Shown here piece by piece: positions 1 through 64,000 of a stretch of DNA of 64,000 nt (the first letter of the stretch is position 1; each line of letters opens with the position of its first letter). The notes under the pieces were generated by a model. It ran no database searches, was not told where the DNA came from, and saw only the letters and a program-made list of their open reading frames with translations. Position numbers and translations under genes: made by a program. Where the stretch lies: assembly GCA_026692905.1 (NCBI GenBank), contig JAPLNL010000038.1, forward strand, positions 1 to 64,000. The letters are read 5' to 3'. The DNA comes from Planctomycetota bacterium. Its GTDB lineage: Bacteria > Planctomycetota > Planctomycetia > Pirellulales > Pirellulaceae.

Positions 1-119
1 AGGACGAAGCTATCCGCGCGAAGCATACACGCGACGAGCAAAATCCACGCACTTTCAAAAACGAAAAAAACCAGAAAAGACCAATGATTCAGATCCAAAA
101 GCAGCAAAGTGAGTGCCAT
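1..119 (-). CDS. Possible N-terminus of a membrane or exported protein, cut by the left edge
   Basis: An open frame on the minus strand starts at an ATG at 119 and stays open to base 1 (39 codons). The visible peptide is strongly hydrophobic (MALTLLLLDL, then WSFLVFFVF and WILLVACML), as in a membrane segment or signal sequence. There is no clear Shine-Dalgarno and a short open frame can arise by chance, so this is tentative. Family A repeat DNA lies directly upstream. Confidence 0.25.
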   Translation of the reverse strand, partial: MALTLLLLDLNHWSFLVFFVFESAWILLVACMLRADSFV

Positions 120-120
120 T

Positions 121-191
121 GGGCGCTAGCCCCGGTTTTCAATTGCTCGACATTCGTCGAGAACCGGGACTAGCGCCCATCGGCTAATTGA
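121..191. repeat. Family A palindromic repeat, copy 1
   Basis: Two 17-base arms, 121-137 and 162-178 (beginning GGGCGCTAGC and ending TAGCGCCC), pair with one mismatch. Inside them lies a second perfect hairpin, CTCGAC-ATTC-GTCGAG at 146-161. The outer flank reads CGGCTAATT. The same structure recurs at 24040-24125 and as a half copy at 56732-56765, so it is a dispersed intergenic repeat. The rest of 192-402 holds nothing I can assign. Confidence 0.75.
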
Positions 192-402
192 TACGAAAAA
201 CAAATGCGGATGTGCTTAGGATGACGTTCGGTTGCCTATGAGCCTTGCAAAGTAACTTACAGAACTCATTTCAAAACACTATTCAGTACACCCTGATGCC
301 AACGAAATAACGCAACATCGATCGGCAGTACGAAAGAATTCGTAGACGGGACATTTCCCCGTCCGTCGATGCTTTCAAGTCAAAGGTTCTAAGCTACTTG
401 TC

Positions 403-927
403 ATGCAACCGAATATCTTTACTTTGCTATACCTATATGTAATCGCTTTCGGTGGAATGATCTGTGCTGTTATCGGCTTCCAGTTGTTTGGTCTCCCTGG
501 CGGAGCGATCGGTGCGCTCGTCGGTGCAGCGTCTAGTCAAATCTTAGGATGCTGGGCGAGTTCGGCCATGAACCGTTTGACAGAACGACACTACAGGCGA
601 ATGTCGACGAGCATGCTGCGAACTCGATTGGATGAAGGCGTCACGGCCGCAAGTTACATTTCTTGCTTGATCATTTCCATTCTCCTGGAACGTGGCGATT
701 CAGTGGATGGTTTTCGAAAGTACATTTTCCGGCAGCTTCATTCCGGTAGCACCTGCGAGCGGCGGGCTGGGTTGGCAAATTTGTGGCTCTGCAATTCAAT
801 CCTGGCGGCAAAATTAGTCGGTTTCAATGTGTTTGGTCCGACAACAGCGGATTTAGAACGTTTGAACGGAATCGAAATGGAGTGGTCGGAGCAGCCGCAG
901 CGAGACTTGCCCCCCCTGCAAACCTAG
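403..927 (+). CDS. Hypothetical membrane protein (174 aa)
   Basis: I do not recognise this protein. Residues 8-60 are hydrophobic, with two probable membrane segments (LYLYVIAFGGMICAVIGFQ, then a Gly/Ala-rich stretch with GAIGALVGAAS). The cytoplasmic remainder is rich in Arg and Cys and has a further hydrophobic patch around 84-95. The start is the first ATG of the frame and no good ribosome site precedes it. The gene ends just before a family D repeat fragment at 936-966, and its 3' end is otherwise unlinked to neighbours. It could be a small scaffold or sensor membrane protein, but nothing in the sequence proves a function. Confidence 0.5.
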   Translation: MQPNIFTLLYLYVIAFGGMICAVIGFQLFGLPGGAIGALVGAASSQILGCWASSAMNRLTERHYRRMSTSMLRTRLDEGVTAASYISCLIISILLERGDSVDGFRKYIFRQLHSGSTCERRAGLANLWLCNSILAAKLVGFNVFGPTTADLERLNGIEMEWSEQPQRDLPPLQT

Positions 928-935
928 CGGTGCCT

Positions 936-966
936 AAAAGGGGCGAGAGGAGCAAAGTCAAAAAGA
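936..966. repeat. Family D repeat fragment, copy 1
   Basis: The stretch AAAAGGGGCGAGAGGAGCAA, continuing with AGTCAAAA, is nearly identical to 29771-29801. Only the right half of the longer element at 29745-29802 is present here. It lies between the hypothetical membrane gene and the end of the App1-like gene. Confidence 0.6.
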
Positions 967-992
967 TATGGCTAACGCAGTTAGCCGAGCGA

Positions 993-2123
993 TTAAGGCA
1001 GGACCAAATCGCCGAGCTGGGCTGCATTCGCGAAAACTTGGATAGGTACTGTCATTCCATAGCGACGATAGATCTTGTTCAGCCGTTCACCGTCCAATGG
1101 GTTCGCATCGATTTGTCGAATGCATATGCGTGAAACTTGCGATGGAAACTTGGAGGCAAGCTTAGCATAAATCTCAGGGTCTCGTTCTCCGCTATCGCCC
1201 ACCAAGAGAAACGTTCGGCCGGGCAAGCGTTTGATCAAATTGCGAATGACTCCTCCTTTGCTTTTGCGTCTTGAGATTTGCCATCGCTTGAATATCTCGT
1301 CACGCAATCGAAACCATTTCAAATGCATACTGCCAGCAGGGAATTTTTCATCGACCAAGAACTGATTGATCGAATCAAAAATTTGCCAAGGGCTACTGCT
1401 GACATAATGAAACAATGCACCTTGGTCAGCCCAACGTTGGTACGCGGGTGCCATACCGTCGATCGCCTCAAAAGGCTCGGCGAAGGTCCTATGAAGCATG
1501 CGTCGGCGACTGTTGACTTCGGTCAGCTTGATCGTATCGTCGATATCGGTAACCACGCTGATGCCTCTTCGTTCGGCCAAGAAGACCGGGCTGCTGATCT
1601 GCCCGAAACCGATATCCCATTTTTGGAGGCAGTCTTGGTTTGCGGCGGTGTTCGCCTCACAGGTTGGTCCGTAAGTGCGAAAATGTTGCAGTTGCTTGGC
1701 GGGAATGTCCAGACGGCAATTGAATAGTCCGCTCGTTTTCGACTTGCGTCGCAAAACATAGTGTTGGCCCGCCAGCTCGACTTGGATGCGAGTTCCTGAA
1801 ACGGGAGCATCGATAAACCCGCGCACCCGATTGCGAAACAAGTCCCCTTCGGCAACCTCGGTCGATACGTTGAGCGCACGAATGAGACCACGCAGCATTA
1901 GCCGTTTGCCAAACGTGGTCGGTCCATTTCGGGAGATTCGACCTTGGATTTGCACACGCCAAAGCGAGCCTTCGGCGATGGAATAGCCAATGGTTGGATA
2001 GAGCCTTACCTCAGGATCGCATTCGGTTCGAATCGCGGGGTCAGGGCTCATCCTGAGCGGATCCATTGGTTTTTGTTTCGATCCGTCAACAGCATCGTTG
2101 GAGTCGCGAATCGGCATCGTCAT
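993..2123 (-). CDS. App1-like (DUF2183) HAD-type phosphatase
   Basis: The C-terminal half matches the App1/DUF2183 catalytic domain, named for yeast phosphatidate phosphatase App1, a HAD-type enzyme. HAD motif I is DIDDTIK at 193-199 (DxDxT, with the nucleophile Asp193). YVSSSPW at about 240-246 resembles motif II, and LLVGDSGERDPEIY is the acidic metal-binding motif. Residues 40-180 form the beta-rich N-terminal domain common in bacterial members. Bacterial substrates are largely unknown, so phosphatidate is a guess. The gene lies 34 bases behind the Gfo/Idh oxidoreductase, probably in the same transcript. ATG codons at 2123 and 2117 are both possible starts. No signal peptide is seen. Confidence 0.8.
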   Translation of the reverse strand: MTMPIRDSNDAVDGSKQKPMDPLRMSPDPAIRTECDPEVRLYPTIGYSIAEGSLWRVQIQGRISRNGPTTFGKRLMLRGLIRALNVSTEVAEGDLFRNRVRGFIDAPVSGTRIQVELAGQHYVLRRKSKTSGLFNCRLDIPAKQLQHFRTYGPTCEANTAANQDCLQKWDIGFGQISSPVFLAERRGISVVTDIDDTIKLTEVNSRRRMLHRTFAEPFEAIDGMAPAYQRWADQGALFHYVSSSPWQIFDSINQFLVDEKFPAGSMHLKWFRLRDEIFKRWQISRRKSKGGVIRNLIKRLPGRTFLLVGDSGERDPEIYAKLASKFPSQVSRICIRQIDANPLDGERLNKIYRRYGMTVPIQVFANAAQLGDLVLP

Positions 2124-2157
2124 TGGCTCGCGGTCTTGGGGAAGGAAATAGCCAAGG

Positions 2158-3270
2158 TTACGCGACGACCTTTACCGAAGCACGGGTCTCGATCGATTGG
2201 TAAATGGCTTCGATGGCCAGCATATCTTTGAGCCCTTCTTCGCCTGAAACTTTGGATGGCTTATCTTCTAAAATGCATTTTGCAAAGGCATCCATTTCAG
2301 TAGCGAATTGGTCCGGCACATCGAGCGCGACTTTGCCCTTGGATGTTTCCAAAGAATTGCCAACGTAGCTAAAGGCTGGATCCATGCGAACGAATCCGTT
2401 CTCGGTATAGGCGTTGAGGCGATTCAATCCGTTAAAGTTGTAGCTGGTGCTGCAGTAGGCCAGCACACCCGAAGGGAATTGCATGAGCCAAGTAATCGAT
2501 TCGTCAACTTGTGCAAACTTCGCGGCATCGGTCTTGGTTTCTTGTGCAGTGATGATAGTCGGCTCTTCGCCCGTCAAGTAACGGCAAGCTTGGAGAGCAT
2601 AGATCCCAACGTCCATGAGGGCTCCGCCGCCAGCGAGTTTCTTGTTGAGCCTCCACTGTTTGGGATCGCCAATCTTGAATGCGAATCCTGCATCGATCAT
2701 CTTGATGGCACCGAGCTCTTTGTTACGAGCCAGCTCAACGCACTTTAAGTGGTGAGGTTCATATTGGCATCGGTAGCCGATGGCGAGCTTACGGTTGGCA
2801 GACTTGCAAGCATGGATCATATCGCGGCAGTCTGCGACAGAATTGGCCATCGGTTTTTCGCATAGAACGTGCTTGCCTGCTTCGGCCGCTCGAATCGTGT
2901 ATTCGGCGTGCATGCTGTTCGGCAAAACGATGTAGACCAAATCTACCGTTTCGTCGGACGCCAGTTTCTCGAAGCTGTTGTAGTTGTAGATATGGTCTCG
3001 ACCGATACCGTATTTTTCAGACCACATGTTTCCTTTGTCTGGAGTGCCGGTCACGATGGCTGTCAGTTTGCAGTTGGCCGATTTTTGAAAGGCCGGTGCG
3101 ATTTGGTTTGTGCTTAGGCTGCCAAGCCCTACCAAAGCAACGCCTAGTTTTTTGTTTTCGCTGGCGTGGGTTGGGGCCGAAAAAAAGCCCCCTTGTGCCA
3201 ACCCCGCTGCGAGGCCAGCTGAAACGGAAGTATTCAGGAAATCCCGGCGATTGAAATTCGGTAGATTCAT
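2158..3270 (-). CDS. Gfo/Idh/MocA family oxidoreductase, Tat-exported
   Basis: This is an NAD(P)-dependent sugar or cyclitol dehydrogenase-like protein. The N-terminus carries a twin-arginine signal (NRRDFLN at about 7-13, a hydrophobic run, probable cleavage near PTHA). A Rossmann start GVALVGLGSLS follows at about 43-53, and the family motif CEKPMANS sits near residue 137. The C-terminal alpha/beta domain has the GGGALMDVGIYAL helix typical of the family. Length (370 aa) is normal. Such secreted oxidoreductases are heavily expanded in planctomycetes and are thought to act on polysaccharide breakdown products, but the substrate here cannot be read. It is the first gene of a pair with the App1-like gene. 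Confidence 0.87.
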   Translation of the reverse strand: MNLPNFNRRDFLNTSVSAGLAAGLAQGGFFSAPTHASENKKLGVALVGLGSLSTNQIAPAFQKSANCKLTAIVTGTPDKGNMWSEKYGIGRDHIYNYNSFEKLASDETVDLVYIVLPNSMHAEYTIRAAEAGKHVLCEKPMANSVADCRDMIHACKSANRKLAIGYRCQYEPHHLKCVELARNKELGAIKMIDAGFAFKIGDPKQWRLNKKLAGGGALMDVGIYALQACRYLTGEEPTIITAQETKTDAAKFAQVDESITWLMQFPSGVLAYCSTSYNFNGLNRLNAYTENGFVRMDPAFSYVGNSLETSKGKVALDVPDQFATEMDAFAKCILEDKPSKVSGEEGLKDMLAIEAIYQSIETRASVKVVA

Positions 3271-3518
3271 ATTTTTGGAGTGGTTGGCGAGGTGGATTGG
3301 GTCGGATTCTCAAGCAAAGACGTTGCGAGCAGGTCCAGTGGAGACTCCGTCATTCTAGCCGAAACTTTAGCCCTTTTGCCATAGAAACGGCCCCAACATC
3401 GGAACCAACCGATCCGTATCGGCAAGCAAACCTGGAATACGCAAGGAAAACGCTTGAAGACTTCTCGAATCCAATTAGCGTGGATTGGGTTGGGGGACCT
3501 GTCATAACGAGGAAAAAC

Positions 3519-3953
3519 ATGGTTAAAAAGTTGATTTTGTCGATTGCTGCCGTTCTTGCTTTGGGTGTTTTTGCCCCATCGGTGCGAGCCCAGGGGCCGT
3601 ATGGATTCCAGTTTGGGTATGCACAAGGCTACCAACATAGCTTCCGAAATCGGCTCCCTACACCACCTTATTTTGCGATTTATCCACCCGTCTATTACGG
3701 CAAGCGTTACGAACGACCTTACGGCGACAGCCCATATGCTGCCTTTCCGCAATTGCAAGCGACTCCGGATTATCATCCAGTACCGAAGGAAACTCCGTTG
3801 CGATCGACTACGGTCATGAATCCGCACGTCCAGCATGCAGCAGGTTCGACGAGCGAGCCAGTTGCAATCGTACCGCCTCGAGTTGGCCGAACCGTCGAAA
3901 TCATCAATCCATATGCTATGGAGCAAGAGCAAATCGCGAGTCGTGGCCGTTAG
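3519..3953 (+). CDS. Small secreted hypothetical protein (144 aa)
   Basis: The N-terminus is a clear Sec signal peptide (MVKKLILSIAAVLALGVFAP, cleavage expected after VRAQ). The mature part is rich in Tyr, Pro and Gly, with aromatic clusters such as YFAIYPPVYYGKRY, and has no catalytic motif I know. I chose the ATG at 3519, not the longer frame opening at 3297, because GAGG lies about 7 bases upstream and the signal peptide starts there. Short Tyr/Pro-rich exported proteins are common in planctomycetes and may be wall- or matrix-associated; that is inference. Confidence 0.65.
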   Translation: MVKKLILSIAAVLALGVFAPSVRAQGPYGFQFGYAQGYQHSFRNRLPTPPYFAIYPPVYYGKRYERPYGDSPYAAFPQLQATPDYHPVPKETPLRSTTVMNPHVQHAAGSTSEPVAIVPPRVGRTVEIINPYAMEQEQIASRGR

Positions 3954-3986
3954 GACTCGCAGCCATGGTTCAGGAATATGGAATGT

Positions 3987-4055
3987 GTAGCGAAAGTCAT
4001 CAAGACTTTCGGCGGCGTCCCCTAAACGATCGAAACTCTTGACGAGTTTCGCTAC
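3987..4055. repeat. Family B double-hairpin repeat, copy 1, between convergent genes
   Basis: The element starts GTAGCGAAAG and ends GTTTCGCTAC. Each arm is itself a hairpin (GAAAGTCATCAAGACTTTC and GAAACTCTTGACGAGTTTC), and the arms are mutually complementary. It fills the gap between the secreted protein gene (ending 3953, plus) and the hemolysin III gene (ending 4063, minus), where it could act as a bidirectional terminator or mRNA 3' end. Other copies lie at 15084-15153 and 48703-48771. Confidence 0.8.
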
Positions 4056-4062
4056 CAATTGT

Positions 4063-4713
4063 CTAAATCCTGTCCCATCGAAGGACAGCATACATGATGA
4101 TTCCGATGTAATGACAAATGCTTGCGGCAATGACCATTAAATGCCAAATCGCATGGTAGTAAAAGCTGCGATGATCGTTCTGCAAAAAGACGACTCCCAC
4201 TGTGTACAGCATCCCACCAAGTACCATCATGCCAAAGCATTCCAGCGAGACATAGCCAAACAATACCATCGCTGGGACCCAGCCCAACAAGAGGTAGGAT
4301 AGCGAGGCCATGTTGTTGATTCGGTGCTTGGAGAATACCTTGGAGTAAAACCCCGTTGCCGCCGCAATCCAAACAAACGACATCAAAAGGATGCGAGGCC
4401 AACCCGCCAGGTACGACCAAATAAAGGGTGTAAAGGTACCAGCGATCAAGCCATACACAAAACCTTGATCAAGCGACCGAATAACGTGACGTTGGTTAGG
4501 CTCCCGTACGACGTGGGACAACGTGGAGAATAGATACAAGGCGGTCAAGCTCGCTCCATAGACGAGGCAAGGCAACACTTGGTCTTGGCGATATTCGAGC
4601 GCAAGGCGAATTAAGAAGAAACTTGCGGGCAAGCTCAGCATCACACCGAAACCATGAGTCCATGCGTTGAGGGCTTCCTGGGATGCGTTTTCGTCAGACC
4701 AATGAATTGCCAT
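4063..4713 (-). CDS. Hemolysin III / PAQR-family membrane protein
   Basis: The protein (216 aa) has about seven membrane segments and the hallmark residues of the hemolysin III (YqfA/PAQR) superfamily: NAWTHGFG near 16-23, STLSH at 63-67, and HAIWH near residue 190. In this superfamily these Ser/His residues line a zinc site related to ceramidase-type hydrolases. The biological role in bacteria is uncertain and haemolytic activity should not be assumed. I chose the ATG at 4713 because it places the family's short cytoplasmic N-terminus first; the frame is open further upstream but overlaps the aquaporin gene. It follows the aquaporin by 26 bases. Confidence 0.85.
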   Translation of the reverse strand: MAIHWSDENASQEALNAWTHGFGVMLSLPASFFLIRLALEYRQDQVLPCLVYGASLTALYLFSTLSHVVREPNQRHVIRSLDQGFVYGLIAGTFTPFIWSYLAGWPRILLMSFVWIAAATGFYSKVFSKHRINNMASLSYLLLGWVPAMVLFGYVSLECFGMMVLGGMLYTVGVVFLQNDHRSFYYHAIWHLMVIAASICHYIGIIMYAVLRWDRI

Positions 4714-4739
4714 GAAGCTTGTTTCTCGGCGAAATCTGC

Positions 4740-5600
4740 CTACGCGTTGATCGGGCCAGTCGGTCGAAGCACCCACTGGTGAAATCCACCACCTGCAATT
4801 GCACCGAAGATCGGAGCGACAATATACACGGTAATCCAGCTTGGGTCCGACAAGCCAGGAATTGCAACTTGCCCCCAGCCCGCCAAATAAGCGAATAACC
4901 TTGGCCCAAAATCGCGTGCGGGATTGAATCCAGCCTGCGTTAATGGTGCCAAGACCGAGATCAACGCAGATACCGTCAAGCCGATAAAAACCGGTGCAAG
5001 ATTGCTTTGAGGGCGACCGCTGTTGCGACCATCGGTGAGCGAAAAGACAACAATTGCCAGAATAGCCGTGCCCACGAATTCGGCAAACCATGCTTGCGAA
5101 TGAGAAAATCGCATGCGAATTTTCTCGTGCTGCATTGGATCATAAGGAGAATCTCCCGAAGCGAGGCCACCTGGATTCGGAAAATACTCGCCATAACACA
5201 TGGCGGTCACAATACTCCCTGGCTCGCCCCGGACTACTTGTTTTTCAGCCTCCTTGGCCGACAAAAATCCCGAAAAAAGGCAGTACAAAATGAGGGCACC
5301 GGTAAACGCGCCAACGGTTTGTGCTGCAATGTAAGGCAAGACGAGCCGCCAAGGATGCCGCCCCCAAACAGCAAACGCAACTGTCATCGCTGGATTGATA
5401 TGGGCTCCGCTAATGGAGTCGACGGCAAATATGGCGAGCATGATAGCCACGCCCCACACGACAGCTACCTGCCAAACCCCGCTCTGGGCGTTGAGCAAGA
5501 CCGAAGCGTGAACGGCTCCACAACCAATGAAAACGAGAAGCAACGTCCCAAACCATTCCGCGACCATGAGCCTCATCAGTGTCGGAGTCGGATTTTGCAT
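4740..5600 (-). CDS. MIP-family channel, aquaglyceroporin-like
   Basis: Six-helix major intrinsic protein. Both NPA boxes are intact: SGAHINPAMT (NPA at 69-71 from this start) and GFNPARDFGPR (NPA at 225-227). The Asp directly after the second NPAR is the usual mark of glycerol facilitators (GlpF type) as opposed to strict water channels. A hydrophilic loop of about 55 residues (113-168) between helices 3 and 4 is longer than in E. coli GlpF. The start at 5600 (MQNPTP) fits the family better than the upstream ATG at 5648. No glycerol kinase gene is adjacent, so the physiological solute is unknown. Confidence 0.88.
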   Translation of the reverse strand: MQNPTPTLMRLMVAEWFGTLLLVFIGCGAVHASVLLNAQSGVWQVAVVWGVAIMLAIFAVDSISGAHINPAMTVAFAVWGRHPWRLVLPYIAAQTVGAFTGALILYCLFSGFLSAKEAEKQVVRGEPGSIVTAMCYGEYFPNPGGLASGDSPYDPMQHEKIRMRFSHSQAWFAEFVGTAILAIVVFSLTDGRNSGRPQSNLAPVFIGLTVSALISVLAPLTQAGFNPARDFGPRLFAYLAGWGQVAIPGLSDPSWITVYIVAPIFGAIAGGGFHQWVLRPTGPINA

Positions 5601-5707
5601 AGGGAAGCAGATTGATCGTGTCGGTGAAAAAAATCGTTGTTTGAGCACGATTCTACACTAACTTGCTAGATCGTCTTTACCTATTTGGAGAAACGGACAG
5701 GGGCTGC

Positions 5708-6820
5708 CTAAACGCGAACTGAAATTGGTGTGCTCCCAGCCCTGCTTGATTGTGTTTGCAGCAAAATTTCATCGGCCATTTTCGGAAGCGGCAAAATTTT
5801 ATGCGCTAGGCCAGCATTGGCAACAGTTCCTGGCATTCCCCATACCACGGAAGTCTCTTCGTCCTGAACGATGACGCGTCCACCTGCCTGGCGAATGGCA
5901 TCGCAGCCCCGCTGGCCATCTTGCCCCATTCCCGTCAACACCACCGCAAGAACGTTGGCTCCAAATAGTCCTGAAGCTGAGCGAAAGAGGACATCCACCG
6001 CAGGTCGACAAGAGTTCTCTGGCTGCTCTTGGTTGAGGACGACTTTGAGCTGCGGCCCCTGACGGCGTAGTGTCATGTGAAAATTGCCCGGAGCAAGCCA
6101 CACCCCGCCTGCTACCAATAGCTCTCCGTCGACGGCTTCATGAACATGTAATTTGCAAAGCTGGTTCAAGCGGTCTGCGAGATGCTTCGTGAAGACCGGT
6201 GGCATATGTTGCACAATCAAAATCGGAACGGGAAAGTTCTCGGGGAGCTTCGGCAGCATTGCTGTTAACGCATTCGGGCCGCCAGTCGACACTCCAATCA
6301 CAACGATTTCGATACGACTGGGTTTGACAGAGACAAGTGGCTTGGCTTGCGTTGCGGGTCGATTGCTTTGCCCCCACACTTCGGAACGAGCAATTGGACT
6401 GGACTTGCTATTCCAATTGCAAAACTGCTTGATCTTTGGCACCAGTTCATTGACAACCGTTTCGATCGCAGCTGTTACGCTCCCGACGTTGGATGGTTTC
6501 GTCGCAAAATCGTTGGCTCCTTTGCTCAGAGCTTCCATCGTGGCTTCGGCGCCGCTTTGGGTCAAAGTGCTGAACATGATGACGGGTAGCTTCGGGTAAA
6601 GCTTGCGAATCTCCACTAGCGTAGTCAACCCGTCCATCTCGGGCATTTCCATATCCAACGTAATGATGTCCGGTGCAACCTGCGGAATTTTCGCAAGCGC
6701 AATCTTACCGTTTGCGGCTACACCCGCGATCTCAATGGCTGGATCCGAGGTCAACGCATTGGTCAACAATCGGCGTATGACCGTAGAGTCGTCGACAATG
6801 AGAACCCGAATTTTACGCAT
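5708..6820 (-). CDS. cheB: CheB chemotaxis response regulator, protein-glutamate methylesterase
   Basis: CheB removes methyl groups from (and deamidates) MCP glutamates to reset receptor sensitivity. Residues 1-125 are a receiver domain with phospho-acceptor Asp56 (TLDMEMPEMDG). Residues 170-360 are the methylesterase with an intact catalytic triad, Ser178 (GVSTGGP), His205 (VQHMPP) and Asp301 (GMGQDGQRG). The linker is Pro/Ser-rich. The length (370 aa) is normal. It is the last gene of the minus-strand chemotaxis cluster, 8 bases after cheY, with GGAG about a dozen bases before the ATG. Confidence 0.95.
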   Translation of the reverse strand: MRKIRVLIVDDSTVIRRLLTNALTSDPAIEIAGVAANGKIALAKIPQVAPDIITLDMEMPEMDGLTTLVEIRKLYPKLPVIMFSTLTQSGAEATMEALSKGANDFATKPSNVGSVTAAIETVVNELVPKIKQFCNWNSKSSPIARSEVWGQSNRPATQAKPLVSVKPSRIEIVVIGVSTGGPNALTAMLPKLPENFPVPILIVQHMPPVFTKHLADRLNQLCKLHVHEAVDGELLVAGGVWLAPGNFHMTLRRQGPQLKVVLNQEQPENSCRPAVDVLFRSASGLFGANVLAVVLTGMGQDGQRGCDAIRQAGGRVIVQDEETSVVWGMPGTVANAGLAHKILPLPKMADEILLQTQSSRAGSTPISVRV

Positions 6821-6828
6821 TGCGCGTA

Positions 6829-7197
6829 TTAAACTCCGATTCCAAGCAGTTGCAATTTTTCGATGATCATGCTCTTGTCGAATGGCTTCATGACGTATTC
6901 GTTCACCCCAGCCATAAAGGCTTGCCCAATGTTCTCCATTTCCGTTTCGGTGGTAACCATCATCATGGGCATATCGCGGTACTCCGGATGCTTGCGCACA
7001 GCCCGAATGAACTCGAGGCCATTCATCTCTGGCATGTTCCAGTCAACCAGTGCAATGTCCATTACGCCATGTGTATCAAGTTGAGCAAGGCCTTGGAGAC
7101 CATCGCCGGCCTCAAAGGTTTCGTAGTCCATCTCTCGCATCATGTTGCATATGACTCGGCGAATGGATCGAGAATCGTCAATGACTAGAGCTCGCAT
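6829..7197 (-). CDS. cheY: CheY-like response regulator
   Basis: Single-domain receiver (122 aa) with the acidic pocket at Asp7/Asp8, phospho-acceptor Asp52 (LVDWNMPEMNG), Thr82/Thr83 and Lys104 (VMKPF). It should carry the phosphoryl signal from CheA to a motility motor or another output. A strong AAGGAG precedes the start. It is a paralogue of the receiver at 8226-8597: both begin MRALVIDD and share many positions, so one may act as output and the other as phosphate sink. Which is which cannot be read. Confidence 0.9.
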   Translation of the reverse strand: MRALVIDDSRSIRRVICNMMREMDYETFEAGDGLQGLAQLDTHGVMDIALVDWNMPEMNGLEFIRAVRKHPEYRDMPMMMVTTETEMENIGQAFMAGVNEYVMKPFDKSMIIEKLQLLGIGV

Positions 7198-7298
7198 AGG
7201 ATTTTCTCCTTGTTTTGGGAGTGAGGGTGCGTGTTACAGGTCCGGAATCAGGAGCGTTTCAAGCTGATGTGTGTTCGTAAGCGATAGGGTTTTGAATA

Positions 7299-8138
7299 TC
7301 ATGCAACGGGACGGTAACAAACTGCGGTGCCAATTTGCTCCCGTTCAAAGCGAACATTGAGATTCATGGTCGTCTCAGAGCCGCCGAGGAAAAGGTAACT
7401 ATCCTTATGCATTACGGCATGAACCTTTTTGAGAATTTCGGTTTTTGTCTCGGGTGAAAAATAGATAAGTACGTTTCGAAGAAAAACGATATCCATCTTC
7501 GTAAGCAAATTCGGAAAAGGTTCGACCAAGTTTAGCTCACGAAACTCAATCATCTTGCGAATATCTTCTCGAATGGTCCATTGGCCTCCCTCCTTGGTAA
7601 AGTACTTCAAAAGATAATTCATCGGCAACCCGCGATTGATTTCCGTTTGATTGAACACACCTAACCGAGCTTTGTCCAATATGCGATTGGAAAGATCGCT
7701 GCTAATGAGGCGGATCTTCCAGTTCTTGAGCATCGGAAAGTGTTCCGCTAGAACCATCGCAATGGTATACGGCTCTTGACCGCTTGAACACGCGTTGGAC
7801 CAAATCGTAATCGATTTCTCCTTGGCCCGTCTCTGAATCAGACCGGGCAAGATTTTGTCCTTGAGGGCAGTGAAAGGATGGATGTCACGAAAGAAACTGG
7901 TTTCATTCGTTGTCATGGCCTCCACCACTCGCTGGTTTAGATTTTGCGACCCAGGTTTCTGTAATTCCGTTACCAGCTCAGAAATGTTGAGCAGCCCCAA
8001 TTCGCGAACCACTGGCGTTAGCCGTGACTCTATCAGATAGGCTTTCTCACTCTCCAAAACGATGGCCGACTTGCGGCGCACCAAGTTGCTGATGAACGTA
8101 AACGCTTGAGGATCTAAAGAAGAGGCAAGGGTACTCAT
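7299..8138 (-). CDS. cheR: CheR MCP glutamate methyltransferase
   Basis: CheR uses S-adenosylmethionine to methylate MCP glutamates. An all-helical N-domain (about 1-80) is followed by TTNETSFFRD, the conserved loop before the SAM fold, and NACSSGQEPYTIAM, the SAM-binding motif. FLRNVLIYF fits the family's motif near the active site. Length (279 aa) is normal. The MCP of this cluster lacks a C-terminal pentapeptide tether for CheR, so docking is presumably direct. The gene lies 87 bases after the second response regulator and 101 bases before cheY. Confidence 0.93.
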   Translation of the reverse strand: MSTLASSLDPQAFTFISNLVRRKSAIVLESEKAYLIESRLTPVVRELGLLNISELVTELQKPGSQNLNQRVVEAMTTNETSFFRDIHPFTALKDKILPGLIQRRAKEKSITIWSNACSSGQEPYTIAMVLAEHFPMLKNWKIRLISSDLSNRILDKARLGVFNQTEINRGLPMNYLLKYFTKEGGQWTIREDIRKMIEFRELNLVEPFPNLLTKMDIVFLRNVLIYFSPETKTEILKKVHAVMHKDSYLFLGGSETTMNLNVRFEREQIGTAVCYRPVA

Positions 8139-8225
8139 GGAAGGATTTTATTCCCTGAAGGTTTGATTCGGATGATCCCTCCCCTGGTGGAGAGTTAGAT
8201 GGGGAAGGAGCGAAAAACTTGGTAG

Positions 8226-8597
8226 CTACAATGCAACAACACCAACCATTTTAAGTTTCTCTTGGATCATGATGGGCTCAAACGGCTTCATGATGTATTC
8301 CGAGACGCCCGCATCGAACGTCAACGCCAACTGCGACATTTCCAATTCGGTCGTAACCATAATGATCGGCAACCCGTCGAACATCGGTTTTTTCCGGACG
8401 AACTTGACGAACTCTAGACCATTCATGACTGGCATGATCCAGTCAACTAGAATGACGTCTGGAGGGCCGAATTCGGTTAGGCGATCCAGCCCTTCTTGGC
8501 CATCACTGGCCGTAATCACTTCGTAACCAAATCTGGTCAGGATCGACGAGATGATCAAAAGTATCTCTGGGTCGTCATCAATTACTAAAGCGCGCAT
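8226..8597 (-). CDS. CheY-like response regulator, second copy
   Basis: Stand-alone receiver (123 aa) with Asp7-Asp9 acidic residues, phospho-acceptor Asp52 (LVDWIMPVMNG), Thr82/Thr83 and Lys104 (IMKPF). It resembles the cheY at 6829-7197 closely enough to be a duplication within the cluster. It lies between the MCP and cheR and is preceded by AAGGAT. Having two CheY proteins with one CheA usually means a split between motor output and phosphate sink; that is inference. Confidence 0.88.
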   Translation of the reverse strand: MRALVIDDDPEILLIISSILTRFGYEVITASDGQEGLDRLTEFGPPDVILVDWIMPVMNGLEFVKFVRKKPMFDGLPIIMVTTELEMSQLALTFDAGVSEYIMKPFEPIMIQEKLKMVGVVAL

Positions 8598-8671
8598 AAG
8601 TCATTATCCTTTTGCAGTTTCCAGTAAACAAAATCAACACCAGGCGTCACGAAGGGTGGGAGCATTTTCCC

Positions 8672-8808
8672 GTTTGCCTCGTTTGCCTCGTTCCAGGGCT
8701 TCGCCTTGGAACTCCCTGCTTTCGAGGCTCTGCCTCGCGTTAGTCATGGATTCGCGAACTAAGGAGGCAGGAGCCTGCGTTGCATCGCGCACCCTGGCGG
8801 AGCCAGGG
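8672..8808. repeat. Cluster of short hairpins between the MCP and response regulator genes
   Basis: A direct repeat CGTTTGCCT x2 (8671-8688) is followed by four separate stem-loops: 8690-8712 (GTTCCAGGGC / GCCTTGGAAC, one mismatch), 8723-8737 (CGAGGC-TCT-GCCTCG), 8767-8778 (GCAGG-AG-CCTGC) and 8792-8808 (CCCTGGC / GCCAGGG). In the cluster's transcript they would sit just after the MCP stop codon and could trim or attenuate the message. Similar strings of small hairpins are often dispersed intergenic repeats. Confidence 0.6.
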
Positions 8809-8864
8809 GACGAGTTCCAGTCGTATCGCGGCTACCGCCCGCGGCTGAGTTTGAAAAATCCGGC

Positions 8865-10970
8865 TTAGAACTTAAATTCCAAGACGAGCTGCTGGAGTTC
8901 TGCAGCCATTCTGGCGATTTCGATCGCCGCTTGCTGCGTATTGTTCGCCCCCTCAGTCGTGCTCTGTGCAGCGGTCGCAACAGCAGTGATGTTTTCCGAG
9001 ATTTCATTGGAGCCCTTAGAAGCCTCGGAAACATTCCTACCCATTTCGTTTGCAGTAGCGGTCTGTTCCTCAACGGCACAGGCGATCGAAGTTGAGATCT
9101 CATTGATCTGATTGATGACATCGCTGATCTGGCGAATCGCTTCGACCGCCCCTCGGGTGTCGGTCTGGATCGTTTCAATCTTTTGACTGATGTCCTCAGT
9201 AGCCTTCGCGGTCTCTTTTGCCAACTCTTTGACTTCGTTCGCAACCACGGCAAAGCCTTTTCCTGCTTCGCCAGCTCGAGCCGCTTCGATCGTAGCATTG
9301 AGAGCCAAAAGGTTGGTTTGCTCAGCAATCGAAGTGATTACCTTAACAACTTTGCCGATCTCGCAGCTGCTTTCGCCCAGCTTAGCGATGGTTCCATTGG
9401 TCTTGTTCGCGACGTTGACCGCCTGCTGCGAAACCTTGGCAGATTCCGACGCGCTCTTGGCAATCTCCTTGATGGCAGCGTTCAATTCGTCTACGCCGCA
9501 AGCTACGGTTTGAACGTTCTTACTGACCTCTTCCGATGCTGCCGAAACCACATTTGCCTGGACCGAAGTTTCCTCAGCTGTAGCGCTCATCGTGGTGCTA
9601 ACCGAGGACAGCTCTTCCGATGCTCCGGCCAAAGCGGTTGCGTTGTCGGATACCGTTGCGAGTAGGTTCTTCAAGGCTTCGCGAGTGTTGGCCTGGGCTG
9701 TCACATCCGTCGCGTACTTGACCACTTTGAACGGCTTGCCATTGAGATCCAGGATTGGATTGTAGGATGCTTGAATCCATACGATCTTTCCCCCTCTGCC
9801 AACTCTTTTGTATTCGGCTGTTTGGTACTCGCCCCGATTGAGTTTGGCCCAGAACTCTTTGTATTCGGCCGAGTGGCGGAAAGATTCTTCGACAAACATG
9901 CCATGGTGACGCCCCTTGACTTCATCGAGAGAATATCCCATCGTCGACAAGAAGTTCTCATTGGCGGTTTGGATGGTACCGTCCATGCCGAACTCGATCG
10001 TTGCTTGCGACTTACTGATCGCTGCCAACTGGCCTTCGAAATCTGCCCCGCGAACTTTCTCGGCAGTCACGTCGGTCGCGATTTTTACGACCTTGAAGAC
10101 TCGTCCCATCTCGTCCTTGACAGGTGCATAAACGGCCTGGATCCAAACCTCCTTGCCCTCTTTGTTGATTCTTTTGAACACGCCCGACTGGCAATTGCCC
10201 GCGTTGAGTTCATCCCAAAACTGGCTGTAGGAATTGGAATTAGCGAAACTATTCTCCACAAAGGTTCGGTGATGCCTCCCAACGATCTCGTCGAGGCGAT
10301 AGCCAAGTGTCTTTAAAAAGTTGGCGTTCGCCTTGAGGACAGTCCCCTTGGTGTCAAATTCGATGTAAGCGAAGCTCACGTCGATGGCAGCGAGTATGCC
10401 GTTGGCGTTTTGGCGTTCGATTTCAGAGGCGGTAATATCGTATCGCACGCCGATGTATTTCTGAGGTTTTCCGTTGGGGCCCATCACAGGTGCGATTACG
10501 GCATCGACGTAGTACGGTGTGCCATCCTTGGCTCGGTTCTTGATGATGCCGCGAAACGGCTTGCCGCGACCAATCGTTGACCACATTTCTTTGAAGACCT
10601 CTTTCGGCATATCCGGGTGCCTAGTCGTATTATGGGGGAAACCGATCAACTCCTCTCGACGGTACTTGGATATCTCTATGAACTTTTCATTGATCGTCAG
10701 GATATCCCCTTTGAGGTCTGACTCCGAGACAATACTGGTCATGTTCATGATGTCGACACGAACATTGAGCTCATTGATCTGCGAGGCGAGCGCATCCTTT
10801 TCGGCGAGCAGCAAAGCTTTCTCGGCTGCAAGCAATGACATTTCTGTATTGAGCGTATCCACCTGCTCTTTGTAATGAGCAAGCCCTAAGGTGCTCGTCT
10901 TTTTGCTAGCAGGCTTGCTTGCCGTGGTTTTTTTGGCGGAAGGCTTTGTGGTTCGTGTGACGGTGGACAT
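8865..10970 (-). CDS. Soluble methyl-accepting chemotaxis protein with three PAS domains and a basic tail
   Basis: A 701-aa transducer with no membrane segment. Order: a Lys/Ala/Ser/Thr-rich basic N-terminus (about 1-28, e.g. [16 protein letters not shown]), a coiled coil (about 33-75), three PAS domains (about 75-185, 190-307, 310-430), then the MCP signalling domain (about 440-701) with the hairpin tip [23 protein letters not shown] 2 and 3 are close copies of each other (GRHHRTFVE against GRHHGMFVE, each ending KVVKxATDVTA). It has no HAMP domain and no CheR-binding pentapeptide; it ends LEFKF. It therefore senses a cytoplasmic cue, perhaps redox, oxygen or a small ligand. AGAGGA precedes the ATG. 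The basic tail looks like those of histone H1-like bacterial proteins, so nucleoid tethering is a possibility. Confidence 0.9.
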
Positions 10971-11045
10971 AATTTCCTCTGGTTTTTGATTGAATTGAGT
11001 CTGGTTTAATAACTATTGGACAGTTTTCGGGACGGGTTCGGCTGG

Positions 11046-11501
11046 CTAATCGACGTTGGAAGTAACGTCGATCACTCTCTCAGTATCAAGGACAAGAAGT
11101 AAGCGATCTTTCATCTTGTAGGCACCTCGTATGAGCTGGCGTGTTGGTCCACGAAGTGTTTCTGGTGGCGGCTCAAAGTTCTCTTCGTCGCTCTCTTGCA
11201 CGTCGCCAATTTGGTCGACGAGCAAACTAACGGCGCCATCATCGCTTCGGACAACGACATTCATTGGCAATTGGCCTTCAGGACGATCGGGTAGCCCCAA
11301 TCGCCTTCGCAATTCGATGGCTGTGACGATTTGGCCTCGTAGGTTAATGAGCCCACAAACCGAATCCGGAGCCAAGGGGATATCCGTCATCTGCTGGTAC
11401 CGTATTACCTCTTGAACCGATTGGACGTCGATCCCGAACATCTGGTTCTCGAGGTAAAAGGTGCACAACTGACTTGCTGGCGATTGACTTGTCGTGGACA
11501 T
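11046..11501 (-). CDS. cheW: CheW coupling protein
   Basis: CheW links receptors to CheA in the signalling array. The fold is visible from CTFYLENQMFGIDVQSVQEV through VCGLINLRGQIVTAIELRRRLG (the conserved NLRG turn) to DSVSLL-like and VLDTERV elements. The start at 11501 (MSTTSQ) leaves a spacing of 11 bases after cheA and has AGGGA upstream; the longer frame to 11549 would overlap cheA. At 151 aa the length is typical. Confidence 0.92.
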   Translation of the reverse strand: MSTTSQSPASQLCTFYLENQMFGIDVQSVQEVIRYQQMTDIPLAPDSVCGLINLRGQIVTAIELRRRLGLPDRPEGQLPMNVVVRSDDGAVSLLVDQIGDVQESDEENFEPPPETLRGPTRQLIRGAYKMKDRLLLVLDTERVIDVTSNVD

Positions 11502-11512
11502 GATTTCGTTCC

Positions 11513-13744
11513 CTAAACGAGAGATGTAAGTTGGCTTAGTGAAGGGCAATCGATCATTCGAATGACTGCCGGTAAATCCACGAGGTCGGTCACGCGGTCG
11601 TGAATCACGACAGAACCTAAAAGTCCTTCGCGAGCTGACGGGTGATTGAGTTGCAAACTGGTCTCGACGATATCGATGATCTTGTCGATAACGAGTCCAA
11701 AGCTGCGTTCGTTTTCGTTGTAGACGACAACGTTCAACAAGTCATCTTCCGAGGTGTCATTCGATTCCAGCCCCAGGAAGCTTGCGAGCCGAATCAGCGG
11801 TAGAATCTTTCCGCGATACTGGACGACCTCTTGGTGGTCGGCATATTCAATAGCTTCTTTTGAAATCTTCTCCAATCGAGCTACCTGCGAGATCGGAAGT
11901 GCGAGGCGACGGCTGGTACCCGTACCGAGAATGATGAGCGTCTGAGGTTCTCCGTCGGCGTCCTTGGCTCGACCGTTCGGATCCACCAAGGCGCCATCGC
12001 GCATTTTGGAAATGACTTGTGAAGCATAAGCAAGACCGAGAACGTCCAAAATCAATGCGACTTTGCCATCCCCCATAATAGTCGTGCCGGAATACACCGC
12101 GACTCCCTTGAGCTGTTTGCTAAGTGGTTTGACCACAATCTCTTCGGTGTCGTTAATGCGATCCACGACCAGACCGAACTGGCGGTCATCCGCGCGAAGG
12201 ATGACAATGTTGATCACGTCCTGAGGAGTCTCGCTCGCGACATTGGTCTTTAGAACATTGCGAAGATAAACCAGTGGCAGCAATCGGCCTCGCAAACGGT
12301 AGACCGGTGCTCCCTGGATCCATTCGATGCTCTTTGTGGTTTGTTCGCCTTCGAGTCTAACCAATTCCAAGAGGTTGACTTGTGGGATCGCAAATCGATT
12401 GCCCGCACAGGACACGATCAATGCAGGAATAATCGCTAAAGTCAAAGGGATCTTGATCTTAACGGTCGTGCCGTGCCCCGGCCGCGTTTGCAAATCCACC
12501 GAGCCGCCGATCTTTTCGATGTTCGTTTTCACCACATCCATTCCGACACCACGGCCAGACACATTGGAAACCTTTTCCGCCGTAGAAAAACCGGGCAAGA
12601 AAATGAGTTGCGCAATCTCCTGCTCCTGCATTCGAGCGACTTGCTCTTGGCTTATGAGACCTTTTTCAATCGCCTTGGTTTTGATGCGTTCGAGATTGAG
12701 GCCAGCCCCGTCGTCCGATATATCGATAATCACTTGCCCCCCCTCGTGGAAGGCGCGGAGCGTGAGACAACCCTCTACCGGTTTGCCGGTGGAGCGGCGA
12801 ACCTCGGGCTTTTCGATGCCGTGGTCGACAGTGTTTCGAACGAGGTGGGTCAAAGGATCTTTGATGGCTTCGATGATGGTTTTGTCCAGTTCCGTGGCTT
12901 TCCCCTCCATTTCAATACGCACCTCCTTGCCGCAAATGGCGGCCAAGTCACGAACCAGTCGAGGAAACTTGCTCCAGACATTTCCGATCGGTTGCATTCG
13001 GGTTTTCATAACCCCCTCTTGCAACTCGGTCGTAATGAGGTTTAAGCGTTGCGTCGTTCTAAGGAGATCGGTGTTTCCGAGTTCGCCTGTGAATTGCATG
13101 ATTTGATTTCGAGCGAGCACAAGCTCACCGACTCGAGTCATAAGTGTGTCGAGAAGAGACACATCAACTCGAATGGTGCTATCAACTGCCGATACAATCG
13201 CCGCATCGTGAATTACCGAACTGATCGATTCGGTAGGCTTGCGTTGCGCCGCAGAGTCACAGACTCTTTCTGGCACGGTCTCCAAAGTTGCTTCCTCGAT
13301 TGACTCGTCGTCTGGGATTTCAACAATACCAGAGTCGGGACCAGAGTCGGGACCAGAGTCGGGATTGAGCAGCCGCTCAAGTGCAACAATATGTTCGGTC
13401 ACATCTTGTTCGTTCGATGTTTCGAGTGAATCTAGTAGTCCCTTAAGTCGATCGGTTGCTTTTAAGAGAGTGTTGACTACTAGATTGGTTGGTCGCATTT
13501 CGTTGTTGCGAAGCCGATTGAGCACCTCTTCGCCGCGATGAGCAAGGCTCTCTAGAACTTCAAATCCCAAGAAACCGGCAGCACCTTTGATGGAATGCAC
13601 GGCGCGAAAAACCTTGTTGACCAATGCAATATCGATCCCATCCTGCTGAGATTCGAGAGTCAAAAGTTGGCTTTCCACATCGGAAAGGTGTTCTTGCGAC
13701 TCAACGATAAAGTCTTTAATCAGCTCGTCGTCTTCGATTGTCAT
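11513..13744 (-). CDS. cheA: CheA chemotaxis histidine kinase with two CheW-like domains
   Basis: CheA autophosphorylates on its HPt domain and feeds CheY and CheB. Domains: HPt/P1 (1-105) with phospho-His50 (VHSIKGAAGFLG); a linker bearing the repeat DSGPDSGPDSG near 130-140; the P3 dimerisation helices (DTLMTRVGELVLARNQIMQF); the P4 ATPase with N box HLVRNTVDHGIE, G1 ISDDGAGLN and G2 GRGVGMDVV; then two CheW-like domains, about 440-590 and 595-740, where most CheA proteins have one. I see no P2 CheY-binding domain; the linker is too short. The 743-aa length fits the extra domain. It is the first gene of the cluster; about 470 bases separate it from the divergent CarH-like regulator. Confidence 0.94.
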   Translation of the reverse strand: MTIEDDELIKDFIVESQEHLSDVESQLLTLESQQDGIDIALVNKVFRAVHSIKGAAGFLGFEVLESLAHRGEEVLNRLRNNEMRPTNLVVNTLLKATDRLKGLLDSLETSNEQDVTEHIVALERLLNPDSGPDSGPDSGIVEIPDDESIEEATLETVPERVCDSAAQRKPTESISSVIHDAAIVSAVDSTIRVDVSLLDTLMTRVGELVLARNQIMQFTGELGNTDLLRTTQRLNLITTELQEGVMKTRMQPIGNVWSKFPRLVRDLAAICGKEVRIEMEGKATELDKTIIEAIKDPLTHLVRNTVDHGIEKPEVRRSTGKPVEGCLTLRAFHEGGQVIIDISDDGAGLNLERIKTKAIEKGLISQEQVARMQEQEIAQLIFLPGFSTAEKVSNVSGRGVGMDVVKTNIEKIGGSVDLQTRPGHGTTVKIKIPLTLAIIPALIVSCAGNRFAIPQVNLLELVRLEGEQTTKSIEWIQGAPVYRLRGRLLPLVYLRNVLKTNVASETPQDVINIVILRADDRQFGLVVDRINDTEEIVVKPLSKQLKGVAVYSGTTIMGDGKVALILDVLGLAYASQVISKMRDGALVDPNGRAKDADGEPQTLIILGTGTSRRLALPISQVARLEKISKEAIEYADHQEVVQYRGKILPLIRLASFLGLESNDTSEDDLLNVVVYNENERSFGLVIDKIIDIVETSLQLNHPSAREGLLGSVVIHDRVTDLVDLPAVIRMIDCPSLSQLTSLV
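13331..13366. repeat. Tandem GGACCAGAGTC repeat inside cheA
   Basis: A 12-base unit (CCAGAGTCGGGA on the plus strand) occurs about three times in frame, giving Asp-Ser-Gly-Pro repeats in the CheA linker between the phosphotransfer and kinase domains. It looks like slippage expansion of a flexible linker and could vary between strains. Confidence 0.7.
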
Positions 13745-14218
13745 TCAACTCGCCCCACGTTTGGTTATTCGGAGCTTGGTCCGATACGCACGATTCCATT
13801 AAGCAATCCAAACCGCCAAGATTGCCCAATCTATATGCATCGCATAACCTGACTGCACAAATGAAATTGGGAGCAAAAGAATTGCTCGGTGGGTTTGAAT
13901 GGACACGGGTGCGGTCTTGCGTGGAAAATGGTCACTTTGATTTAATCAGCCAAATGCGAAATCGTTCAAACTGATCAGAAGGAAATCCCCCGGCTTCGTA
14001 TCGCCTTTGACGATGCTACATGGCAACTACAGGTTTTCCTTAGTCTATTTGCGGCTTAGCCAAACTAAACCCGCTGTTTGCTACTCGTCAATCCGACCGA
14101 AAATGAAGGCGTGGTTAGTGCGTCGAGTGTCAACCATCGATCGCGACAATTGCCCCGCCCACAATTGCGAATGAAACAGGCAAACGATAGCGGGAAAGCT
14201 TTCAGGTGGAGCTAGTCA
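13745..14218. promoter_or_regulatory. Divergent intergenic region between cheA and the CarH-like gene
   Basis: These 474 bases separate two divergent genes and must hold both promoters. I see no convincing sigma-70 hexamer pair and no obvious palindromic operator of the CarH type. The only clear signal is AGGTGGAG 7 bases before the CarH-like ATG. Its role as a shared control region is inferred from gene orientation. Confidence 0.4.
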
Positions 14219-15061
14219 ATGAACCAAATGATCTCGGTTAAAGATGCGTCAAGTTATCTGGGCGTAAGCGCGTCAACCTTCAAAAGGCTCTGCGAAAGGT
14301 ATGCTATCCCGTTACATAGAACAACCGGGGGACATAGGCGAATCGATCGGGCAGATTTGGATCAAGCGTATCGATTCTTTTGGAATAGCTCGCGAAAAAA
14401 ATGCGTCTCGGTGGATGCCTCCGATCCCGATGGCATACGACAGATCGTCAAGCATTTGCTGGACCGCAATATCGACACGGTCATAGAGACAATTTGGGAA
14501 CGATTGGAAACGGAAGACCAGTTGTCACAGGTACTAGAAAACACACTCATACCAGCTCTATGGAACATCGGTGAACTCTGGCGAACACAAGAAATGGATG
14601 TTTATCAAGAACATATCTGCAGCAACACCGTTTGCACGGTCCTCGATCTTTTGCTGTGTCGATTACCCAAGGTCGAGTCGACGGCGAGCTTAGCGATTGG
14701 CGGAACGTTTGAATCGAACTTGGATTCAATTGCCTCTAAAGTTGCATGCTTGGTACTGCGGTCTATCGGGATGAGCTCCGTCGATCTCGGTTGCAATCTG
14801 CCAGCGACATCCATCGCCAAGGCTGCTTCGGACTTGCAACCCTCGATCGTGTGGATTTGCCATACTCACGTTGAGAACCCTGAAAGCATCGTTGAAAACC
14901 ATCGAATCCTTCGACAATCGCTCGCCAGTTCTGTACGGGTTATTATCGGCGGCGGGGGATTGTCACCTGCATTGAGGAGATCGCTGTATCATTGCACTTA
15001 CTTTGAATCGATGACCATGATGGTGGACGCGTTGAAGGCGGAACCGATCGAAGCCAGTTGA
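14219..15061 (+). CDS. CarH/LitR-like MerR regulator with a degenerate B12-binding domain
   Basis: Residues 4-55 are a MerR/excisionase-type winged helix (VKDASSYLGVSASTFKRLCE, then TTGGHRRID). Residues 70-150 are the helical bundle, and 155-275 the Rossmann-like cobalamin-binding fold (GCNLPATSI, VIIGGGGLS). CarH-type photoreceptors carry W-x9-EH, and here Trp121, Glu131 and His132 match it exactly. Numbering runs ten below Thermus CarH (W131, E141, H142). At the position of the lower axial ligand His177 this protein has Asn167 (ESN in place of ExH), and the light-state ligand His132 is Arg122. It probably does not bind adenosylcobalamin in the usual way; it may be light-independent, as proposed for B12-independent CarA, or bind something else. 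It is divergent from the chemotaxis cluster and may regulate it. Confidence 0.8.
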   Translation: MNQMISVKDASSYLGVSASTFKRLCERYAIPLHRTTGGHRRIDRADLDQAYRFFWNSSRKKCVSVDASDPDGIRQIVKHLLDRNIDTVIETIWERLETEDQLSQVLENTLIPALWNIGELWRTQEMDVYQEHICSNTVCTVLDLLLCRLPKVESTASLAIGGTFESNLDSIASKVACLVLRSIGMSSVDLGCNLPATSIAKAASDLQPSIVWICHTHVENPESIVENHRILRQSLASSVRVIIGGGGLSPALRRSLYHCTYFESMTMMVDALKAEPIEAS

Positions 15062-15083
15062 GCACAACGCGGTGCTCCATTTT

Positions 15084-15153
15084 GTAGCGAAACACCGTCA
15101 AGAGTTTCGGTCGTTGGGGCGACGCAGCCGAAAGTCTTGACGACTTTCGCTAC
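15084..15153. repeat. Family B double-hairpin repeat, copy 2, between convergent genes
   Basis: GTAGCGAAAC starts the element and CTTTCGCTAC ends it, with an internal GTCAAGAGTTTCGG / CCGAAAGTCTTGAC inverted pair. It fills the gap between the CarH-like gene (plus, ends 15061) and the sulfatase gene (minus, ends 15207), the same convergent setting as copy 1. Confidence 0.8.
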
Positions 15154-15206
15154 GCAAAGGCCTTTTGAACGGATTGTCTTTGGGTCGCGAAGCGACGGCA
15201 TTTCCG

Positions 15207-16706
15207 CTAGTTCTGTTTTCCTTCGCTTTTGCGTTTAGGAGCCATTTTTGCTAGATCAACTTCAGTTGGACTGCCACCAAATTGTTGGTAAAAGATTTCC
15301 TGATACGGATTGATGGATGGTCCCTCGACCATTTCGTTGGTCATCATCGGTAGAGCCTCGGACCAAAATTGATCGAAGGCTTGAGAGAGCTCTTGAACTA
15401 CTTTTGGATGGTCTGTAGCAACGTCATTTTTCTCACTTGGGTCATTGGCCAAGTCGAACAATTCCCATCTCGGGGTCGCTGCTCCCTTTTCCGAGACGAG
15501 TTGCCAACGCGAATTTCGGACGCTGCACGATTTATATTTCCACTCGTTTGGATCCGTAAACTTTGGCCAACGGCCAACGTGAGTGATTAGCGTTCGATCA
15601 GCCCATGGTGCAGATGGACTCTCGAGCAATGGCACGAGGCTTCGTCCCTCAACCTGGGGCTTAACCGAATCGGAGACCTTTGCTCCTGCGATTTCAGCCA
15701 ACGTAGGAAAGAAATCGATGTGAGCCGTCAGCGCGGAGCAGTCAGCGGGCTTGATGGAACCAGGCCATCTCCAAAAGGAGTTTGCACGCGTTCCCCCGAT
15801 CCATGGCGTGACTTTGGCACCTCGCATTTCCGCATTAAACACCTTCACGCCCGCCGTCCCCCCGTTGTCGTTCATAAAGATGACGAGCGTGTCTTTGGCT
15901 ATTCCCCATTCATCCAGTTTGGCGAGGATCTTGCCCACGTTTTGGTCGATGTTATGGAGCATTCCGAAAAAGCTTTCGGTCTCTTCCGTCAGGCCCTTGC
16001 CCTCATAACGCGCTTTGTCTTCTGGACGAGCGATATACGGCGCGTGTGGGGTATTGGATGCGATGTACGCGAAGAACGGCTTTTTGGTTTTGTGTTGCGA
16101 GTCGATCCACTTGGTGGCTTGTTCGAAGTAAAGGTCAGCACAGTAGCCTTTTGTTTTTTCGAAATTGCCGTTGTGCAAGATAGCCGGGTCGAAGTACTTG
16201 TTGCCAGGAGCATCTCCGCAAGAGCCCGGGAAGACCTGCCCGATACCTCCGCCGCCATGAATAAAGACTTCGTCGAATCCGCGTCGGTTGGGCTGGTATT
16301 CCGCTTCGTCCCCTAAATGCCATTTGCCAAAGATGCCGGTAGAGTAACCGCTGGTCTGCAGGACTTGTGCGATGGTCGTCGCCGAGAGAGTGAGACGCTC
16401 GCGCTCGAGAATCGTGTGAGTCACACCATTCTTGAACTCATGCCTGCCCGTCATCAATGCGCTTCGTGTTGGCGAGCAAGTTGGGCTGACATGAAAGTCG
16501 GTGAACCGGACCCCTTCGCTACGAAGCTTGTCGAGATTGGGAGTCCTCAGGACAGGGTTGCCGTGAGCGGAGATGTCGCCATAACCTTGGTCGTCCGTGA
16601 AAAGGAAGAGGATGTTGGGGCGTTTCCCGGCGATGCCGTCGGCAAAGGCAATGGTGTTCGAGCTCCAAAGACTGGCAAAGGCAAAAATCAAGACAACGAG
16701 TTTCAT
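15207..16706 (-). CDS. Secreted Cys-type sulfatase (arylsulfatase A-like)
   Basis: This hydrolyses a sulfate ester of an unknown substrate in the periplasm or outside. A signal peptide (MKLVVLIFAFASLWSSN, cleavage near FADG) is followed by NILFLFTDDQGYGD (metal ligands Asp38 and Asp39) and the formylglycine motif CSPTRSALMTGRH, where Cys77 would be oxidised to formylglycine. NDNGG near the middle adds two more metal ligands. The start at 16706 is chosen for the signal peptide; the frame extends upstream to 16832 without one. It lies 38 bases behind an MFS transporter on the same strand, suggesting linked release and uptake of a desulfated product. The 499-aa length is normal. Confidence 0.92.
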   Translation of the reverse strand: MKLVVLIFAFASLWSSNTIAFADGIAGKRPNILFLFTDDQGYGDISAHGNPVLRTPNLDKLRSEGVRFTDFHVSPTCSPTRSALMTGRHEFKNGVTHTILERERLTLSATTIAQVLQTSGYSTGIFGKWHLGDEAEYQPNRRGFDEVFIHGGGGIGQVFPGSCGDAPGNKYFDPAILHNGNFEKTKGYCADLYFEQATKWIDSQHKTKKPFFAYIASNTPHAPYIARPEDKARYEGKGLTEETESFFGMLHNIDQNVGKILAKLDEWGIAKDTLVIFMNDNGGTAGVKVFNAEMRGAKVTPWIGGTRANSFWRWPGSIKPADCSALTAHIDFFPTLAEIAGAKVSDSVKPQVEGRSLVPLLESPSAPWADRTLITHVGRWPKFTDPNEWKYKSCSVRNSRWQLVSEKGAATPRWELFDLANDPSEKNDVATDHPKVVQELSQAFDQFWSEALPMMTNEMVEGPSINPYQEIFYQQFGGSPTEVDLAKMAPKRKSEGKQN

Positions 16707-16744
16707 AGTAGATTTCGAAACAGAAGGTTTTGGGGGTATGCACC

Positions 16745-18256
16745 TTATTCCGGGAGCGGCTTGCCTTTCGTTTCTGGCAAGAACCAAACAGCTACCAGTC
16801 CGAGCAAGAAGACAACGCTCATGTACGTGCAAGCATCTCGAAACGCATCCAGTTTCATTTCATTGCCAATCGCCTGTTGAGCGAGAGCGGCTGCTTTGTC
16901 CGCCAAGGCAGCTGTCTTATCGGCTAGCGTTGCAGCGTTCTCGGCTTGCAGTGTTGCCTGCTTAATTGCTTCGGAGGCCTTCGAGGCAATCGAATTCCCT
17001 TCTGCGGCGAGTGATTCTTGTAGCTTTCCAAGTGTGATTGGTCCGGTCGCTGCGATAAAACGCCCAGCGTTGTAACAGAAACTCGTGCCGGTGCTTCGCA
17101 AACTAATGGGAAACAGCTCGGGCAGGTAGATAGCAAACCCCGCAAAGAGTGCCAAGTGAAAGAAGCCCATCACGGAGCTCATCCAAATGTGACCGATGCC
17201 ATTGAAAAGCTGGAAGTAGCCAATCGTTGCCAGCATCGCCGCGATGAAGGCAACAGTAAATGAAATTCTGCGTCCTAAACCTTGTGCGAAATAAGAGAAG
17301 GTCAACATTCCAAAGAATGCGCCGGCATTTTGGCAAATCATGTTAATCGACACCCAAAACTTGGCGTATCCATCGATCTGGCTTGGGTCAACACCGTCTG
17401 CGGCAAGGTTTCGCTTGATGACGTCGCGAACGAGTTCAGGGCTGAAGAAGCCGATGCCCCAGATACCGATCACTCCAGCCACACACAGCATCATTCCGAA
17501 AATGGAATGACGCAACCAGCGAGGATCGCTGAACAGACTTTTGTACGAGCCAAACTTGACTCCAGTTACTTTCCCCTCTTGTCTTGCTTTCGTCCAAGCC
17601 TCGGGTTCTTTCAGCTTAATTTGAAGAAACACACATAGGAATGCAGGGAGAGCGCCAACAACAAACATAACCTTCCAAAAATTCGAACCATCAAGATACT
17701 TCCAGGCAATCAATTGCCCGAGCAGCATACCGACCAATCCAGCGGTGATGTTTCCAACGGCGGATAAAGCTTGAAGCATCCCCAAGGCCCCCGCTCGGCT
17801 TCGAGCCGGCAAACTATCTGCGACCAACGCCACCGCCAGTCCGAATACACCGCCGACACCGAGTCCCGTCAAGAAACGAAAGATCGCAAAGTCGATCCAA
17901 CCCCGAGACAACGCAGAGAGACCAGTGCAAATGGAGTAAATGAGGACCGTCAGCGTCAACGTCTTCGCGCGACCGATTCGATCCCCAACCGAACCAAAGA
18001 TGAGTCCGCCAGTTGCCCAACCGATCATGAAGATGGAGGTCGCAAATCCGCCATACTTCTTGACAACTGTGGTGGCGACTGCCAAGCCATCCGCATCTTT
18101 AGGAAGCAAATTGGAAAGGGCGTTTTCTCGCGAAAGAATAAATATCTGTTGATCTAAGCAATCGAACAGCCAAGCAAGCGAGGCGGCAATAAAAACAAAC
18201 CAATGATATCGGGTTAGCCCATGCCACCACATTTTGTTGGATTCGTTATCGGACAT
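16745..18256 (-). CDS. MFS transporter, sugar/acid symporter type, with an Ala-rich coiled-coil insert
   Basis: A twelve-helix major facilitator protein. Family signatures are visible: DCLDQQIF in helix 1, GGLIFGSVGDRIGRAKTL at the loop 2-3 motif, and RFLTGLGVGGVFG in helix 4-5. Between the last two helices (about 417-467) sits an insertion rich in Ala, Lys and Glu with a heptad-like repeat (TLADKTAALADKAAALAQQA) that a plain MFS protein lacks. The ATG at 18256 is preferred to the GTG at 18265, though neither has a good ribosome site. It heads a two-gene unit with the sulfatase. The cargo is unknown; the resemblance is to sialic acid, aromatic acid and sugar carriers. Confidence 0.85.
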   Translation of the reverse strand: MSDNESNKMWWHGLTRYHWFVFIAASLAWLFDCLDQQIFILSRENALSNLLPKDADGLAVATTVVKKYGGFATSIFMIGWATGGLIFGSVGDRIGRAKTLTLTVLIYSICTGLSALSRGWIDFAIFRFLTGLGVGGVFGLAVALVADSLPARSRAGALGMLQALSAVGNITAGLVGMLLGQLIAWKYLDGSNFWKVMFVVGALPAFLCVFLQIKLKEPEAWTKARQEGKVTGVKFGSYKSLFSDPRWLRHSIFGMMLCVAGVIGIWGIGFFSPELVRDVIKRNLAADGVDPSQIDGYAKFWVSINMICQNAGAFFGMLTFSYFAQGLGRRISFTVAFIAAMLATIGYFQLFNGIGHIWMSSVMGFFHLALFAGFAIYLPELFPISLRSTGTSFCYNAGRFIAATGPITLGKLQESLAAEGNSIASKASEAIKQATLQAENAATLADKTAALADKAAALAQQAIGNEMKLDAFRDACTYMSVVFLLGLVAVWFLPETKGKPLPE

Positions 18257-18797
18257 CGCTGACACTCTAAATTCGGAGGGATGAAAAGGGAACTGGCGGG
18301 TTTCTCGAACTGTCGCTCAAAGAAGCAAAGCTTTGGATGAAAATTCGTTTAATAGTCAGCCGAAGACATACTTCCAACCGTGCCGAGTGCGCGTTCGGCT
18401 GACTGTGAAACATCACTGCCTTGAATCATGATTGCATTGAGGCTCCACATCATAACCAAAAAAAGTCACCGGATGAGTCGCACAAGACCACGAAAAGCCA
18501 AAACCGGCCCCTTCCGCCTGATTCGTCGGAATCGGTCACATCGCAATGGAGGAAGTGGCCTCTGGAGAGTATGATGATGGGTACTGTCCGATTGCACTTC
18601 GTACTTTTTTCCACCAGCAAACCTCTAGAGTCGCAATCGCTTCGCGTGTCGCCGCTTTGGGCAAGCCCAACGTCAATGGCCCTCGGACCGCGAATACCAA
18701 CGATTTTGAACGGGGCCGCTGTCCATGAATGTGCGATCCCTGATGGAATCCCAATCTACTATCCCGTCTTCTTCCCAGTTCGCTCCATTGCTAATCC
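18257..18797. other. Non-coding stretch with one inverted repeat
   Basis: About 540 bases between the divergent MFS and gamma carbonic anhydrase genes. AGTCAGCCGAA (18354-18364) and TTCGGCTGACT (18394-18404) form a perfect 11-base inverted pair. AGTCAGCCGTAGGCG at 41302-41316 is a related half. Open frames exist here on both strands (e.g. 18421-18801 plus), but none has family motifs or a ribosome site, so I call no gene. Confidence 0.5.
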
Positions 18798-19304
18798 ATG
18801 AGCACAAGATACCAACCCGAACTCATCGCCGACGATTGCTTCATTGCAAAAAACGCAACCTTGCGGGGGCAAATCACGATCGGCTCCGAGTCATGTGTCC
18901 TGTTTGGCGCGGTGATACGAGGCGATTGCGTTGGGGTGCAAATCGGGTCACAGTCCAATATTCAAGACCTTTGCTGTTTGCATGGCGATCCTGGGTTTCC
19001 ATGCAACATTGGCGATCGTGTGACCGTGGGGCATGGCGCAGTCATCCATGGAGCAACGGTCGAGAATGATTGTTTGATCGGAATTAGAGCTGTCATCCTC
19101 AACGGTGCCGTCATCGGGACCGGGTCCATTATTGCTGCCGGCGCACTCGTTCCGGAGGGCAAGGTGATTCCGCCCAATTCGTTGGTCATGGGAGTACCAG
19201 GAAAAGTGGTTCGTGAAACCAACGCTGTCGATGCGGAGATGATCCAGCATGGATGGAAACACTACGTCGAAACAAGTCAACAATACAAAGCAACTGAGTC
19301 ATGA
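18798..19304 (+). CDS. Gamma-class carbonic anhydrase family protein
   Basis: Left-handed beta-helix protein (168 aa) built of hexapeptide repeats (e.g. ATLRGQITIG, HGATVENDCLIG). The three metal-ligand histidines of the gamma class are present at His62 (CLHGDPG), His79 (GHG) and His84 (IHG); the last two keep the five-residue spacing of Cam-type enzymes. Members hydrate CO2 or act as uncharacterised trimeric acyl-carrier-like proteins (YrdA/PaaY type), so true carbonic anhydrase activity is likely but not certain. The stop overlaps the next start by four bases (ATGA), so the methyltransferase is co-translated. Confidence 0.85.
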   Translation: MSTRYQPELIADDCFIAKNATLRGQITIGSESCVLFGAVIRGDCVGVQIGSQSNIQDLCCLHGDPGFPCNIGDRVTVGHGAVIHGATVENDCLIGIRAVILNGAVIGTGSIIAAGALVPEGKVIPPNSLVMGVPGKVVRETNAVDAEMIQHGWKHYVETSQQYKATES

Positions 19305-20134
19305 GCAAACGACACGAAAACAATTCTGCACCCACCGAGCTGATCGCGGGTGATATCGAGTACGAAATGGGAATCCCTATCCCAGGCGTTATTCTCGAAA
19401 AAGACAAATGGGTCCAAACAGCAATCAAAAAACTTCCCGAGAATTCGGCTCTCGATTTCAAAGCGATCTTTGGGAGAACGGCGCCCGTAGCGATCGATAT
19501 CGGATGCGGCAACGGTCGCTTTGCGATTTCATCGGCCGTTAGGCGCCCGGATTGGGATCACGTTGCTTTTGATATTTTGCCTGCAGTGATTCGTTATGGA
19601 ACTCGGCGCGGTAATCAGCGTGGCCTCAGCAATTTGCGTTTTGCCGTTTGCGATGGATGGCGATTTCTCGAGTCGTATTTGACTCCGGAATCGGTCCAAG
19701 AAATTCACATTTATCATCCGCAGCCGTTCGCTGATCGGACGCAATCGAGCCGACGCATGTTGACACCAGACTTCCTTGGCCTCATGCATCGTTGCTTGAA
19801 GCCGGAGGGACAAGTGTTCTTGCAATCGGATCAACGAGACTACTGGGACTATATATGTGGAATTATGGGCCGAGTCTTTGAGTGGGAAGAAGTGAAAGGG
19901 CGTTGGCCGGAAGACGAACATGGCCGATCGCGACGCGAAGTGCTGTCGATCGAACAGGGCTTGCCAATTTTCCGCGGCATGGGCAAAAAAAAGGCCGATT
20001 TGACCGACGAAGATCTGAACACGTTGCTTGCTGATCTGCCTCAGCCCAAGTTTCGAGTCGAGGGCGCCGGGGACTCCGGGGGTCACAAGCGATCTCCGTG
20101 GAAGCCCATGCGCAGAGATCGCAATCGTCGCTAA
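19301..20134 (+). CDS. TrmB-like SAM-dependent methyltransferase
   Basis: The Rossmann methyltransferase core is clear: AIDIGCGNGRFAISSA at about 65-79 binds SAM. The layout (HVAFDIL, NLRFAVCDG, a conserved catalytic loop, then PEGQVFLQSDQ) is that of tRNA (guanine-N7) methyltransferase TrmB. In TrmB the loop is normally a DPWPK motif followed by a basic KRR cluster. Here the equivalent is IYHPQPFADRTQSSRRM at about 137-152, so the Asp and Trp are replaced. It may be a divergent planctomycete TrmB or a paralogue with another substrate. The C-terminus is extended and basic (KRSPWKPMRRDRNRR), as for an RNA-binding tail. Confidence 0.7.
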   Translation: MSKRHENNSAPTELIAGDIEYEMGIPIPGVILEKDKWVQTAIKKLPENSALDFKAIFGRTAPVAIDIGCGNGRFAISSAVRRPDWDHVAFDILPAVIRYGTRRGNQRGLSNLRFAVCDGWRFLESYLTPESVQEIHIYHPQPFADRTQSSRRMLTPDFLGLMHRCLKPEGQVFLQSDQRDYWDYICGIMGRVFEWEEVKGRWPEDEHGRSRREVLSIEQGLPIFRGMGKKKADLTDEDLNTLLADLPQPKFRVEGAGDSGGHKRSPWKPMRRDRNRR

Positions 20135-20181
20135 AATGACGAAGTTGTCATAGACCTTTCCTCCAACAAGAGAACTCTCCC

Positions 20182-21483
20182 ATGCGAATCTATTTTCTTC
20201 TGGCCTGTTTGGCGTGCGTTTTTTCCATGCAATCAAAATGCTTGGGGCAAGAGAAACAGGCACCCGCAAAGACAGAGAAATCGCCGCTTGATCTACCGAC
20301 AGCAGACGGTCAACCTGGCGTTGGACCGCTTCGTCAAGCCGATTGGTTTCGCATCCTGTGGAACTCCAAGCGTAAGGAATGGTCCACTGCGACCGAAAAG
20401 GACCAAGGGGCATTGGTTTTTCTAGGAGACTCGATCACGCAGGGATGGCCTAAACTGGAAAACTATTTTCCGGGTGTCAAGGTTGCGAATCGAGGCATCA
20501 GCGGTGATACGACACGAGGGATGTTGATTCGCCTGAAGGAAGATGTCTTGGCCCTAAAGCCAGCCGGGGTCGTCATGTTGATGGGAACGAATGACCTGGA
20601 GGAATTGGCCGAGCCTGCAACGATCGCTGCCAATGTTGCATCGATCATTCGTGCCCTGAAATCGCACAACAGCAAGATGCCAATTATCCTTTGTCAGATT
20701 TTCCCAAGCTCGGAATCAAAAACCCGTCCGACAGCTAAGATTCAAGCGACGAACAAGTTGCTGCTGGAATCCGTGAAAGGGGATTCTCAGATCACAGTCT
20801 TGGACACCTTCAAACTCTATGCCAACGAAGCTGGCGACGCAAAGCTTGAGGAGTTTCCAGACCTGCTCCATCTGAATCAAATTGGATACGACAAGTGGGC
20901 TGCATCGCTTCGACCTGTACTTGCTACGCTCGGATTCGTGGAAACGCAAGACGACATGTTTGAGGTCGAAGCTGGCTTCACCAGCCTGTTTAACGGAAGA
21001 GACTTAACCGGATGGAGCTTTCGTTCAAAGGACATGAAGCCTATGCCAGGCTCGTTGGATGGGAAGGCAAAGTCGGAGGACGGCCGCTATGTCGCTCTTC
21101 ATGGAAGATTGGTTGTCACCACACCCGCCGAGGGTAGCCGAATTCAGCAGCTATGGACAACGAACGAGTTTCCGTCGAACTTCGTGTTGAAGCTAGAGTT
21201 TCGGGCGACGCCGAATGCCGACAGCGGAGTCTTTATTCGAACGCCTCAGCTTCAATGCCGCGACTATCCGCTGGCCGGGCCATACAAAAGCCTCAAGAGC
21301 TACCGCCCCCAAGATTGGAACGAATTGGTGGTGAAAGTCGAAGGGGGAAAAGCACTTTGCACCTGCAACGGTGAAATCCTGGAGGCGGAAATGAGCGTGC
21401 CAGCGACTGGACCGATCGGACTGGAGGGGGATCGCGGTCAAATGGAGTACCGTCGAATCCGATTGCAAGAACTAAAACCATAG
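20182..21483 (+). CDS. GDSL/SGNH hydrolase fused to a DUF1080 (3-keto-disaccharide hydrolase-like) domain
   Basis: An exported two-domain protein. A signal peptide (MRIYFLLACLACVFSMQSKC) may be lipoprotein-like. Residues 75-250 form an SGNH esterase: block I LGDSITQGWP with nucleophile Ser84, block III MGTNDLEE, and the Asp-His pair in DLLHLNQIGY. Residues 260-433 form a DUF1080 (LamG-like jelly roll) domain starting SLFNGRDLTGWSF and ending with GPIGLEGDRGQMEYRRIRL. DUF1080 members bind or cleave sugar chains. The pairing suggests deacetylation plus cleavage or binding of a polysaccharide outside the cytoplasm. Start and stop are clean, and no neighbour is close enough for an operon. Confidence 0.85.
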   Translation: MRIYFLLACLACVFSMQSKCLGQEKQAPAKTEKSPLDLPTADGQPGVGPLRQADWFRILWNSKRKEWSTATEKDQGALVFLGDSITQGWPKLENYFPGVKVANRGISGDTTRGMLIRLKEDVLALKPAGVVMLMGTNDLEELAEPATIAANVASIIRALKSHNSKMPIILCQIFPSSESKTRPTAKIQATNKLLLESVKGDSQITVLDTFKLYANEAGDAKLEEFPDLLHLNQIGYDKWAASLRPVLATLGFVETQDDMFEVEAGFTSLFNGRDLTGWSFRSKDMKPMPGSLDGKAKSEDGRYVALHGRLVVTTPAEGSRIQQLWTTNEFPSNFVLKLEFRATPNADSGVFIRTPQLQCRDYPLAGPYKSLKSYRPQDWNELVVKVEGGKALCTCNGEILEAEMSVPATGPIGLEGDRGQMEYRRIRLQELKP

Positions 21484-21874
21484 GGACATTGCTCTCCCCC
21501 TTTGGACATTGGCTGTTGCGTCTGTATCCCGAGGATCGCAGCAAGAGTTTTTTGAGACGACGATCAAGTTTAAGACTACGCATCATTAAGTTGCAATAAA
21601 CTTACTTTTATGGGCCCTTTCGTACCGCTTCCTTTAAAATGAGAAGTGAATAGAGTTTCAGGAGCTAGTACCCCACCCGTTTGGATGGTTAAAAAATCAC
21701 GCTTTTTTGGCGATTTATCACGCAAAGCTCAACTTTTTCCACTTGGATTCCATCTGAGCTGTAGTACTATTCAACTTGAGGGAGAGTCTAGCCAGCTTTT
21801 TCGGTTTTCATTGGTATGAAAACACTTGACCTAGTATTTCATGTTTAAGGTATGCGTACAGGAGATTCGAGCAA
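21484..21874. other. Intergenic region upstream of the FixJ-like regulator
   Basis: About 390 AT-rich bases. TTGACC at 21826-21831 could be a -35 box, but no well-spaced -10 is visible. AGGAG lies about ten bases before the regulator's ATG. No repeat or open frame of note. Confidence 0.3.
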
Positions 21875-22495
21875 ATGACCGCCCCTACCGTTTTTGTTAT
21901 CGATGATGATGAAGGATCTCGAAATTCCATCGAATGTCTATTCAATGTGCATGGAATTAGTTGCACGACGTTTGAATCGGCCCAAAAGTTTCTAGAGGGA
22001 AGAACCGAACAGCCCCTTGGCTGCATCGTAACCGACTTGAATATGCCCGGGATGACAGGTTTGGAGCTCTATCAAAAGACCCGCGAATTGGGTTGGACAG
22101 TTCCGACGATCATTGTAACCGCATTTGGTGAAGTGGGCTCCTGTGTGCGAGCCCTTAAGTCAGGCATTCTCGACTATCTTGAGAAACCCGTTCCAACTGA
22201 GGCTTTGATTACTCGCGTCAAAGAATGTTTGGCGGCGAGCCAGCAGGCTTATGAGTTGGAGTTGGCCAGCCAGGAAGCCAAAAAGAAGCTTAAGAAACTT
22301 ACCAACAAAGAGAACGAAGTCCTTGAACTGTTGGTTGCTGGAAACTCGATGAAAAACATCGCTGCGGAGTTTGGGACTAGTTTTCAAGCTGTATCCCGTC
22401 ACAGACAGCGAATCCTTGAAAAGATCGGTGTCGAGGGTGATGTATCGCTAGCTCGTTGGGTCTTGGATCATCGTCGTCTCTCTGTCGCGAAGTAG
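21875..22495 (+). CDS. FixJ/NarL-like two-component response regulator
   Basis: A receiver domain (1-120) with acidic pocket Asp10-Asp12, phospho-acceptor Asp54 (VTDLNMPGM) and Lys104 (YLEKPV) is followed by a LuxR-type helix-turn-helix (about 140-200, LTNKENEVLELLVAGNSMKNIAAEFGTS). The architecture and the EKPV loop are those of FixJ. No partner kinase gene is adjacent, so it is an orphan here. The target genes are unknown; the nearest downstream unit is the secretin-like gene. A terminator follows at 22591. Confidence 0.9.
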   Translation: MTAPTVFVIDDDEGSRNSIECLFNVHGISCTTFESAQKFLEGRTEQPLGCIVTDLNMPGMTGLELYQKTRELGWTVPTIIVTAFGEVGSCVRALKSGILDYLEKPVPTEALITRVKECLAASQQAYELELASQEAKKKLKKLTNKENEVLELLVAGNSMKNIAAEFGTSFQAVSRHRQRILEKIGVEGDVSLARWVLDHRRLSVAK

Positions 22496-22590
22496 TTTGA
22501 ATCAAAGTCAAGGCTTGAGAGAGTCTTGAGCCAAGCGAGAATGGTCTCCGATAGCAGGCTAAAGCCGGTACACCCGAGCATGCCCCAATC

Positions 22591-22619
22591 CACCCTCCTC
22601 ACGGAGGGTGATTTTCTTT
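22591..22619 (+). terminator. Rho-independent terminator after the FixJ-like gene
   Basis: A perfect eight-base stem (CACCCTCC / GGAGGGTG) with a four-base loop TCAC is followed by ATTTTCTTT. It lies about 95 bases after the regulator's stop codon. Confidence 0.75.
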
Positions 22620-22737
22620 ACTCCCTGCGTTCCTCGAAATGTCAGCATTCAAACTGGGCTTGGCGTTCAGCGTGAATTTTCGTATTGACCAAGGTCGGTT
22701 TTTTGATGCAGGGTCGCTTTCTAGAACGAATTGAGCC

Positions 22738-24024
22738 ATGAACTCAAACGCTATTCGCCAATTCTCCCTCTCGGTGGTTTGCGGGCTCATCGCGGGCCAA
22801 ATTGTGATGGCCCAAGCACCCACTGGGCCTGTGCCAGTGGCTCAGAATGGAGCTGTACCCGGTGCTTCGGGGCCGAGTGCCTCTGGAGGTCCACCTTCGG
22901 TTCCGTCGATCGAAAGTATGGCGGCCCAAGCTGCAAGCAGCGGACGGAACAACGCCCCCCGTTCCATCGGTCGAATGGATTTGCCAACCGCAAATGGTCA
23001 GCAATGGGTTGAATACGATATTCGGCCCTACACCCAGAACATGAAAAATGTCGAGCGGCCGCAGCAAGTCATCATTGACTGGATCATCCGAGAGACCGGT
23101 TCGGACGTTTGGTTCAATGAACCGATGGGAATCCTGAACGCGGATCGAAACACGCTACGGGTCTACCATAACGAAGCCATGCAGAAAAAGGTCTCGCAGA
23201 TTTACGAGAAATTCGTGAATGGCCTAACAGAGCCGCAAGTCTATGGCATCCGCCTAATTACCGTGGGCAATCCAAATTGGCGAACGAAGTCCACGGGATT
23301 GATGCGCTCAGTCGCTGTGGAAACACCAGGCGTACAAGCTTGGCTGATGCCAAAAGAAAATTCGGCCATCTTGATGGCTCATCTCCGAACTCGCAACGAT
23401 GTCCGTGAAGTGCAAGCTGTCGACATCTCGATGGTCAACGGTCAGTCGCAAAAGCTAGAGCAGCTCCGCTCACGAAACTACCTTCGGGAATATCAGCAAA
23501 ACAAGACGGCAACTTGGCCACCCTACACGCCGGTCTCCGATGAAATTCTGGAAGGCTACAAGCTGCAAGTCAGCCCACTCATGAGCCTAGACGGTAGAAC
23601 TGTTGACTTGATGCTCAAGTGCGAGATAGATCAAGTCGAGAGGCTCAACAACGTGCCGATCGAATTGCAAATGCCCCTGAGCCAACCTCAATCGGTTCAA
23701 ATCGACGTCCCACAGGTTGTTTCGTGGCGTCTTCATGAGAGATTTCAGTGGCCCTCGGACCAAGTCCTTCTGCTTTCTTGTGGCGTCGTCGCGGCCCCGG
23801 TCGGCCAAGTGAACAATACTTTGCTTAGCGGCAATCCTCCAACCTTGTTCGGATTAAGCAAAATCTTGCCCTCGCCAACTGGACAGCGAACAGATGCATT
23901 ATTTTTGATTGAGTACCGCGGGCCTGCGTCCACTCAGTTAGGCCAGCCCATGGTCGCACCGACAGGACCCAATACGCCGACGACTAGCAGTGCAGCCGCC
24001 AACGTCTCCCGCGGCAGATACTAA
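22738..24024 (+). CDS. Secreted secretin-like protein (possible outer-membrane or periplasmic part of the pseudopilus machine)
   Basis: A signal peptide (about 1-26, ending VMAQ) precedes a Pro/Gly/Ala-rich linker. Residues 100-170 resemble the N-terminal domains of secretins (VIIDWIIRETGSDVWF, NTLRVYHNEAMQKKVSQIYE). Residues 270-370 resemble the start of the secretin core, with GYKLQVSPLMSLDGRTVDLM and DQVLLLSCGVV matching the strand pattern GxxLxVxPxIxxDGxVxLxI and the later GGL turn. The chain is shorter than a full secretin (428 aa) and the membrane-crossing region is not obvious, so it may be a periplasmic relative. The next genes encode pseudopilus parts, which supports a link. The N-terminal ATG is the only start giving a signal peptide. 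Confidence 0.55.
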   Translation: MNSNAIRQFSLSVVCGLIAGQIVMAQAPTGPVPVAQNGAVPGASGPSASGGPPSVPSIESMAAQAASSGRNNAPRSIGRMDLPTANGQQWVEYDIRPYTQNMKNVERPQQVIIDWIIRETGSDVWFNEPMGILNADRNTLRVYHNEAMQKKVSQIYEKFVNGLTEPQVYGIRLITVGNPNWRTKSTGLMRSVAVETPGVQAWLMPKENSAILMAHLRTRNDVREVQAVDISMVNGQSQKLEQLRSRNYLREYQQNKTATWPPYTPVSDEILEGYKLQVSPLMSLDGRTVDLMLKCEIDQVERLNNVPIELQMPLSQPQSVQIDVPQVVSWRLHERFQWPSDQVLLLSCGVVAAPVGQVNNTLLSGNPPTLFGLSKILPSPTGQRTDALFLIEYRGPASTQLGQPMVAPTGPNTPTTSSAAANVSRGRY

Positions 24025-24039
24025 ACACTTGCCGCGTAT

Positions 24040-24125
24040 CTTACCGGTTAATTAGCCGGTGGGCGTTAGCACCGGTTTCCAAGATCGCTCGACATTCGTC
24101 GAGAACCGCGGCTAGCGTCGTGCGG
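24040..24125. repeat. Family A palindromic repeat, copy 2
   Basis: GGGCGTTAGCACCGGTT (24061-24077) pairs imperfectly with AACCGCGGCTAGCG (24104-24117) around the inner hairpin CTCGAC-ATTC-GTCGAG (24088-24103). The left flank TTAATTAGCCGGTGGGC matches the reversed right flank of copy 1. It fills most of the 300-base gap before the GspF gene. Confidence 0.75.
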
Positions 24126-24243
24126 CTACTTTGTTCATTTCACTCAAAGATTCGAACCGACGAGCTTAGTACTAATCTCTTCAAATCATGTTACAATACC
24201 CTCTTCCTGGAGATGACATGCGATTCCGCGCAAAGGAAAAAGC

Positions 24244-24271
24244 TTGACAACTTTTTGCCCCAAAATAGGGT
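24244..24271 (+). promoter_or_regulatory. Weak candidate promoter for the pseudopilin operon
   Basis: A perfect -35 box TTGACA (24244-24249) lies about 80 bases before the GspF ATG. The best-placed -10, TAGGGT at 24266-24271, matches only half of the consensus with a 16-base spacer. TACAAT at 24192-24197 is a better -10 but has no -35 partner. Confidence 0.3.
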
Positions 24272-24324
24272 TTCGACAACATCCAAATTGGGCTTAGCGC
24301 TAAAACGCTCAACTTCCACTCAAT

Positions 24325-26619
24325 ATGCCCATCAACCAACTTCTGCCAGCTATTTCGGCGACGCGAGAAATCGAGTCTCTCAAATTGGATTTGGCTGCAG
24401 AGCTTGCACCTAATAGTTGGCATCGCCAATTGCGACGATTCTCAAAATTAATCCTTTCGGGCAAGGCATGGGACGATGCGGTACAAAACGCAACATCATC
24501 GCGGCAATTGCAGGGCATGTTGAGGGCCGTAAGACTTTGTCCGGATCCTATTGAGACGCTTTGCGAACTCTTGAGGGCGAAACGAAGAAGTACGACAGTC
24601 TCGCAAGCAGTGAAGCCTCTGAGCTATCCGGCGATGTTGCTCATTGCAACGTTCGTCATTACAAGCGGAATGTCCTGGGTCGGCGTTTGGTCAACACGAG
24701 GGCTAGAGTGGATAGATTGGCGAAGCGGTAGAAAGGAAGACTTGATCAGTCGACTATTTTTGTCTCAGTGGCTTCGGTCAATAGGGATGGTGTCCTTGGT
24801 TGGATGGTTCACTTTAGTTGCCGCAATTATACTCTTGTTGGGCGCACCCCTGACAAAGCTTAACATCAGTATCAAGCTTCCGGTCTTCGGAAAGCTAATG
24901 CGTTTTTCTATGTTTCGTGACTTGCTTCAATCGTTCGCTGCGTTTTTAGCAAGCGGTGTTAGCACCGAGAAAGCTTTGACTGCGTTAGAGGAATGCTATC
25001 GGGGTACATTGTTGGGGATTCCGGCACGGGGACTGGGACGCCGCATTCGATCGGGGGTGCCCATGGATCAAGCGATTCACGATTCAGTCCTTTGCGATTC
25101 TACTCTTAGGCCGGCCGCAAGAAGTCTCATGCGTGCTGAGGATAAGACAAGCCTCGGCTTGCAAAGCCTTGCCGCCCTTGCCAACCATTTATTCGAACAA
25201 CGGCGATCCACCTTGTATCAAGTCGGCCGTCGCGTTGGGTTCCTGCTTGTCGTGTGCATGTTCGTACGCATCGGCGTGGACGTTGCTTTGGAAATGCAAG
25301 CGATCGACTGGACCACAAAAGAGTTTGAATTCTATGGATTCAGCGAAAACTGGATGTTGCTCTTTCCTTTGGCCGTCGTCAACTTTGTCTTCTTGAACTC
25401 GATGTTTCCTAGCAACCGAAATGAGACGCAAGGAATAAAGTCCTTCATAAAGCTGCTGAGCGCGATTTTTCTGATGGTCGCTTTGGCTGGGATGACTGTC
25501 CGGTTGACATTCGCCGATCTGCTCTACTTGGTTCCGCTCACGATGGCTGTCATGGCCTTGCGAGCCAACCATAAAGCGATGAATCGTTACGCTGCGACTT
25601 CGTCACTTATGTTTGGAGCAAACAGACACTTGATGCCCGAACGCATTGCCGACGATCTTGTGGTGGACAACACAGGTCAAGTTCGTCGCCGCGTCAAAAA
25701 GTTTTCAGACCTCTTAAAAAAAGGAGCCTCCTTTGGGGCGGCCATCTCGCGCAGCCGACTTGTAACCGACGATCACGAACGTTGGCTGGTCGCGTTGGTG
25801 ACAGGATTTGGGAATATGAGCGAATCGCAATCCATTTTATCTCAGCGTTCGCCATGGTCCCAACTAAGCATTGGGCTTCGTCAGCGATTGAATGCGATCA
25901 AGTGGACGAGCATTGTGTTTTCGATTTGCCTTTGGTTTTTCGTCATTTTCGAGTTCTTTTTCATTTGGCAGGTTACTAGTGGCGTGCTCAAGGAGTTCGG
26001 GATATCCGACGAGTTTACGCAAAACGTTTTTCCAATAGACTCAATCGTGAACAAAGAACTTCAGACATTTGTACTACAAGAATTGAGGGGGCCATCCTCC
26101 ATTCTGTTCGTTTTCATTTTGTTTGGCCCTGTTGTTCTGCTTCTGATCGTCAATCAACTCACCTTCTTGAAACGCTGGATTGTCGACTTCTGGATGAGTC
26201 CGATTTATCGAGCCTGGACGTTGCGAGGCATCAGTGAAGTCTTACAGTCCGACGAAAGACTTGTATCTGTCCTGCGTGAATCCAGTAAAATCCATCCGCT
26301 AAATGGGCTCCGGAAAAGGATTTCGAGGCTGGTTGGGAACATCGAATCGGGAATGGCTGTCCAAGATGCATTTCACCGAAGTGGGCTGATTTCTCGCTCG
26401 CAGCGTGAATTGATTGCACTAGCCAAAAAACCAAGCCAATTGGCATGGACGCTTCGCCAAATCGCAGATCGAAACTTTTTCCGATGGATTGAATGGTACT
26501 CGATGTGCATGGATGTCTTTGCCTTGCTGATGGTTCTAGTTACCGCAGTGGTGGTCGGTTTTTTTGCGTACATTCAGTTTCAGTTGTTTGCCTACGTCAT
26601 CACATGGGGAGCACGATGA
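24325..26619 (+). CDS. Double GspF/PilC-type inner-membrane platform protein
   Basis: GspF proteins form the inner-membrane platform of type II secretion and type IV pili and are normally about 400 aa. This one is 764 aa and reads as two GspF modules in a row. Module 1 (about 1-370) contains the diagnostic LPVFGKLMRFSMFRDLLQSFAAFLASGVSTEKAL. Module 2 (about 430-764) has MSPIYRAWTLRGISEVLQSDE, then GMAVQDAFHRSGLISRSQRELIALA. Each module has two or three membrane segments, the last being MVLVTAVVVGFFAYIQF at the C-terminus. It is the first gene of a translationally coupled operon; its stop overlaps the next ATG. A second, ordinary-length GspF is encoded at 29819-30802. Confidence 0.75.
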   Translation: MPINQLLPAISATREIESLKLDLAAELAPNSWHRQLRRFSKLILSGKAWDDAVQNATSSRQLQGMLRAVRLCPDPIETLCELLRAKRRSTTVSQAVKPLSYPAMLLIATFVITSGMSWVGVWSTRGLEWIDWRSGRKEDLISRLFLSQWLRSIGMVSLVGWFTLVAAIILLLGAPLTKLNISIKLPVFGKLMRFSMFRDLLQSFAAFLASGVSTEKALTALEECYRGTLLGIPARGLGRRIRSGVPMDQAIHDSVLCDSTLRPAARSLMRAEDKTSLGLQSLAALANHLFEQRRSTLYQVGRRVGFLLVVCMFVRIGVDVALEMQAIDWTTKEFEFYGFSENWMLLFPLAVVNFVFLNSMFPSNRNETQGIKSFIKLLSAIFLMVALAGMTVRLTFADLLYLVPLTMAVMALRANHKAMNRYAATSSLMFGANRHLMPERIADDLVVDNTGQVRRRVKKFSDLLKKGASFGAAISRSRLVTDDHERWLVALVTGFGNMSESQSILSQRSPWSQLSIGLRQRLNAIKWTSIVFSICLWFFVIFEFFFIWQVTSGVLKEFGISDEFTQNVFPIDSIVNKELQTFVLQELRGPSSILFVFILFGPVVLLLIVNQLTFLKRWIVDFWMSPIYRAWTLRGISEVLQSDERLVSVLRESSKIHPLNGLRKRISRLVGNIESGMAVQDAFHRSGLISRSQRELIALAKKPSQLAWTLRQIADRNFFRWIEWYSMCMDVFALLMVLVTAVVVGFFAYIQFQLFAYVITWGAR

Positions 26620-27035
26620 AAGATAGTCGCAATCCGCGTTTGAGAAGAAACTCGGGACATACGATCGCAGAGTGTCTGATGGCTTTTGCGATGTTGGTGC
26701 CTATCGCCATTTTGGTAACGAAGGTTGCACTTCAAACGGAGCAGGCAAGCCGGGATTCGGCACTTGCCTCCCACGGGCTTCGTGAGCTCATGAATGCCAG
26801 AGAAGAAATTGGATCATGGGAATACTCGCGTGTTTCCTTCGAGAGCATTCAATCGATTCCTATTTTAGAGAGCCCAGAGTTTGGCCCGCTTTCACGATCG
26901 CTACAAGCCGTCATCGAAGAGGTCGAAGCCCCTATCGCGTCCAAACGGGTCAGCCTGTCGCTTCATTGGTCAAACAACGGCCAAGACAACACCATGGAAG
27001 TGGGCCCTATTACCTTTTGGATTATTAAGCCATGA
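26616..27035 (+). CDS. Minor pseudopilin (GspI-like)
   Basis: A short class III prepilin-like leader (MKDSRNPRLRRNSG) ends in Gly14 before HTIAECLMAFAMLVPIAILV. The conserved Glu is at position +5 of the mature protein (Glu19), as needed for peptidase processing and filament assembly. The C-terminal part is short (139 aa in total) and beta-rich. The ATG at 26616 overlaps the stop of the GspF gene; the longer upstream frame is only a read-through of that gene. Position and length suggest the minor pseudopilin role of GspI or GspH. Confidence 0.75.
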   Translation: MKDSRNPRLRRNSGHTIAECLMAFAMLVPIAILVTKVALQTEQASRDSALASHGLRELMNAREEIGSWEYSRVSFESIQSIPILESPEFGPLSRSLQAVIEEVEAPIASKRVSLSLHWSNNGQDNTMEVGPITFWIIKP

Positions 27036-27508
27036 AGATACGAATGGGGCACACGCTTATTGAATTGGCAGCAGTTCTTGTTCTGCTTTCGACCTTGACT
27101 GGTATCGTAGGCGCATTGTTGCGACGATCGTTCGTTGGGTATTCGCAAACGGTCGATCGTGCGTTCGAAATGCGATTAACGGATGCCTGGATGGAGCGAC
27201 TTCGCAGTGAAATCAACGAAGCCAGCGACGCAAATATCGATGCGGACGGCTCAGTCCTTGTCTTGAAAGTTGCAGACCGCGAGACCCTTCAGTACGGACA
27301 CGATGAGAGTGGAACAACACGACAAAGGACTGTTGACGATCGAACATTGGTCATCGAGCGAATCCATTGGCCCACGCCAAGATTTGCAAAGAAGGATTCT
27401 GACACCTGTTCGATAATCGACGTCGACATTGCACCGGGATTATCTCTGCGTGCACGCGCGGGTATCTCCCGTCCAAACGCAAGTGAGCCGATGGAGTCGC
27501 TGAAATGA
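27032..27508 (+). CDS. Minor pseudopilin (GspJ-like)
   Basis: A very short leader (MKIRMG) is followed by HTLIELAAVLVLLSTLTGI, a classic prepilin helix with Glu at mature +5 (Glu11). The rest (158 aa in total) is soluble and beta-rich. It overlaps the previous stop and the next start by four bases each, so it is translationally coupled. As the second minor pseudopilin it sits where GspJ would in a type II operon. Confidence 0.78.
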   Translation: MKIRMGHTLIELAAVLVLLSTLTGIVGALLRRSFVGYSQTVDRAFEMRLTDAWMERLRSEINEASDANIDADGSVLVLKVADRETLQYGHDESGTTRQRTVDDRTLVIERIHWPTPRFAKKDSDTCSIIDVDIAPGLSLRARAGISRPNASEPMESLK

Positions 27509-27948
27509 TCGGCGACCAATTCGGATCACGAAATAGACCACGCCGTTCCGGTGTGATCGTCATTATGATGGTGTTGGTTTTGTGTGGCATGTCGATTGCA
27601 CTATTGGTCCTGGCTGGGCAAACTTGTGTCCAATTGAAATCAGCCCGGAATAGATCTCTAGACCAAATGCAATGCAATGAGCTGATCGCGTTAGGCGAGA
27701 GAATTCTCATGGAACGCAATGTGTCCGATTCGGAGGTTAACCACGAGACCATCCGAATCAATTTGCCATATTCCGTTCAAGCGGCAAACGCGCAGCTTAC
27801 TCAAGTCGGAGTGATCAAGTTGACCAAAATCGGGGATTCTGATTCGGAGACTGTCCAACGATGGCGAATTGACGTCTCCGTAGGACTAAATGAAAGTGCG
27901 TCGGTCATGGGATCGAAAATAGTTGATTTAGGAGAAAAAGCAAAATGA
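27505..27948 (+). CDS. Short GspK-like minor pseudopilin
   Basis: RRSG is followed by [20 protein letters not shown], a prepilin-type helix that has Met in place of Glu at mature +5. GspK, the tip pseudopilin, is the one that characteristically lacks this Glu. The protein has only 147 aa, against about 300 in standard GspK, so the large globular domain is missing or replaced. Four-base overlaps on both sides tie it to its neighbours. PilX- or PilN-like alternatives cannot be excluded. Confidence 0.6.
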
Positions 27949-28970
27949 AAGCTCGAAAAATGAAACAGCGATTTCGTGGTTTTACTTTAGTCGAACTGCT
28001 GGTGGTGATCGCAATCATCGGCATACTTGTCGGAATGTTATTGCCGGCGATTCAAGCTGCCCGTGAAGGGGCTCGACGAGCCCAATGCGCAAACCACCTA
28101 TCACAGCTTGCGATTGCAGTTCATCAATACGAGCAGTCCTTCCGAGTGTTCCCGGCAGGTGTCATCGATTCCAAAGGGCCGATCGCGAATACACCGATCG
28201 GGTACCATCACAGTTGGGTTTGTGCGATCTTGCCCAACATCGAGCAAAACAATGCTTACAAAATTCTGGATCGCAAACAGTCGATTTACGCCGCTGCGAA
28301 TATCCCCGTCCGAATGCACGAGATCGCCATTTTGAAGTGCCCTTCCAACTTCACGCCGGGAGCATACACAAACTATGCAGGTATCCACCACGATCGTGAA
28401 GCACCGATCGCCACAGACAACAACGGTATGTTTTTCCTTAATAGCTTTATCCCAGCCAAAGACGTTGAGGATGGACTTTCGCACACAGCGATGATTTCAG
28501 AAATGCTGAATGACCAATCGGACTTAGGCTGGAGCAGTGGTACTAGATCGAGTCTCCGAAATTTAAGCGGATTTGTCCACTGGAAGAGTGGTTGGATTTT
28601 GCCAAGTGAAAATCCTCCCGGAATTGTTACATCCTACGATCAAAACGACGAATTACCCGCTATGGAAATGGACCAGGACCCCGCTATGGACTTGAACGAG
28701 GACGTTGCTGCAACCTCCAACGGACCGGATTTTGTTTTATCGGAGATTCCACCCGAGTTGTGGATCGATTTGAGTCAGCTGTCGGTTCCGAACGGCGTTT
28801 CACCCGCATCATTTGTAGGCGGCGTTGGCGCTACGCATAATGCAGGAGTCCATTTCGCTTTTGGCGACGGTGCGGTGAGATTCATGAGCGAGTCGACCGA
28901 TTCCAAAGTCCTGATGAAAATCGCCCACCGAAAGGATGGCGAGCTACCCCCAAATCTTAGTCTCAGGTAA
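27945..28970 (+). CDS. DUF1559 pseudopilin-like protein
   Basis: Planctomycete DUF1559 proteins have a pilin-like N-terminus and a large C-terminal domain of unknown role. The leader [12 protein letters not shown] is cut before [20 protein letters not shown] (Glu at +5, Glu17), continuing [20 protein letters not shown], the DUF1559 signature. The family's C-terminal [12 protein letters not shown] motif is present near residue 300. Genomes in this phylum carry many such genes, usually alone. Here one is built into an operon with pseudopilus parts and so is the best candidate for the main filament subunit. AGGAGAAAAAGCAAA lies before the ATG. Confidence 0.9.
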
Positions 28971-28972
28971 CC

Positions 28973-29377
28973 ATGCTAGAACCACTTCCCAATGTTGACT
29001 CGACGCAACGCGAACCTTCGCAGCTTTCTTTGAGGTCCTTGTTTTTCTTACAGGCCGAAGCAGCTGCCATCATGCTATTTATTACGCTGGCTTGGACCTA
29101 TAAATCGATTCCAATTCCAGTCGTCGTCGCAACCTTCATCAGCGTGAGCATCTTTTGCTGCATCATTGGCACTGCTGTCGGGCTCCACTTCTCCAATCGA
29201 TGGTGGAATCTATCAGGCCCCTTGGTTGGATTATTGGTCGGCCTCATTGCGTCCACGTTAACGCTCTCTTCCGCAAGCAATTATTATCGACTCTTATGGG
29301 ATTCTATCCTAACCTCCACCGTATTAATCGTACTTAGCTGCTGGCTTGGCCGCTCTCTGCCGCAAGAAGAAATCTAA
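28973..29377 (+). CDS. Small hypothetical membrane protein (134 aa) at the operon end
   Basis: Four predicted membrane segments (about 32-48, 50-72, 80-98, 108-126), with a soluble N-terminus of about 25 residues. It begins 2 bases after the DUF1559 stop, so it belongs to the operon. I know no family for it. A role as assembly helper for the filament is only inferred from position. Confidence 0.6.
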   Translation: MLEPLPNVDSTQREPSQLSLRSLFFLQAEAAAIMLFITLAWTYKSIPIPVVVATFISVSIFCCIIGTAVGLHFSNRWWNLSGPLVGLLVGLIASTLTLSSASNYYRLLWDSILTSTVLIVLSCWLGRSLPQEEI

Positions 29378-29522
29378 TTCCGTTGAAATGAAACGAAAAC
29401 AAGGCGATTTTCTCCCCCTCGCCCCGTTTCGGCGAGAGGGGGCGGGGGTGAAGGGTAGAATTGTCAGTAACAGTGGCATAGCGTTTAGACATCTTTGCCT
29501 TACCAGCTCCCTTCAAACTCGT

Positions 29523-29583
29523 GGGAGGGCGAGGCTCCTGCCGAGCCAACGGTGCAAAGGTTCGGCAGGAGCCTCACCCTCCC
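29523..29583. repeat. Large perfect-looking intergenic hairpin
   Basis: Two 25-base arms (29523-29547, starting GGGAGGGCGAGGCTCC, and 29559-29583, ending GCCTCACCCTCCC) pair with two mismatches around an 11-base loop. A further half copy (GCCTCGCCCTCCCG) follows at 29635-29648. The arrangement looks like a dispersed palindromic repeat. Confidence 0.7.
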
Positions 29584-29744
29584 GAGCAATGAATGACTTA
29601 GGTAAACTCGTTGGAAACATGTTTACAGCAGTGGCCTCGCCCTCCCGAATAAAAAGTCTCCGGTGCAATGACTTGTTTAGAACGTATAAGACAAGACACC
29701 GCATTGCGACCAAAGCCAAAATTCCAATCAAAACACAATGCAAA

Positions 29745-29802
29745 ACCCCTCACCCCCAGCCCCTCTCCCTTAAAAGGGGCGAGGGGAGCAAAGTCAAAAG
29801 AT
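29745..29802. repeat. Family D repeat, fuller copy
   Basis: CCCCTCACCCCCAGCCCCTC followed by CCCTTAAAAGGGGCGAGGGG forms a C-rich/G-rich inverted pair ending AGCAAAGTCAAAA. The right half is repeated at 936-966. A related CCCCTCGCC / GGCGAGAGGGG hairpin lies at 29415-29443. The whole 29378-29818 gap between the convergent pseudopilin and GspF genes is made of such repeat DNA. Confidence 0.65.
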
Positions 29803-29818
29803 GTGTGTGTACTTTCAA

Positions 29819-30802
29819 CTATCGAATTGGCTGAACCTGCTTGAGCTGATCCAACAGATATAACCACGGCAGATAGACAACGAGCACGTAGGTCAGGCCG
29901 ACAAAAATGGCAACAGCGATCGAAACCGAATAGCCAATCCATCGAGCTTGAGCCTCCGTTTGTACCACAGCTTGGTTCAACGAAAAGCGAGAGATCTCCT
30001 GCTGCATAGCGATTGCCTTGGCGGAATCGAGCCCTCCGTTTTCCGAGAGTGTAAAAACCGTTAGGCTCGCAGGGGAGAGACAATGGGCTTGCCTTGGTAT
30101 CACCCCCAACGATCTTGATGCGAGTTCTTTTGTGATGTCGATCGGAATATTGGATTGGATGAGCTTGGCTGCTAGCGAGGCGGAATGCGCACGAAGCCTA
30201 GACCGATAAGCAGGATCCCTAGGCCATCCGAATGGATCGAATGAGCATCGCCGCCATGCAAACCAGAGAATTGGACTGATGCTGAGGCATGCGGCAGCAA
30301 CTCCCCAAGCAACGATGTTTCGATGAAGGAACTCGATGTATCCAAACCAATTCGGAACGGCAGTTCGCAGACTCAAGAGATTTGCACGATACTGTGGGAC
30401 CAACGCATGAATCGTGAATCCAATCGCAAGAACTGCGACCAAAATCGAAAAAACGGGATAGACCAGTTTGATTCGAAACCGCTTTTTCGCAATTGCGAGG
30501 GCTGTGTGCATGGACGCCCAGCCTTCGAGAAGAGTGCCTAGTTCACCGGATATCTCACCTGCCTCGATCGTAGCGGAAAGGCTACGAGATTCAGGACGCG
30601 TTCCGCTGGCGAGAGCATCTTGCAACGACTCTCCGTTCTCCAGCCGCGTTTGTATCGCATGGGTCACTTTCTGTAATCGTTTCGGCAAATCCGAAACAAT
30701 CGCCTTGAGTCCTCGGTCAATAGGCAATCCCGATAGTATCAAGGGCGCAATGTGGCCACACAATTCAATGCGTTGCGCTGCGGTCCATTCGTTTTTTTTC
30801 AT
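29819..30802 (-). CDS. GspF-like inner-membrane protein (single copy)
   Basis: T2SF-domain protein of 327 aa. The first domain reads LCGHIAPLILSGLPIDRGLKAIVSDLP, then LENGESLQDALASG and ATIEAGEISGELGTLLEGWA, the standard GspF helical motif with GExSG. Membrane segments lie at about 112-133, 163-183 and near the C-terminus (VSIAVAIFVGLTYVLVVYL). The second T2SF domain is only partly recognisable, so the protein is a little shorter than usual. It lies 8 bases after the GspE gene on the same strand. It converges on the pseudopilin operon, separated from it by repeat DNA. Confidence 0.82.
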   Translation of the reverse strand: MKKNEWTAAQRIELCGHIAPLILSGLPIDRGLKAIVSDLPKRLQKVTHAIQTRLENGESLQDALASGTRPESRSLSATIEAGEISGELGTLLEGWASMHTALAIAKKRFRIKLVYPVFSILVAVLAIGFTIHALVPQYRANLLSLRTAVPNWFGYIEFLHRNIVAWGVAAACLSISPILWFAWRRCSFDPFGWPRDPAYRSRLRAHSASLAAKLIQSNIPIDITKELASRSLGVIPRQAHCLSPASLTVFTLSENGGLDSAKAIAMQQEISRFSLNQAVVQTEAQARWIGYSVSIAVAIFVGLTYVLVVYLPWLYLLDQLKQVQPIR

Positions 30803-30810
30803 AGGTTCTT

Positions 30811-32010
30811 TCAGCTCGATTGAAACTGCCGACGAAACGACTTATCATCGATTTCACCTCGTTCAAGGCATTCGCGTGCCATGGTCCGCATGGGTTTCAT
30901 GCCTTGCAAGATGGCGGCCTTTTCGATTTGTTCGGGGCCCTCCTCCGAGAGAATGGCTTCTCTCAGTTCGGTTTGCAATTTCGGCAGTTCTTCCACTAAC
31001 AGAATGCGATCTCGCCGAGAACTCGCGTTGGTGCTGATGAGCCGCTGTGTCAGCAGCAACAGGAGGGAAGCTAGAATTTGATGCTTAGGAATTTCCATAT
31101 CAAGTAAACGTCCGACGGCATCAGCAGCGCTTCGGGCATGCATTGTCGAAACGACAAGTTGCCCTGTCGTCGCAGCCTGAAACACAATCTTTGCTGTCGC
31201 CGCATCTCGAATCTCGCCGATTAACATCACTTCTGGATCTTGCCTCAGAATGGCTTTAAGACCGGAAGACCAATCGAAGCCCACACTGGGTTGGATTTGC
31301 GATTGCGCCACACCGTTGATTACTTGCTCAATTGGGTCTTCCAATGAAAGGAGACACCGGCGATCCGCTGCGGCAGCTTGGGCGAGTTTCTGAAGAGCCG
31401 CATAGGCAGTCGTCGTCTTACCTGACCCGGCCGGGCCGGTGATCAGCACAACTCCGGTCGCCACATTGAGAGCTTGCGTCAATCGCTCCAAAACAGTTGC
31501 CGGCAAACCGAGATCTTCGAGCAGCCATTGTTCGGTTTGTGATACAGAGAATCGGATAACAAGCCTTTCGCCAAACAGCGTTGGTAATGTACAGACCCTA
31601 GCATCGCCGCCGCTGGCCAGCGCAATACGCCCTTCCTGGGGAACATCGCAGCGATAGGTTAGCAAACCAGCGAGCGATTTGATTCGTGCGATGACTTGCG
31701 AATTTTGAGCAGCAGGGATTTCAGCGAGCAAAGATAACTTGCCCTTGGTTCTGATTCGAACCACACACCCATCCGCGAGAGAATCTAAGTGCAGATCGCT
31801 GGCGCCTTGCTCTGCAGCAACCGACAACAAACGATCTGTGACTTTAATGCCATAGTCATCTAACTTGGGATTCAGATCGCTGATCCTAAGGAGCGGGGGT
31901 GAGTCGACAGCCGGGGGTGGATTCTGCATTAAGTTTATATCGGACTGTCGTTCCTGGTGCTGGCGGATAGAGAGCCAAGCCGCCGTATCTAAAAAATCAG
32001 TATATCCCAT
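30811..32010 (-). CDS. GspE/PilB-type secretion ATPase
   Basis: The hexameric ATPase that drives pseudopilus or pilus assembly. Walker A is GPAGSGKTT (192-200), the Asp box LSLEDPIE (221-228), Walker B VMLIGEIRD (261-269), and the His box STMHARSA. The N2 domain begins LLSVAAEQGASDLHLD, a PilT/PilB signature. There is no tetracysteine zinc motif and no long N1 domain, so at 399 aa it is short for GspE and closer in size to PilT. The frame starts at 32010; an ATG at 31929 is an alternative. It heads a two-gene unit with gspF. Confidence 0.88.
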   Translation of the reverse strand: MGYTDFLDTAAWLSIRQHQERQSDINLMQNPPPAVDSPPLLRISDLNPKLDDYGIKVTDRLLSVAAEQGASDLHLDSLADGCVVRIRTKGKLSLLAEIPAAQNSQVIARIKSLAGLLTYRCDVPQEGRIALASGGDARVCTLPTLFGERLVIRFSVSQTEQWLLEDLGLPATVLERLTQALNVATGVVLITGPAGSGKTTTAYAALQKLAQAAAADRRCLLSLEDPIEQVINGVAQSQIQPSVGFDWSSGLKAILRQDPEVMLIGEIRDAATAKIVFQAATTGQLVVSTMHARSAADAVGRLLDMEIPKHQILASLLLLLTQRLISTNASSRRDRILLVEELPKLQTELREAILSEEGPEQIEKAAILQGMKPMRTMARECLERGEIDDKSFRRQFQSS

Positions 32011-32050
32011 TTGGAAGCCGTTCTACACCAGGATATGCAACCTGGGCTGT

Positions 32051-32140
32051 TAGGCGTACGGCAGCACGGAAACTATCCTAGCACGACGCGCGAGCTAGTG
32101 AATTGGATCTTCGATTCACTAGCTTGCGCGTCGTGCTAGG
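32051..32140. repeat. Family C palindromic repeat, copy 1
   Basis: The left arm CCTAGCACGACGCGCGAGCT (32077-32096, continuing AGTGAAT) pairs with the right arm ending CTTGCGCGTCGTGCTAGG at 32140. The left flank GTTAGGCGTACGGCAGCACG is shared with the copy at 50471-50560, which proves a longer element. It lies between the XRE gene and the GspE gene. Confidence 0.8.
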
Positions 32141-32170
32141 TAGATTGGAACCCGTCGAAAGCGATCGAGG

Positions 32171-32206
32171 CAAAAAAAAACGGCCAGCTATGGCTGGCCG
32201 TCTTTT
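32171..32206 (-). terminator. Bidirectional-looking terminator after the XRE regulator
   Basis: ACGGCCAGC (32180-32188) and GCTGGCCGT (32193-32201) form a perfect nine-base stem with a four-base loop. On the minus strand the stem is followed by nine T residues (the A run at 32172-32180). On the plus strand it is followed by CTTTTTC. It lies about 95 bases after the XRE gene's stop. Confidence 0.85.
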
Positions 32207-32295
32207 TCGACAGATTCGATTCTTGGCTATAAAAAAATCTTAGAAGGGCTTTTCGAAACGACTGTCCTTTGCCATTTTGGTGTGTCAAGCATTCG

Positions 32296-32826
32296 TCAAT
32301 CAAGTCGAAGACTTTGCACGTTGATCGGGTTTTCGCCAATCCGACCTTGTTGGTCAGGTGGGCGACGACTGCCAAAGTTGGGCCAACCGCCGATTTCGGT
32401 TAGCTCAGGCATCAGCTCAATCAATTGCTCCCGTAGCATCGTCGTTAAACGCGATACTCTAGGTGAGGCTGCAACCTCCGTTAACGCGACGACTGTCTTC
32501 ATCACTTTCACCAAAGCCGCTCTGGATTGGACGGGATCCGAAAGTTCGCTATCGTTATCTACGATGAGATTTTCAACAGGGACTTCCAGGGCCTTCGCCC
32601 AACGAATCAAGTCGATCAAAGTCAAATTCGAATCCGGCAACTCCTGTTGCTTTAATTCGTGAATATCGACTCCAGATCTTCGAGAAATAGCTCGCAAGGA
32701 CATGCCTTGTTGAGCCCGAACCTCGGCAATGCGATGTAATGGGATAGCATCTCGCACTTTGTTGGCCTCACGAACCGTCGGCAAACACCCCAAAGGGGAT
32801 TGAGTGCACATCGGGATCGTAGCCAT
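32296..32826 (-). CDS. XRE-family helix-turn-helix protein
   Basis: Residues 30-85 form a Cro/C1-type helix-turn-helix (IAEVRAQQGMSLRAISRRSGVD, then LIRWAKALEVPVENLIV). The rest is helical and without known motifs, ending GSRRPPDQQGRIGENPIN. The start at 32826 is fixed by an excellent AAGGAGG (32836-32842) nine bases upstream; the longer frame to 32901 reads through this site. The gene is single, with its own terminator. It could control the adjacent GspE-GspF unit, but no operator is visible. Confidence 0.8.
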   Translation of the reverse strand: MATIPMCTQSPLGCLPTVREANKVRDAIPLHRIAEVRAQQGMSLRAISRRSGVDIHELKQQELPDSNLTLIDLIRWAKALEVPVENLIVDNDSELSDPVQSRAALVKVMKTVVALTEVAASPRVSRLTTMLREQLIELMPELTEIGGWPNFGSRRPPDQQGRIGENPINVQSLRLD

Positions 32827-33050
32827 AAGGAAAAACCTCCTTCTGACGATAGAAACCAGAACACGTAAAGGCACATCGCGAACGCAATGTTTTCCACTCA
32901 ATCAATCAAACAAGGTTGCGAGTGCAAAAACAAGCCCCCTAAGGCGGAATTAGAGAGAAAAACCGGAATGGAGGTCCCATATTGGAGGCGGTGATTGCCA
33001 AAGCCACCTACCCTTAATTTGGTGGTTGAGATACATTCTTGTTTCGCGAT

Positions 33051-33133
33051 GTCGCTGTGGCGAAATGGCAGACGCAGCAGATTTAAAATCTGCTGGGGGA
33101 AACCCCGTGCGGGTTCGAGTCCCGCCAGCGGCA
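33051..33133 (+). tRNA. tRNA-Leu (anticodon TAA)
   Basis: Acceptor GTCGCTG pairs with CAGCGGC plus discriminator A. The anticodon stem-loop is GCAGA-TTTAAAA-TCTGC, giving anticodon TAA (reads UUA). A long variable arm GGGG-GAAA-CCCC and T-arm GCGGG-TTCGAGT-CCCGC mark a class II tRNA. CCA is not encoded. Confidence 0.95.
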
Positions 33134-33408
33134 CTTCGCTTTTGGAAAGTTGGTCCTTGAAGTCTTTTTCATTCCTTCGGCTACGCCCCTTCTAACTGCG
33201 TACTTGCTATTTTTTCATACTCGTGTTGCATGGTCGCTCCTAACTGTTGGAAGGGATCGATTACGAAAGGCATTTCGCGGTGTAGAATGTGGTTTCGACG
33301 GTTCTGGTCATTGTTGGCTAGAGAATTTTACGCGATAACTCTACACGCCGGTTCTTCCGGCGAACCGTCTGTCTTGGTCTCGAATGCAACCTTTTGAAAA
33401 GTTACGGA

Positions 33409-34344
33409 ATGAACTCGTCGATACATACCGTCCTAAAACGACTTGAAACCAATATGGAAGCGGTCGTACTAGGGAAAATAGAAGTGGTTCGGAAAACGAT
33501 CATTGCCCTTCTAGCTGGTGAACACATCCTCCTCGAAGATGTGCCTGGTGTTGGTAAGACTCTGGTGGCCAAATCACTGGCCAAGAGCATTGACGGTGTT
33601 TTTACTCGCGTTCAATTTACGCCCGACCTGTTACCCACCGATATTATCGGCAGCAGCATCTATCACGATGGCGAATTCAAGTTCAGCCAAGGACCGATCT
33701 TTGCCAACGTCGTTCTTGGAGATGAAATCAATCGAGCGCCACCACGAACACAAAGCGCCATGCTTGAGGCGATGAGTGAACGCCAAGCCAGCGTCGATGG
33801 CAAGTCACACCCGATGCCCGACCCCTTTCTCGTCATCGCAACTCAGAATCCATTCGAGTTCGAAGGAACGTATGTTCTGCCTGAAAGTCAATTGGATCGT
33901 TTCATTATGCGAATCGATGTTGGCTATCCAGGACGCAATGCGGAACGCGATGTTCTGCGATCTCATCGCGCTGGCGAGCCTGTTGATAAGATGAAACCCG
34001 TTGTGTCGTTAGCCGAAATCCGAGAAGCCCAAGCTGTTGCTCGCACAGTACAAGTCGAGGACTCGGTTCTCGACTATCTGCAAGATATCGTGGAGCAGAC
34101 GCGAACGAGTCACGAATTGCAAGTAGGAACAAGTACGCGTGGAGCCTTGGCTTTCTATCGCGCATCGCAAGCAGCTGCGTTGCTCGCTGGCAGAGCCTTT
34201 GTGGTTCCAGACGACGTCAAGAAGATGGCGATTCCTGTTTTGGCTCACCGAGTGATGCCTCGAGGGTTTGCGGCGGGCAGCGAGCGTACCGCCGCCGAAG
34301 CCATTATTCAAAAGTGTCTTGAGTCGGTTCGAGTGCCATCGTAA
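33409..34344 (+). CDS. MoxR-type AAA+ ATPase
   Basis: MoxR ATPases act as chaperones that activate or assemble protein complexes, usually with a partner that has a von Willebrand or DUF58 domain. Walker A is VPGVGKT (45-51), Walker B VVLGDEINRAPP, then sensor 1 IATQNP and the sensor 2 region TSTRGALAFYRAS. The start ATG at 33409 is preferred to the TTG at 33394. Length (311 aa) is normal. It is followed after 12 bases by the DUF58 gene and then a permease, the standard MoxR-DUF58 pair. Confidence 0.92.
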   Translation: MNSSIHTVLKRLETNMEAVVLGKIEVVRKTIIALLAGEHILLEDVPGVGKTLVAKSLAKSIDGVFTRVQFTPDLLPTDIIGSSIYHDGEFKFSQGPIFANVVLGDEINRAPPRTQSAMLEAMSERQASVDGKSHPMPDPFLVIATQNPFEFEGTYVLPESQLDRFIMRIDVGYPGRNAERDVLRSHRAGEPVDKMKPVVSLAEIREAQAVARTVQVEDSVLDYLQDIVEQTRTSHELQVGTSTRGALAFYRASQAAALLAGRAFVVPDDVKKMAIPVLAHRVMPRGFAAGSERTAAEAIIQKCLESVRVPS

Positions 34345-34356
34345 TTGAGTTCCCCC

Positions 34357-35649
34357 ATGGCATCCAACGCCCGCGAAACAATTTCCTCTAAATCTCGTTG
34401 GGAGCCGTTGCGAAAAACGCTACGGCTACCGATGGGGCTTTTTAGAAAAGCCAAAAGAACAGCTCCGCCTGTTTCGACTCGTTTCACACGAGAGGGGATG
34501 CAGGTCCTGTTTATGGCAATTTTCGTTTTGTTGGGAGCGATCATTCGAGACGTCAACCTGCTGATCGTCTTGGCAGGAACGCTCTTGGCAACTCTTTTGA
34601 TCCAATGGCGTATTTGCGCAAAGACGCTCATCGGTTTAACAACCTATCGCCGGCTTCCTCGGTCGATGCACGCTCGCAAGGCCTTCGAAATCGATCTCGT
34701 TATCACCAATCCAAAACGATGGCTTGGGGCATGGCTCATTTTGGCTCATGATCGATTGAATTATGTGTCCCACGACACTTCGACCCAACCTATTTCGCAA
34801 GCGATTGGTCTGCTTTATTCCTCGATCGCTCCAAACACGACGCGTATTCAGCGATACCGTTGCGTGATGGAACGATGCGGCCAGTATCAATTTCTTGGTA
34901 CAGAGCTAACAACTCGATTTCCATTCGGTCTGCTGCGAGGGATACTAACTTACCAGGGGGGCGATAACTTTATTGTCCAACCGGCTATCGGTCGGCTTCT
35001 ACCCGCTTGGACTGGATTGTTCGGTCTTCGAACCTCAGGCATTAAGCAGCGACAAGCTCGTTCGCTTTCCGATGAAGGTGACTTTTTCGGTCTGCGCGCC
35101 TATCGTCCAGGCGATAGTCCGCGTTGGATCCACTGGCGATCGTCGGCTCGTCGTGACGAACTCGTAGTAAAACAATTTCAGCAGGCAGACAGTCGGGAGC
35201 TTGTGATACTCCTCGATCTTCATGCCGAGCAGACCAATGATCCTGTCCATCGTGAAACGCAACGAAAAAGAATAGATCTGGCGGTCGAATTTGTGGCCAC
35301 GTTAGTCAATCACATTGCTTCTACGAATTTTGGGGTAGTCACCGTTGCGATTGCAGATGCAGAGCCAACGGTGGCAAGTCGCATCCAATCGCGTTCACAA
35401 TGCTCCGGACTTCTCGATCGACTTGCTGTAGCGCACAGCGGCGAGGAGGACAAAATAAGTTCGGCGTTAAGCTTGCTCGAGCTAGAATTTAGAAGGATCG
35501 AGAATCTCTTGGTTGTTAGTACTCGCCCAAGAAGCTCCTTTCATTCCGCCAACCATTCCAAATCCAATATCGTATTCTGGAAGTCCATGAATTGGCTCGA
35601 CGTTAGCCAAGCAGGCGATTTGAGCCATTACTTCGTGCCCGCTGAATAA
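34357..35649 (+). CDS. DUF58 domain protein
   Basis: Partner of the MoxR ATPase. Two membrane segments lie near residues 50-85 (FMAIFVLLGAII and LLIVLAGTLLATLLI). The DUF58 core is marked by DEGDFFGLRAYRPGDSPRWIHWRSSARRDELVVKQF at about 245-280, and a von Willebrand-like strand follows (LVILLDLHAEQ). Members sit at the membrane and are thought to be clients or adaptors of MoxR. I took the ATG at 34357, not the TTG at 34345. The length (430 aa) is usual for the family. Confidence 0.88.
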   Translation: MASNARETISSKSRWEPLRKTLRLPMGLFRKAKRTAPPVSTRFTREGMQVLFMAIFVLLGAIIRDVNLLIVLAGTLLATLLIQWRICAKTLIGLTTYRRLPRSMHARKAFEIDLVITNPKRWLGAWLILAHDRLNYVSHDTSTQPISQAIGLLYSSIAPNTTRIQRYRCVMERCGQYQFLGTELTTRFPFGLLRGILTYQGGDNFIVQPAIGRLLPAWTGLFGLRTSGIKQRQARSLSDEGDFFGLRAYRPGDSPRWIHWRSSARRDELVVKQFQQADSRELVILLDLHAEQTNDPVHRETQRKRIDLAVEFVATLVNHIASTNFGVVTVAIADAEPTVASRIQSRSQCSGLLDRLAVAHSGEEDKISSALSLLELEFRRIENLLVVSTRPRSSFHSANHSKSNIVFWKSMNWLDVSQAGDLSHYFVPAE

Positions 35650-35685
35650 CGTGCTCACCAACGTTTCCAATCGATAGGTTTCCCC

Positions 35686-38600
35686 ATGTTGTCACTGGTC
35701 TTTAGGACTTTGATTCATTTTCGTGGACTGCTGTTTCCGGTCGCTTTGGGAGTCGCGGTGGCAACCGCAGTCATTCTCGGAGCACTTGTCGTGGGCGATA
35801 GCATGCGAGGCTCATTGCGGTTTATCGCCATGGATAGGATCGGCGCGATCGAGTCGGTGGTGGTAGCTCCGCGGTGGTTTGATGAAGAGTTATCTAAAAA
35901 TCTAACTCGAGACGATCCGTCTCTTGGCTCTGTTCATGGTTTGATTTTGGTGCAACAGTCGATCGCAGAAAACGGGGCTCATCGAGCTAGCGAAATGTCT
36001 TTGTTCGGAGTTGACCAAGAGTTCTGGACTCTAGGGGACATTCAGCCAAGTCATACCCCTGGAGACGAAGAGGTGATTCTGAATCAAACTTTAGCGGACA
36101 AATTGCATGCACAACTTGGTGATTTGATTACCTTGCGAGTTGCAAGCCAATCGGTCGTTCCTGCCGACAGTCCGCTTGGCAAGCGAGAGCAGGACAGCAT
36201 CGTATTGCCACGTTGGAAAGTGATCGAAATTCTCCCCGATCGAAGTCTTTCGCGATTCTCACTTCGATCGGACCAACGGCCAATCATGAACGCATTCGTG
36301 GGGAAACGATGGTTGCAAAAAGGATTGGAGGTCGATTCGAAAGTCAATGCAGTAATCGTCTCACATTTTGGTAAAGGAATTGGAAACAGTTCAGTAGGTC
36401 ACAATGGTTTGCTCGAGAAGCTCGCTCCCAACTTAGCCGATCTAGGATTAAGTTGGCAGCATGTGCAACGAACTTATTCGGATGAGCCCACTGCAAGTTC
36501 CAGGGACAAAAGTGTGCGTCCGCTTGATTATCACCAACTCACAACGGACCAAATGCTAATGACTTCTGGGCTGTCCGAAGCCATCCTCGGTCAAACCAAG
36601 GTTCAAGGTCCGAGGAGCGTGTTGACTTATTTAGCAAACGGTGTCCAGCATGCTCAAGATGGGCAACTAGTCGGCAGAAACGTTCCTTACTCAACCGTTA
36701 GTGCAGTCGATTGGTCCGTCGTGGCCAGGATGCTAGAGGATTCAGTACCAGAATCGGATCGAATCTATCCCGCAAAACCAACGCAAGACAATTGGGTCGT
36801 TATAACAAGTTGGCTGGCTGAGGAACTCTCCGTCGCGGTGGGCGACAAGATCAAGATCGAATACTTTTTGCCTGAAACCGTCGATGGCGAAGAAGTTGAA
36901 AAAAGTTTTGAAGCTGTCGTTGTTGCCATTGCCCCGCTCACACAACCCATAGAGAACAACAACCCAAAGCGTGCGGCGCAGTACGATCGGACTCCGAGTC
37001 AATTCAACGACTCAGCTTGGACTCCCAATGTGCCTGGTATCACCGACCAAGAGTCGATAAGCAAGTGGGACACGCCCTTTCCGCTAACGCGAAAGGTCAG
37101 TAAAGCCGACGATCAATATTGGACCGATCACCGCTTGACTCCCAAACTCTATATCTCCAGCAAACTCGGAATCAAACATTTCGGTTCCCGTTTCGGAAAA
37201 GCGAGCAGTATCCGGTTCGATGATTTGAAACTCGATGATGCCGGCGAATTAGAAAAGCAGATCACCAAGATCGCTAGGACAGCGATGTCCGATCTAGGAT
37301 GGCGAGAAATTTCGCTTCGCCAGCAACAGTTGCAGGCCTCAAGTGGTACGACTCCGTTTGACGCACTGTTTTTGTCGCTTAGTTTTTTCGTGATCGTTGC
37401 TGCATTGCTGCTGGTCGCGTTGCTCTTTCGTCTTGCGATCGAACAACGTGCGGATCACTGGGGACTTCTTATGGCCTCGGGTTGGACCAGATCGGGAGTC
37501 CGGAGGTTGCTGCTCTTAGAGGGGGCCGTGGTTTGCACCATCGGGGCAACACTCGGGATCGTGCTTGGCTTAGGTTATGCATACGCAATGATCGCCGGCC
37601 TTCATACATGGTGGGTTGGAGCCATTACGGTTTCGTTCCTAGAGTATCATGCAAGTCCTCTTAGTATCGTGCTTGGCTGGAGCATCAGTTGGCTTGCGGC
37701 CTTGGTAACGATATTGATGTCAACACGGCAGTTGAAATCGATTCCTATCGCCAAACTTCTGCGGAACCAAATGGAAGCTGGCGTGACCGGGAAACGCAGG
37801 GGCAGCAAGAAACCCTATCTTTCAATCGGGTGCGTGGTTGCTGCCATTGGCACACTATTGCTTGGGCAGTTTTTGCAGGGACAAGCCCAGGCGGGAGCCT
37901 TCGTTGGAGGTGGTATGTTGTTTTTGATCGGCGGGCTGTCTTGGACGCTTGGCAGGCTAAAGAATGTTTCCTCCAACGACGCATCTACAACCAAAAATGT
38001 CGCGTCGATGATGAGTGCATCGTCGCTGGCCAGCAGCAATGCCAAGCGAGCGCCAATGCGAAGCATTTTGGCTATCGGCCTGGTTTCGATCGCATCCTTT
38101 TTGATTTTGTCCATGAGTTTGTTTCAAGCGTCACCGGATGAAGCGGGAACGGGACGCTTCGACTTCATTGGGAAGAGTTCGCAAGCGATCCACGTTGACT
38201 TGGCCAACCCAGCAAAGCAGAAAGCGGCTTTGGGGCCAAAGATGTCAGCCTTGAGTGGGCTCGAGTTTGTACCCCTTCGTGTTCGCGGGGGCGACGATGC
38301 AAGTTGCAACAATCTGTACCAAGCCAGCCAACCGCAGGTCTTGGGAATCTCCGACCGCATGGCGACCATCGACCAAAAATCCGATGGTCGGTCGGCGTTT
38401 GCATGGTTTGCGACAGAGAACTCGAAAGGTGCTACACCTTGGAACAGATTGCAGAGTGCGGCGGACGGCACAGTTGACTCTCCCGTCCCAGTCGTGTTGG
38501 ATCAGAACACGGCGCTTTGGGCTTTGCACTTGGGGGGGTATGTTGGAGAGAGGTTCTCGTACACCTTTGACGATCGAAAAGTATACTTTCAAACCGTCGG

Positions 38601-39228
38601 TGTCTCACAGAATACCATTCTCCAAGGCAGCCTCATCATCGGTGAATCCAATTTCGAAAAATTGTTTCCAAGCATCACCGGCCATCGATTGTTTCTTATT
38701 AAATCCACAGACGATTCGGTGGGTTCAGACCGAATGGCCAAATTGGAAACGGCTCGGATGGTCCTCGAAGATGGCTGGTCCGAATCGGGCTTGAGCTTGG
38801 CCTCAAGCGATTCCGTTTTGAAGCAATTGTTGGCGGTTCAGAATACGTACTTGGGGGCGTTTCAAGTCTTAGGGGCATTGGGCCTGTTGCTAGGAACCAT
38901 TGGGCTTGGAGTCTCGCAATTGCGAAGCGCGATGGAGCGCCGCGGTGAATTGGCAGCGATGCGCGCCATTGGATTTACTAAGTCGCGATTGGTATGGTTG
39001 TTGACGTTAGAAAATGGCTGGCAGCTAATCCGAGGGATAGGAATTGGCGTGGGAGCGGCTGCACTTGCAACGTTGCCATCGATACTCGGTGGCCAACCTT
39101 ACAGTGGTCTGGCGTGGCCGGGGCTGATGATGACAATGGTTCTCCTGTCGGGCTTGTCGTGCAGTATTCTTGCAGCCTGGGTCGCAATGCAATGGCCGTT
39201 GCTCAAAGCGCTTCGCTCTGACAAATGA
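35686..39228 (+). CDS. Very large FtsX-type ABC transporter permease
   Basis: A 1180-aa membrane protein of the MacB/LolE-FtsX type. A first membrane segment (about 12-38, LLFPVALGVAVATAVILGALVVGDSMRG) is followed by a long extracytoplasmic domain (about 40-560). Then come three membrane segments (about 563-690) with the FtsX loop WGLLMASGWTRSGVRRLLLLEG. A second extracytoplasmic domain (about 830-1045) and three final segments (about 1050-1180) follow, with the matching loop RGELAAMRAIGFTKSRLVWLL. The two FtsX domains suggest a lipoprotein or cell-envelope export role. No ATPase gene is adjacent, so its partner is elsewhere. It lies 36 bases after the DUF58 gene. Confidence 0.85.
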   Translation: MLSLVFRTLIHFRGLLFPVALGVAVATAVILGALVVGDSMRGSLRFIAMDRIGAIESVVVAPRWFDEELSKNLTRDDPSLGSVHGLILVQQSIAENGAHRASEMSLFGVDQEFWTLGDIQPSHTPGDEEVILNQTLADKLHAQLGDLITLRVASQSVVPADSPLGKREQDSIVLPRWKVIEILPDRSLSRFSLRSDQRPIMNAFVGKRWLQKGLEVDSKVNAVIVSHFGKGIGNSSVGHNGLLEKLAPNLADLGLSWQHVQRTYSDEPTASSRDKSVRPLDYHQLTTDQMLMTSGLSEAILGQTKVQGPRSVLTYLANGVQHAQDGQLVGRNVPYSTVSAVDWSVVARMLEDSVPESDRIYPAKPTQDNWVVITSWLAEELSVAVGDKIKIEYFLPETVDGEEVEKSFEAVVVAIAPLTQPIENNNPKRAAQYDRTPSQFNDSAWTPNVPGITDQESISKWDTPFPLTRKVSKADDQYWTDHRLTPKLYISSKLGIKHFGSRFGKASSIRFDDLKLDDAGELEKQITKIARTAMSDLGWREISLRQQQLQASSGTTPFDALFLSLSFFVIVAALLLVALLFRLAIEQRADHWGLLMASGWTRSGVRRLLLLEGAVVCTIGATLGIVLGLGYAYAMIAGLHTWWVGAITVSFLEYHASPLSIVLGWSISWLAALVTILMSTRQLKSIPIAKLLRNQMEAGVTGKRRGSKKPYLSIGCVVAAIGTLLLGQFLQGQAQAGAFVGGGMLFLIGGLSWTLGRLKNVSSNDASTTKNVASMMSASSLASSNAKRAPMRSILAIGLVSIASFLILSMSLFQASPDEAGTGRFDFIGKSSQAIHVDLANPAKQKAALGPKMSALSGLEFVPLRVRGGDDASCNNLYQASQPQVLGISDRMATIDQKSDGRSAFAWFATENSKGATPWNRLQSAADGTVDSPVPVVLDQNTALWALHLGGYVGERFSYTFDDRKVYFQTVGVSQNTILQGSLIIGESNFEKLFPSITGHRLFLIKSTDDSVGSDRMAKLETARMVLEDGWSESGLSLASSDSVLKQLLAVQNTYLGAFQVLGALGLLLGTIGLGVSQLRSAMERRGELAAMRAIGFTKSRLVWLLTLENGWQLIRGIGIGVGAAALATLPSILGGQPYSGLAWPGLMMTMVLLSGLSCSILAAWVAMQWPLLKALRSDK

Positions 39229-39445
39229 AAAATGTGCTAGTCGCACGCAGCCCTAGGTCGTTCGCCGAACTAAGTGAAAACCAAATGCCAAAACGGGTGC
39301 AAAATATTGGCTTTATTATTCATCAACAACGCCGGCCGTAAAATCAGGGGTATACTTCCGTTAACTTTTGGCTTCTACGCTAAATGGCGATATTGGTCGA
39401 ATCGTTTTCAATTGCTGGAGCATTTATAAGACTAGGGCATTTGGC

Positions 39446-41284
39446 ATGCTATGTAAGGATTTATCAAATAGCGAGCCAATCGTCATTCCGCATATATTAG
39501 TCATTGACGACTGCACGAGTCTGCAGCGATTCATCCATGCAGTACTTTCACCGACATGTGTACGGATGTCCTTTGCGGATGGAGGGGAGGAAGGTCTGCG
39601 GCTGGCTTCCGAACTTCATCCAAATTTGATTTTGCTCGACTATGAAATGCCTGATTGCGATGGCTTTCAAGTCTTACGTCGGCTTGGGGCGAACGAGCAA
39701 CTGCGCCACATTCCAGTCGTCATGATCACAGGAAACAACGATCAGTCACTGATCGAATCTGCTTTTGAGCTAGGTGTTTGCGACTATCTCAATAAACCCT
39801 TCCTTCCCGTCGAGCTAAGAGCTCGCGTTCGATCGGCTCTGAAGACGAGTGCCTTGGTCGAGGATCTTCGTAAGCAACTGAAGTTTGATGCGTTAACCGG
39901 ATTACCCAGCAAAGCCAACTTGATCGAGAGACTACGTGATTCGATCGCGAGAAGTCTCATTAATCAAAATTGCTCTGCCATCATGTTTATCGATTTGGAC
40001 CGATTCAAATGGATCAACGATAGCCTCGGCCATGACTGCGGCGACGATGCTTTGAAGGAAGCCGCTAAGCGACTGCGAGCAAGTGTGCGTAGCAGCGATC
40101 TTGTCGAAAATCGCAAGTCCATTGGGACGGTATCTCGATTCGGAGGAGACGAATTTGTAGTACTATTGGAGTCGATTCCGACAGCCAGGGAAGCTGAGTT
40201 GGTGGCATCTCGAATTCTCAAAGTCATGCGCGAGCCATTTCAAATCGCAGGATGCATGCTCTACCTCAGCGCCAGCATAGGCATCGTTACTTGTAACGGA
40301 CAGTATCAATCGCCTGACGACATTATTCGCGACGCAGACATCGCAATGTACGAAGCAAAGGACGCTGGCAAAGGTTGCTTCCGATTTTTTGAGCCCGGAA
40401 TGCGAAATCGGGCGATGAAACGCTGGCAAGTCGATACCGACCTTCGGCAAGCAATCGAACACAATCACTTGCGCCTTCAGTATCAACCTATTGTCAATCT
40501 GAAGACCGGCTTGGTTGAAAGTGTCGAAGCTCTTGTACGATGGAATCACCCCGATCGCGGAACGATACCCCCCAACGACTTCATTCCTATGGCCGAAGAA
40601 ACGGGCCTGATTGTGGCAATCGGTGAATGGGTAATGCGAACTGCGTGTACACAGTTTGCAGAATGGCAAAAACTGGATCCAAACGGAACTCCCAATCACA
40701 TCAGCATCAACTTGTCTCGCCAGCAATTGCTTCAACCAGAATTTAGCGAGCTGTTTCGCTCAGCAATCCTTCAGAGTGGCATCTCGCCTTCTTGCGTTCA
40801 TTTCGAAATCACCGAAAGCGAGATGATGCATGACCTTGAGACATGCGTTCAAGAAATCCACGCTCTTCGTTCCATGGGAGCGAAGATAGACCTAGACGAT
40901 TTTGGGACTGGATATTCATCTCTGGCCTGCTTGCACCAGTTGCCTATCGATGTACTGAAAATCGACCGATCGCTTATCTCAAACATGGCCAGTGGAGGCC
41001 AGTATTCCAAATTAGTCGATCTGGTCTTGAAGCTACTATCAGAGACCCAAATCCAGGTTGTTGCGGAAGGAATTGAAACGTTGGACCAACTCCAAAAACT
41101 GCGGCAACTTCATTGCGATTTTGGTCAGGGTTACTACTTTTCAAAACCGATCGACGCGAACAAAATCCCAGAGTTTGTCAATAGTCGGCGCATGGCACAT
41201 TCTCATGTTACAGAAATCGGAGTGCTCGAGATTCCAATCACAATACCGAGTTTGTTTTCGATTCCGAGAATGCAAACGCGATGA
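39446..41284 (+). CDS. REC-GGDEF-EAL protein (cyclic di-GMP turnover)
   Basis: A receiver domain (about 15-130; phospho-acceptor Asp65 in LLDYEMPDCDG; Lys in YLNKPF) is followed by a diguanylate cyclase domain (about 155-320) with intact SRFGGDEFVVLL. A phosphodiesterase EAL domain (about 335-590) has ESVEALVRW, DDFGTGYSSL and VVAEGIET, all intact. Both synthesis and breakdown of c-di-GMP may be possible, switched by phosphorylation. Residues before 15 differ by start choice: the frame opens with TTG at 39368, but the ATG at 39446 gives a standard receiver start. No partner kinase gene is adjacent. Confidence 0.92.
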   Translation: MLCKDLSNSEPIVIPHILVIDDCTSLQRFIHAVLSPTCVRMSFADGGEEGLRLASELHPNLILLDYEMPDCDGFQVLRRLGANEQLRHIPVVMITGNNDQSLIESAFELGVCDYLNKPFLPVELRARVRSALKTSALVEDLRKQLKFDALTGLPSKANLIERLRDSIARSLINQNCSAIMFIDLDRFKWINDSLGHDCGDDALKEAAKRLRASVRSSDLVENRKSIGTVSRFGGDEFVVLLESIPTAREAELVASRILKVMREPFQIAGCMLYLSASIGIVTCNGQYQSPDDIIRDADIAMYEAKDAGKGCFRFFEPGMRNRAMKRWQVDTDLRQAIEHNHLRLQYQPIVNLKTGLVESVEALVRWNHPDRGTIPPNDFIPMAEETGLIVAIGEWVMRTACTQFAEWQKLDPNGTPNHISINLSRQQLLQPEFSELFRSAILQSGISPSCVHFEITESEMMHDLETCVQEIHALRSMGAKIDLDDFGTGYSSLACLHQLPIDVLKIDRSLISNMASGGQYSKLVDLVLKLLSETQIQVVAEGIETLDQLQKLRQLHCDFGQGYYFSKPIDANKIPEFVNSRRMAHSHVTEIGVLEIPITIPSLFSIPRMQTR

Positions 41285-41464
41285 CCGGAGTTTTGATGGA
41301 TAGTCAGCCGTAGGCGTCTCGGGAATGTTGGCAGTACGCCTTCGTCTGGCCCAGATGCAAACGGGCAGATGTTATGCGTCGCAATTGCGCATTCACAGGA
41401 CTAGAACAATTGAGGACAATTGTTCGACACTTTGTTAAACTGTTGATCGCCCCAGCGTTCGCGA

Positions 41465-42802
41465 TCAGCGTAGAATCTCAACCGCCGCTGCGGCCATTGT
41501 CAAAATAGACGTTGGCAGTGTAACATCGATATCTGGATAGTATTCTGGCGCATGGAGGCTAATGGTCTGGCCTCGCTTTTGCATCGCCTGATATCGACTC
41601 GCTTCGATTGTTCCAATCCGATACATGACACTTGGCACGCCAGCGATTCCGTATTGACTGAAGTCTTCACCACCCATTACTTGATCTGCTTCCCCAACCC
41701 GATCCTTGCCGATCGTATCTTCTAGCGTTTTCCGAAGACGACGCGTCAGGTCCAAATTGTTGAAGAGTGCAGGTGTACCGTCGGAAAGAGTGACCACAGG
41801 CTCATCAGCCCCATAAGCGGCCGCGATCGCTTTTGCTTTGCGTCGAATCGAATCGATCAGCAGCTTGCGTACTTCTGGTGTATAGCTTCGTACGGTCAAT
41901 TGCAAATCGCATCGATCGCCGATGATATTATGCTTGGTCCCCGCATGAATGGCTCCAACGGTAATGACTGCGGGTTCGGTGGGTTTGACTTCGCGGCTGA
42001 CAATGGTCTGCAAACTCATCACGAGCTCCGCCGCTTGAACGATCGGGTCGATGGTCGTATTCGGCGCGGCGCCGTGGCCACCTCTTCCCTTGACGACAAT
42101 GTCGACGCTATCCACGTTTGCCATCATGTAGCCTTAACGCAGTGCGACCGTCGTTGCCTTGGTGGCCTCGCAGTGAAGGGCGATTGCAAAATCAGGCTTA
42201 ATGAATTTGGAGAACAGCCCATCGTCCAACATTTTCTGTGCGCCGCCACCTCGTTCCTCAGCTGGTTGTCCAATCAGCATTAATGTCCCTCGCCATTTCT
42301 CTTTGTTTGCAGCCATCAGTCTGGCAATTGCAATGAGGTTGGTCATGTGTACATCGTGGCCACAGGCGTGCATAATGCCCGCCGTCGCCCCGGATGGCAG
42401 AGTAGTCTTCTTGGTGGATGCACGCGGCAAGCCCGTGGCTTCAGTCACCGGGAGTGCGTCCAAATCCGTTCTTAGCATTAACCCTGGCCCCGTGCCATTT
42501 TTGAGTACAGCCACGACACCGTGCCCGCCCACCCCCGTTGTCACTTCGAAACCCGCCTTTGTCCAAGCTGCGGCCACATATTTTGCCGTCTCAGCTTCCT
42601 CGTAAGAAAGCTCGGGATGTTGGTGAAGCCACCAGTAATCTTCCACAGAGGCAGAAAGATTTTGATCGATCCAACTTTGGATCCATTCCGTTGATTTGGA
42701 TGTTGGGCTCGGGAGCTTGGCATCTTGGCCAAAGCAAATCTCGCTGCTAAGAAAAAAGGAAACGCAAAGACCAAGCGAGACCGCAATTCGATTGAAACAC
42801 AT
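41465..42802 (-). pseudogene. M20 (IAA-amino acid hydrolase/carboxypeptidase type) amidohydrolase interrupted by an in-frame stop
   Basis: The N-terminal part (from ATG 42802, signal peptide MCFNRIAVSLGLCVSFFLSS) contains the M20 metal motifs MHACGHDVHM and GQPAEE. It runs to ATTVALR and stops at a TAA (42134-42136). The frame then continues without a shift as GYMMANVDSVDIVVKGRGGHGA, then EDFSQYGIAG, to 41465. In intact relatives these segments are one continuous domain, so a single codon has become a stop. Either the gene is a fresh pseudogene, or it is read through, or there is a base error. Two separate products would lack metal ligands or the dimerisation domain. Three family C repeat copies lie just upstream. 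Confidence 0.85.
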
Positions 42803-42873
42803 AAGTATTTTTCCTAGTGGATTTGTTGTTGCGAAGGGAGGCAAAAGGTATAGGGTGGTATAGACCACGCGTG

Positions 42874-42998
42874 AGGATCAAATGACCAATTCACTAGCTT
42901 GCGCGTTTTGCTAGTAAATCTACGGTCCAATTCACTAGCTTGCGCGTCGTGCTAAGGTAGGATCAAATGACCAATTCACTAGCTTGCGCGTCGTGCTA
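42874..42998. repeat. Family C repeat cluster, three half-copies
   Basis: TTCACTAGCTTGCGCG occurs at 42890, 42931 and 42975, each followed by TCGTGCTA or TTTTGCTAG. A 31-base direct repeat (AGGATCAAATGACCAATTCA..., at 42875 and 42960) shows that an 85-base block was duplicated. The end of the last copy (GTGCTA, minus-strand TAGCAC) supplies the TAG stop codon of gatB. Confidence 0.8.
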
Positions 42999-44498
42999 AA
43001 CGGTGCCTGACTCGATCATTCGTTGGCAAGTTTCTTGGACTTGTTTGGGATCCACGTTCTTGTTTTTCTTTTTCGCAGGGCCAACCAGTGAGATTAGCGC
43101 CTTGTGATTGCCTGCGCGAAACTTTCCGATAACGTCTGGATTTTCCGCCAGCAGTTGTTTGCAAAGCGTTTCTAGTTCACTTGAGTCAACTTGGGTGATA
43201 CCGAGCGATTCGATGGCTTTTTCCGCAGAGGTACCAGGGGCGTCGATCATCTTTGCCAACGCTTCCTTGCCACGCGTTGTGTCCAATTTCCCAGTCTCGA
43301 TGGCAACCAGCAATTTCGCGAGCGAAAGCGAGTGTACGGGGTACGCATCGATTTCGATATTTTTATCATTCAGATATCGCAGCACATCCTGCAGCATCCA
43401 GGATGCTGCTCGCTTTGGAGCAGCCCCTTGTTCGACTAACGCGTCAAAAAACTCAACAACGCCGCGACCTTGTTGTACCAACGTTTCAGCTTCGCTGGCT
43501 TTCAGGCCATGCAATTCCACCAATGACTTGCGCACGGTGTCAGGTGTCTTGGCTGCTGCCGATTTGCCGATGAAGATTTCTTTTTCCGTTAGAACGACTG
43601 GTACCAAATCGGGGCACGGGAAGTAGCGATAGTCGGCGGAATCCTCTTTCTCTCTCTGCAACTCGGTTTCTCCCTTTGTGTCGTTCCAGCCCCAAGTTTG
43701 CTTTGGAGCGTCATGGATCGTCAGACCCGTTTCTTGAAACACTTGGAATTGGCGTTTCGATTCGTAGAGAATGGCTCGTTCGACCGCTCGAAAGCTATTA
43801 AGGTTTTTGATTTCAACAATGGGGGTGGCAACCGTCTTTCCGTCCCGCTGCAAATGCAAATTGACGTTGGCGTCAGCCCGTAGCGAGCCTTCCTGCATGT
43901 TGCCATCGGTGATGCCAAGAAACATCATCAGAAGCCGCATTTCGGTTAAGTAGTTTTTGGCTTCTTCGGCGCTAGAGAGTTCCGGTTCGGAAACGATTTC
44001 CAGCAGCGGAGTGCCCGCGCGGTTGAGATCGATTCGAGTGTCTGCACGACCGGCCACCTCGTCATGCATGCTCTTGCCCGCGTCCTCTTCCAGGTGAGCT
44101 CGCACCAAGGTTATTTTTTTGCGAATCGTTTCACCACTTAATTGGTCCTTGGTATCGATTTCCAGAAAACCACCGCCGCAGATCGGCAAGTCGAACTGGC
44201 TCGTTTGATATCCCTTTGGAAGGTCTGGGTAGAAGTAGTTTTTTCGATCCCACTTGGTGAATGGAGCAATAGTCGAGTGGAGTGCAGCTCCAGCACGAAC
44301 TGCTAATTCAATTGCTTTGGCGTTGAGAACCGGCAATGCACCTGGGAGTCCCAAGCATACTGGGCATACTTGGGTATTGGGAGGAGCTCCGAATTGCGTA
44401 CTGCAGCGACAAAATAGTTTCGTATCGGTCTTGAGTTGCACGTGCACCTCGAGCCCAATTACGGTTTTGTAAGTTGTGGGTGCGTTCATGAAGGGCAT
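42996..44498 (-). CDS. gatB: Aspartyl/glutamyl-tRNA amidotransferase subunit B
   Basis: GatB is the kinase-like subunit of GatCAB, which turns misacylated Glu-tRNA(Gln) or Asp-tRNA(Asn) into Gln- or Asn-tRNA. The conserved start VIGLEVHVQLKTDTKLFCRC, the second metal motif CPVCLGLPGALPVLN, and the YFYPDLPKGYQTSQ and DLNRAGTPLLEIVSEP motifs are all present. The C-terminal YqeY-like tail domain follows (about 345-500). Length 500 aa is normal. Starts at 44498 or 44489 are both possible. gatA and gatC are not adjacent. The TAG stop codon lies within family C repeat DNA. Confidence 0.96.
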   Translation of the reverse strand: MPFMNAPTTYKTVIGLEVHVQLKTDTKLFCRCSTQFGAPPNTQVCPVCLGLPGALPVLNAKAIELAVRAGAALHSTIAPFTKWDRKNYFYPDLPKGYQTSQFDLPICGGGFLEIDTKDQLSGETIRKKITLVRAHLEEDAGKSMHDEVAGRADTRIDLNRAGTPLLEIVSEPELSSAEEAKNYLTEMRLLMMFLGITDGNMQEGSLRADANVNLHLQRDGKTVATPIVEIKNLNSFRAVERAILYESKRQFQVFQETGLTIHDAPKQTWGWNDTKGETELQREKEDSADYRYFPCPDLVPVVLTEKEIFIGKSAAAKTPDTVRKSLVELHGLKASEAETLVQQGRGVVEFFDALVEQGAAPKRAASWMLQDVLRYLNDKNIEIDAYPVHSLSLAKLLVAIETGKLDTTRGKEALAKMIDAPGTSAEKAIESLGITQVDSSELETLCKQLLAENPDVIGKFRAGNHKALISLVGPAKKKNKNVDPKQVQETCQRMIESGTV

Positions 44499-44613
44499 TT
44501 TGGTGGAAGCGGATTCGTCAATCAGTTGAATATTCTACCTAACTCAGAGCCTTTGTGGCAGTCAGGTAGCGTCCCATGTACATTAGGCGTGCGAGTGCGT
44601 TGTTCCTGCCGTG

Positions 44614-44642
44614 TTTCCAGTTGCAAACACTGGCCGTATAAT
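44614..44642 (+). promoter_or_regulatory. Candidate sigma-70 promoter for the hybrid kinase
   Basis: A consensus -10 TATAAT (44637-44642) is separated by exactly 17 bases from TTTCCA (44614-44619), a four-of-six match to the -35 box. It lies about 120 bases before the kinase ATG in the divergent gap with gatB. Confidence 0.55.
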
Positions 44643-44764
44643 TGAAAGTTCTCAAAACAGGAGAGTAGTCGGGGGCTTTTTGCCCAACCCGATTACCTCA
44701 CTGTTTTGGCTGTGGTGAATGCCCACCAATTCAATTCATCCCATAACCCCGTCGCCAGACATTC

Positions 44765-47038
44765 ATGAGTCTCAACGAGCTTGAAGATCATTCCGTCACA
44801 AACTCGGCTTCGTCCGAGTCCACGGTAGCAACCGGCGTTAGCGTTCGTAGGATTGACCCTGCAAGTCTTTCACATTCCGAAATGTGCAAATTGATTCATG
44901 AGTTGCAAACGGAACAGATCAAACTTGAATCGCAGGTCGAAGCGCTTTCGAAGACAATTCAAAATCTGACGGCATCGCAGAGTCCCGTTTTCTCAACCGA
45001 AGAAGATGCAGGAACGCATTCTGCGCTCAAGGATAGAGACTCAATTGAAGAGAATGAGCGACGACTTCGGGAGTCCCAATCTATCGCGAGGCTTGGTAGT
45101 TTTCACTGGAATGCGGTCACCAATCAAGTGATTTGGTCGGACCAACTCTTTCGAATCTATGGCAGAGACCCAGAAAGTTTTGAGCCAAGTTTTGAAAACT
45201 ACATCGCATGCGTGCATCCCAACGATCGCCCCCATGTGCTTCAGACACTACAAACCGCGATGGCTACACTTGGAGAATTCGAGCATGAGTATCTGGCGTT
45301 CAGGCCAGACGGAAGGTATTGCTGGATTCATGCACGAGGACGAGCTATTGTGAACGAGGGGGGGCAATTCGTGGGTATGGAGGGTACTTGCCAGGATACA
45401 ACCGACCGGAAGACGGCGGAATCAGGGATGATCGAGGCATTGAATCGCCTGGAAAAAATTGCGAGTCGTGTGCCTGGAATGGTTTATGAGTTTCGGTTGC
45501 GACCCGACGGTACGATGTGCTTTCCATATGCCAGCGAGGGTATGCGTACGATTTTCCAAGTTGGTCCAGAAGAAGTCAACGTAGACGGCGCCAAGGTTTT
45601 TTCGCGGGTTCATCCAGAAGACATCGCGTCCGTCCATTTATCAACGCAGAATTCCGCACAGGACCTTTCACTCTGGATTCATGAATTTCGACTCCAGTTT
45701 AGTGACGGTACAGAACGCTGGATAGCAGGAACCGCTGCGCCGACACGCGAGCCAGATGGTTCGACGTTATGGCATGGTTACGTCGCGGACATTACCGATC
45801 GCAAGCAAGCAGAACAGAACTTGATTGAGGCGCATGCCGCTGCAGAGGAAGCCAATAGAGCCAAAAGCGCTTTTCTTGCTAATATGAGCCATGAAATTCG
45901 CACTCCGCTCACCGCGATGCTCGGCTTTGCTGAGATCTTGGGAGAGGAAGACACTTCTTCGCAAAAGCTGGAGAACCGAAAGAACATCACCGAAACGATC
46001 AAAAAGTCGGGCAATCATCTGCTGACCATCATCAACGATATTCTCGACCTATCCAAGATCGAGGCAAACAAAATGACCGTCGAAAAGGTCGAGACCTCGC
46101 TACTGCGTTTGCTTTGCGAGGTCGAAACGCTCATGTTGCCGAGCGCGACCGGAAAGGGACTGGTTCTCGATGTGTGCCTGAACGCCCCGATACCCGATCG
46201 AATCCAATGCGACCCAACGCGACTAAGGCAGGTTCTGTTAAATCTCGTTGGCAACAGTATAAAATTCACCGAGGCAGGACGCATCCAAATTAAAGCATCG
46301 TCGATTTGTGAAGACAACCGTAACTTCTTCGTTGTCGACATTGAAGATACCGGAATGGGTATGTCGGTTGAGCAAACAGAACGGGTTTTTTTACCCTTCG
46401 GACAAGGAGACAACTCCATGACCCGAATTCATGGAGGCACGGGTCTTGGGCTAAGTCTTAGCCGACGCTTTGCCCGGATGATGGGAGGCGATGTTCAATT
46501 GCTGCATACGGAAGTCGGACGAGGCTCTTGCTTTCGCATGCAAGTACCTCTTGAGCCCGTTGCCGATGCAAAGTGGTTCGTTAGCCTGGAGCAGTACAAG
46601 ATCAGCTTGAAAAACGCTACAGTAGCCGAACCACCAGCAAAAACCAAGATTAAACTTTTGGGACGCATTTTGTTGGCCGAGGACGGAATTGATAATCAGC
46701 GACTCATCGCCTTCCTTTTACGTTCTGCCGGTGCAACGGTTGAAACCGCAGACAACGGTCGCATCGCACTGGAAATGATCGAATACCAAGAAGCTGCCGG
46801 AATGCCTTTCGATTTACTGGTCAGCGACATGCAAATGCCGGAAATGGACGGCTATTCGCTTGCTCGCAGTCTAAGGGAAAGCGGCTCAAAACTTCCCATT
46901 CTCGCGCTGACCGCAAATGCAATGTCGGACGATGAGTGGAAATGCATCGAAGCAGGTTGCGATGACTACACAATAAAACCTATCAGCAAATCCGTCCTAC
47001 TGTCCAAATGCGATGCATGGCTCGGGAAACGCAAGTAG
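44765..47038 (+). CDS. Hybrid PAS sensor histidine kinase with C-terminal receiver
   Basis: A soluble 757-aa kinase. Order: an N-terminal coiled coil (about 35-70); PAS/PAC 1 (about 100-215, ARLGSFHWNAVTNQVIWSD); PAS/PAC 2 (about 230-350, ending VADITDRKQAEQN); HisKA with phospho-His376 (FLANMSHEIRTPL); HATPase (NLVGNSIKFTE, DTGMGMS, GGTGLGLSLS); then a receiver with acceptor Asp688 (LVSDMQMPEMDGYS) and Lys in YTIKPIS. It has no membrane segment, so it senses an internal cue. No HPt or output partner gene is next to it. The frame after its TAG stop continues as a relic of another gene. Confidence 0.93.
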   Translation: MSLNELEDHSVTNSASSESTVATGVSVRRIDPASLSHSEMCKLIHELQTEQIKLESQVEALSKTIQNLTASQSPVFSTEEDAGTHSALKDRDSIEENERRLRESQSIARLGSFHWNAVTNQVIWSDQLFRIYGRDPESFEPSFENYIACVHPNDRPHVLQTLQTAMATLGEFEHEYLAFRPDGRYCWIHARGRAIVNEGGQFVGMEGTCQDTTDRKTAESGMIEALNRLEKIASRVPGMVYEFRLRPDGTMCFPYASEGMRTIFQVGPEEVNVDGAKVFSRVHPEDIASVHLSTQNSAQDLSLWIHEFRLQFSDGTERWIAGTAAPTREPDGSTLWHGYVADITDRKQAEQNLIEAHAAAEEANRAKSAFLANMSHEIRTPLTAMLGFAEILGEEDTSSQKLENRKNITETIKKSGNHLLTIINDILDLSKIEANKMTVEKVETSLLRLLCEVETLMLPSATGKGLVLDVCLNAPIPDRIQCDPTRLRQVLLNLVGNSIKFTEAGRIQIKASSICEDNRNFFVVDIEDTGMGMSVEQTERVFLPFGQGDNSMTRIHGGTGLGLSLSRRFARMMGGDVQLLHTEVGRGSCFRMQVPLEPVADAKWFVSLEQYKISLKNATVAEPPAKTKIKLLGRILLAEDGIDNQRLIAFLLRSAGATVETADNGRIALEMIEYQEAAGMPFDLLVSDMQMPEMDGYSLARSLRESGSKLPILALTANAMSDDEWKCIEAGCDDYTIKPISKSVLLSKCDAWLGKRK

Positions 47039-47209
47039 AATCTTGTTTCATCGTTTAACGATCAAGGACAACCGATACCTGTCGATGCTCGCAAGCTTTT
47101 CGGAGTGAATAAAGGTGATATCGTCGTGGTCAAGGGAAAGAGTTCGTACGAGGAATCGATGAAGATATTGACGATCAAGGCGACAGGGTTGCACGTCGTT
47201 CGTGATTAG
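47039..47209 (+). pseudogene. C-terminal remnant of an unidentified gene
   Basis: After the kinase stop, the same frame encodes SSFNDQGQPIPVDARKLFGV and NKGDIVVVKGKSSYEE, then KILTIKATGLHVVRD and a TAG at 47207. There is no start codon or ribosome site. The sequence is protein-like (a compact beta-rich pattern with GDIVVVKG, as in an OB-type fold), so it looks like the surviving end of a deleted gene. I cannot name the family. Confidence 0.55.
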
Positions 47210-47240
47210 TCGCACCGGCCTGGTCGGAATGCCTCTGCTA

Positions 47241-47398
47241 CTTTGACACAGCCAACAAAAGTAGCAGGCACGCTCCGTCGTGCCGTCCGCTGGAGCGAAT
47301 GAACAACGATTCCATGTGAACGGTACCTGGGGAACGGTTCCATGTAAACAGCACATGGAAGATGCCTACTCCTTTGACTTTTGTAGGCTGTGTCTACT
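47241..47398. repeat. Family E inverted-repeat element
   Basis: GACACAGCCAACAAAAGT (47244-47261) and its near reverse complement ACTTTTGTAGGCTGTGTC (47378-47395) flank about 115 bases. The interior holds TTCCATGTGAACGG and TTCCATGTAAAC, a partial direct repeat. It resembles a decayed non-autonomous element or a paired intergenic repeat. Its right end lies inside the 3' end of rfbB and gives that gene its stop codon. Confidence 0.6.
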
Positions 47399-48425
47399 TT
47401 TGAGCCGACACGAACGGTTGCCACCAGGCTTGGTTCTCTAGATACCACATGACCGTTTTCCGAAATCCGGCCTCATCGTCATTTTTGGGTTTCCAGCCTA
47501 GCTGCTCGGAAACTTTTGTTGCATCGATGGCATATCGCCAATCGTGACCTGGCCGGTCGGGCACGAACATGATCTGCTCACTATAGCACTTCCCGTCGGG
47601 ACGCGGCTTGAGTTCGTCGAGGATGCTGCAAATCAATCGTACCAGATCGATGTTTCTCTTTTCGTTGTTGCCACCAACATTGTACGTTTCCCCTGGAGTA
47701 CCTTTTTCCAAGATGAGTGAAAGCGCCTCGCAATGGTCCTCGACGTAAAGCCAATCGCGGACGTTCTCCCCCTTTCCATAGACTGGAATCTTTTCAGACC
47801 GTAAGCACTTCATAATCACGACCGGTATCAGCTTTTCTGGAAACTGGTATGGACCATAGTTATTCGAGCAATTGCTTACGATGACAGGCAAGCCATAGGT
47901 ATCCTGCCAAGCCCTCGCAAGATGATCTGAGGCCGCTTTGGTCGCAGCGTAGGGCGAGTGTGGCATATATCGCGAGTCTTCGGTAAACAATCCGGTTGCT
48001 CCGAGTGAACCGTACACTTCGTCCGTCGAAACGTGCAAGAAACGAAACGCGGATTGGGATGGATTCGATTTGCTGCGGAAGTACTGCAGCGATACCTGCA
48101 AGAGATTAAACGTACCTAAAACGTTGGTTTCAACAAACTGTCGCGGGCCGTCAATCGAGCGATCGACGTGACTCTCTGCAGCCAAGTGCATTACCCAATC
48201 GGGAGCAAAGCCCGATACAACTTTATGCAAGGCTTCGCTATGTCGAATGTCCACTCGCGAAAATGCGTAGTTTGCAGAACTCTCTACATCCTTTAAAGAA
48301 TTGAGATTCCCAGCATATGTCAGGCAATCAACGTTCAGGACTTCATGGCCTCTGCTAACCATGTGTCGGACTAAATTCGTTCCGATAAATCCTGCGCCAC
48401 CGGTGATGAGAACTCTCTGCTTCAT
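47394..48425 (-). CDS. rfbB: dTDP-glucose 4,6-dehydratase
   Basis: Converts dTDP-glucose to dTDP-4-keto-6-deoxyglucose, the entry to rhamnose and other deoxysugars of surface polysaccharides. NAD-binding GGAGFIGTNL lies at 9-18, the catalytic STDE at 133-136, and Tyr159/Lys163 in SPYAATKAA. VRDWLYVEDHCEA and NVGGNNEKRN are typical of RmlB. The length (343 aa) is normal. No rmlA, rmlC or rmlD is adjacent, so it may serve a dispersed pathway. The final codons and stop lie in family E repeat DNA. Confidence 0.92.
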   Translation of the reverse strand: MKQRVLITGGAGFIGTNLVRHMVSRGHEVLNVDCLTYAGNLNSLKDVESSANYAFSRVDIRHSEALHKVVSGFAPDWVMHLAAESHVDRSIDGPRQFVETNVLGTFNLLQVSLQYFRSKSNPSQSAFRFLHVSTDEVYGSLGATGLFTEDSRYMPHSPYAATKAASDHLARAWQDTYGLPVIVSNCSNNYGPYQFPEKLIPVVIMKCLRSEKIPVYGKGENVRDWLYVEDHCEALSLILEKGTPGETYNVGGNNEKRNIDLVRLICSILDELKPRPDGKCYSEQIMFVPDRPGHDWRYAIDATKVSEQLGWKPKNDDEAGFRKTVMWYLENQAWWQPFVSAQK

Positions 48426-48834
48426 TTCGCAAGCTACTCTTCCGATTTCGATTGAATGGCCAGCACCAACCTTTGGCTAAGTGTCATGCGACGGTATTCT
48501 TCCAGGTCTCTTTGGACAACATAGGGCAAAGCTCTTGAGCTGGGGAAATTGGAAGTTTTTGATTTCAAACACAACAGCTAAAATTGTATCGATTCGGCAA
48601 CCGTAGTGCGAGTCAGATAAGCTGCAAGCGTCGCTGGAGTATTGCCTTTTGTCGATTCTTGATTGCTAACAATGAACTTGGTCTCGCTGACTCCTGGCTT
48701 ACGTAGCGAAACTCGTCAAGAGTTTCGGCGGCGTTGAAGAAGGAGCCGAAACTCTTGACGAGTTTCGCTACATTTTGGTCAGCTACATTTTGGTCCGCTA
48801 CATTTCCTTTTGATTCATCTCGTTTCGCAATATT
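48426..48834. other. Intergenic region between uvrC and rfbB
   Basis: 409 bases. The family B copy (48703-48771) and its tandem tail occupy the part next to uvrC. The remainder, 48426-48700, shows no coding frame of note and no clear promoter hexamers. Confidence 0.4.
48703..48807. repeat. Family B repeat, copy 3, with a 15-base tandem tail
   Basis: GTAGCGAAACTCGTC opens and GACGAGTTTCGCTAC closes a near-perfect double hairpin (48703-48771). A tail of GCTACATTTTGGTCA, GCTACATTTTGGTCC and GCTACATTTCC (48767-48807) repeats the last six bases of the element plus a spacer. It lies downstream of uvrC. Confidence 0.8.
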
Positions 48835-50307
48835 TTACGGACGTTTCTTTTTGCCTTTGACTTCGTCGTTGAAGGTGCTCTTTTGCCTCAGCAAATGATG
48901 GTAGTGCTGCGCAAATCGGTGAGCTTCGTCGCGAACGTATTGCAACAGTCGCAACGCAAACGACTCGCGTCCTAATCGTATCGGTTCACTCACTCCCGGA
49001 CGGTAGATCTCCTCCTCTTTCTTCGCAAGCGAAATGATCACAGGCGGCTCGATGTCTTGATCTCGAAACGCGGCCAAAGCAGCGCTCAATTGCCCTTTGC
49101 CACCATCGATCATGAGCAAATCGGGAAACGCTTCTTGCTCGTCGCTCAGTTTTCGAAAACGACGCGAGATGACTTCATGGATGCTTCGAAAATCGTCGAT
49201 GCCTTTGACTTCCTGAATGCGATAGCGGCGATATCCTGGTTTGAATGGCAAGCCATCCAAGAACTGGACGAGTGACGCGACGGTATTGCTTCCTCCCAAA
49301 TGAGCAATATCGACCCCTTCGATCACTCGCGGCTCTTTGTCCATGCCGAGCACTTTCTTCAACGCTCGCATCCCCTTCTTTGGGTCGATATAAAAGACCT
49401 CAGGTTGAGCGTGGATGTCGATCTCACCTCGATCACCGAGGTTTTCAAGCAGTTGGATTTCGTCTCGTAGTCTCGCAGCTTTTTCGAAATCGAGTTTCGT
49501 CGATGCCTCAAGCATCTCTTCTCGCATCTGCTTGACCAATCGATCGCTGCCTCCTTCGAGGAAGGTTTGAAGTCTGCGAATGTCGCGTCGATAGTCGCTC
49601 TTGTTAATTCGTTTATTGCAAGGAGCCGTACACTGTCTGATCGAAGCCAGCAGGCAAGGCCGAAACCACTCCCAACGTGGATCGTTTTCTTCGATGTCGA
49701 GCGAACACGTTCGGAATTGAAAGATACGCTGCAAGACTTGGAGGGCACCTCGCAACTGTCCGGCGCTGGTGAAAGGTCCGTAGAGCTTCGCCCCCTTGGC
49801 CTTCGGGGTGCGAGTCACTTCAACACGGGGAAAGTCTTCGTGCGTGGTGATCATCAAGTACGGAAAAGTCTTGTCATCTTTCAGGTCCTTGTTGTACCTC
49901 GGCTGAATATCCTTGATCAGGCGACTTTCGGTCAGCAGCGCGTCCACTTCGCTGCTGCACAGCATATAGTCGATATCGGCGATCTCATGGATCCATTCCG
50001 CTGTCCGAAGCTCTTGAGCAGCTGCAGCCAAGAAATAGCTGCCAGCACGCGAGCGAAGGTTTTTGGCTTTGCCAACGTAGATGACCACTCCTGAAGCGTC
50101 CTTCATGAGGTAGACGCCTGGGGAATGAGGAAACTCTCGGACTTTCTCAGCGGACTTGCGAAACCCTAGGTTGCCGCTGAGTAAAGAATCGATCCGCTGC
50201 TGGATTTCAGGAGTCGGATCGGTAAGATGTTCGTCCGGTTCAGCAACCGTGACTTCTAATTCGAGTTCGTCTTCTTCGTCGGTTTCAGTCCGGTCGAACT
50301 CGTTCAT
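48835..50307 (-). CDS. uvrC: UvrC nuclease lacking the C-terminal HhH domain
   Basis: UvrC makes the two incisions in nucleotide excision repair. The GIY-YIG domain (about 60-140) starts FPHSPGVYLMKDASGVVIYV and continues GKAKNLRSRAGSYF. A UVR domain (about 250-290) and the RNase H-like nuclease follow, with GVDIAHLGG, LLMIDGGKGQLS and RDEAHRFAQHYH. The usual tandem helix-hairpin-helix after this point is absent: the protein ends RQKSTFNDEVKGKKKRP at 490 aa, against about 600 in E. coli. The start at 50307 is supported by GGAGGGG seven bases upstream; the frame is open to 50370. The truncation may be normal for this lineage. A family B repeat lies just past the stop. Confidence 0.88.
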   Translation of the reverse strand: MNEFDRTETDEEDELELEVTVAEPDEHLTDPTPEIQQRIDSLLSGNLGFRKSAEKVREFPHSPGVYLMKDASGVVIYVGKAKNLRSRAGSYFLAAAAQELRTAEWIHEIADIDYMLCSSEVDALLTESRLIKDIQPRYNKDLKDDKTFPYLMITTHEDFPRVEVTRTPKAKGAKLYGPFTSAGQLRGALQVLQRIFQFRTCSLDIEENDPRWEWFRPCLLASIRQCTAPCNKRINKSDYRRDIRRLQTFLEGGSDRLVKQMREEMLEASTKLDFEKAARLRDEIQLLENLGDRGEIDIHAQPEVFYIDPKKGMRALKKVLGMDKEPRVIEGVDIAHLGGSNTVASLVQFLDGLPFKPGYRRYRIQEVKGIDDFRSIHEVISRRFRKLSDEQEAFPDLLMIDGGKGQLSAALAAFRDQDIEPPVIISLAKKEEEIYRPGVSEPIRLGRESFALRLLQYVRDEAHRFAQHYHHLLRQKSTFNDEVKGKKKRP

Positions 50308-50470
50308 GATGACCCCTCCATGGCGCAGGATGCTTTCACTTCCAAGGCACACACGGCAGGTGTGCCACACAGTGGTTCACTCTTGCCGAGAGTGACTTCC
50401 CCGATGTTGGCGTATCGGCCTTAGCCGTCCAAAACCGGTACACCAACTGTCCTAAGCCAGTACCCAACTG

Positions 50471-50560
50471 CTAAGGCGAACGGCAGACCGAAAACTACCC
50501 TAGCACGACGCGCAAGCTGGTGAATGTAGTGATTAATTCACTAGCTTGCGCGTCGTGCTG
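50471..50560. repeat. Family C palindromic repeat, copy at the uvrC upstream region
   Basis: The left arm CTAGCACGACGCGCAAGCTG (50500-50519) pairs with the right arm ATTCACTAGCTTGCGCGTCG (50536-50555, then TGCT). The left flank CTAAGGCGAACGGCAGACCG matches the flank of the copy at 32051-32140. It lies between the end of the DUF4340 gene and uvrC. Confidence 0.8.
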
Positions 50561-50570
50561 GGGATAAGAG

Positions 50571-52484
50571 CTAAGGTTGAAAACCAGGGAAAGCACCGCC
50601 CCCAGGAAAGCCGCCTTGCGGTGCACCCGCACCTGCACCGGGCCCACTCGCCGACTTGGGTTGTACCAGTTCAGGCAGCACAATTCTCAGTTTCTTGTAG
50701 TCTGCTTCGCTTACGACATAATACCAATCGGCAAAGCGACCGTTGAGTTCCGCCACTTTGTTCTTGGCTACCTTCAACTTTTCGTCGCGAAGATCAAGTT
50801 TGCGTTTGTTCTCCTTGGTGATACGGTCACGCGTTGCTTCCAAACGCTCCTTCCATTCTTCTTCGGTCGGCTCTTGTGCGACTGCAGGTGCGTCTGATTT
50901 CACTGCCGCATCGGCCTTAGCCGGCGCATCTGGCTTTTTTGCCTCTTCCTGTGGCTCCTGGAAACCAACGAAGCGCCCGGTTGGCACGCCAAGTTGCAAC
51001 GAGAGAGAGGCTGGCTTTTCAGGAGCAGGAGCTTCCGCAGCAGGAGTAGCTGGTTCTGCCGGTTTTTCCGCAGTTGGCTTATCGCCTTCGGCGGTCGTCT
51101 CTTCGGTCGTCTTATCTGTACCCTTTTCTTCGCCAGGCTTGGCCTCTGTTGTTGCCGGAACAGCAGGCTCGACTGACGTTGCTTGCGGCGCTGGCACAAC
51201 TGCCGGCATGTCAGCAGGTTTCTGTTTCATTCGCTCCATTTCCTTAAGCTCTTCCACCGTTTCGGGCAAACGCTCCAATTCAGGCATCGGAAACTTGGAT
51301 TCATCTACGCGAGCCGTAACCAACATAAATCGATTGATCGAGAACTCTTCTTTTGCTTTCTCGCCTTCTTTTCCCGCCTCGGGTTCAACTGCGTTGATCT
51401 CAGCACCGGCTGAAGCTCCGAATCGCAACAGGTATTGAACACCATCTTTTAGCGTTACAATCAGTTCGCCACTCTTCGCATAGAACTCGATGCCTTCGTC
51501 CCCTTTTTGATTTGGATTCGGGAAGAATCCACGGCGCTGTAACGAAGAAAGCGATTCGGTATTCTTAAGAAGGTTGCTATCTGCTCTCAAGTCGGCTGCA
51601 AGTCCAGCTGGCTTTTTCACAACGTCAGCAATCTTCAGATTATCAAGCGTGTTCTTGATTTCATTTAGCTTCGTTGCATTCAATTGCTCATCGGGAGTCA
51701 GCGGTCGTTCCGTTGGCGGATCGGATTCAAAGCTCGTAATGCGACTAGCTTGCCATTGGCCATTTGAAGTCGCAAAGGTCAAATCGGCTTCGTACTTGCG
51801 ATCCAACGCAAGCCCCTGTTGCACTTGAACAATCTGGTAATCTCGCACGCCTAAGGTCTCAATGTCGTTGCTGCTCAACTTGAGAAGGTCTGGCTCGATC
51901 CATTTTTTGAAGTCGGTACTAAGGGAGGTCGTTTCCAAGTCGACAACGTAAACGACATCTTCCGACGGAACTCGAACGTACCTCTTGTTTTTGTCTTCCT
52001 TGCCGATGATCAAGTCAGCAAGCATGTTCCCCTTTTCATCCCGTAATTGGACCAACATCCCTACGCCTTCTCCACCCTTGTCTGCGTTTTGCTTGTTGGG
52101 CTCAACGACGCCAAAAAGAGCCTGCTCCGCCTTCTTTTGCGTTGCAATACCAACAACCTTTAGGCCCACGAACAAATTAGCGGCGTCGCTCATCTGCTTT
52201 CCCGCGTCGGCTGGGTAGCTTTCGTGCGATGGGATAGTCCAAAGGCCAACTTTTCGGTCTCTAGCGACTTCAAAATCGACATAGTTCTCCGTAGGAGTAT
52301 CGTATCTCAAGATTTTGAGCGAGGCGGCCGTGGTTGGGTCTGTAAACTTCTCGAAAAGCGGCTTACCAATCATGCCTTGAATAACGGGCGTGTTAACGCG
52401 TGTGCTGTTGGAAGTAGCCCACGCCAAGAGTACAACGATGCCGACCACGGCTGCCAATGACCCGGTTTTGGTTCCCTCTGTCAC
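50571..52484 (-). CDS. DUF4340 domain protein
   Basis: An N-terminal anchor (GSLAAVVGIVVLLAWATS, about 8-25) is followed by an exported domain. DUF4340 repeats appear around 30-190 and again near 230-420 (e.g. LWTIPSHESYPADAG, RYVRVPSEDVVYVVD). A long low-complexity Ala/Pro/Glu/Lys-rich stretch (about 415-560) and a Gly/Pro-rich end follow. I chose the GTG at 52484 because GGGGAG lies 8 bases upstream; the longer ATG frame to 52571 lacks this. Members sit behind GldG-type genes; the domain is thought to work with the ABC system. It is the last of three minus-strand genes (132-base gap). Confidence 0.85.
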   Translation of the reverse strand: MTEGTKTGSLAAVVGIVVLLAWATSNSTRVNTPVIQGMIGKPLFEKFTDPTTAASLKILRYDTPTENYVDFEVARDRKVGLWTIPSHESYPADAGKQMSDAANLFVGLKVVGIATQKKAEQALFGVVEPNKQNADKGGEGVGMLVQLRDEKGNMLADLIIGKEDKNKRYVRVPSEDVVYVVDLETTSLSTDFKKWIEPDLLKLSSNDIETLGVRDYQIVQVQQGLALDRKYEADLTFATSNGQWQASRITSFESDPPTERPLTPDEQLNATKLNEIKNTLDNLKIADVVKKPAGLAADLRADSNLLKNTESLSSLQRRGFFPNPNQKGDEGIEFYAKSGELIVTLKDGVQYLLRFGASAGAEINAVEPEAGKEGEKAKEEFSINRFMLVTARVDESKFPMPELERLPETVEELKEMERMKQKPADMPAVVPAPQATSVEPAVPATTEAKPGEEKGTDKTTEETTAEGDKPTAEKPAEPATPAAEAPAPEKPASLSLQLGVPTGRFVGFQEPQEEAKKPDAPAKADAAVKSDAPAVAQEPTEEEWKERLEATRDRITKENKRKLDLRDEKLKVAKNKVAELNGRFADWYYVVSEADYKKLRIVLPELVQPKSASGPGAGAGAPQGGFPGGGAFPGFQP

Positions 52485-52616
52485 TTTTGAATCTCCCCGA
52501 TATCTACGCTTGTTTTGATTTTGAATTTGTTTTGAATGGACGCATCGGTTTTCATGAAACCGGCACTGCAATCCGAAGCAAACGCGACGGATTATTGGTT
52601 TGGCTTAAGTCATTGG

Positions 52617-55508
52617 TTATCGAAGTCGCGACTTTGAAATCCCCTCGCGTTCACGCAATCTGCGCGAGACCATGACTATGATTCCAACCAAAAGGGGTGG
52701 AATGGGAGGAATAAAGACAGCGAGCAATTTGTAGTAGTTTTGAATCTTGTTGATCGCATCGTCCGATTGGCGACGGGCTTCGCGGATACCTTGATCTCGT
52801 GTTCGTTCTAAGCGATCTTTTTCCACTTTGAACTTCTTGGTCATCTGCATCTTTTTGAGTTGCTCATACTGCACTTTTTCTTGAAGCTTTTTGAAGCTCT
52901 CCTGATCGATGCTGCCGATCGCCTGCAGTTTTTCGATTTCATCCTTAAGCACTCGTTCGGACTTTGCATTTTCTTCTTCGACGGCCGCAACTGCTTTGTT
53001 GTACTCGTTCTGGAATTCCGTTTGTTTCTCTGCTTCTTCCCTTCGAGCTTCTTCCGCTTTTACTTCCACCAGCTTGAGCGTGCTGTAGGTTGGAACGTGA
53101 CGTCGAACTTGTGGGTAGCGTGTCTCATCCACCAAGACGTCAACCGTATTAAGAATGAAGGTGATGTTTTGGAACTGGAAATTAATCTCCTCCATCATCG
53201 ACTTCTTATTTCGAATATTGACGAAAACTTCCGACATGCAATCGATGTCGGTAACGTAGACTGCCTTGATCGGACGTTTGCCAGCGGTCGCACCTTCCTT
53301 GGGTGTTTCCCCCTCCAACAAAGCAGCCAGTACTTGTTCACCTTGCTCTTTTCCGCGACGAATTTGCAATTCCGTGGCACGGCTAAGCCCTGAGCGCTGA
53401 ATGCTGTCAATCTCGGATTTCGGCATGTTGCCTGCTGCTCGACCTGTTTTGATTAGCGGCGTAAACTTCGTTTCCGCATCTTTTGCGGGCAAGAGCACAC
53501 CTGCATATAAAAACATGACTTCCTTTAGTCCCTTGGTGATTTCGCTATTCTCACTCAGCGCATCTTCAGCGTATGGAGCCGACTCACTTGCAAAAATCCA
53601 AAGGTCGGTGGCTTGCGAGGTCTGAGCCAAAATCGGATAGGGATTGTATTCTTGCCAGCATAGGTCAGGCGAAAAGCCCCCCTGCATTCCAGGCCGTCCA
53701 GGGATTTCAAGCCCCAACGCTCTCCACAGTGGTCGAATGTCTCCCTTGGGTTGCGGACCACCGCCACCCATCATGCCCATCATCCCCCCGGGCGCTTGCT
53801 TAGGATCGCCAGTACCAGGGATCGTATCGAAAGCGACTACCACCGGGTCTTCAAAAATGGCTGTCGGCACACCAGCAGTTACCGCACTGGTAAAATTGAT
53901 CATCTCCTCTGGACCGAGCGACGATGGCTGTACAGCCAGCAAAACATCGTACTTTTCGGTGTCAATCGGCGACGACGCATTGACGTCGATGACTTCGTAT
54001 TGTTTAGCAAGCTCCTCAACAATAGGATGCTGTGGCTGCGATTGGAACGTTCGTTGATCGAAGCCTCCCATTAGTTTGGCGTCGGTCTTGACAATCCCAA
54101 GCTTCTTTCGGGCTGGCTTCGCGACGGTCGTCAGGGAGCGTACCAGTTCGTATTCCACAGGGACTCCTGGCTCAAAGAACGGAATCACTACTTTTTGAAG
54201 GCCACTGCGGAACGCAGCACCCAACAGAACCGGTTGATCGGAGTAAGCACCTCGTTCGCGAACACTGATCATTTGAGGCAAGATACCGTATTGCTGTTCC
54301 GCCAACTTTTCCTCTTCGCTCGAGGGGCGGATGTTATCGTAAATGCGAACCTGCATCGCCACCCCGGACGCTTTGGCTGTCGATTCAAATTCCTTGAGCA
54401 AGGAAACGATCTGGTACTTGATCCGAGCGTATTGCTCAGGCACTTCGTCGGACAAGTAAGCGTCGACAACGATGTCACGATCCCGTCCGAGAGTCTGAAT
54501 CATCTCAACAGTGACGGGCGATAGTGAACTAACTTTGTTTTCTGTAACGTCGCTTCGGATCAGGTCTTTGTTTCGGAACAGGATGCTTCCACCAATCGCT
54601 AGCACGAAAAGCAAAGCGATCCGAAGCAGGAAGTGAGCAAGCTTGACATTGCCGTCGCGACCACCGCTCCAGTGCCTCTTTCCAATCAAAACCATGCACA
54701 GGTAGACGCCAAATGCTGCTACCAACAAAAAGTAGGACATGCCGGACAAACTCAGAACCCCTCGCCCAAAATCGTCAAATCGCTCTTGGATCCCCAAGTT
54801 CTTGATTTCGCGAGTCACGCTACGGTTCGAGCCAGCACCAAAGAAAAACGCAAAGACATTGTCGAAAATAAAGGCAAACGCTAAAGGTGCGTTGAACAGA
54901 GCCCCAAGGATAAACCCAACTGTCAAATTGCTCGTCAAGAACGATGCAACCATCCCGATCGAGATCATCGCCAAGCCGATAAACCAATAACCAAGGTAAT
55001 TAGTAAAGAAGAGCCCGGTGTCGATCTCACCTTGGGTCAGCAACGCCAACACCATGAATGTCGAAAGCTGCGAAAACAGCAAGGAAACGGTGTAAATCGC
55101 AGTGGCCGCCACGTACTTGCCAGCAACAATATCAAAGTCATCCGCTGGCAAAGTCAGCAGCAACTCGTCCGTCCCTTGTCGTTTCTCTTCCGCCCAGATG
55201 CTCATCGTGATAGCAGGGATGAAGAACATCATAATGTAAGTAAACCATTTATTGAGCTGCCCGAGCGTTCCAAGGTTGGAGCTAAAAAACTCATCGGGCC
55301 AGAACGCCGCCATGCTCGTCAGCAAAACGAACAAGCACAAAAACACGTAGCCTGTTGGATTTGAGAAGTAACCGTAGAAGTTTCGCTTGAGCACGGCATA
55401 TGCAACCCGTCGGCCGCTGGCAAGCAAAACGACAAGCGCGAGCATCACAAACAAGAAAACGAGGTCGAGCACTAACAGCTTAACCAACGCGGTGAGAACG
55501 AGAGTCAC
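52617..55508 (-). CDS. GldF-GldG fusion, ABC-2 permease plus Gldg domain
   Basis: 963 aa from a GTG start. Residues 1-300 are an ABC-2-type permease with six to eight membrane segments, including the GldF-like FIPAITMSIWAEEKRQGTDE. Residues 325-800 are a GldG (ABC-type uncharacterised transport) domain with SDVTENKVSSLSP. A Met/Gly loop (GGMMGMMGGGG, near 580) follows, then a coiled coil (about 835-920) and a C-terminal membrane segment (LAVFIPPIPPLLVGIIVMV). In Bacteroidetes GldA, F and G act in gliding and secretion; in planctomycetes the role is unknown. The ATPase gene lies 121 bases upstream on the same strand. Confidence 0.88.
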   Translation of the reverse strand: MTLVLTALVKLLVLDLVFLFVMLALVVLLASGRRVAYAVLKRNFYGYFSNPTGYVFLCLFVLLTSMAAFWPDEFFSSNLGTLGQLNKWFTYIMMFFIPAITMSIWAEEKRQGTDELLLTLPADDFDIVAGKYVAATAIYTVSLLFSQLSTFMVLALLTQGEIDTGLFFTNYLGYWFIGLAMISIGMVASFLTSNLTVGFILGALFNAPLAFAFIFDNVFAFFFGAGSNRSVTREIKNLGIQERFDDFGRGVLSLSGMSYFLLVAAFGVYLCMVLIGKRHWSGGRDGNVKLAHFLLRIALLFVLAIGGSILFRNKDLIRSDVTENKVSSLSPVTVEMIQTLGRDRDIVVDAYLSDEVPEQYARIKYQIVSLLKEFESTAKASGVAMQVRIYDNIRPSSEEEKLAEQQYGILPQMISVRERGAYSDQPVLLGAAFRSGLQKVVIPFFEPGVPVEYELVRSLTTVAKPARKKLGIVKTDAKLMGGFDQRTFQSQPQHPIVEELAKQYEVIDVNASSPIDTEKYDVLLAVQPSSLGPEEMINFTSAVTAGVPTAIFEDPVVVAFDTIPGTGDPKQAPGGMMGMMGGGGPQPKGDIRPLWRALGLEIPGRPGMQGGFSPDLCWQEYNPYPILAQTSQATDLWIFASESAPYAEDALSENSEITKGLKEVMFLYAGVLLPAKDAETKFTPLIKTGRAAGNMPKSEIDSIQRSGLSRATELQIRRGKEQGEQVLAALLEGETPKEGATAGKRPIKAVYVTDIDCMSEVFVNIRNKKSMMEEINFQFQNITFILNTVDVLVDETRYPQVRRHVPTYSTLKLVEVKAEEARREEAEKQTEFQNEYNKAVAAVEEENAKSERVLKDEIEKLQAIGSIDQESFKKLQEKVQYEQLKKMQMTKKFKVEKDRLERTRDQGIREARRQSDDAINKIQNYYKLLAVFIPPIPPLLVGIIVMVSRRLREREGISKSRLR

Positions 55509-55629
55509 TTGCAGTATTCCTTAATCACAAAGTCGTTGTTTGATTGCGTTTCAGTCTCGCGTCAACAAGTGTCTTGTTAACGCTTTCTTCGTTTCAAATT
55601 GCCTATGGACAAACCATGCATACGGCAGC

Positions 55630-56373
55630 TTAAGGTGCAGCACCGGTCAGCTTGTGGAACGCGGCTGAGAGGTCACCCTTGACTAATTTGAGTTCGTCGA
55701 CAGTCCCTTCGAAAACCTTGCGGCCTTCATTGATCATGATCACACGCGATGCCATCGCCTCAACTTCTTGCAGGATGTGAGTCGAGAGCAAAATCGTCTT
55801 GGTCTCGCCCAACTTGCGCATCGTGTTTCGAACTTCGCGAATCTGATTCGGATCCAACCCCGCCGTGGGTTCGTCCAGGATGAGCACTTCCGGTTCATGC
55901 AGGAGCGCCTGAGCCATACCAACTCTCTGACGAAACCCTTTGGATAGCTTGCTGATGGCTTTATGAAGCACCGATTTCAAGTCACACAACTCAATGACAG
56001 CTTCTATTCGCGTCTTTTTGTAGTCGCTTGCCATCCCGCGAGCGTCGGCAAAAAAACTCAGCAAACTATGAGGAGTCATGTCAGGATAAAGCGGACCATT
56101 TTCCGGCAGATATCCTAGCCGTACCGATCCGGCGATTCGATCCGAAAACATGTCATGGCCAGCGATACGAGCCACCCCTTCACTCGGGGCAAGATAACCC
56201 GTCAACATCTTCATCGTCGTGCTCTTGCCCGCACCGTTTGGTCCCAAAAAGGCAACCAACTCGCCTTTGTTTACTTGGAACGAGATTCCTCGGGCAGCCG
56301 CGAAAGGACCGTAAAATTTGGACAGCCCATCAGCCTCAATCATCACTGTAGAGTTAGCGCTCGGTTCAGCCAT
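55630..56373 (-). CDS. GldA-like ABC transporter ATP-binding protein
   Basis: ATPase partner of the GldF-GldG fusion. Walker A is GPNGAGKST near residue 45, the Q-loop follows at LPENGPL, the signature is LSKGFRQRVGMAQAL, Walker B is VLILDEPTAGLD, and the H-loop is LSTHIL. The length (247 aa) is normal for this class. It heads the three-gene unit ATPase, GldF-GldG, DUF4340. A stretch of repeat DNA upstream (56374-56784) separates it from the TPR gene. Confidence 0.92.
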   Translation of the reverse strand: MAEPSANSTVMIEADGLSKFYGPFAAARGISFQVNKGELVAFLGPNGAGKSTTMKMLTGYLAPSEGVARIAGHDMFSDRIAGSVRLGYLPENGPLYPDMTPHSLLSFFADARGMASDYKKTRIEAVIELCDLKSVLHKAISKLSKGFRQRVGMAQALLHEPEVLILDEPTAGLDPNQIREVRNTMRKLGETKTILLSTHILQEVEAMASRVIMINEGRKVFEGTVDELKLVKGDLSAAFHKLTGAAP

Positions 56374-56784
56374 ATTTAAGTCAACTGTTGTATCTTTGAG
56401 GGAACATACCCTGTGCCGAAGTCAATGCTTCGTTCCAGGCCAGATTGCGAGTATACCGCGATTCGACTGTCCAACAACGCATCTTTGACGATCAGGTCAA
56501 CGAAAACGGTCAGACAAGCTGTGGCTACGTTGTAGAAAGACTCGCAGTTCACCAGAAAGAAGAGACTTTTGCCGTTCTCTTGGGCCATTTTTTGCCATAA
56601 CGCCGTTCCCTGGCCTTCGACCGCGGCAGAGGGTTTGCCAGCCCTTCGGGCTTGGTGGCTATAACTCAATGAGCAAGCTAGTAAACAGCTATCCGCGATT
56701 CACTAGCTTGCGCGTCGTGCTAGGAATGAACAACCGGGGCTAACGCCCAACGGCTAATTTACGGGTAAAACACATGGTTTGTTT
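56374..56784. repeat. Repeat-rich gap with family C copy and family A half copy
   Basis: The stretch contains a CCAGCCCTTCGGGCTTGGTGG hairpin-like segment at 56638-56658, a family C right arm (ATTCACTAGCTTGCGCGTCG, 56698-56717, then TGCTAGG) with a short left arm GCAAGCTAGT at 56673-56682, and a family A half copy (AACCGGGGCTAACGCCC, 56732-56748). A minus-strand frame at 56376-56669 has no family motif, and its N-terminal part is repeat DNA; I do not call it a gene. Confidence 0.6.
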
Positions 56785-58107
56785 CTAGTCGCCACGTAGT
56801 TTCAGATTCATGATCTCTAGCTTCTCGCGCACTTCGGTCAAGCTGGTTACACCGAAGTTCTTGCACTCCAGCAAATCGTCGCCCGTCTTGCGAATCAGCT
56901 CGCCGATCGTATTGAGCTGCAATCGAACCATGCACTTGCGTGCTCGAACCGACAGATTGAGCTCAGAGATCGGCCGATCCAGCAACATTTGCTGGTCTGG
57001 CGTCATGCCGCTGACATCCAACGGCGGATCCGCTTCGCGTTTTTCGTGCGAAAACTGGCCAAGACCAAGGCCGCGGGCGGTTAGCATCTCACGGATTTCA
57101 ACCAGCGATGTTTCGCCAAAGTTCTTGCTCGAAAGCAAGGTCTGCTCAGAAACGCGAGTCAAATCGCCGAGAGTGCGAATACCCATCTTTTGCAAACAGT
57201 TTCGGGATCGAACAGAGAGCTCGAAATCGGTGACCGGTACATTGAGCAACTGAGCCAATCGCTCGTTCTTCTTTTGCGAATCCTCGTCGTATAGAATGTT
57301 TCCGCCAGCGGCTGCGTCTTTGAGATAGAGCAGTGCCAATTTATGATCCGGCTGTGTTTCTAAGATGCGGCGATAGCAAGCTTGAGCGCGAGCGTAGTCG
57401 TTGCGATCTTCGTACATGATGCCCAGATTGAGCAGTGTGCCGATGTGCGACGGTATAACGCCAGCACCACGCTGATATAGCTCAAACGCATGCTGATCAT
57501 TGCCAACACGATCGTTTTCCAATGCTAAACCGAACAACGCACCGGCATGTCGAGGATTGACTTGCAGTGCTCTTTGGTACAGTGCAATCACCTCGGTGAG
57601 GTTTCCGCCGATCGAAGCCAACGTCGCAGCCCGCTGGAACGGATACTCTGCATGCTGCTCAACAGCGCCAAAAATATTGTCCAAGAGTTTGAGCGCTTCC
57701 TCTTTTCGGCCAACGTAGCGAAGGACTTCGGCGCGAGACAGTTGACACCATTCCGGTGTGTACCCAGCTTTCTCGGCTGCATCGTAATATCCTAAAGCTC
57801 GCTCATATTGCTCAAGCTGAAAGCAACTCTTGCCCAGATAGAACTGAGCCAATGCTCCGCCGTCAGCTTGCTTCAGAGTCGCTTCTGCGTCCTCAAATTT
57901 CCCGATCAAGTACATGCAAACGCCCAATCGAGTCAGCGTTGCGGGGGACGGGTTAGGAGTTTGTTGGAGCTCATGAACGGCATCGCGAAGCAACGCGCAT
58001 TGCGTCAGATCATCCTCAATGCTTCGCACCAAACGATCGATGTCCTGTGGACCAAAAGTCTGGTTGGAAAGAACGATCTCTCGGATGTCTACTGTCATTT
58101 GAACCAT
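56785..58107 (-). CDS. TPR protein with two RNA polymerase alpha C-terminal domains
   Basis: 440 aa. Residues 55-265 form tetratricopeptide repeats (e.g. ALAQFYLGKSCFQLEQYERA, LLNLGIMYEDRNDYARAQAC). Residues 291-350 and 378-437 are two alpha-CTD modules like the C-terminus of RpoA. Module 1 (FELSVRSRNCLQKMGI, SSKNFGETSLVEIREML) keeps the equivalents of E. coli R265, N268, G296 and S299 as R300, N303, G331 and S334, with Thr333 at K298. Module 2 (LNLSVRARKCMVRLQL) keeps R388, G419 and S422 but has Lys391 at N268. It may bind DNA UP elements or regulators instead of RpoA, or bind polymerase. It is monocistronic, 109 bases past a tRNA-Thr gene. Confidence 0.88.
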   Translation of the reverse strand: MVQMTVDIREIVLSNQTFGPQDIDRLVRSIEDDLTQCALLRDAVHELQQTPNPSPATLTRLGVCMYLIGKFEDAEATLKQADGGALAQFYLGKSCFQLEQYERALGYYDAAEKAGYTPEWCQLSRAEVLRYVGRKEEALKLLDNIFGAVEQHAEYPFQRAATLASIGGNLTEVIALYQRALQVNPRHAGALFGLALENDRVGNDQHAFELYQRGAGVIPSHIGTLLNLGIMYEDRNDYARAQACYRRILETQPDHKLALLYLKDAAAGGNILYDEDSQKKNERLAQLLNVPVTDFELSVRSRNCLQKMGIRTLGDLTRVSEQTLLSSKNFGETSLVEIREMLTARGLGLGQFSHEKREADPPLDVSGMTPDQQMLLDRPISELNLSVRARKCMVRLQLNTIGELIRKTGDDLLECKNFGVTSLTEVREKLEIMNLKLRGD

Positions 58108-58216
58108 TTGCTCTTTAGGACCCCAATAAATTTTTTGTCGACTGGTTTTTCTACTGGCTTTTTCGTCCTCGAATTTTTCTAGGATTCGAAGGCCGCAGCC
58201 GCGAAATAACTTTGGA

Positions 58217-58290
58217 AGCCGATGGTGGGAGTCGAACCCGCAACCCCCGCATTACGAATGCGGTGCTCTACCAATTGAAGCTACATCGGC
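58217..58290 (-). tRNA. tRNA-Thr (anticodon CGT)
   Basis: Acceptor GCCGATG pairs with CATCGGC at the gene ends. The anticodon arm CCGCA-TTCGTAA-TGCGG gives anticodon CGT, which reads ACG. The T-arm GCGGG-TTCGACT-CCCAC is recognisable. CCA is not encoded. Confidence 0.94.
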
Positions 58291-58538
58291 GCGTTTTACT
58301 TGGGCGGTCACCGAGTGCAAACACTAGGCCACCAACAGGTATATTCGTACCCTTTTCCAAGAATCCCATAAAATAAGGCCTTTGGGTGGTCATCGTCAAG
58401 GGCAACCGCAGGCCCCCCGTTGGCTTAATCTTGTCCAGAACCGCAATCGAGGGGGCCGTGCCCATCGCTTACGCTGGGGGTTGTAGTGAATCCAGCTACG
58501 ATTCGTGGCGTGTCGCTAGCCGATCTAAAAAAACAATA

Positions 58539-59150
58539 TCAATCTACCGACCGCTCTCCTAGTAGCAGCCCTAATTCCGATTGGGTATTAAACGTTTTCG
58601 GCAGCAAATCCGGCCGAAGCGGGCACTTTTCAACTTCTCCATGGCTCTCTATTCGCCGATGAAATTCCCGCATTGAACGCACGCCTTCCGACCAAAGTTC
58701 CTCTGCCAACCCAAGGAGCATTGAGTGATACAACCCAGGAAAAGGGCTGAAATCCTGCGGCTCCTGGCCTAAAAAAATTGCTGTCCGAGCTCCGGCTTTC
58801 GATTCGACCGCCGCTTTCAGCACCGGAAACCATTCCTTTCGCCAGTCCAAAATGTCGCAACTACTAATCAAACACCACTTGTCGCCGCAACCGCTCGACG
58901 CGCGCAAGGCAGCCAGCACCCCCGCAAGCGGTCCCGCGTGATCTACCCCATCCTCGATCAAGGGAATGCCATAGGCCGAATAGTCGGTCGCTTTTTGTAC
59001 AACCAATGTCACCTCGTGACCTTCGCTGGCAAGTTGGCTGGCCAGGCGTACAATCAGCGGTTCGCCTGAGATGGACACGAGGGCTTTGTTCTTGCCAAAT
59101 CGGCGACTCTGCCCTCCGGCCAAGATGTAGGCAGATTCGAATTGTTTCAT
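58539..59150 (-). CDS. mobA: Molybdenum cofactor guanylyltransferase-like protein (MobA family)
   Basis: Transfers GMP to molybdopterin to form the MGD cofactor. The nucleotide-binding loop AGGQSRRFGKNKAL (near 12-25) and DGVDHAGPLAGVLAAL (near 70-85) are diagnostic. CDILDW replaces the usual CDxPF motif, and NTQSEL near the C-terminus resembles the conserved NTP-DL. The length (203 aa) is normal. I prefer the start at 59150 (MKQFES) to the ATG at 59171. Relatives act on other nucleotides, so the exact substrate is likely but not proven. No moa or moe genes lie nearby. Confidence 0.8.
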   Translation of the reverse strand: MKQFESAYILAGGQSRRFGKNKALVSISGEPLIVRLASQLASEGHEVTLVVQKATDYSAYGIPLIEDGVDHAGPLAGVLAALRASSGCGDKWCLISSCDILDWRKEWFPVLKAAVESKAGARTAIFLGQEPQDFSPFPGLYHSMLLGLAEELWSEGVRSMREFHRRIESHGEVEKCPLRPDLLPKTFNTQSELGLLLGERSVD

Positions 59151-59178
59151 GCTCAATTTATCTCGTTCCATGTCATTT

Positions 59179-59333
59179 CAAGCTAGTGAATCGACTACCC
59201 GGTTCACTAGCTTGCGCGTCGTGCTAGGTATAGTCGTGCTAGGTATAGCGGTTCACTAGCTTGCGCGTCGTGCTAGGCGCGTTGTGCTAGGCGCGTTGTG
59301 CTAGGCGCGTTGTGCTAGGCGCGTTGTGCTAGG
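59179..59333. repeat. Family C repeat with tandem expansion before recQ
   Basis: Two right arms with CACTAGCTTGCGCGTCGTG (59204 and 59253) and a left half CAAGCTAGTGAAT (59179) are followed by four exact copies of the 14-mer CGCGTTGTGCTAGG (59278-59333). The 14-mer is a one-base variant of the arm's own end, so it arose by tandem duplication. The array lies 52 bases before the recQ start. Confidence 0.85.
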
Positions 59334-59385
59334 TATATTGGAACCCGCCTTTCGCCCTTAACAACTTTCAACGCAAGAAAACATC

Positions 59386-61638
59386 ATGCCCTCAACCGTC
59401 AGATCTGCGTCGATCGAGAACCCCACACCCATCATACCCGATCGATTCTATTCCCTGCTTCGAGAGGTCTGGGGCTTCGATAGCCTCAGACCTTCACAGC
59501 ATGCTGCGATCGCATCCATTCTTGAGGGTCGAGACACGTTGGTGGTCATGCCGACAGGTGGCGGGAAATCGCTTTGTTACCAAGCTCCCGCGATTTATCG
59601 TGAAGGCATGACGATCGTTGTGTCACCGCTGATCGCGCTCATGAAAGATCAAGTTGACTCGCTTAAGCAAGTCGGAGTCAACGCGGTTCGTATCGACAGC
59701 ACACTGACCGCACCCGAAAAACGCGATGCCGCTCAAAACATTCGTTCCGGTAAAGTGCGAATGCTCTTCGTGTCCCCCGAGCGATTGGCCAATCCAGATT
59801 TCGTTCGGTTCCTCGACGGAAACGAGGTTCATACGATTGCCATCGATGAAGCGCATTGTGTGTCGCAATGGGGCCACGACTTCCGACCTGAATATCGCCA
59901 GTTAAGCAGCTTGCGAGCTTTCTTCCCTAAAGCGGCCATGCATGGTTTCACCGCAACGGCGACGGAAAAGGTGCGGCTCGACATCATCGATCAGCTTGGG
60001 TTAAAGAGCCCTCGAGTCCTCGTCAGTTCTTTCGATCGCCCGAACTTGACCTATCGCGTTCTACCTCAGCTAGACATCGAAGAACAAATCCGTGGTGTCT
60101 GCGATCACCACCGTGGATCGGGGGGGATCGTCTATTGCTTACGACGCAAGGATGTCGAGTCGGTGACCGATTATCTTCAGCGAAAAGGCATCTCGGCCGT
60201 AGGCTATCACGCAGGCATGTCGCACGAGGAACGCAAGCTTGCTCAAGAAGCGTTCTTGACCGAAGCGGTCGATGTGGCTGTTGCGACCGTGGCATTCGGG
60301 ATGGGTATCGATCGCTCCAATGTACGGTTTGTGGTTCACGCTTCGATTCCGAAATCGATTGAACATTATCAACAAGAAACCGGACGAGCAGGCCGAGATG
60401 GGCTGCCTGCAGAGTGCGTTCTGTTTCACAGTGTGGCCGACGAAATCACCCTCAAAAAGATAACCGAATCGAGCTTGATCGAAGCAGGAGCTCGGTCGGA
60501 AATCATCTCTGCCTCGCGTATTCAAATAGAGGAGATGTCTCGCTACTGCCGAACACCTGTTTGTCGCCATCGAGCCTTGGTTGAATACTTCGGTCAGTGC
60601 TACGAAAACAAATCTTGCGGTGCTTGCGACATATGCTTAGGCGATACCGATGATGTTCCTGATGCCAAAATCATTGCTCAAAAAATCTTGTCCTGTGTCT
60701 TTCGAGTGCAGGAGCGATTCGGTGTCAATTACGTGGTCGAGATTCTGTTGGGCGCCAAGACACAAATTGTTTTGCAAAGAGGGCATGACAAGCTTAGCAC
60801 GTATGGCTTGCTCAAAGAAATTCCAAAAGCTCAGTTGCGAGATTGGGTCTATCAGCTCGTCGGCCAGGGTGCGTTGGAACTGGAAGGGACTGAGTATCCA
60901 ATCCTCAAGCTCAACGCTGATTCGAAGGCGATTTTATTCGGCGATGCCGAGCCGAGATTGATTCGCAACGCGACCAATAGCACAGCCAAGGAGCGACGTC
61001 CTGCTGCGTCTCCGAGCGAAGCTTTGGCGCATGCGGACGCTGCGTTGTTCGAAAAAATGAAAGTTGTTCGACGCAACCTGGCAAGCGAACAAAAGGTACC
61101 TCCGTTCGTTATTTTCTCTGACAATGTGCTCCTCGAAATGAGTGCCACCAGGCCGTCGACACTTGAGGGAATGTTAAACGTTGCGGGGATCGGAAACGTA
61201 AAACTGAACGCCTACGGCCGGACGTTTTTGGAGGTGATCCAGGAGCACTGCAAAGCGACGTCGGTCGAAATGGATATCGACTGGAAGCAGGGGCAGGAAC
61301 TCCAATCAGCAAAGCCCCGACCGATTCGAGTAGGGGGCGGGACGGGCACGAAATCGATCACCTATCCAATGCTTCGAGAGGGCAAGGCACTGGAGGAGAT
61401 CGCAGAGCGGGCCGAAGTAACCGTCGGCACTGTTGTATCCCATTTGCTCGACTTGATGCAAGAAGAGCCGATTCCGTCGATTGATAACTGGCTGCCGATA
61501 GAACAGCAAAAAATTATTCTTGCGGCCGCGGATGCCGTCGGCCGGGAAAAGCTCAAGCCGATTTTCGAACATTTGGAACAAGCCGTGCCATACGAGCAGA
61601 TTCGGCTAATGCTGAGTTTCGAACGGCAGCAGGTATAG
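59386..61638 (+). CDS. recQ: RecQ-family DNA helicase
   Basis: 3'-5' DNA helicase for recombination and repair. Walker A is MPTGGGKS (Lys61), the DEAH box IDEAHCVSQWGHDFRPEY lies at 153-170, and motif VI is QETGRAGRDG. The RQC zinc site is CRHRALVEYFGQCYENKSCGACDIC-like (Cys cluster near 400-425). An HRDC-like domain follows (about 550-630), with a C-terminal helix-turn-helix domain (about 640-750, MLREGKALEEIAERAEVTVG), as in RecQ proteins with an added YpbB-type HTH. The 750-aa length matches that extended form. Repeat DNA lies just before the gene. Confidence 0.93.
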   Translation: MPSTVRSASIENPTPIIPDRFYSLLREVWGFDSLRPSQHAAIASILEGRDTLVVMPTGGGKSLCYQAPAIYREGMTIVVSPLIALMKDQVDSLKQVGVNAVRIDSTLTAPEKRDAAQNIRSGKVRMLFVSPERLANPDFVRFLDGNEVHTIAIDEAHCVSQWGHDFRPEYRQLSSLRAFFPKAAMHGFTATATEKVRLDIIDQLGLKSPRVLVSSFDRPNLTYRVLPQLDIEEQIRGVCDHHRGSGGIVYCLRRKDVESVTDYLQRKGISAVGYHAGMSHEERKLAQEAFLTEAVDVAVATVAFGMGIDRSNVRFVVHASIPKSIEHYQQETGRAGRDGLPAECVLFHSVADEITLKKITESSLIEAGARSEIISASRIQIEEMSRYCRTPVCRHRALVEYFGQCYENKSCGACDICLGDTDDVPDAKIIAQKILSCVFRVQERFGVNYVVEILLGAKTQIVLQRGHDKLSTYGLLKEIPKAQLRDWVYQLVGQGALELEGTEYPILKLNADSKAILFGDAEPRLIRNATNSTAKERRPAASPSEALAHADAALFEKMKVVRRNLASEQKVPPFVIFSDNVLLEMSATRPSTLEGMLNVAGIGNVKLNAYGRTFLEVIQEHCKATSVEMDIDWKQGQELQSAKPRPIRVGGGTGTKSITYPMLREGKALEEIAERAEVTVGTVVSHLLDLMQEEPIPSIDNWLPIEQQKIILAAADAVGREKLKPIFEHLEQAVPYEQIRLMLSFERQQV

Positions 61639-61917
61639 CTTCCAGACGTATTTTTGCCTTTCACGCCGTTGCGGGGAGCAAGGGTTCCGGGGGGGATGGG
61701 TGGATTTTGCATTGCGGCCCTGCCCGCCCAAGGGTCAAAATTGAGCTAGGATTCAGTGCAAACTTGTTTAGTTTGTCGCAAACCAACTTAACTAGGATTT
61801 GTGGCCATTCGGGGAAAGAGTTACAATCCCGCCGGATCTACCATTCCAAGTTCCGCATAAACGGATAGGTTTTGTAGTTTGCATTTCAACTTCTCACCCT
61901 CCTCATGGAGTTCCTCC

Positions 61918-62250
61918 GTGCAAGTTAACGTTTCAGCTCGACATGGCCACTTAAAGCCCGAAGACCAAGCGATCATCCTGGAAAAGGCTGGAAAAGTGCG
62001 GCGATTGTTCGATCGAATCAACGCGATCGAAGTGACTGTAGACATGGAACACTCGGACAAACCCACCGTTGAAATGAACGTATCCGCCGAGCATTCACCC
62101 GATTTTGTTGCTACCGCTCAAGCATCGTCCATCCTCGCTGCGTTGGATTTGTCGATTGGCAAAGTGGAACAGCAAATTCGAAAACACAAAGAAAAAGTAA
62201 CCGATCACAAGGCTACTCCTGTAAAACACACCGGCAACAACGAAGTCTAG
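61918..62250 (+). CDS. hpf: Short ribosome hibernation promoting factor (HPF/YfiA type)
   Basis: Binds the ribosome decoding centre in stationary phase. The RaiA/HPF fold is visible from VNVSARHGHLKPEDQAIILEKAGKVRRLFDRI (broken here by length) to the basic helix KVEQQIRKHKEKVTDHK at the end. I chose the GTG at 61918 because GGAG lies 7 bases upstream; the longer ATG frame (61879) adds 13 unrelated residues. Only the short form (110 aa) is present, with no long C-terminal dimerisation domain. It is followed by ptsN as in proteobacterial rpoN-hpf-ptsN loci. Confidence 0.85.
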   Translation: MQVNVSARHGHLKPEDQAIILEKAGKVRRLFDRINAIEVTVDMEHSDKPTVEMNVSAEHSPDFVATAQASSILAALDLSIGKVEQQIRKHKEKVTDHKATPVKHTGNNEV

Positions 62251-62364
62251 GCTCCGTTCGATTGTCTTTTTGTCCTTTTTATCCATTCCAGAATGCGATT
62301 CCCGACGGTTGTTTCCGACGAAACACTCTGGGAATCGTTGGTTAGTTGTAAGGGTCCTTAAGTA

Positions 62365-62841
62365 ATGAAGTTCTCCGTATTTATATCCCGGAAGGCAATT
62401 TGCGCAGAACTTACTGCGACGACTAAAGAAGGTGTCATTACGGAATTGGTCCAGTCGCTCGTCAACGCGGGCGACATCAAGGAAGCGGACCAAGCTGACA
62501 TCATCAAGGCGATTATGAAGCGTGAGGAGCTTGGCAGCACCGGCATCGGCCGTGGAGTAGCTGTCCCTCATACGAAGCACGCCAGCGTCGAAAAGCTTAT
62601 CGGTACGGTCGGCGTTAGTCCTGCCGGCCTGGATTTCGAATCGCTCGATGGCCAAGTAGCCTCGCTATTCTTTTTGCTCGTCTCCCCTCCAGACCGACCT
62701 GGCGATCACTTGCGCGCGTTAGAAAACATTTCGCGACAACTGCGGGACGACATGTTTTGCCGTTTGTTGCGACAATCCAAAACCATCGAAGACATTGCTC
62801 AGTTGCTTGACGAAGCTGACGGCAATCAGTTCGGCAGCTAA
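62365..62841 (+). CDS. ptsN: PTS EIIA-Ntr-like protein
   Basis: Nitrogen/stress-type EIIA domain (158 aa). The phospho-acceptor is His69 in GVAVPHTKH, the PtsN motif. GSTGIGRG precedes it and FFLLVSPPDRPGDHLRAL follows, both typical. No EIIB or EIIC gene is present in the window, so the system is regulatory and does not transport sugar. It lies 114 bases after hpf and 23 bases before the HPr gene, so hpf-ptsN-HPr-EI is a plausible operon. Confidence 0.9.
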   Translation: MKFSVFISRKAICAELTATTKEGVITELVQSLVNAGDIKEADQADIIKAIMKREELGSTGIGRGVAVPHTKHASVEKLIGTVGVSPAGLDFESLDGQVASLFFLLVSPPDRPGDHLRALENISRQLRDDMFCRLLRQSKTIEDIAQLLDEADGNQFGS

Positions 62842-62864
62842 AACCTCCCCTCAAAACCAATCGT

Positions 62865-63158
62865 ATGTCGGCTATCCAACACTGCACGGTAAAGGTCAAC
62901 AATCCAGAGGGATTGCACATGCGCCCGGCAGACAAACTCGTTCGCGCTGCCGCTGGCTTTCAGTGCCAGATCGAGCTGGAACGAGCTGGACAGATAGCCG
63001 ATTGCCGAAGCATTTTAAGCTTGCTGACCCTCGGAGCAACCCAAGGCTCCGAGTTGGTTCTTCGAGCGCAAGGGCCTGACGCGGACGAGGCGATTCGCGT
63101 TATCCGATTGATGTTCGACCAACAATTCGACGAACTCAACGTCGAGCAGTCGACGTAA
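62865..63158 (+). CDS. HPr-like phosphocarrier (NPr-like)
   Basis: 97 aa with catalytic His18 in the loop NPEGLHMRPADKLV, and the regulatory-serine region CRSILSLLTLGATQGSELVL. It should carry phosphate from enzyme I to PtsN. The serine that HPr kinase targets is at the usual place (Ser near 48), but no HPr kinase gene is in view. It lies between ptsN and the EI gene. Confidence 0.9.
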   Translation: MSAIQHCTVKVNNPEGLHMRPADKLVRAAAGFQCQIELERAGQIADCRSILSLLTLGATQGSELVLRAQGPDADEAIRVIRLMFDQQFDELNVEQST

Positions 63159-63250
63159 CTGGCTCAGTAATCTCGTGGATTCTTGAGCTTGCAGAATTGC
63201 AAATTCGGTTGCCGCCAAAGCAACCAACTAACCAGATTGATCATTTCAGC

Positions 63251-64000
63251 ATGCTGGAATTGCAAGGCATTGCGGTTTCGCCCGGTGTCGCGATTGGGCG
63301 AGCACTCGTGTTTGATCGCGAGGGCTACCGGATTACTCGTTGCTTGGTCGCCGTCGGTGAAGACGAACGCGAATGGGAGCGGCTCGTCGATGCTGTAAAA
63401 CAAGCCTACGACAAACTGGAAAGCAGCCGCCAATCCACCACCGCTCAACTCGGTGAACGACTAGGCAATATCTTTTCGGCTCAGCAGCAAATCCTGCACG
63501 ACCCCCATTTGCAGTCGGAACTCGAGAGCCTTATTCGCACCAAGACGTATTCGGCGGAATATGCGGTCAGCGAAGTCTTTACCAAATACGCATCGGCCTT
63601 TCGCAAAGCCACGAGCACATTCCTGTCCGAGCGCGCCGCCGATATTCGCGACGTCGAACGACTGCTTCTTGAGGGACTGACAGGTCAGCCGACAGCGACG
63701 CTCAAGCAGTTGCCTCACGAAGCGATCGTCGTCAGCCATGATCTAACGCCCGGCGAAACTGCGGCTTTCGATCGAGAAAAAGTGCTTGGCATCTGCACTG
63801 AAGCTGGTGGCCCCGGCGGACACACGGCGATAGTCGCTCGCGGGATGGAGATCCCAGCCGTCGTCGGCGTCGGAAATTTTTTGCACAATATTCGAAGCGG
63901 CGATGAGGTCATCGTGGACGGCCACCTGGGCCGCATCATCGTTTCGCCAGACGAAGCAACTCGCGATCACTACATGCAGCGCCGTCGATTTCGACAATCG
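63251..64000 (+). CDS. ptsI: PTS enzyme I, N-terminal part (cut by the right edge)
   Basis: The frame is open from ATG 63251 to the end of the window (250 codons, no stop). The EI N-terminal domain is clear: LQGIAVSPGVAIGRALVF at the start, a helical HPr-binding domain (about 30-145), VVSHDLTPGETAAF, and the phospho-His loop GGPGGHTAIVARGMEIPAVV with active His191. EI takes phosphate from phosphoenolpyruvate and passes it to HPr. Whether a GAF domain (EI-Ntr) precedes it can be excluded: the start is of the sugar-EI type. The C-terminal PEP-binding domain is off the window. Confidence 0.93.
   Translation, partial: MLELQGIAVSPGVAIGRALVFDREGYRITRCLVAVGEDEREWERLVDAVKQAYDKLESSRQSTTAQLGERLGNIFSAQQQILHDPHLQSELESLIRTKTYSAEYAVSEVFTKYASAFRKATSTFLSERAADIRDVERLLLEGLTGQPTATLKQLPHEAIVVSHDLTPGETAAFDREKVLGICTEAGGPGGHTAIVARGMEIPAVVGVGNFLHNIRSGDEVIVDGHLGRIIVSPDEATRDHYMQRRRFRQS

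Follow-up and report, generated by a model that had tools for sequence, protein, structure and literature searches.

Does a CarH-like regulator that is encoded next to a chemotaxis cluster still act as a B12-dependent photoreceptor, and which genes does it control? In the window, i.e., the whole stretch of 64,000 nucleotides that was analysed, the regulator gene is a real open reading frame of 280 aa on the plus strand (14219-15061), as the earlier note had described it, with domain matches to HTH_17 (residues 5-49) and to the four-helix cap B12-binding_2 (74-145), followed by a Rossmann B12-binding-like domain (159-252) whose match to the B12-binding domain is weak and below its cut-off. The domain search and the predicted fold give the CarH/LitR-type order of winged-helix DNA-binding domain, four-helix cap and Rossmann B12-binding domain. 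The AlphaFold2 model (pLDDT 90.4) has TtCarH (E 2.3e-14) and CtMerR (TM by target 0.78-0.81) as its best PDB matches, and the CarH-like fold proposed previously thus holds at the level of prediction. The reading that we consider probable, though well short of certain, is that of a CarH/CtMerR-fold transcription factor without the lower-axial histidine, dedicated to the adjoining divergent che operon through a predicted repeat operator.

The cobalamin ligand positions required revision. Trp121, Glu131 and His132 (W121-x9-E131-H132, 14579-14614), the motif with which CarH/LitR photoreceptors touch the adenosyl group, were confirmed where the earlier note had placed them, whereas its assignment of Asn167 to the position of CarH His177 was not. 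Aligned with CtMerR, TtCarH and further corrinoid proteins, the regulator has Asp169 (codon 14723-14725) at the position of CarH His177 and CtMerR His204, and its Asn167 (codon 14717-14719) matches the D/E two residues ahead of the histidine (GDLH in CtMerR, GERH in TtCarH). The published fingerprint D/ExHx2G/Px41SxT/Vx22-27GG (PMC9304148) is in exact register in the regulator (N167-L-D169-S-I-A172, x41, C214-H-T216, x27, G244-G245), which together with the alignments rules out Asn167 as the lower-ligand residue; the histidine is indeed absent, but it is replaced by aspartate and not by asparagine. Arg122 had been read correctly at the position of CarH His132. It can be rejected as a disabling change, since the light-responsive AdoCbl protein CtMerR also carries Arg there, and Gln or Tyr occupies the position in other functional photoreceptors (PMC11796333). 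The loss of both cobalamin ligands was therefore an overstatement, and a single meaningful ligand is lost. Light-responsive CBDs are marked by four elements, GxxW, EH, GxxxP and GxxH (PMC11796333), of which the regulator lacks only GxxH (SxxD), and GG and most of the pocket residues are retained.

Homologues were sought in 60 relatives, across 392 genomes of the phylum and in a scan of contigs throughout GTDB, and residue counts and the tree were based on 128 usable relatives together with CtMerR and TtCarH. Ten proteins including the window regulator form one clade (SH-aLRT 99), the other members being G021, G002, G016, G023, G024, L084, L085, L087 of Aporhodopirellula rubra and L088 of R. 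sallentina; homologues in this clade are 35-91% identical, and 35-41% between lineages. Next to it in the tree stand three proteins on long branches, whose ligand position is His in two cases and Ala in the third; the support of 87 is not strong. Position 169 is D or E in all ten clade members. Residue 168 is His in three of them, in which a one-residue register shift is possible, and Leu in the window protein. Outside the clade, the main family, a much larger sister group, was sampled with 115 members from several phyla, in which the ligand position is Tyr in 106, within the motif GDPYxLP, and His in 4, Thr in 3, and Ser and Phe in 1 each. Trp121 and Glu131 are invariant in both the clade and the main family, and position 132 is often Arg or Lys (H in 6/10 and K/R in 4/10 clade members). 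These counts rule out the loss of the histidine as a special trait of the window protein; apart from scattered members, a whole family lacks the axial histidine. Scattered Tyr-type members with His at the ligand position (L131, L132, L144 and L158) suggest, from their sequences, reversals or retained B12 binders.

The residues that accompany Asp169 could point to another function of the domain. His215 and His217 of the H215-T216-H217 stretch (14861-14869), in the SxT region of the fold, are conserved in 9/10 and 10/10 clade members, and their positions are A/I and A/L in CtMerR and TtCarH. The acidic residue 169 and these two histidines are thus co-conserved in the clade, absent from the two known photoreceptors and located in loops lining the B12 pocket of relatives, as would be expected if the B12-fold domain sensed another small molecule or a metal via Asp169 and His215/His217. 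Co-conservation in ten related proteins is nevertheless a weak sign of a site, and His217 is also His in 50/115 members of the main family. We regard sensing of such a ligand, which is compatible with the dedicated che regulator that we prefer, as possible but rather unlikely.

We are more doubtful that corrinoid binding, in base-on or base-off form, persists in the regulator despite the missing axial histidine and that the protein senses B12 or light by an altered chemistry. Variants of MetH without the axial histidine can still bind cobalamin. The intact GxxW, EH and GxxxP elements (PMC11796333) and the preserved register of GG and SxT would fit such binding. The genome also encodes a PF01923 cobalamin adenosyltransferase, so a shortage of AdoCbl in the cell is no obvious reason for the change at Asp169. 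On the other hand, the acidic residue that turns GxxH into SxxD is invariant in the clade, His132 and Pro195 are lost in part of it, and CarH photochemistry as described depends on the His-on state. Judged from the sequence, the loss of the axial histidine makes CarH-type AdoCbl photochemistry unlikely in the regulator, although this loss alone does not prove that the protein is free of corrinoid. The comparison drawn earlier with a B12-free CarA is apt in that the CarH-type protein CarA of Myxococcus xanthus is reported to be B12-independent, but the residue patterns are reversed, as CarA has the His motif but no Trp (PMC9304148), and the regulator retains the Trp and has lost the His.

The proposed dedication of the regulator to chemotaxis genes, the second element of the preferred reading, is supported by the conservation of its neighbourhood. 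On the minus strand, the domain search identified cheA (11513-13744; Hpt, H-kinase_dim, HATPase_c and two CheW domains) and cheW (11046-11549), followed by genes for an MCP with several PAS domains (8865-10970), a single-domain response regulator (8226-8597), CheR (7299-8138), a second single-domain response regulator (6829-7197) and CheB (5708-6820). The divergent cheA and regulator genes are separated by 474 bp (13745-14218), and this distance spans 441-685 bp across the homologous loci and about 457-685 bp within the clade. The tie to the chemotaxis cluster suspected in the earlier note is well founded, for the regulator gene is divergent from cheA in 10/10 clade members despite the 35-41% identity between lineages, and likewise in the more distant L092. 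Within the genus, a cheA at least 63% identical to that of the window is confined to the six genomes whose regulator is intact and occurs in all of them, and the cheA genes of members without a linked regulator are more distant, with 58% identity and below. The incomplete assembly G003 carries part of the regulator gene at the end of a contig, and no cheA match in it reaches 63%. The CheA of the window has one Hpt domain, against two tandem Hpt-like segments in its relatives from G016, G023, G024 and L084. The fold is associated with chemotaxis a second time at L101:7923-8867, where a relative that keeps the axial histidine and has lost W and EH is encoded divergent from a PAS-MCP gene (6333-7694).

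In the intergenic region between the regulator gene and cheA, a de novo motif search returned tandem 9-bp units, in the window GATCAGTTT-GAACGATTT on the minus strand. We predict the operator to be the tandem 9-bp direct repeats AAATCGTTC-AAACTGATC at 13959-13976 (plus strand), consisting of one strong and one degenerate repeat. The motif of the clade scored above shuffled controls in an eight-locus set and in three five-locus sets (about one locus per lineage), and a matrix built from two lineages gave p 0.005-0.1 in held-out clade lineages, with the exception of L092. As the repeat was spotted by eye in intergenic alignments ahead of the formal tests, the weight lies on held-out loci and on a matrix derived from paralogues only. 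The source genome (G000) contains, besides the window protein, one main-family paralogue (C11:149848-150672). De novo search in the upstream regions of the genus paralogues yielded AAATCGTTCAAATCGTTCAA at much greater strength (138.8 vs 97.7 +/- 1.8), and the best repeat match in each of five whole genomes is found immediately ahead of the paralogue gene. Of 105 held-out loci, drawn from several phyla, 80 scored above all 20 of their shuffles. A matrix-free count of CGTTCA copies on the gene strand of 117 upstream regions gave 134 pairs at spacing 9 and 22 at spacing 18, with 0-2 at other spacings. The unit of the Tyr-type proteins and their relatives reads AAWCGTTCA in tandem direct orientation. 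The paralogue-only matrix ranked AAATCGTTCAAACTGATCAG at 13959, within the regulator-cheA intergenic region, first in the 64 kb of the window (17.1; next 11.8). At six clade or near-clade loci (L037, L084, L085, L087, L088 and L092) the same matrix reached only p 0.10-0.65, which indicates that the operator of the clade has drifted.

A CarH-type operator, which consists of tandem 11-bp units nnnnTnnACAn (PMC9304148), is ruled out by the repeat spacing of 9. A wider regulon of the window site in G000 was rejected, since further matches sit inside open reading frames at near control counts. Neither inverted nor simple repeats were returned for the intergenic region by the repeat search of the window, the 9-bp units being too degenerate for the method. 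The promoter scan gave one weak match at chance level, and nothing could be learned from aligning all intergenic regions together. A weaker, opposite-orientation repeat-like block, GAATTGCTCGGTGGGTTTG, is present at 13879-13897, and several clade loci have it too, about 130-155 bp ahead of cheA; it is possibly the second half of the predicted operator.

The 9-bp spacing invites comparison with BldC of Streptomyces, a protein with a MerR-like winged helix. In the DNA-binding domain of the regulator (residues 5-49, 14231-14365), Arg23 and His39 are near-invariant across the 128 relatives and are the presumed counterparts of BldC Arg30 and His46. These BldC residues contact DNA, and BldC binds head-to-tail to 9-bp direct repeats with the consensus AATTXXXX(C), an AT-rich core followed by a C-G pair (PMC5859096). 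Read on the opposite strand, the operator unit is GATTTGAAC, which fits this consensus. BldC differs from the regulator in having no effector domain in place of the B12-fold domain, and it was not among the matches of a PDB sequence search with the DNA-binding domain of the regulator. The closest solved sequence relative is CtMerR of Chloracidobacterium thermophilum (PDB 8JBS/8JBT; E 2.2e-17), which shares with the regulator the W, EH and GxxxP elements and the Arg at the position of CarH His132 but possesses the axial His204 and is light-responsive with AdoCbl. CarH of Thermus thermophilus (PDB 5C8D) has the same domain order, fold and Wx9EH, but it possesses the axial histidine and is linked to carotenogenesis and not to chemotaxis. 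Because the regulator lacks the axial histidine, has a predicted operator unit of 9 bp and not 11 bp, and scores 48.8 bits against the cut-off of 400 bits of the CarH equivalog NF052513, we do not class it among the CarH photoreceptors.

The predicted fold, the residue replacement, the conserved cheA linkage and the conserved operator-like repeats all support the reading of a dedicated che regulator. The regulator would oligomerise, with its BldC-like DNA-binding domains sitting head-to-tail on the repeats, and would control its own gene and cheA-cheW-mcp-RR-cheR-RR-cheB. Its B12-fold domain would now probably serve oligomerisation, perhaps with binding of a non-corrinoid ligand or a partner protein. 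From these data we infer binding at 13959-13976, control of cheA, the sign of regulation and the absence of B12, and the precedent of CarH favours repression over activation.

Counting against this explanation, besides the degenerate second repeat and the weak scores at the six clade or near-clade loci, is that the genome's own paralogue recognises a near-identical repeat and could be the binder. The repeat in front of cheA would then be the target of the unlinked paralogue, and the window protein would regulate something else. The paralogue's own upstream repeats, TGAACGAATTGAACGAAT, have the unit GAACGAWTT in common. Most members of the genus possess the paralogue, yet nine cheA clusters without a linked regulator, used as controls, mostly have no comparable site above background, with two moderate scores, and we consider this assignment improbable, slightly more so than corrinoid binding. 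That the regulator is a decaying, functionless pseudogene-like relic could be argued from the lost cofactor ligand and the fast divergence between lineages, but it is hardly credible given the purifying selection indicated by dN/dS of 0.13 against the closest homologue (91% identical), the intact open reading frames in all complete loci and the synteny preserved across lineages.

The proposed che regulator belongs to a larger group, and the main, Tyr-type family resembles it in domain order, DNA-binding domain, repeat operator and absence of the axial histidine, but differs in its Tyr at the ligand position, in an identity of only about 25-30% and in being partly divergent from a sigma factor gene and not from cheA. 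The Tyr-type family, with a conserved tandem 9-bp AAWCGTTCA upstream of its own gene (e.g., L040:5825-6730), occurs in Planctomycetota and several other phyla. This widespread family with its predicted repeat operator is probably a larger discovery than the window protein. Among 100 loci whose upstream sequence was long enough, 26 have the Tyr-type regulator gene divergent from that of a sigma-70 family factor, with the repeat operator between them (e.g., L040:4486-5511), an arrangement that recalls the LitR/LitS pairing in Streptomyces. We found no description of planctomycete CarH homologues, of CarH with chemotaxis operons, or of the Tyr-type family, its operator and its chemotaxis-linked offshoot in the open-access full-text literature. 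A broader proposal, which we put forward tentatively and at somewhat less than even confidence, is that a CarH-like family without the cobalt-binding histidine, mostly with Tyr in its place, uses a 9-bp operator, and that its acidic offshoot is a dedicated regulator of chemotaxis operons sensing a non-B12 ligand.

At this locus a B12 photoreceptor fold has been put to new use, apparently lacking its cobalt ligand, as a conserved partner of chemotaxis genes. The specific predicted DNA site makes testable both the signal sensed by these abundant uncharacterised planctomycete regulators and B12-free switching by the CarH fold. The predicted operator alone would allow the regulons of the Tyr-type and related regulators to be mapped.
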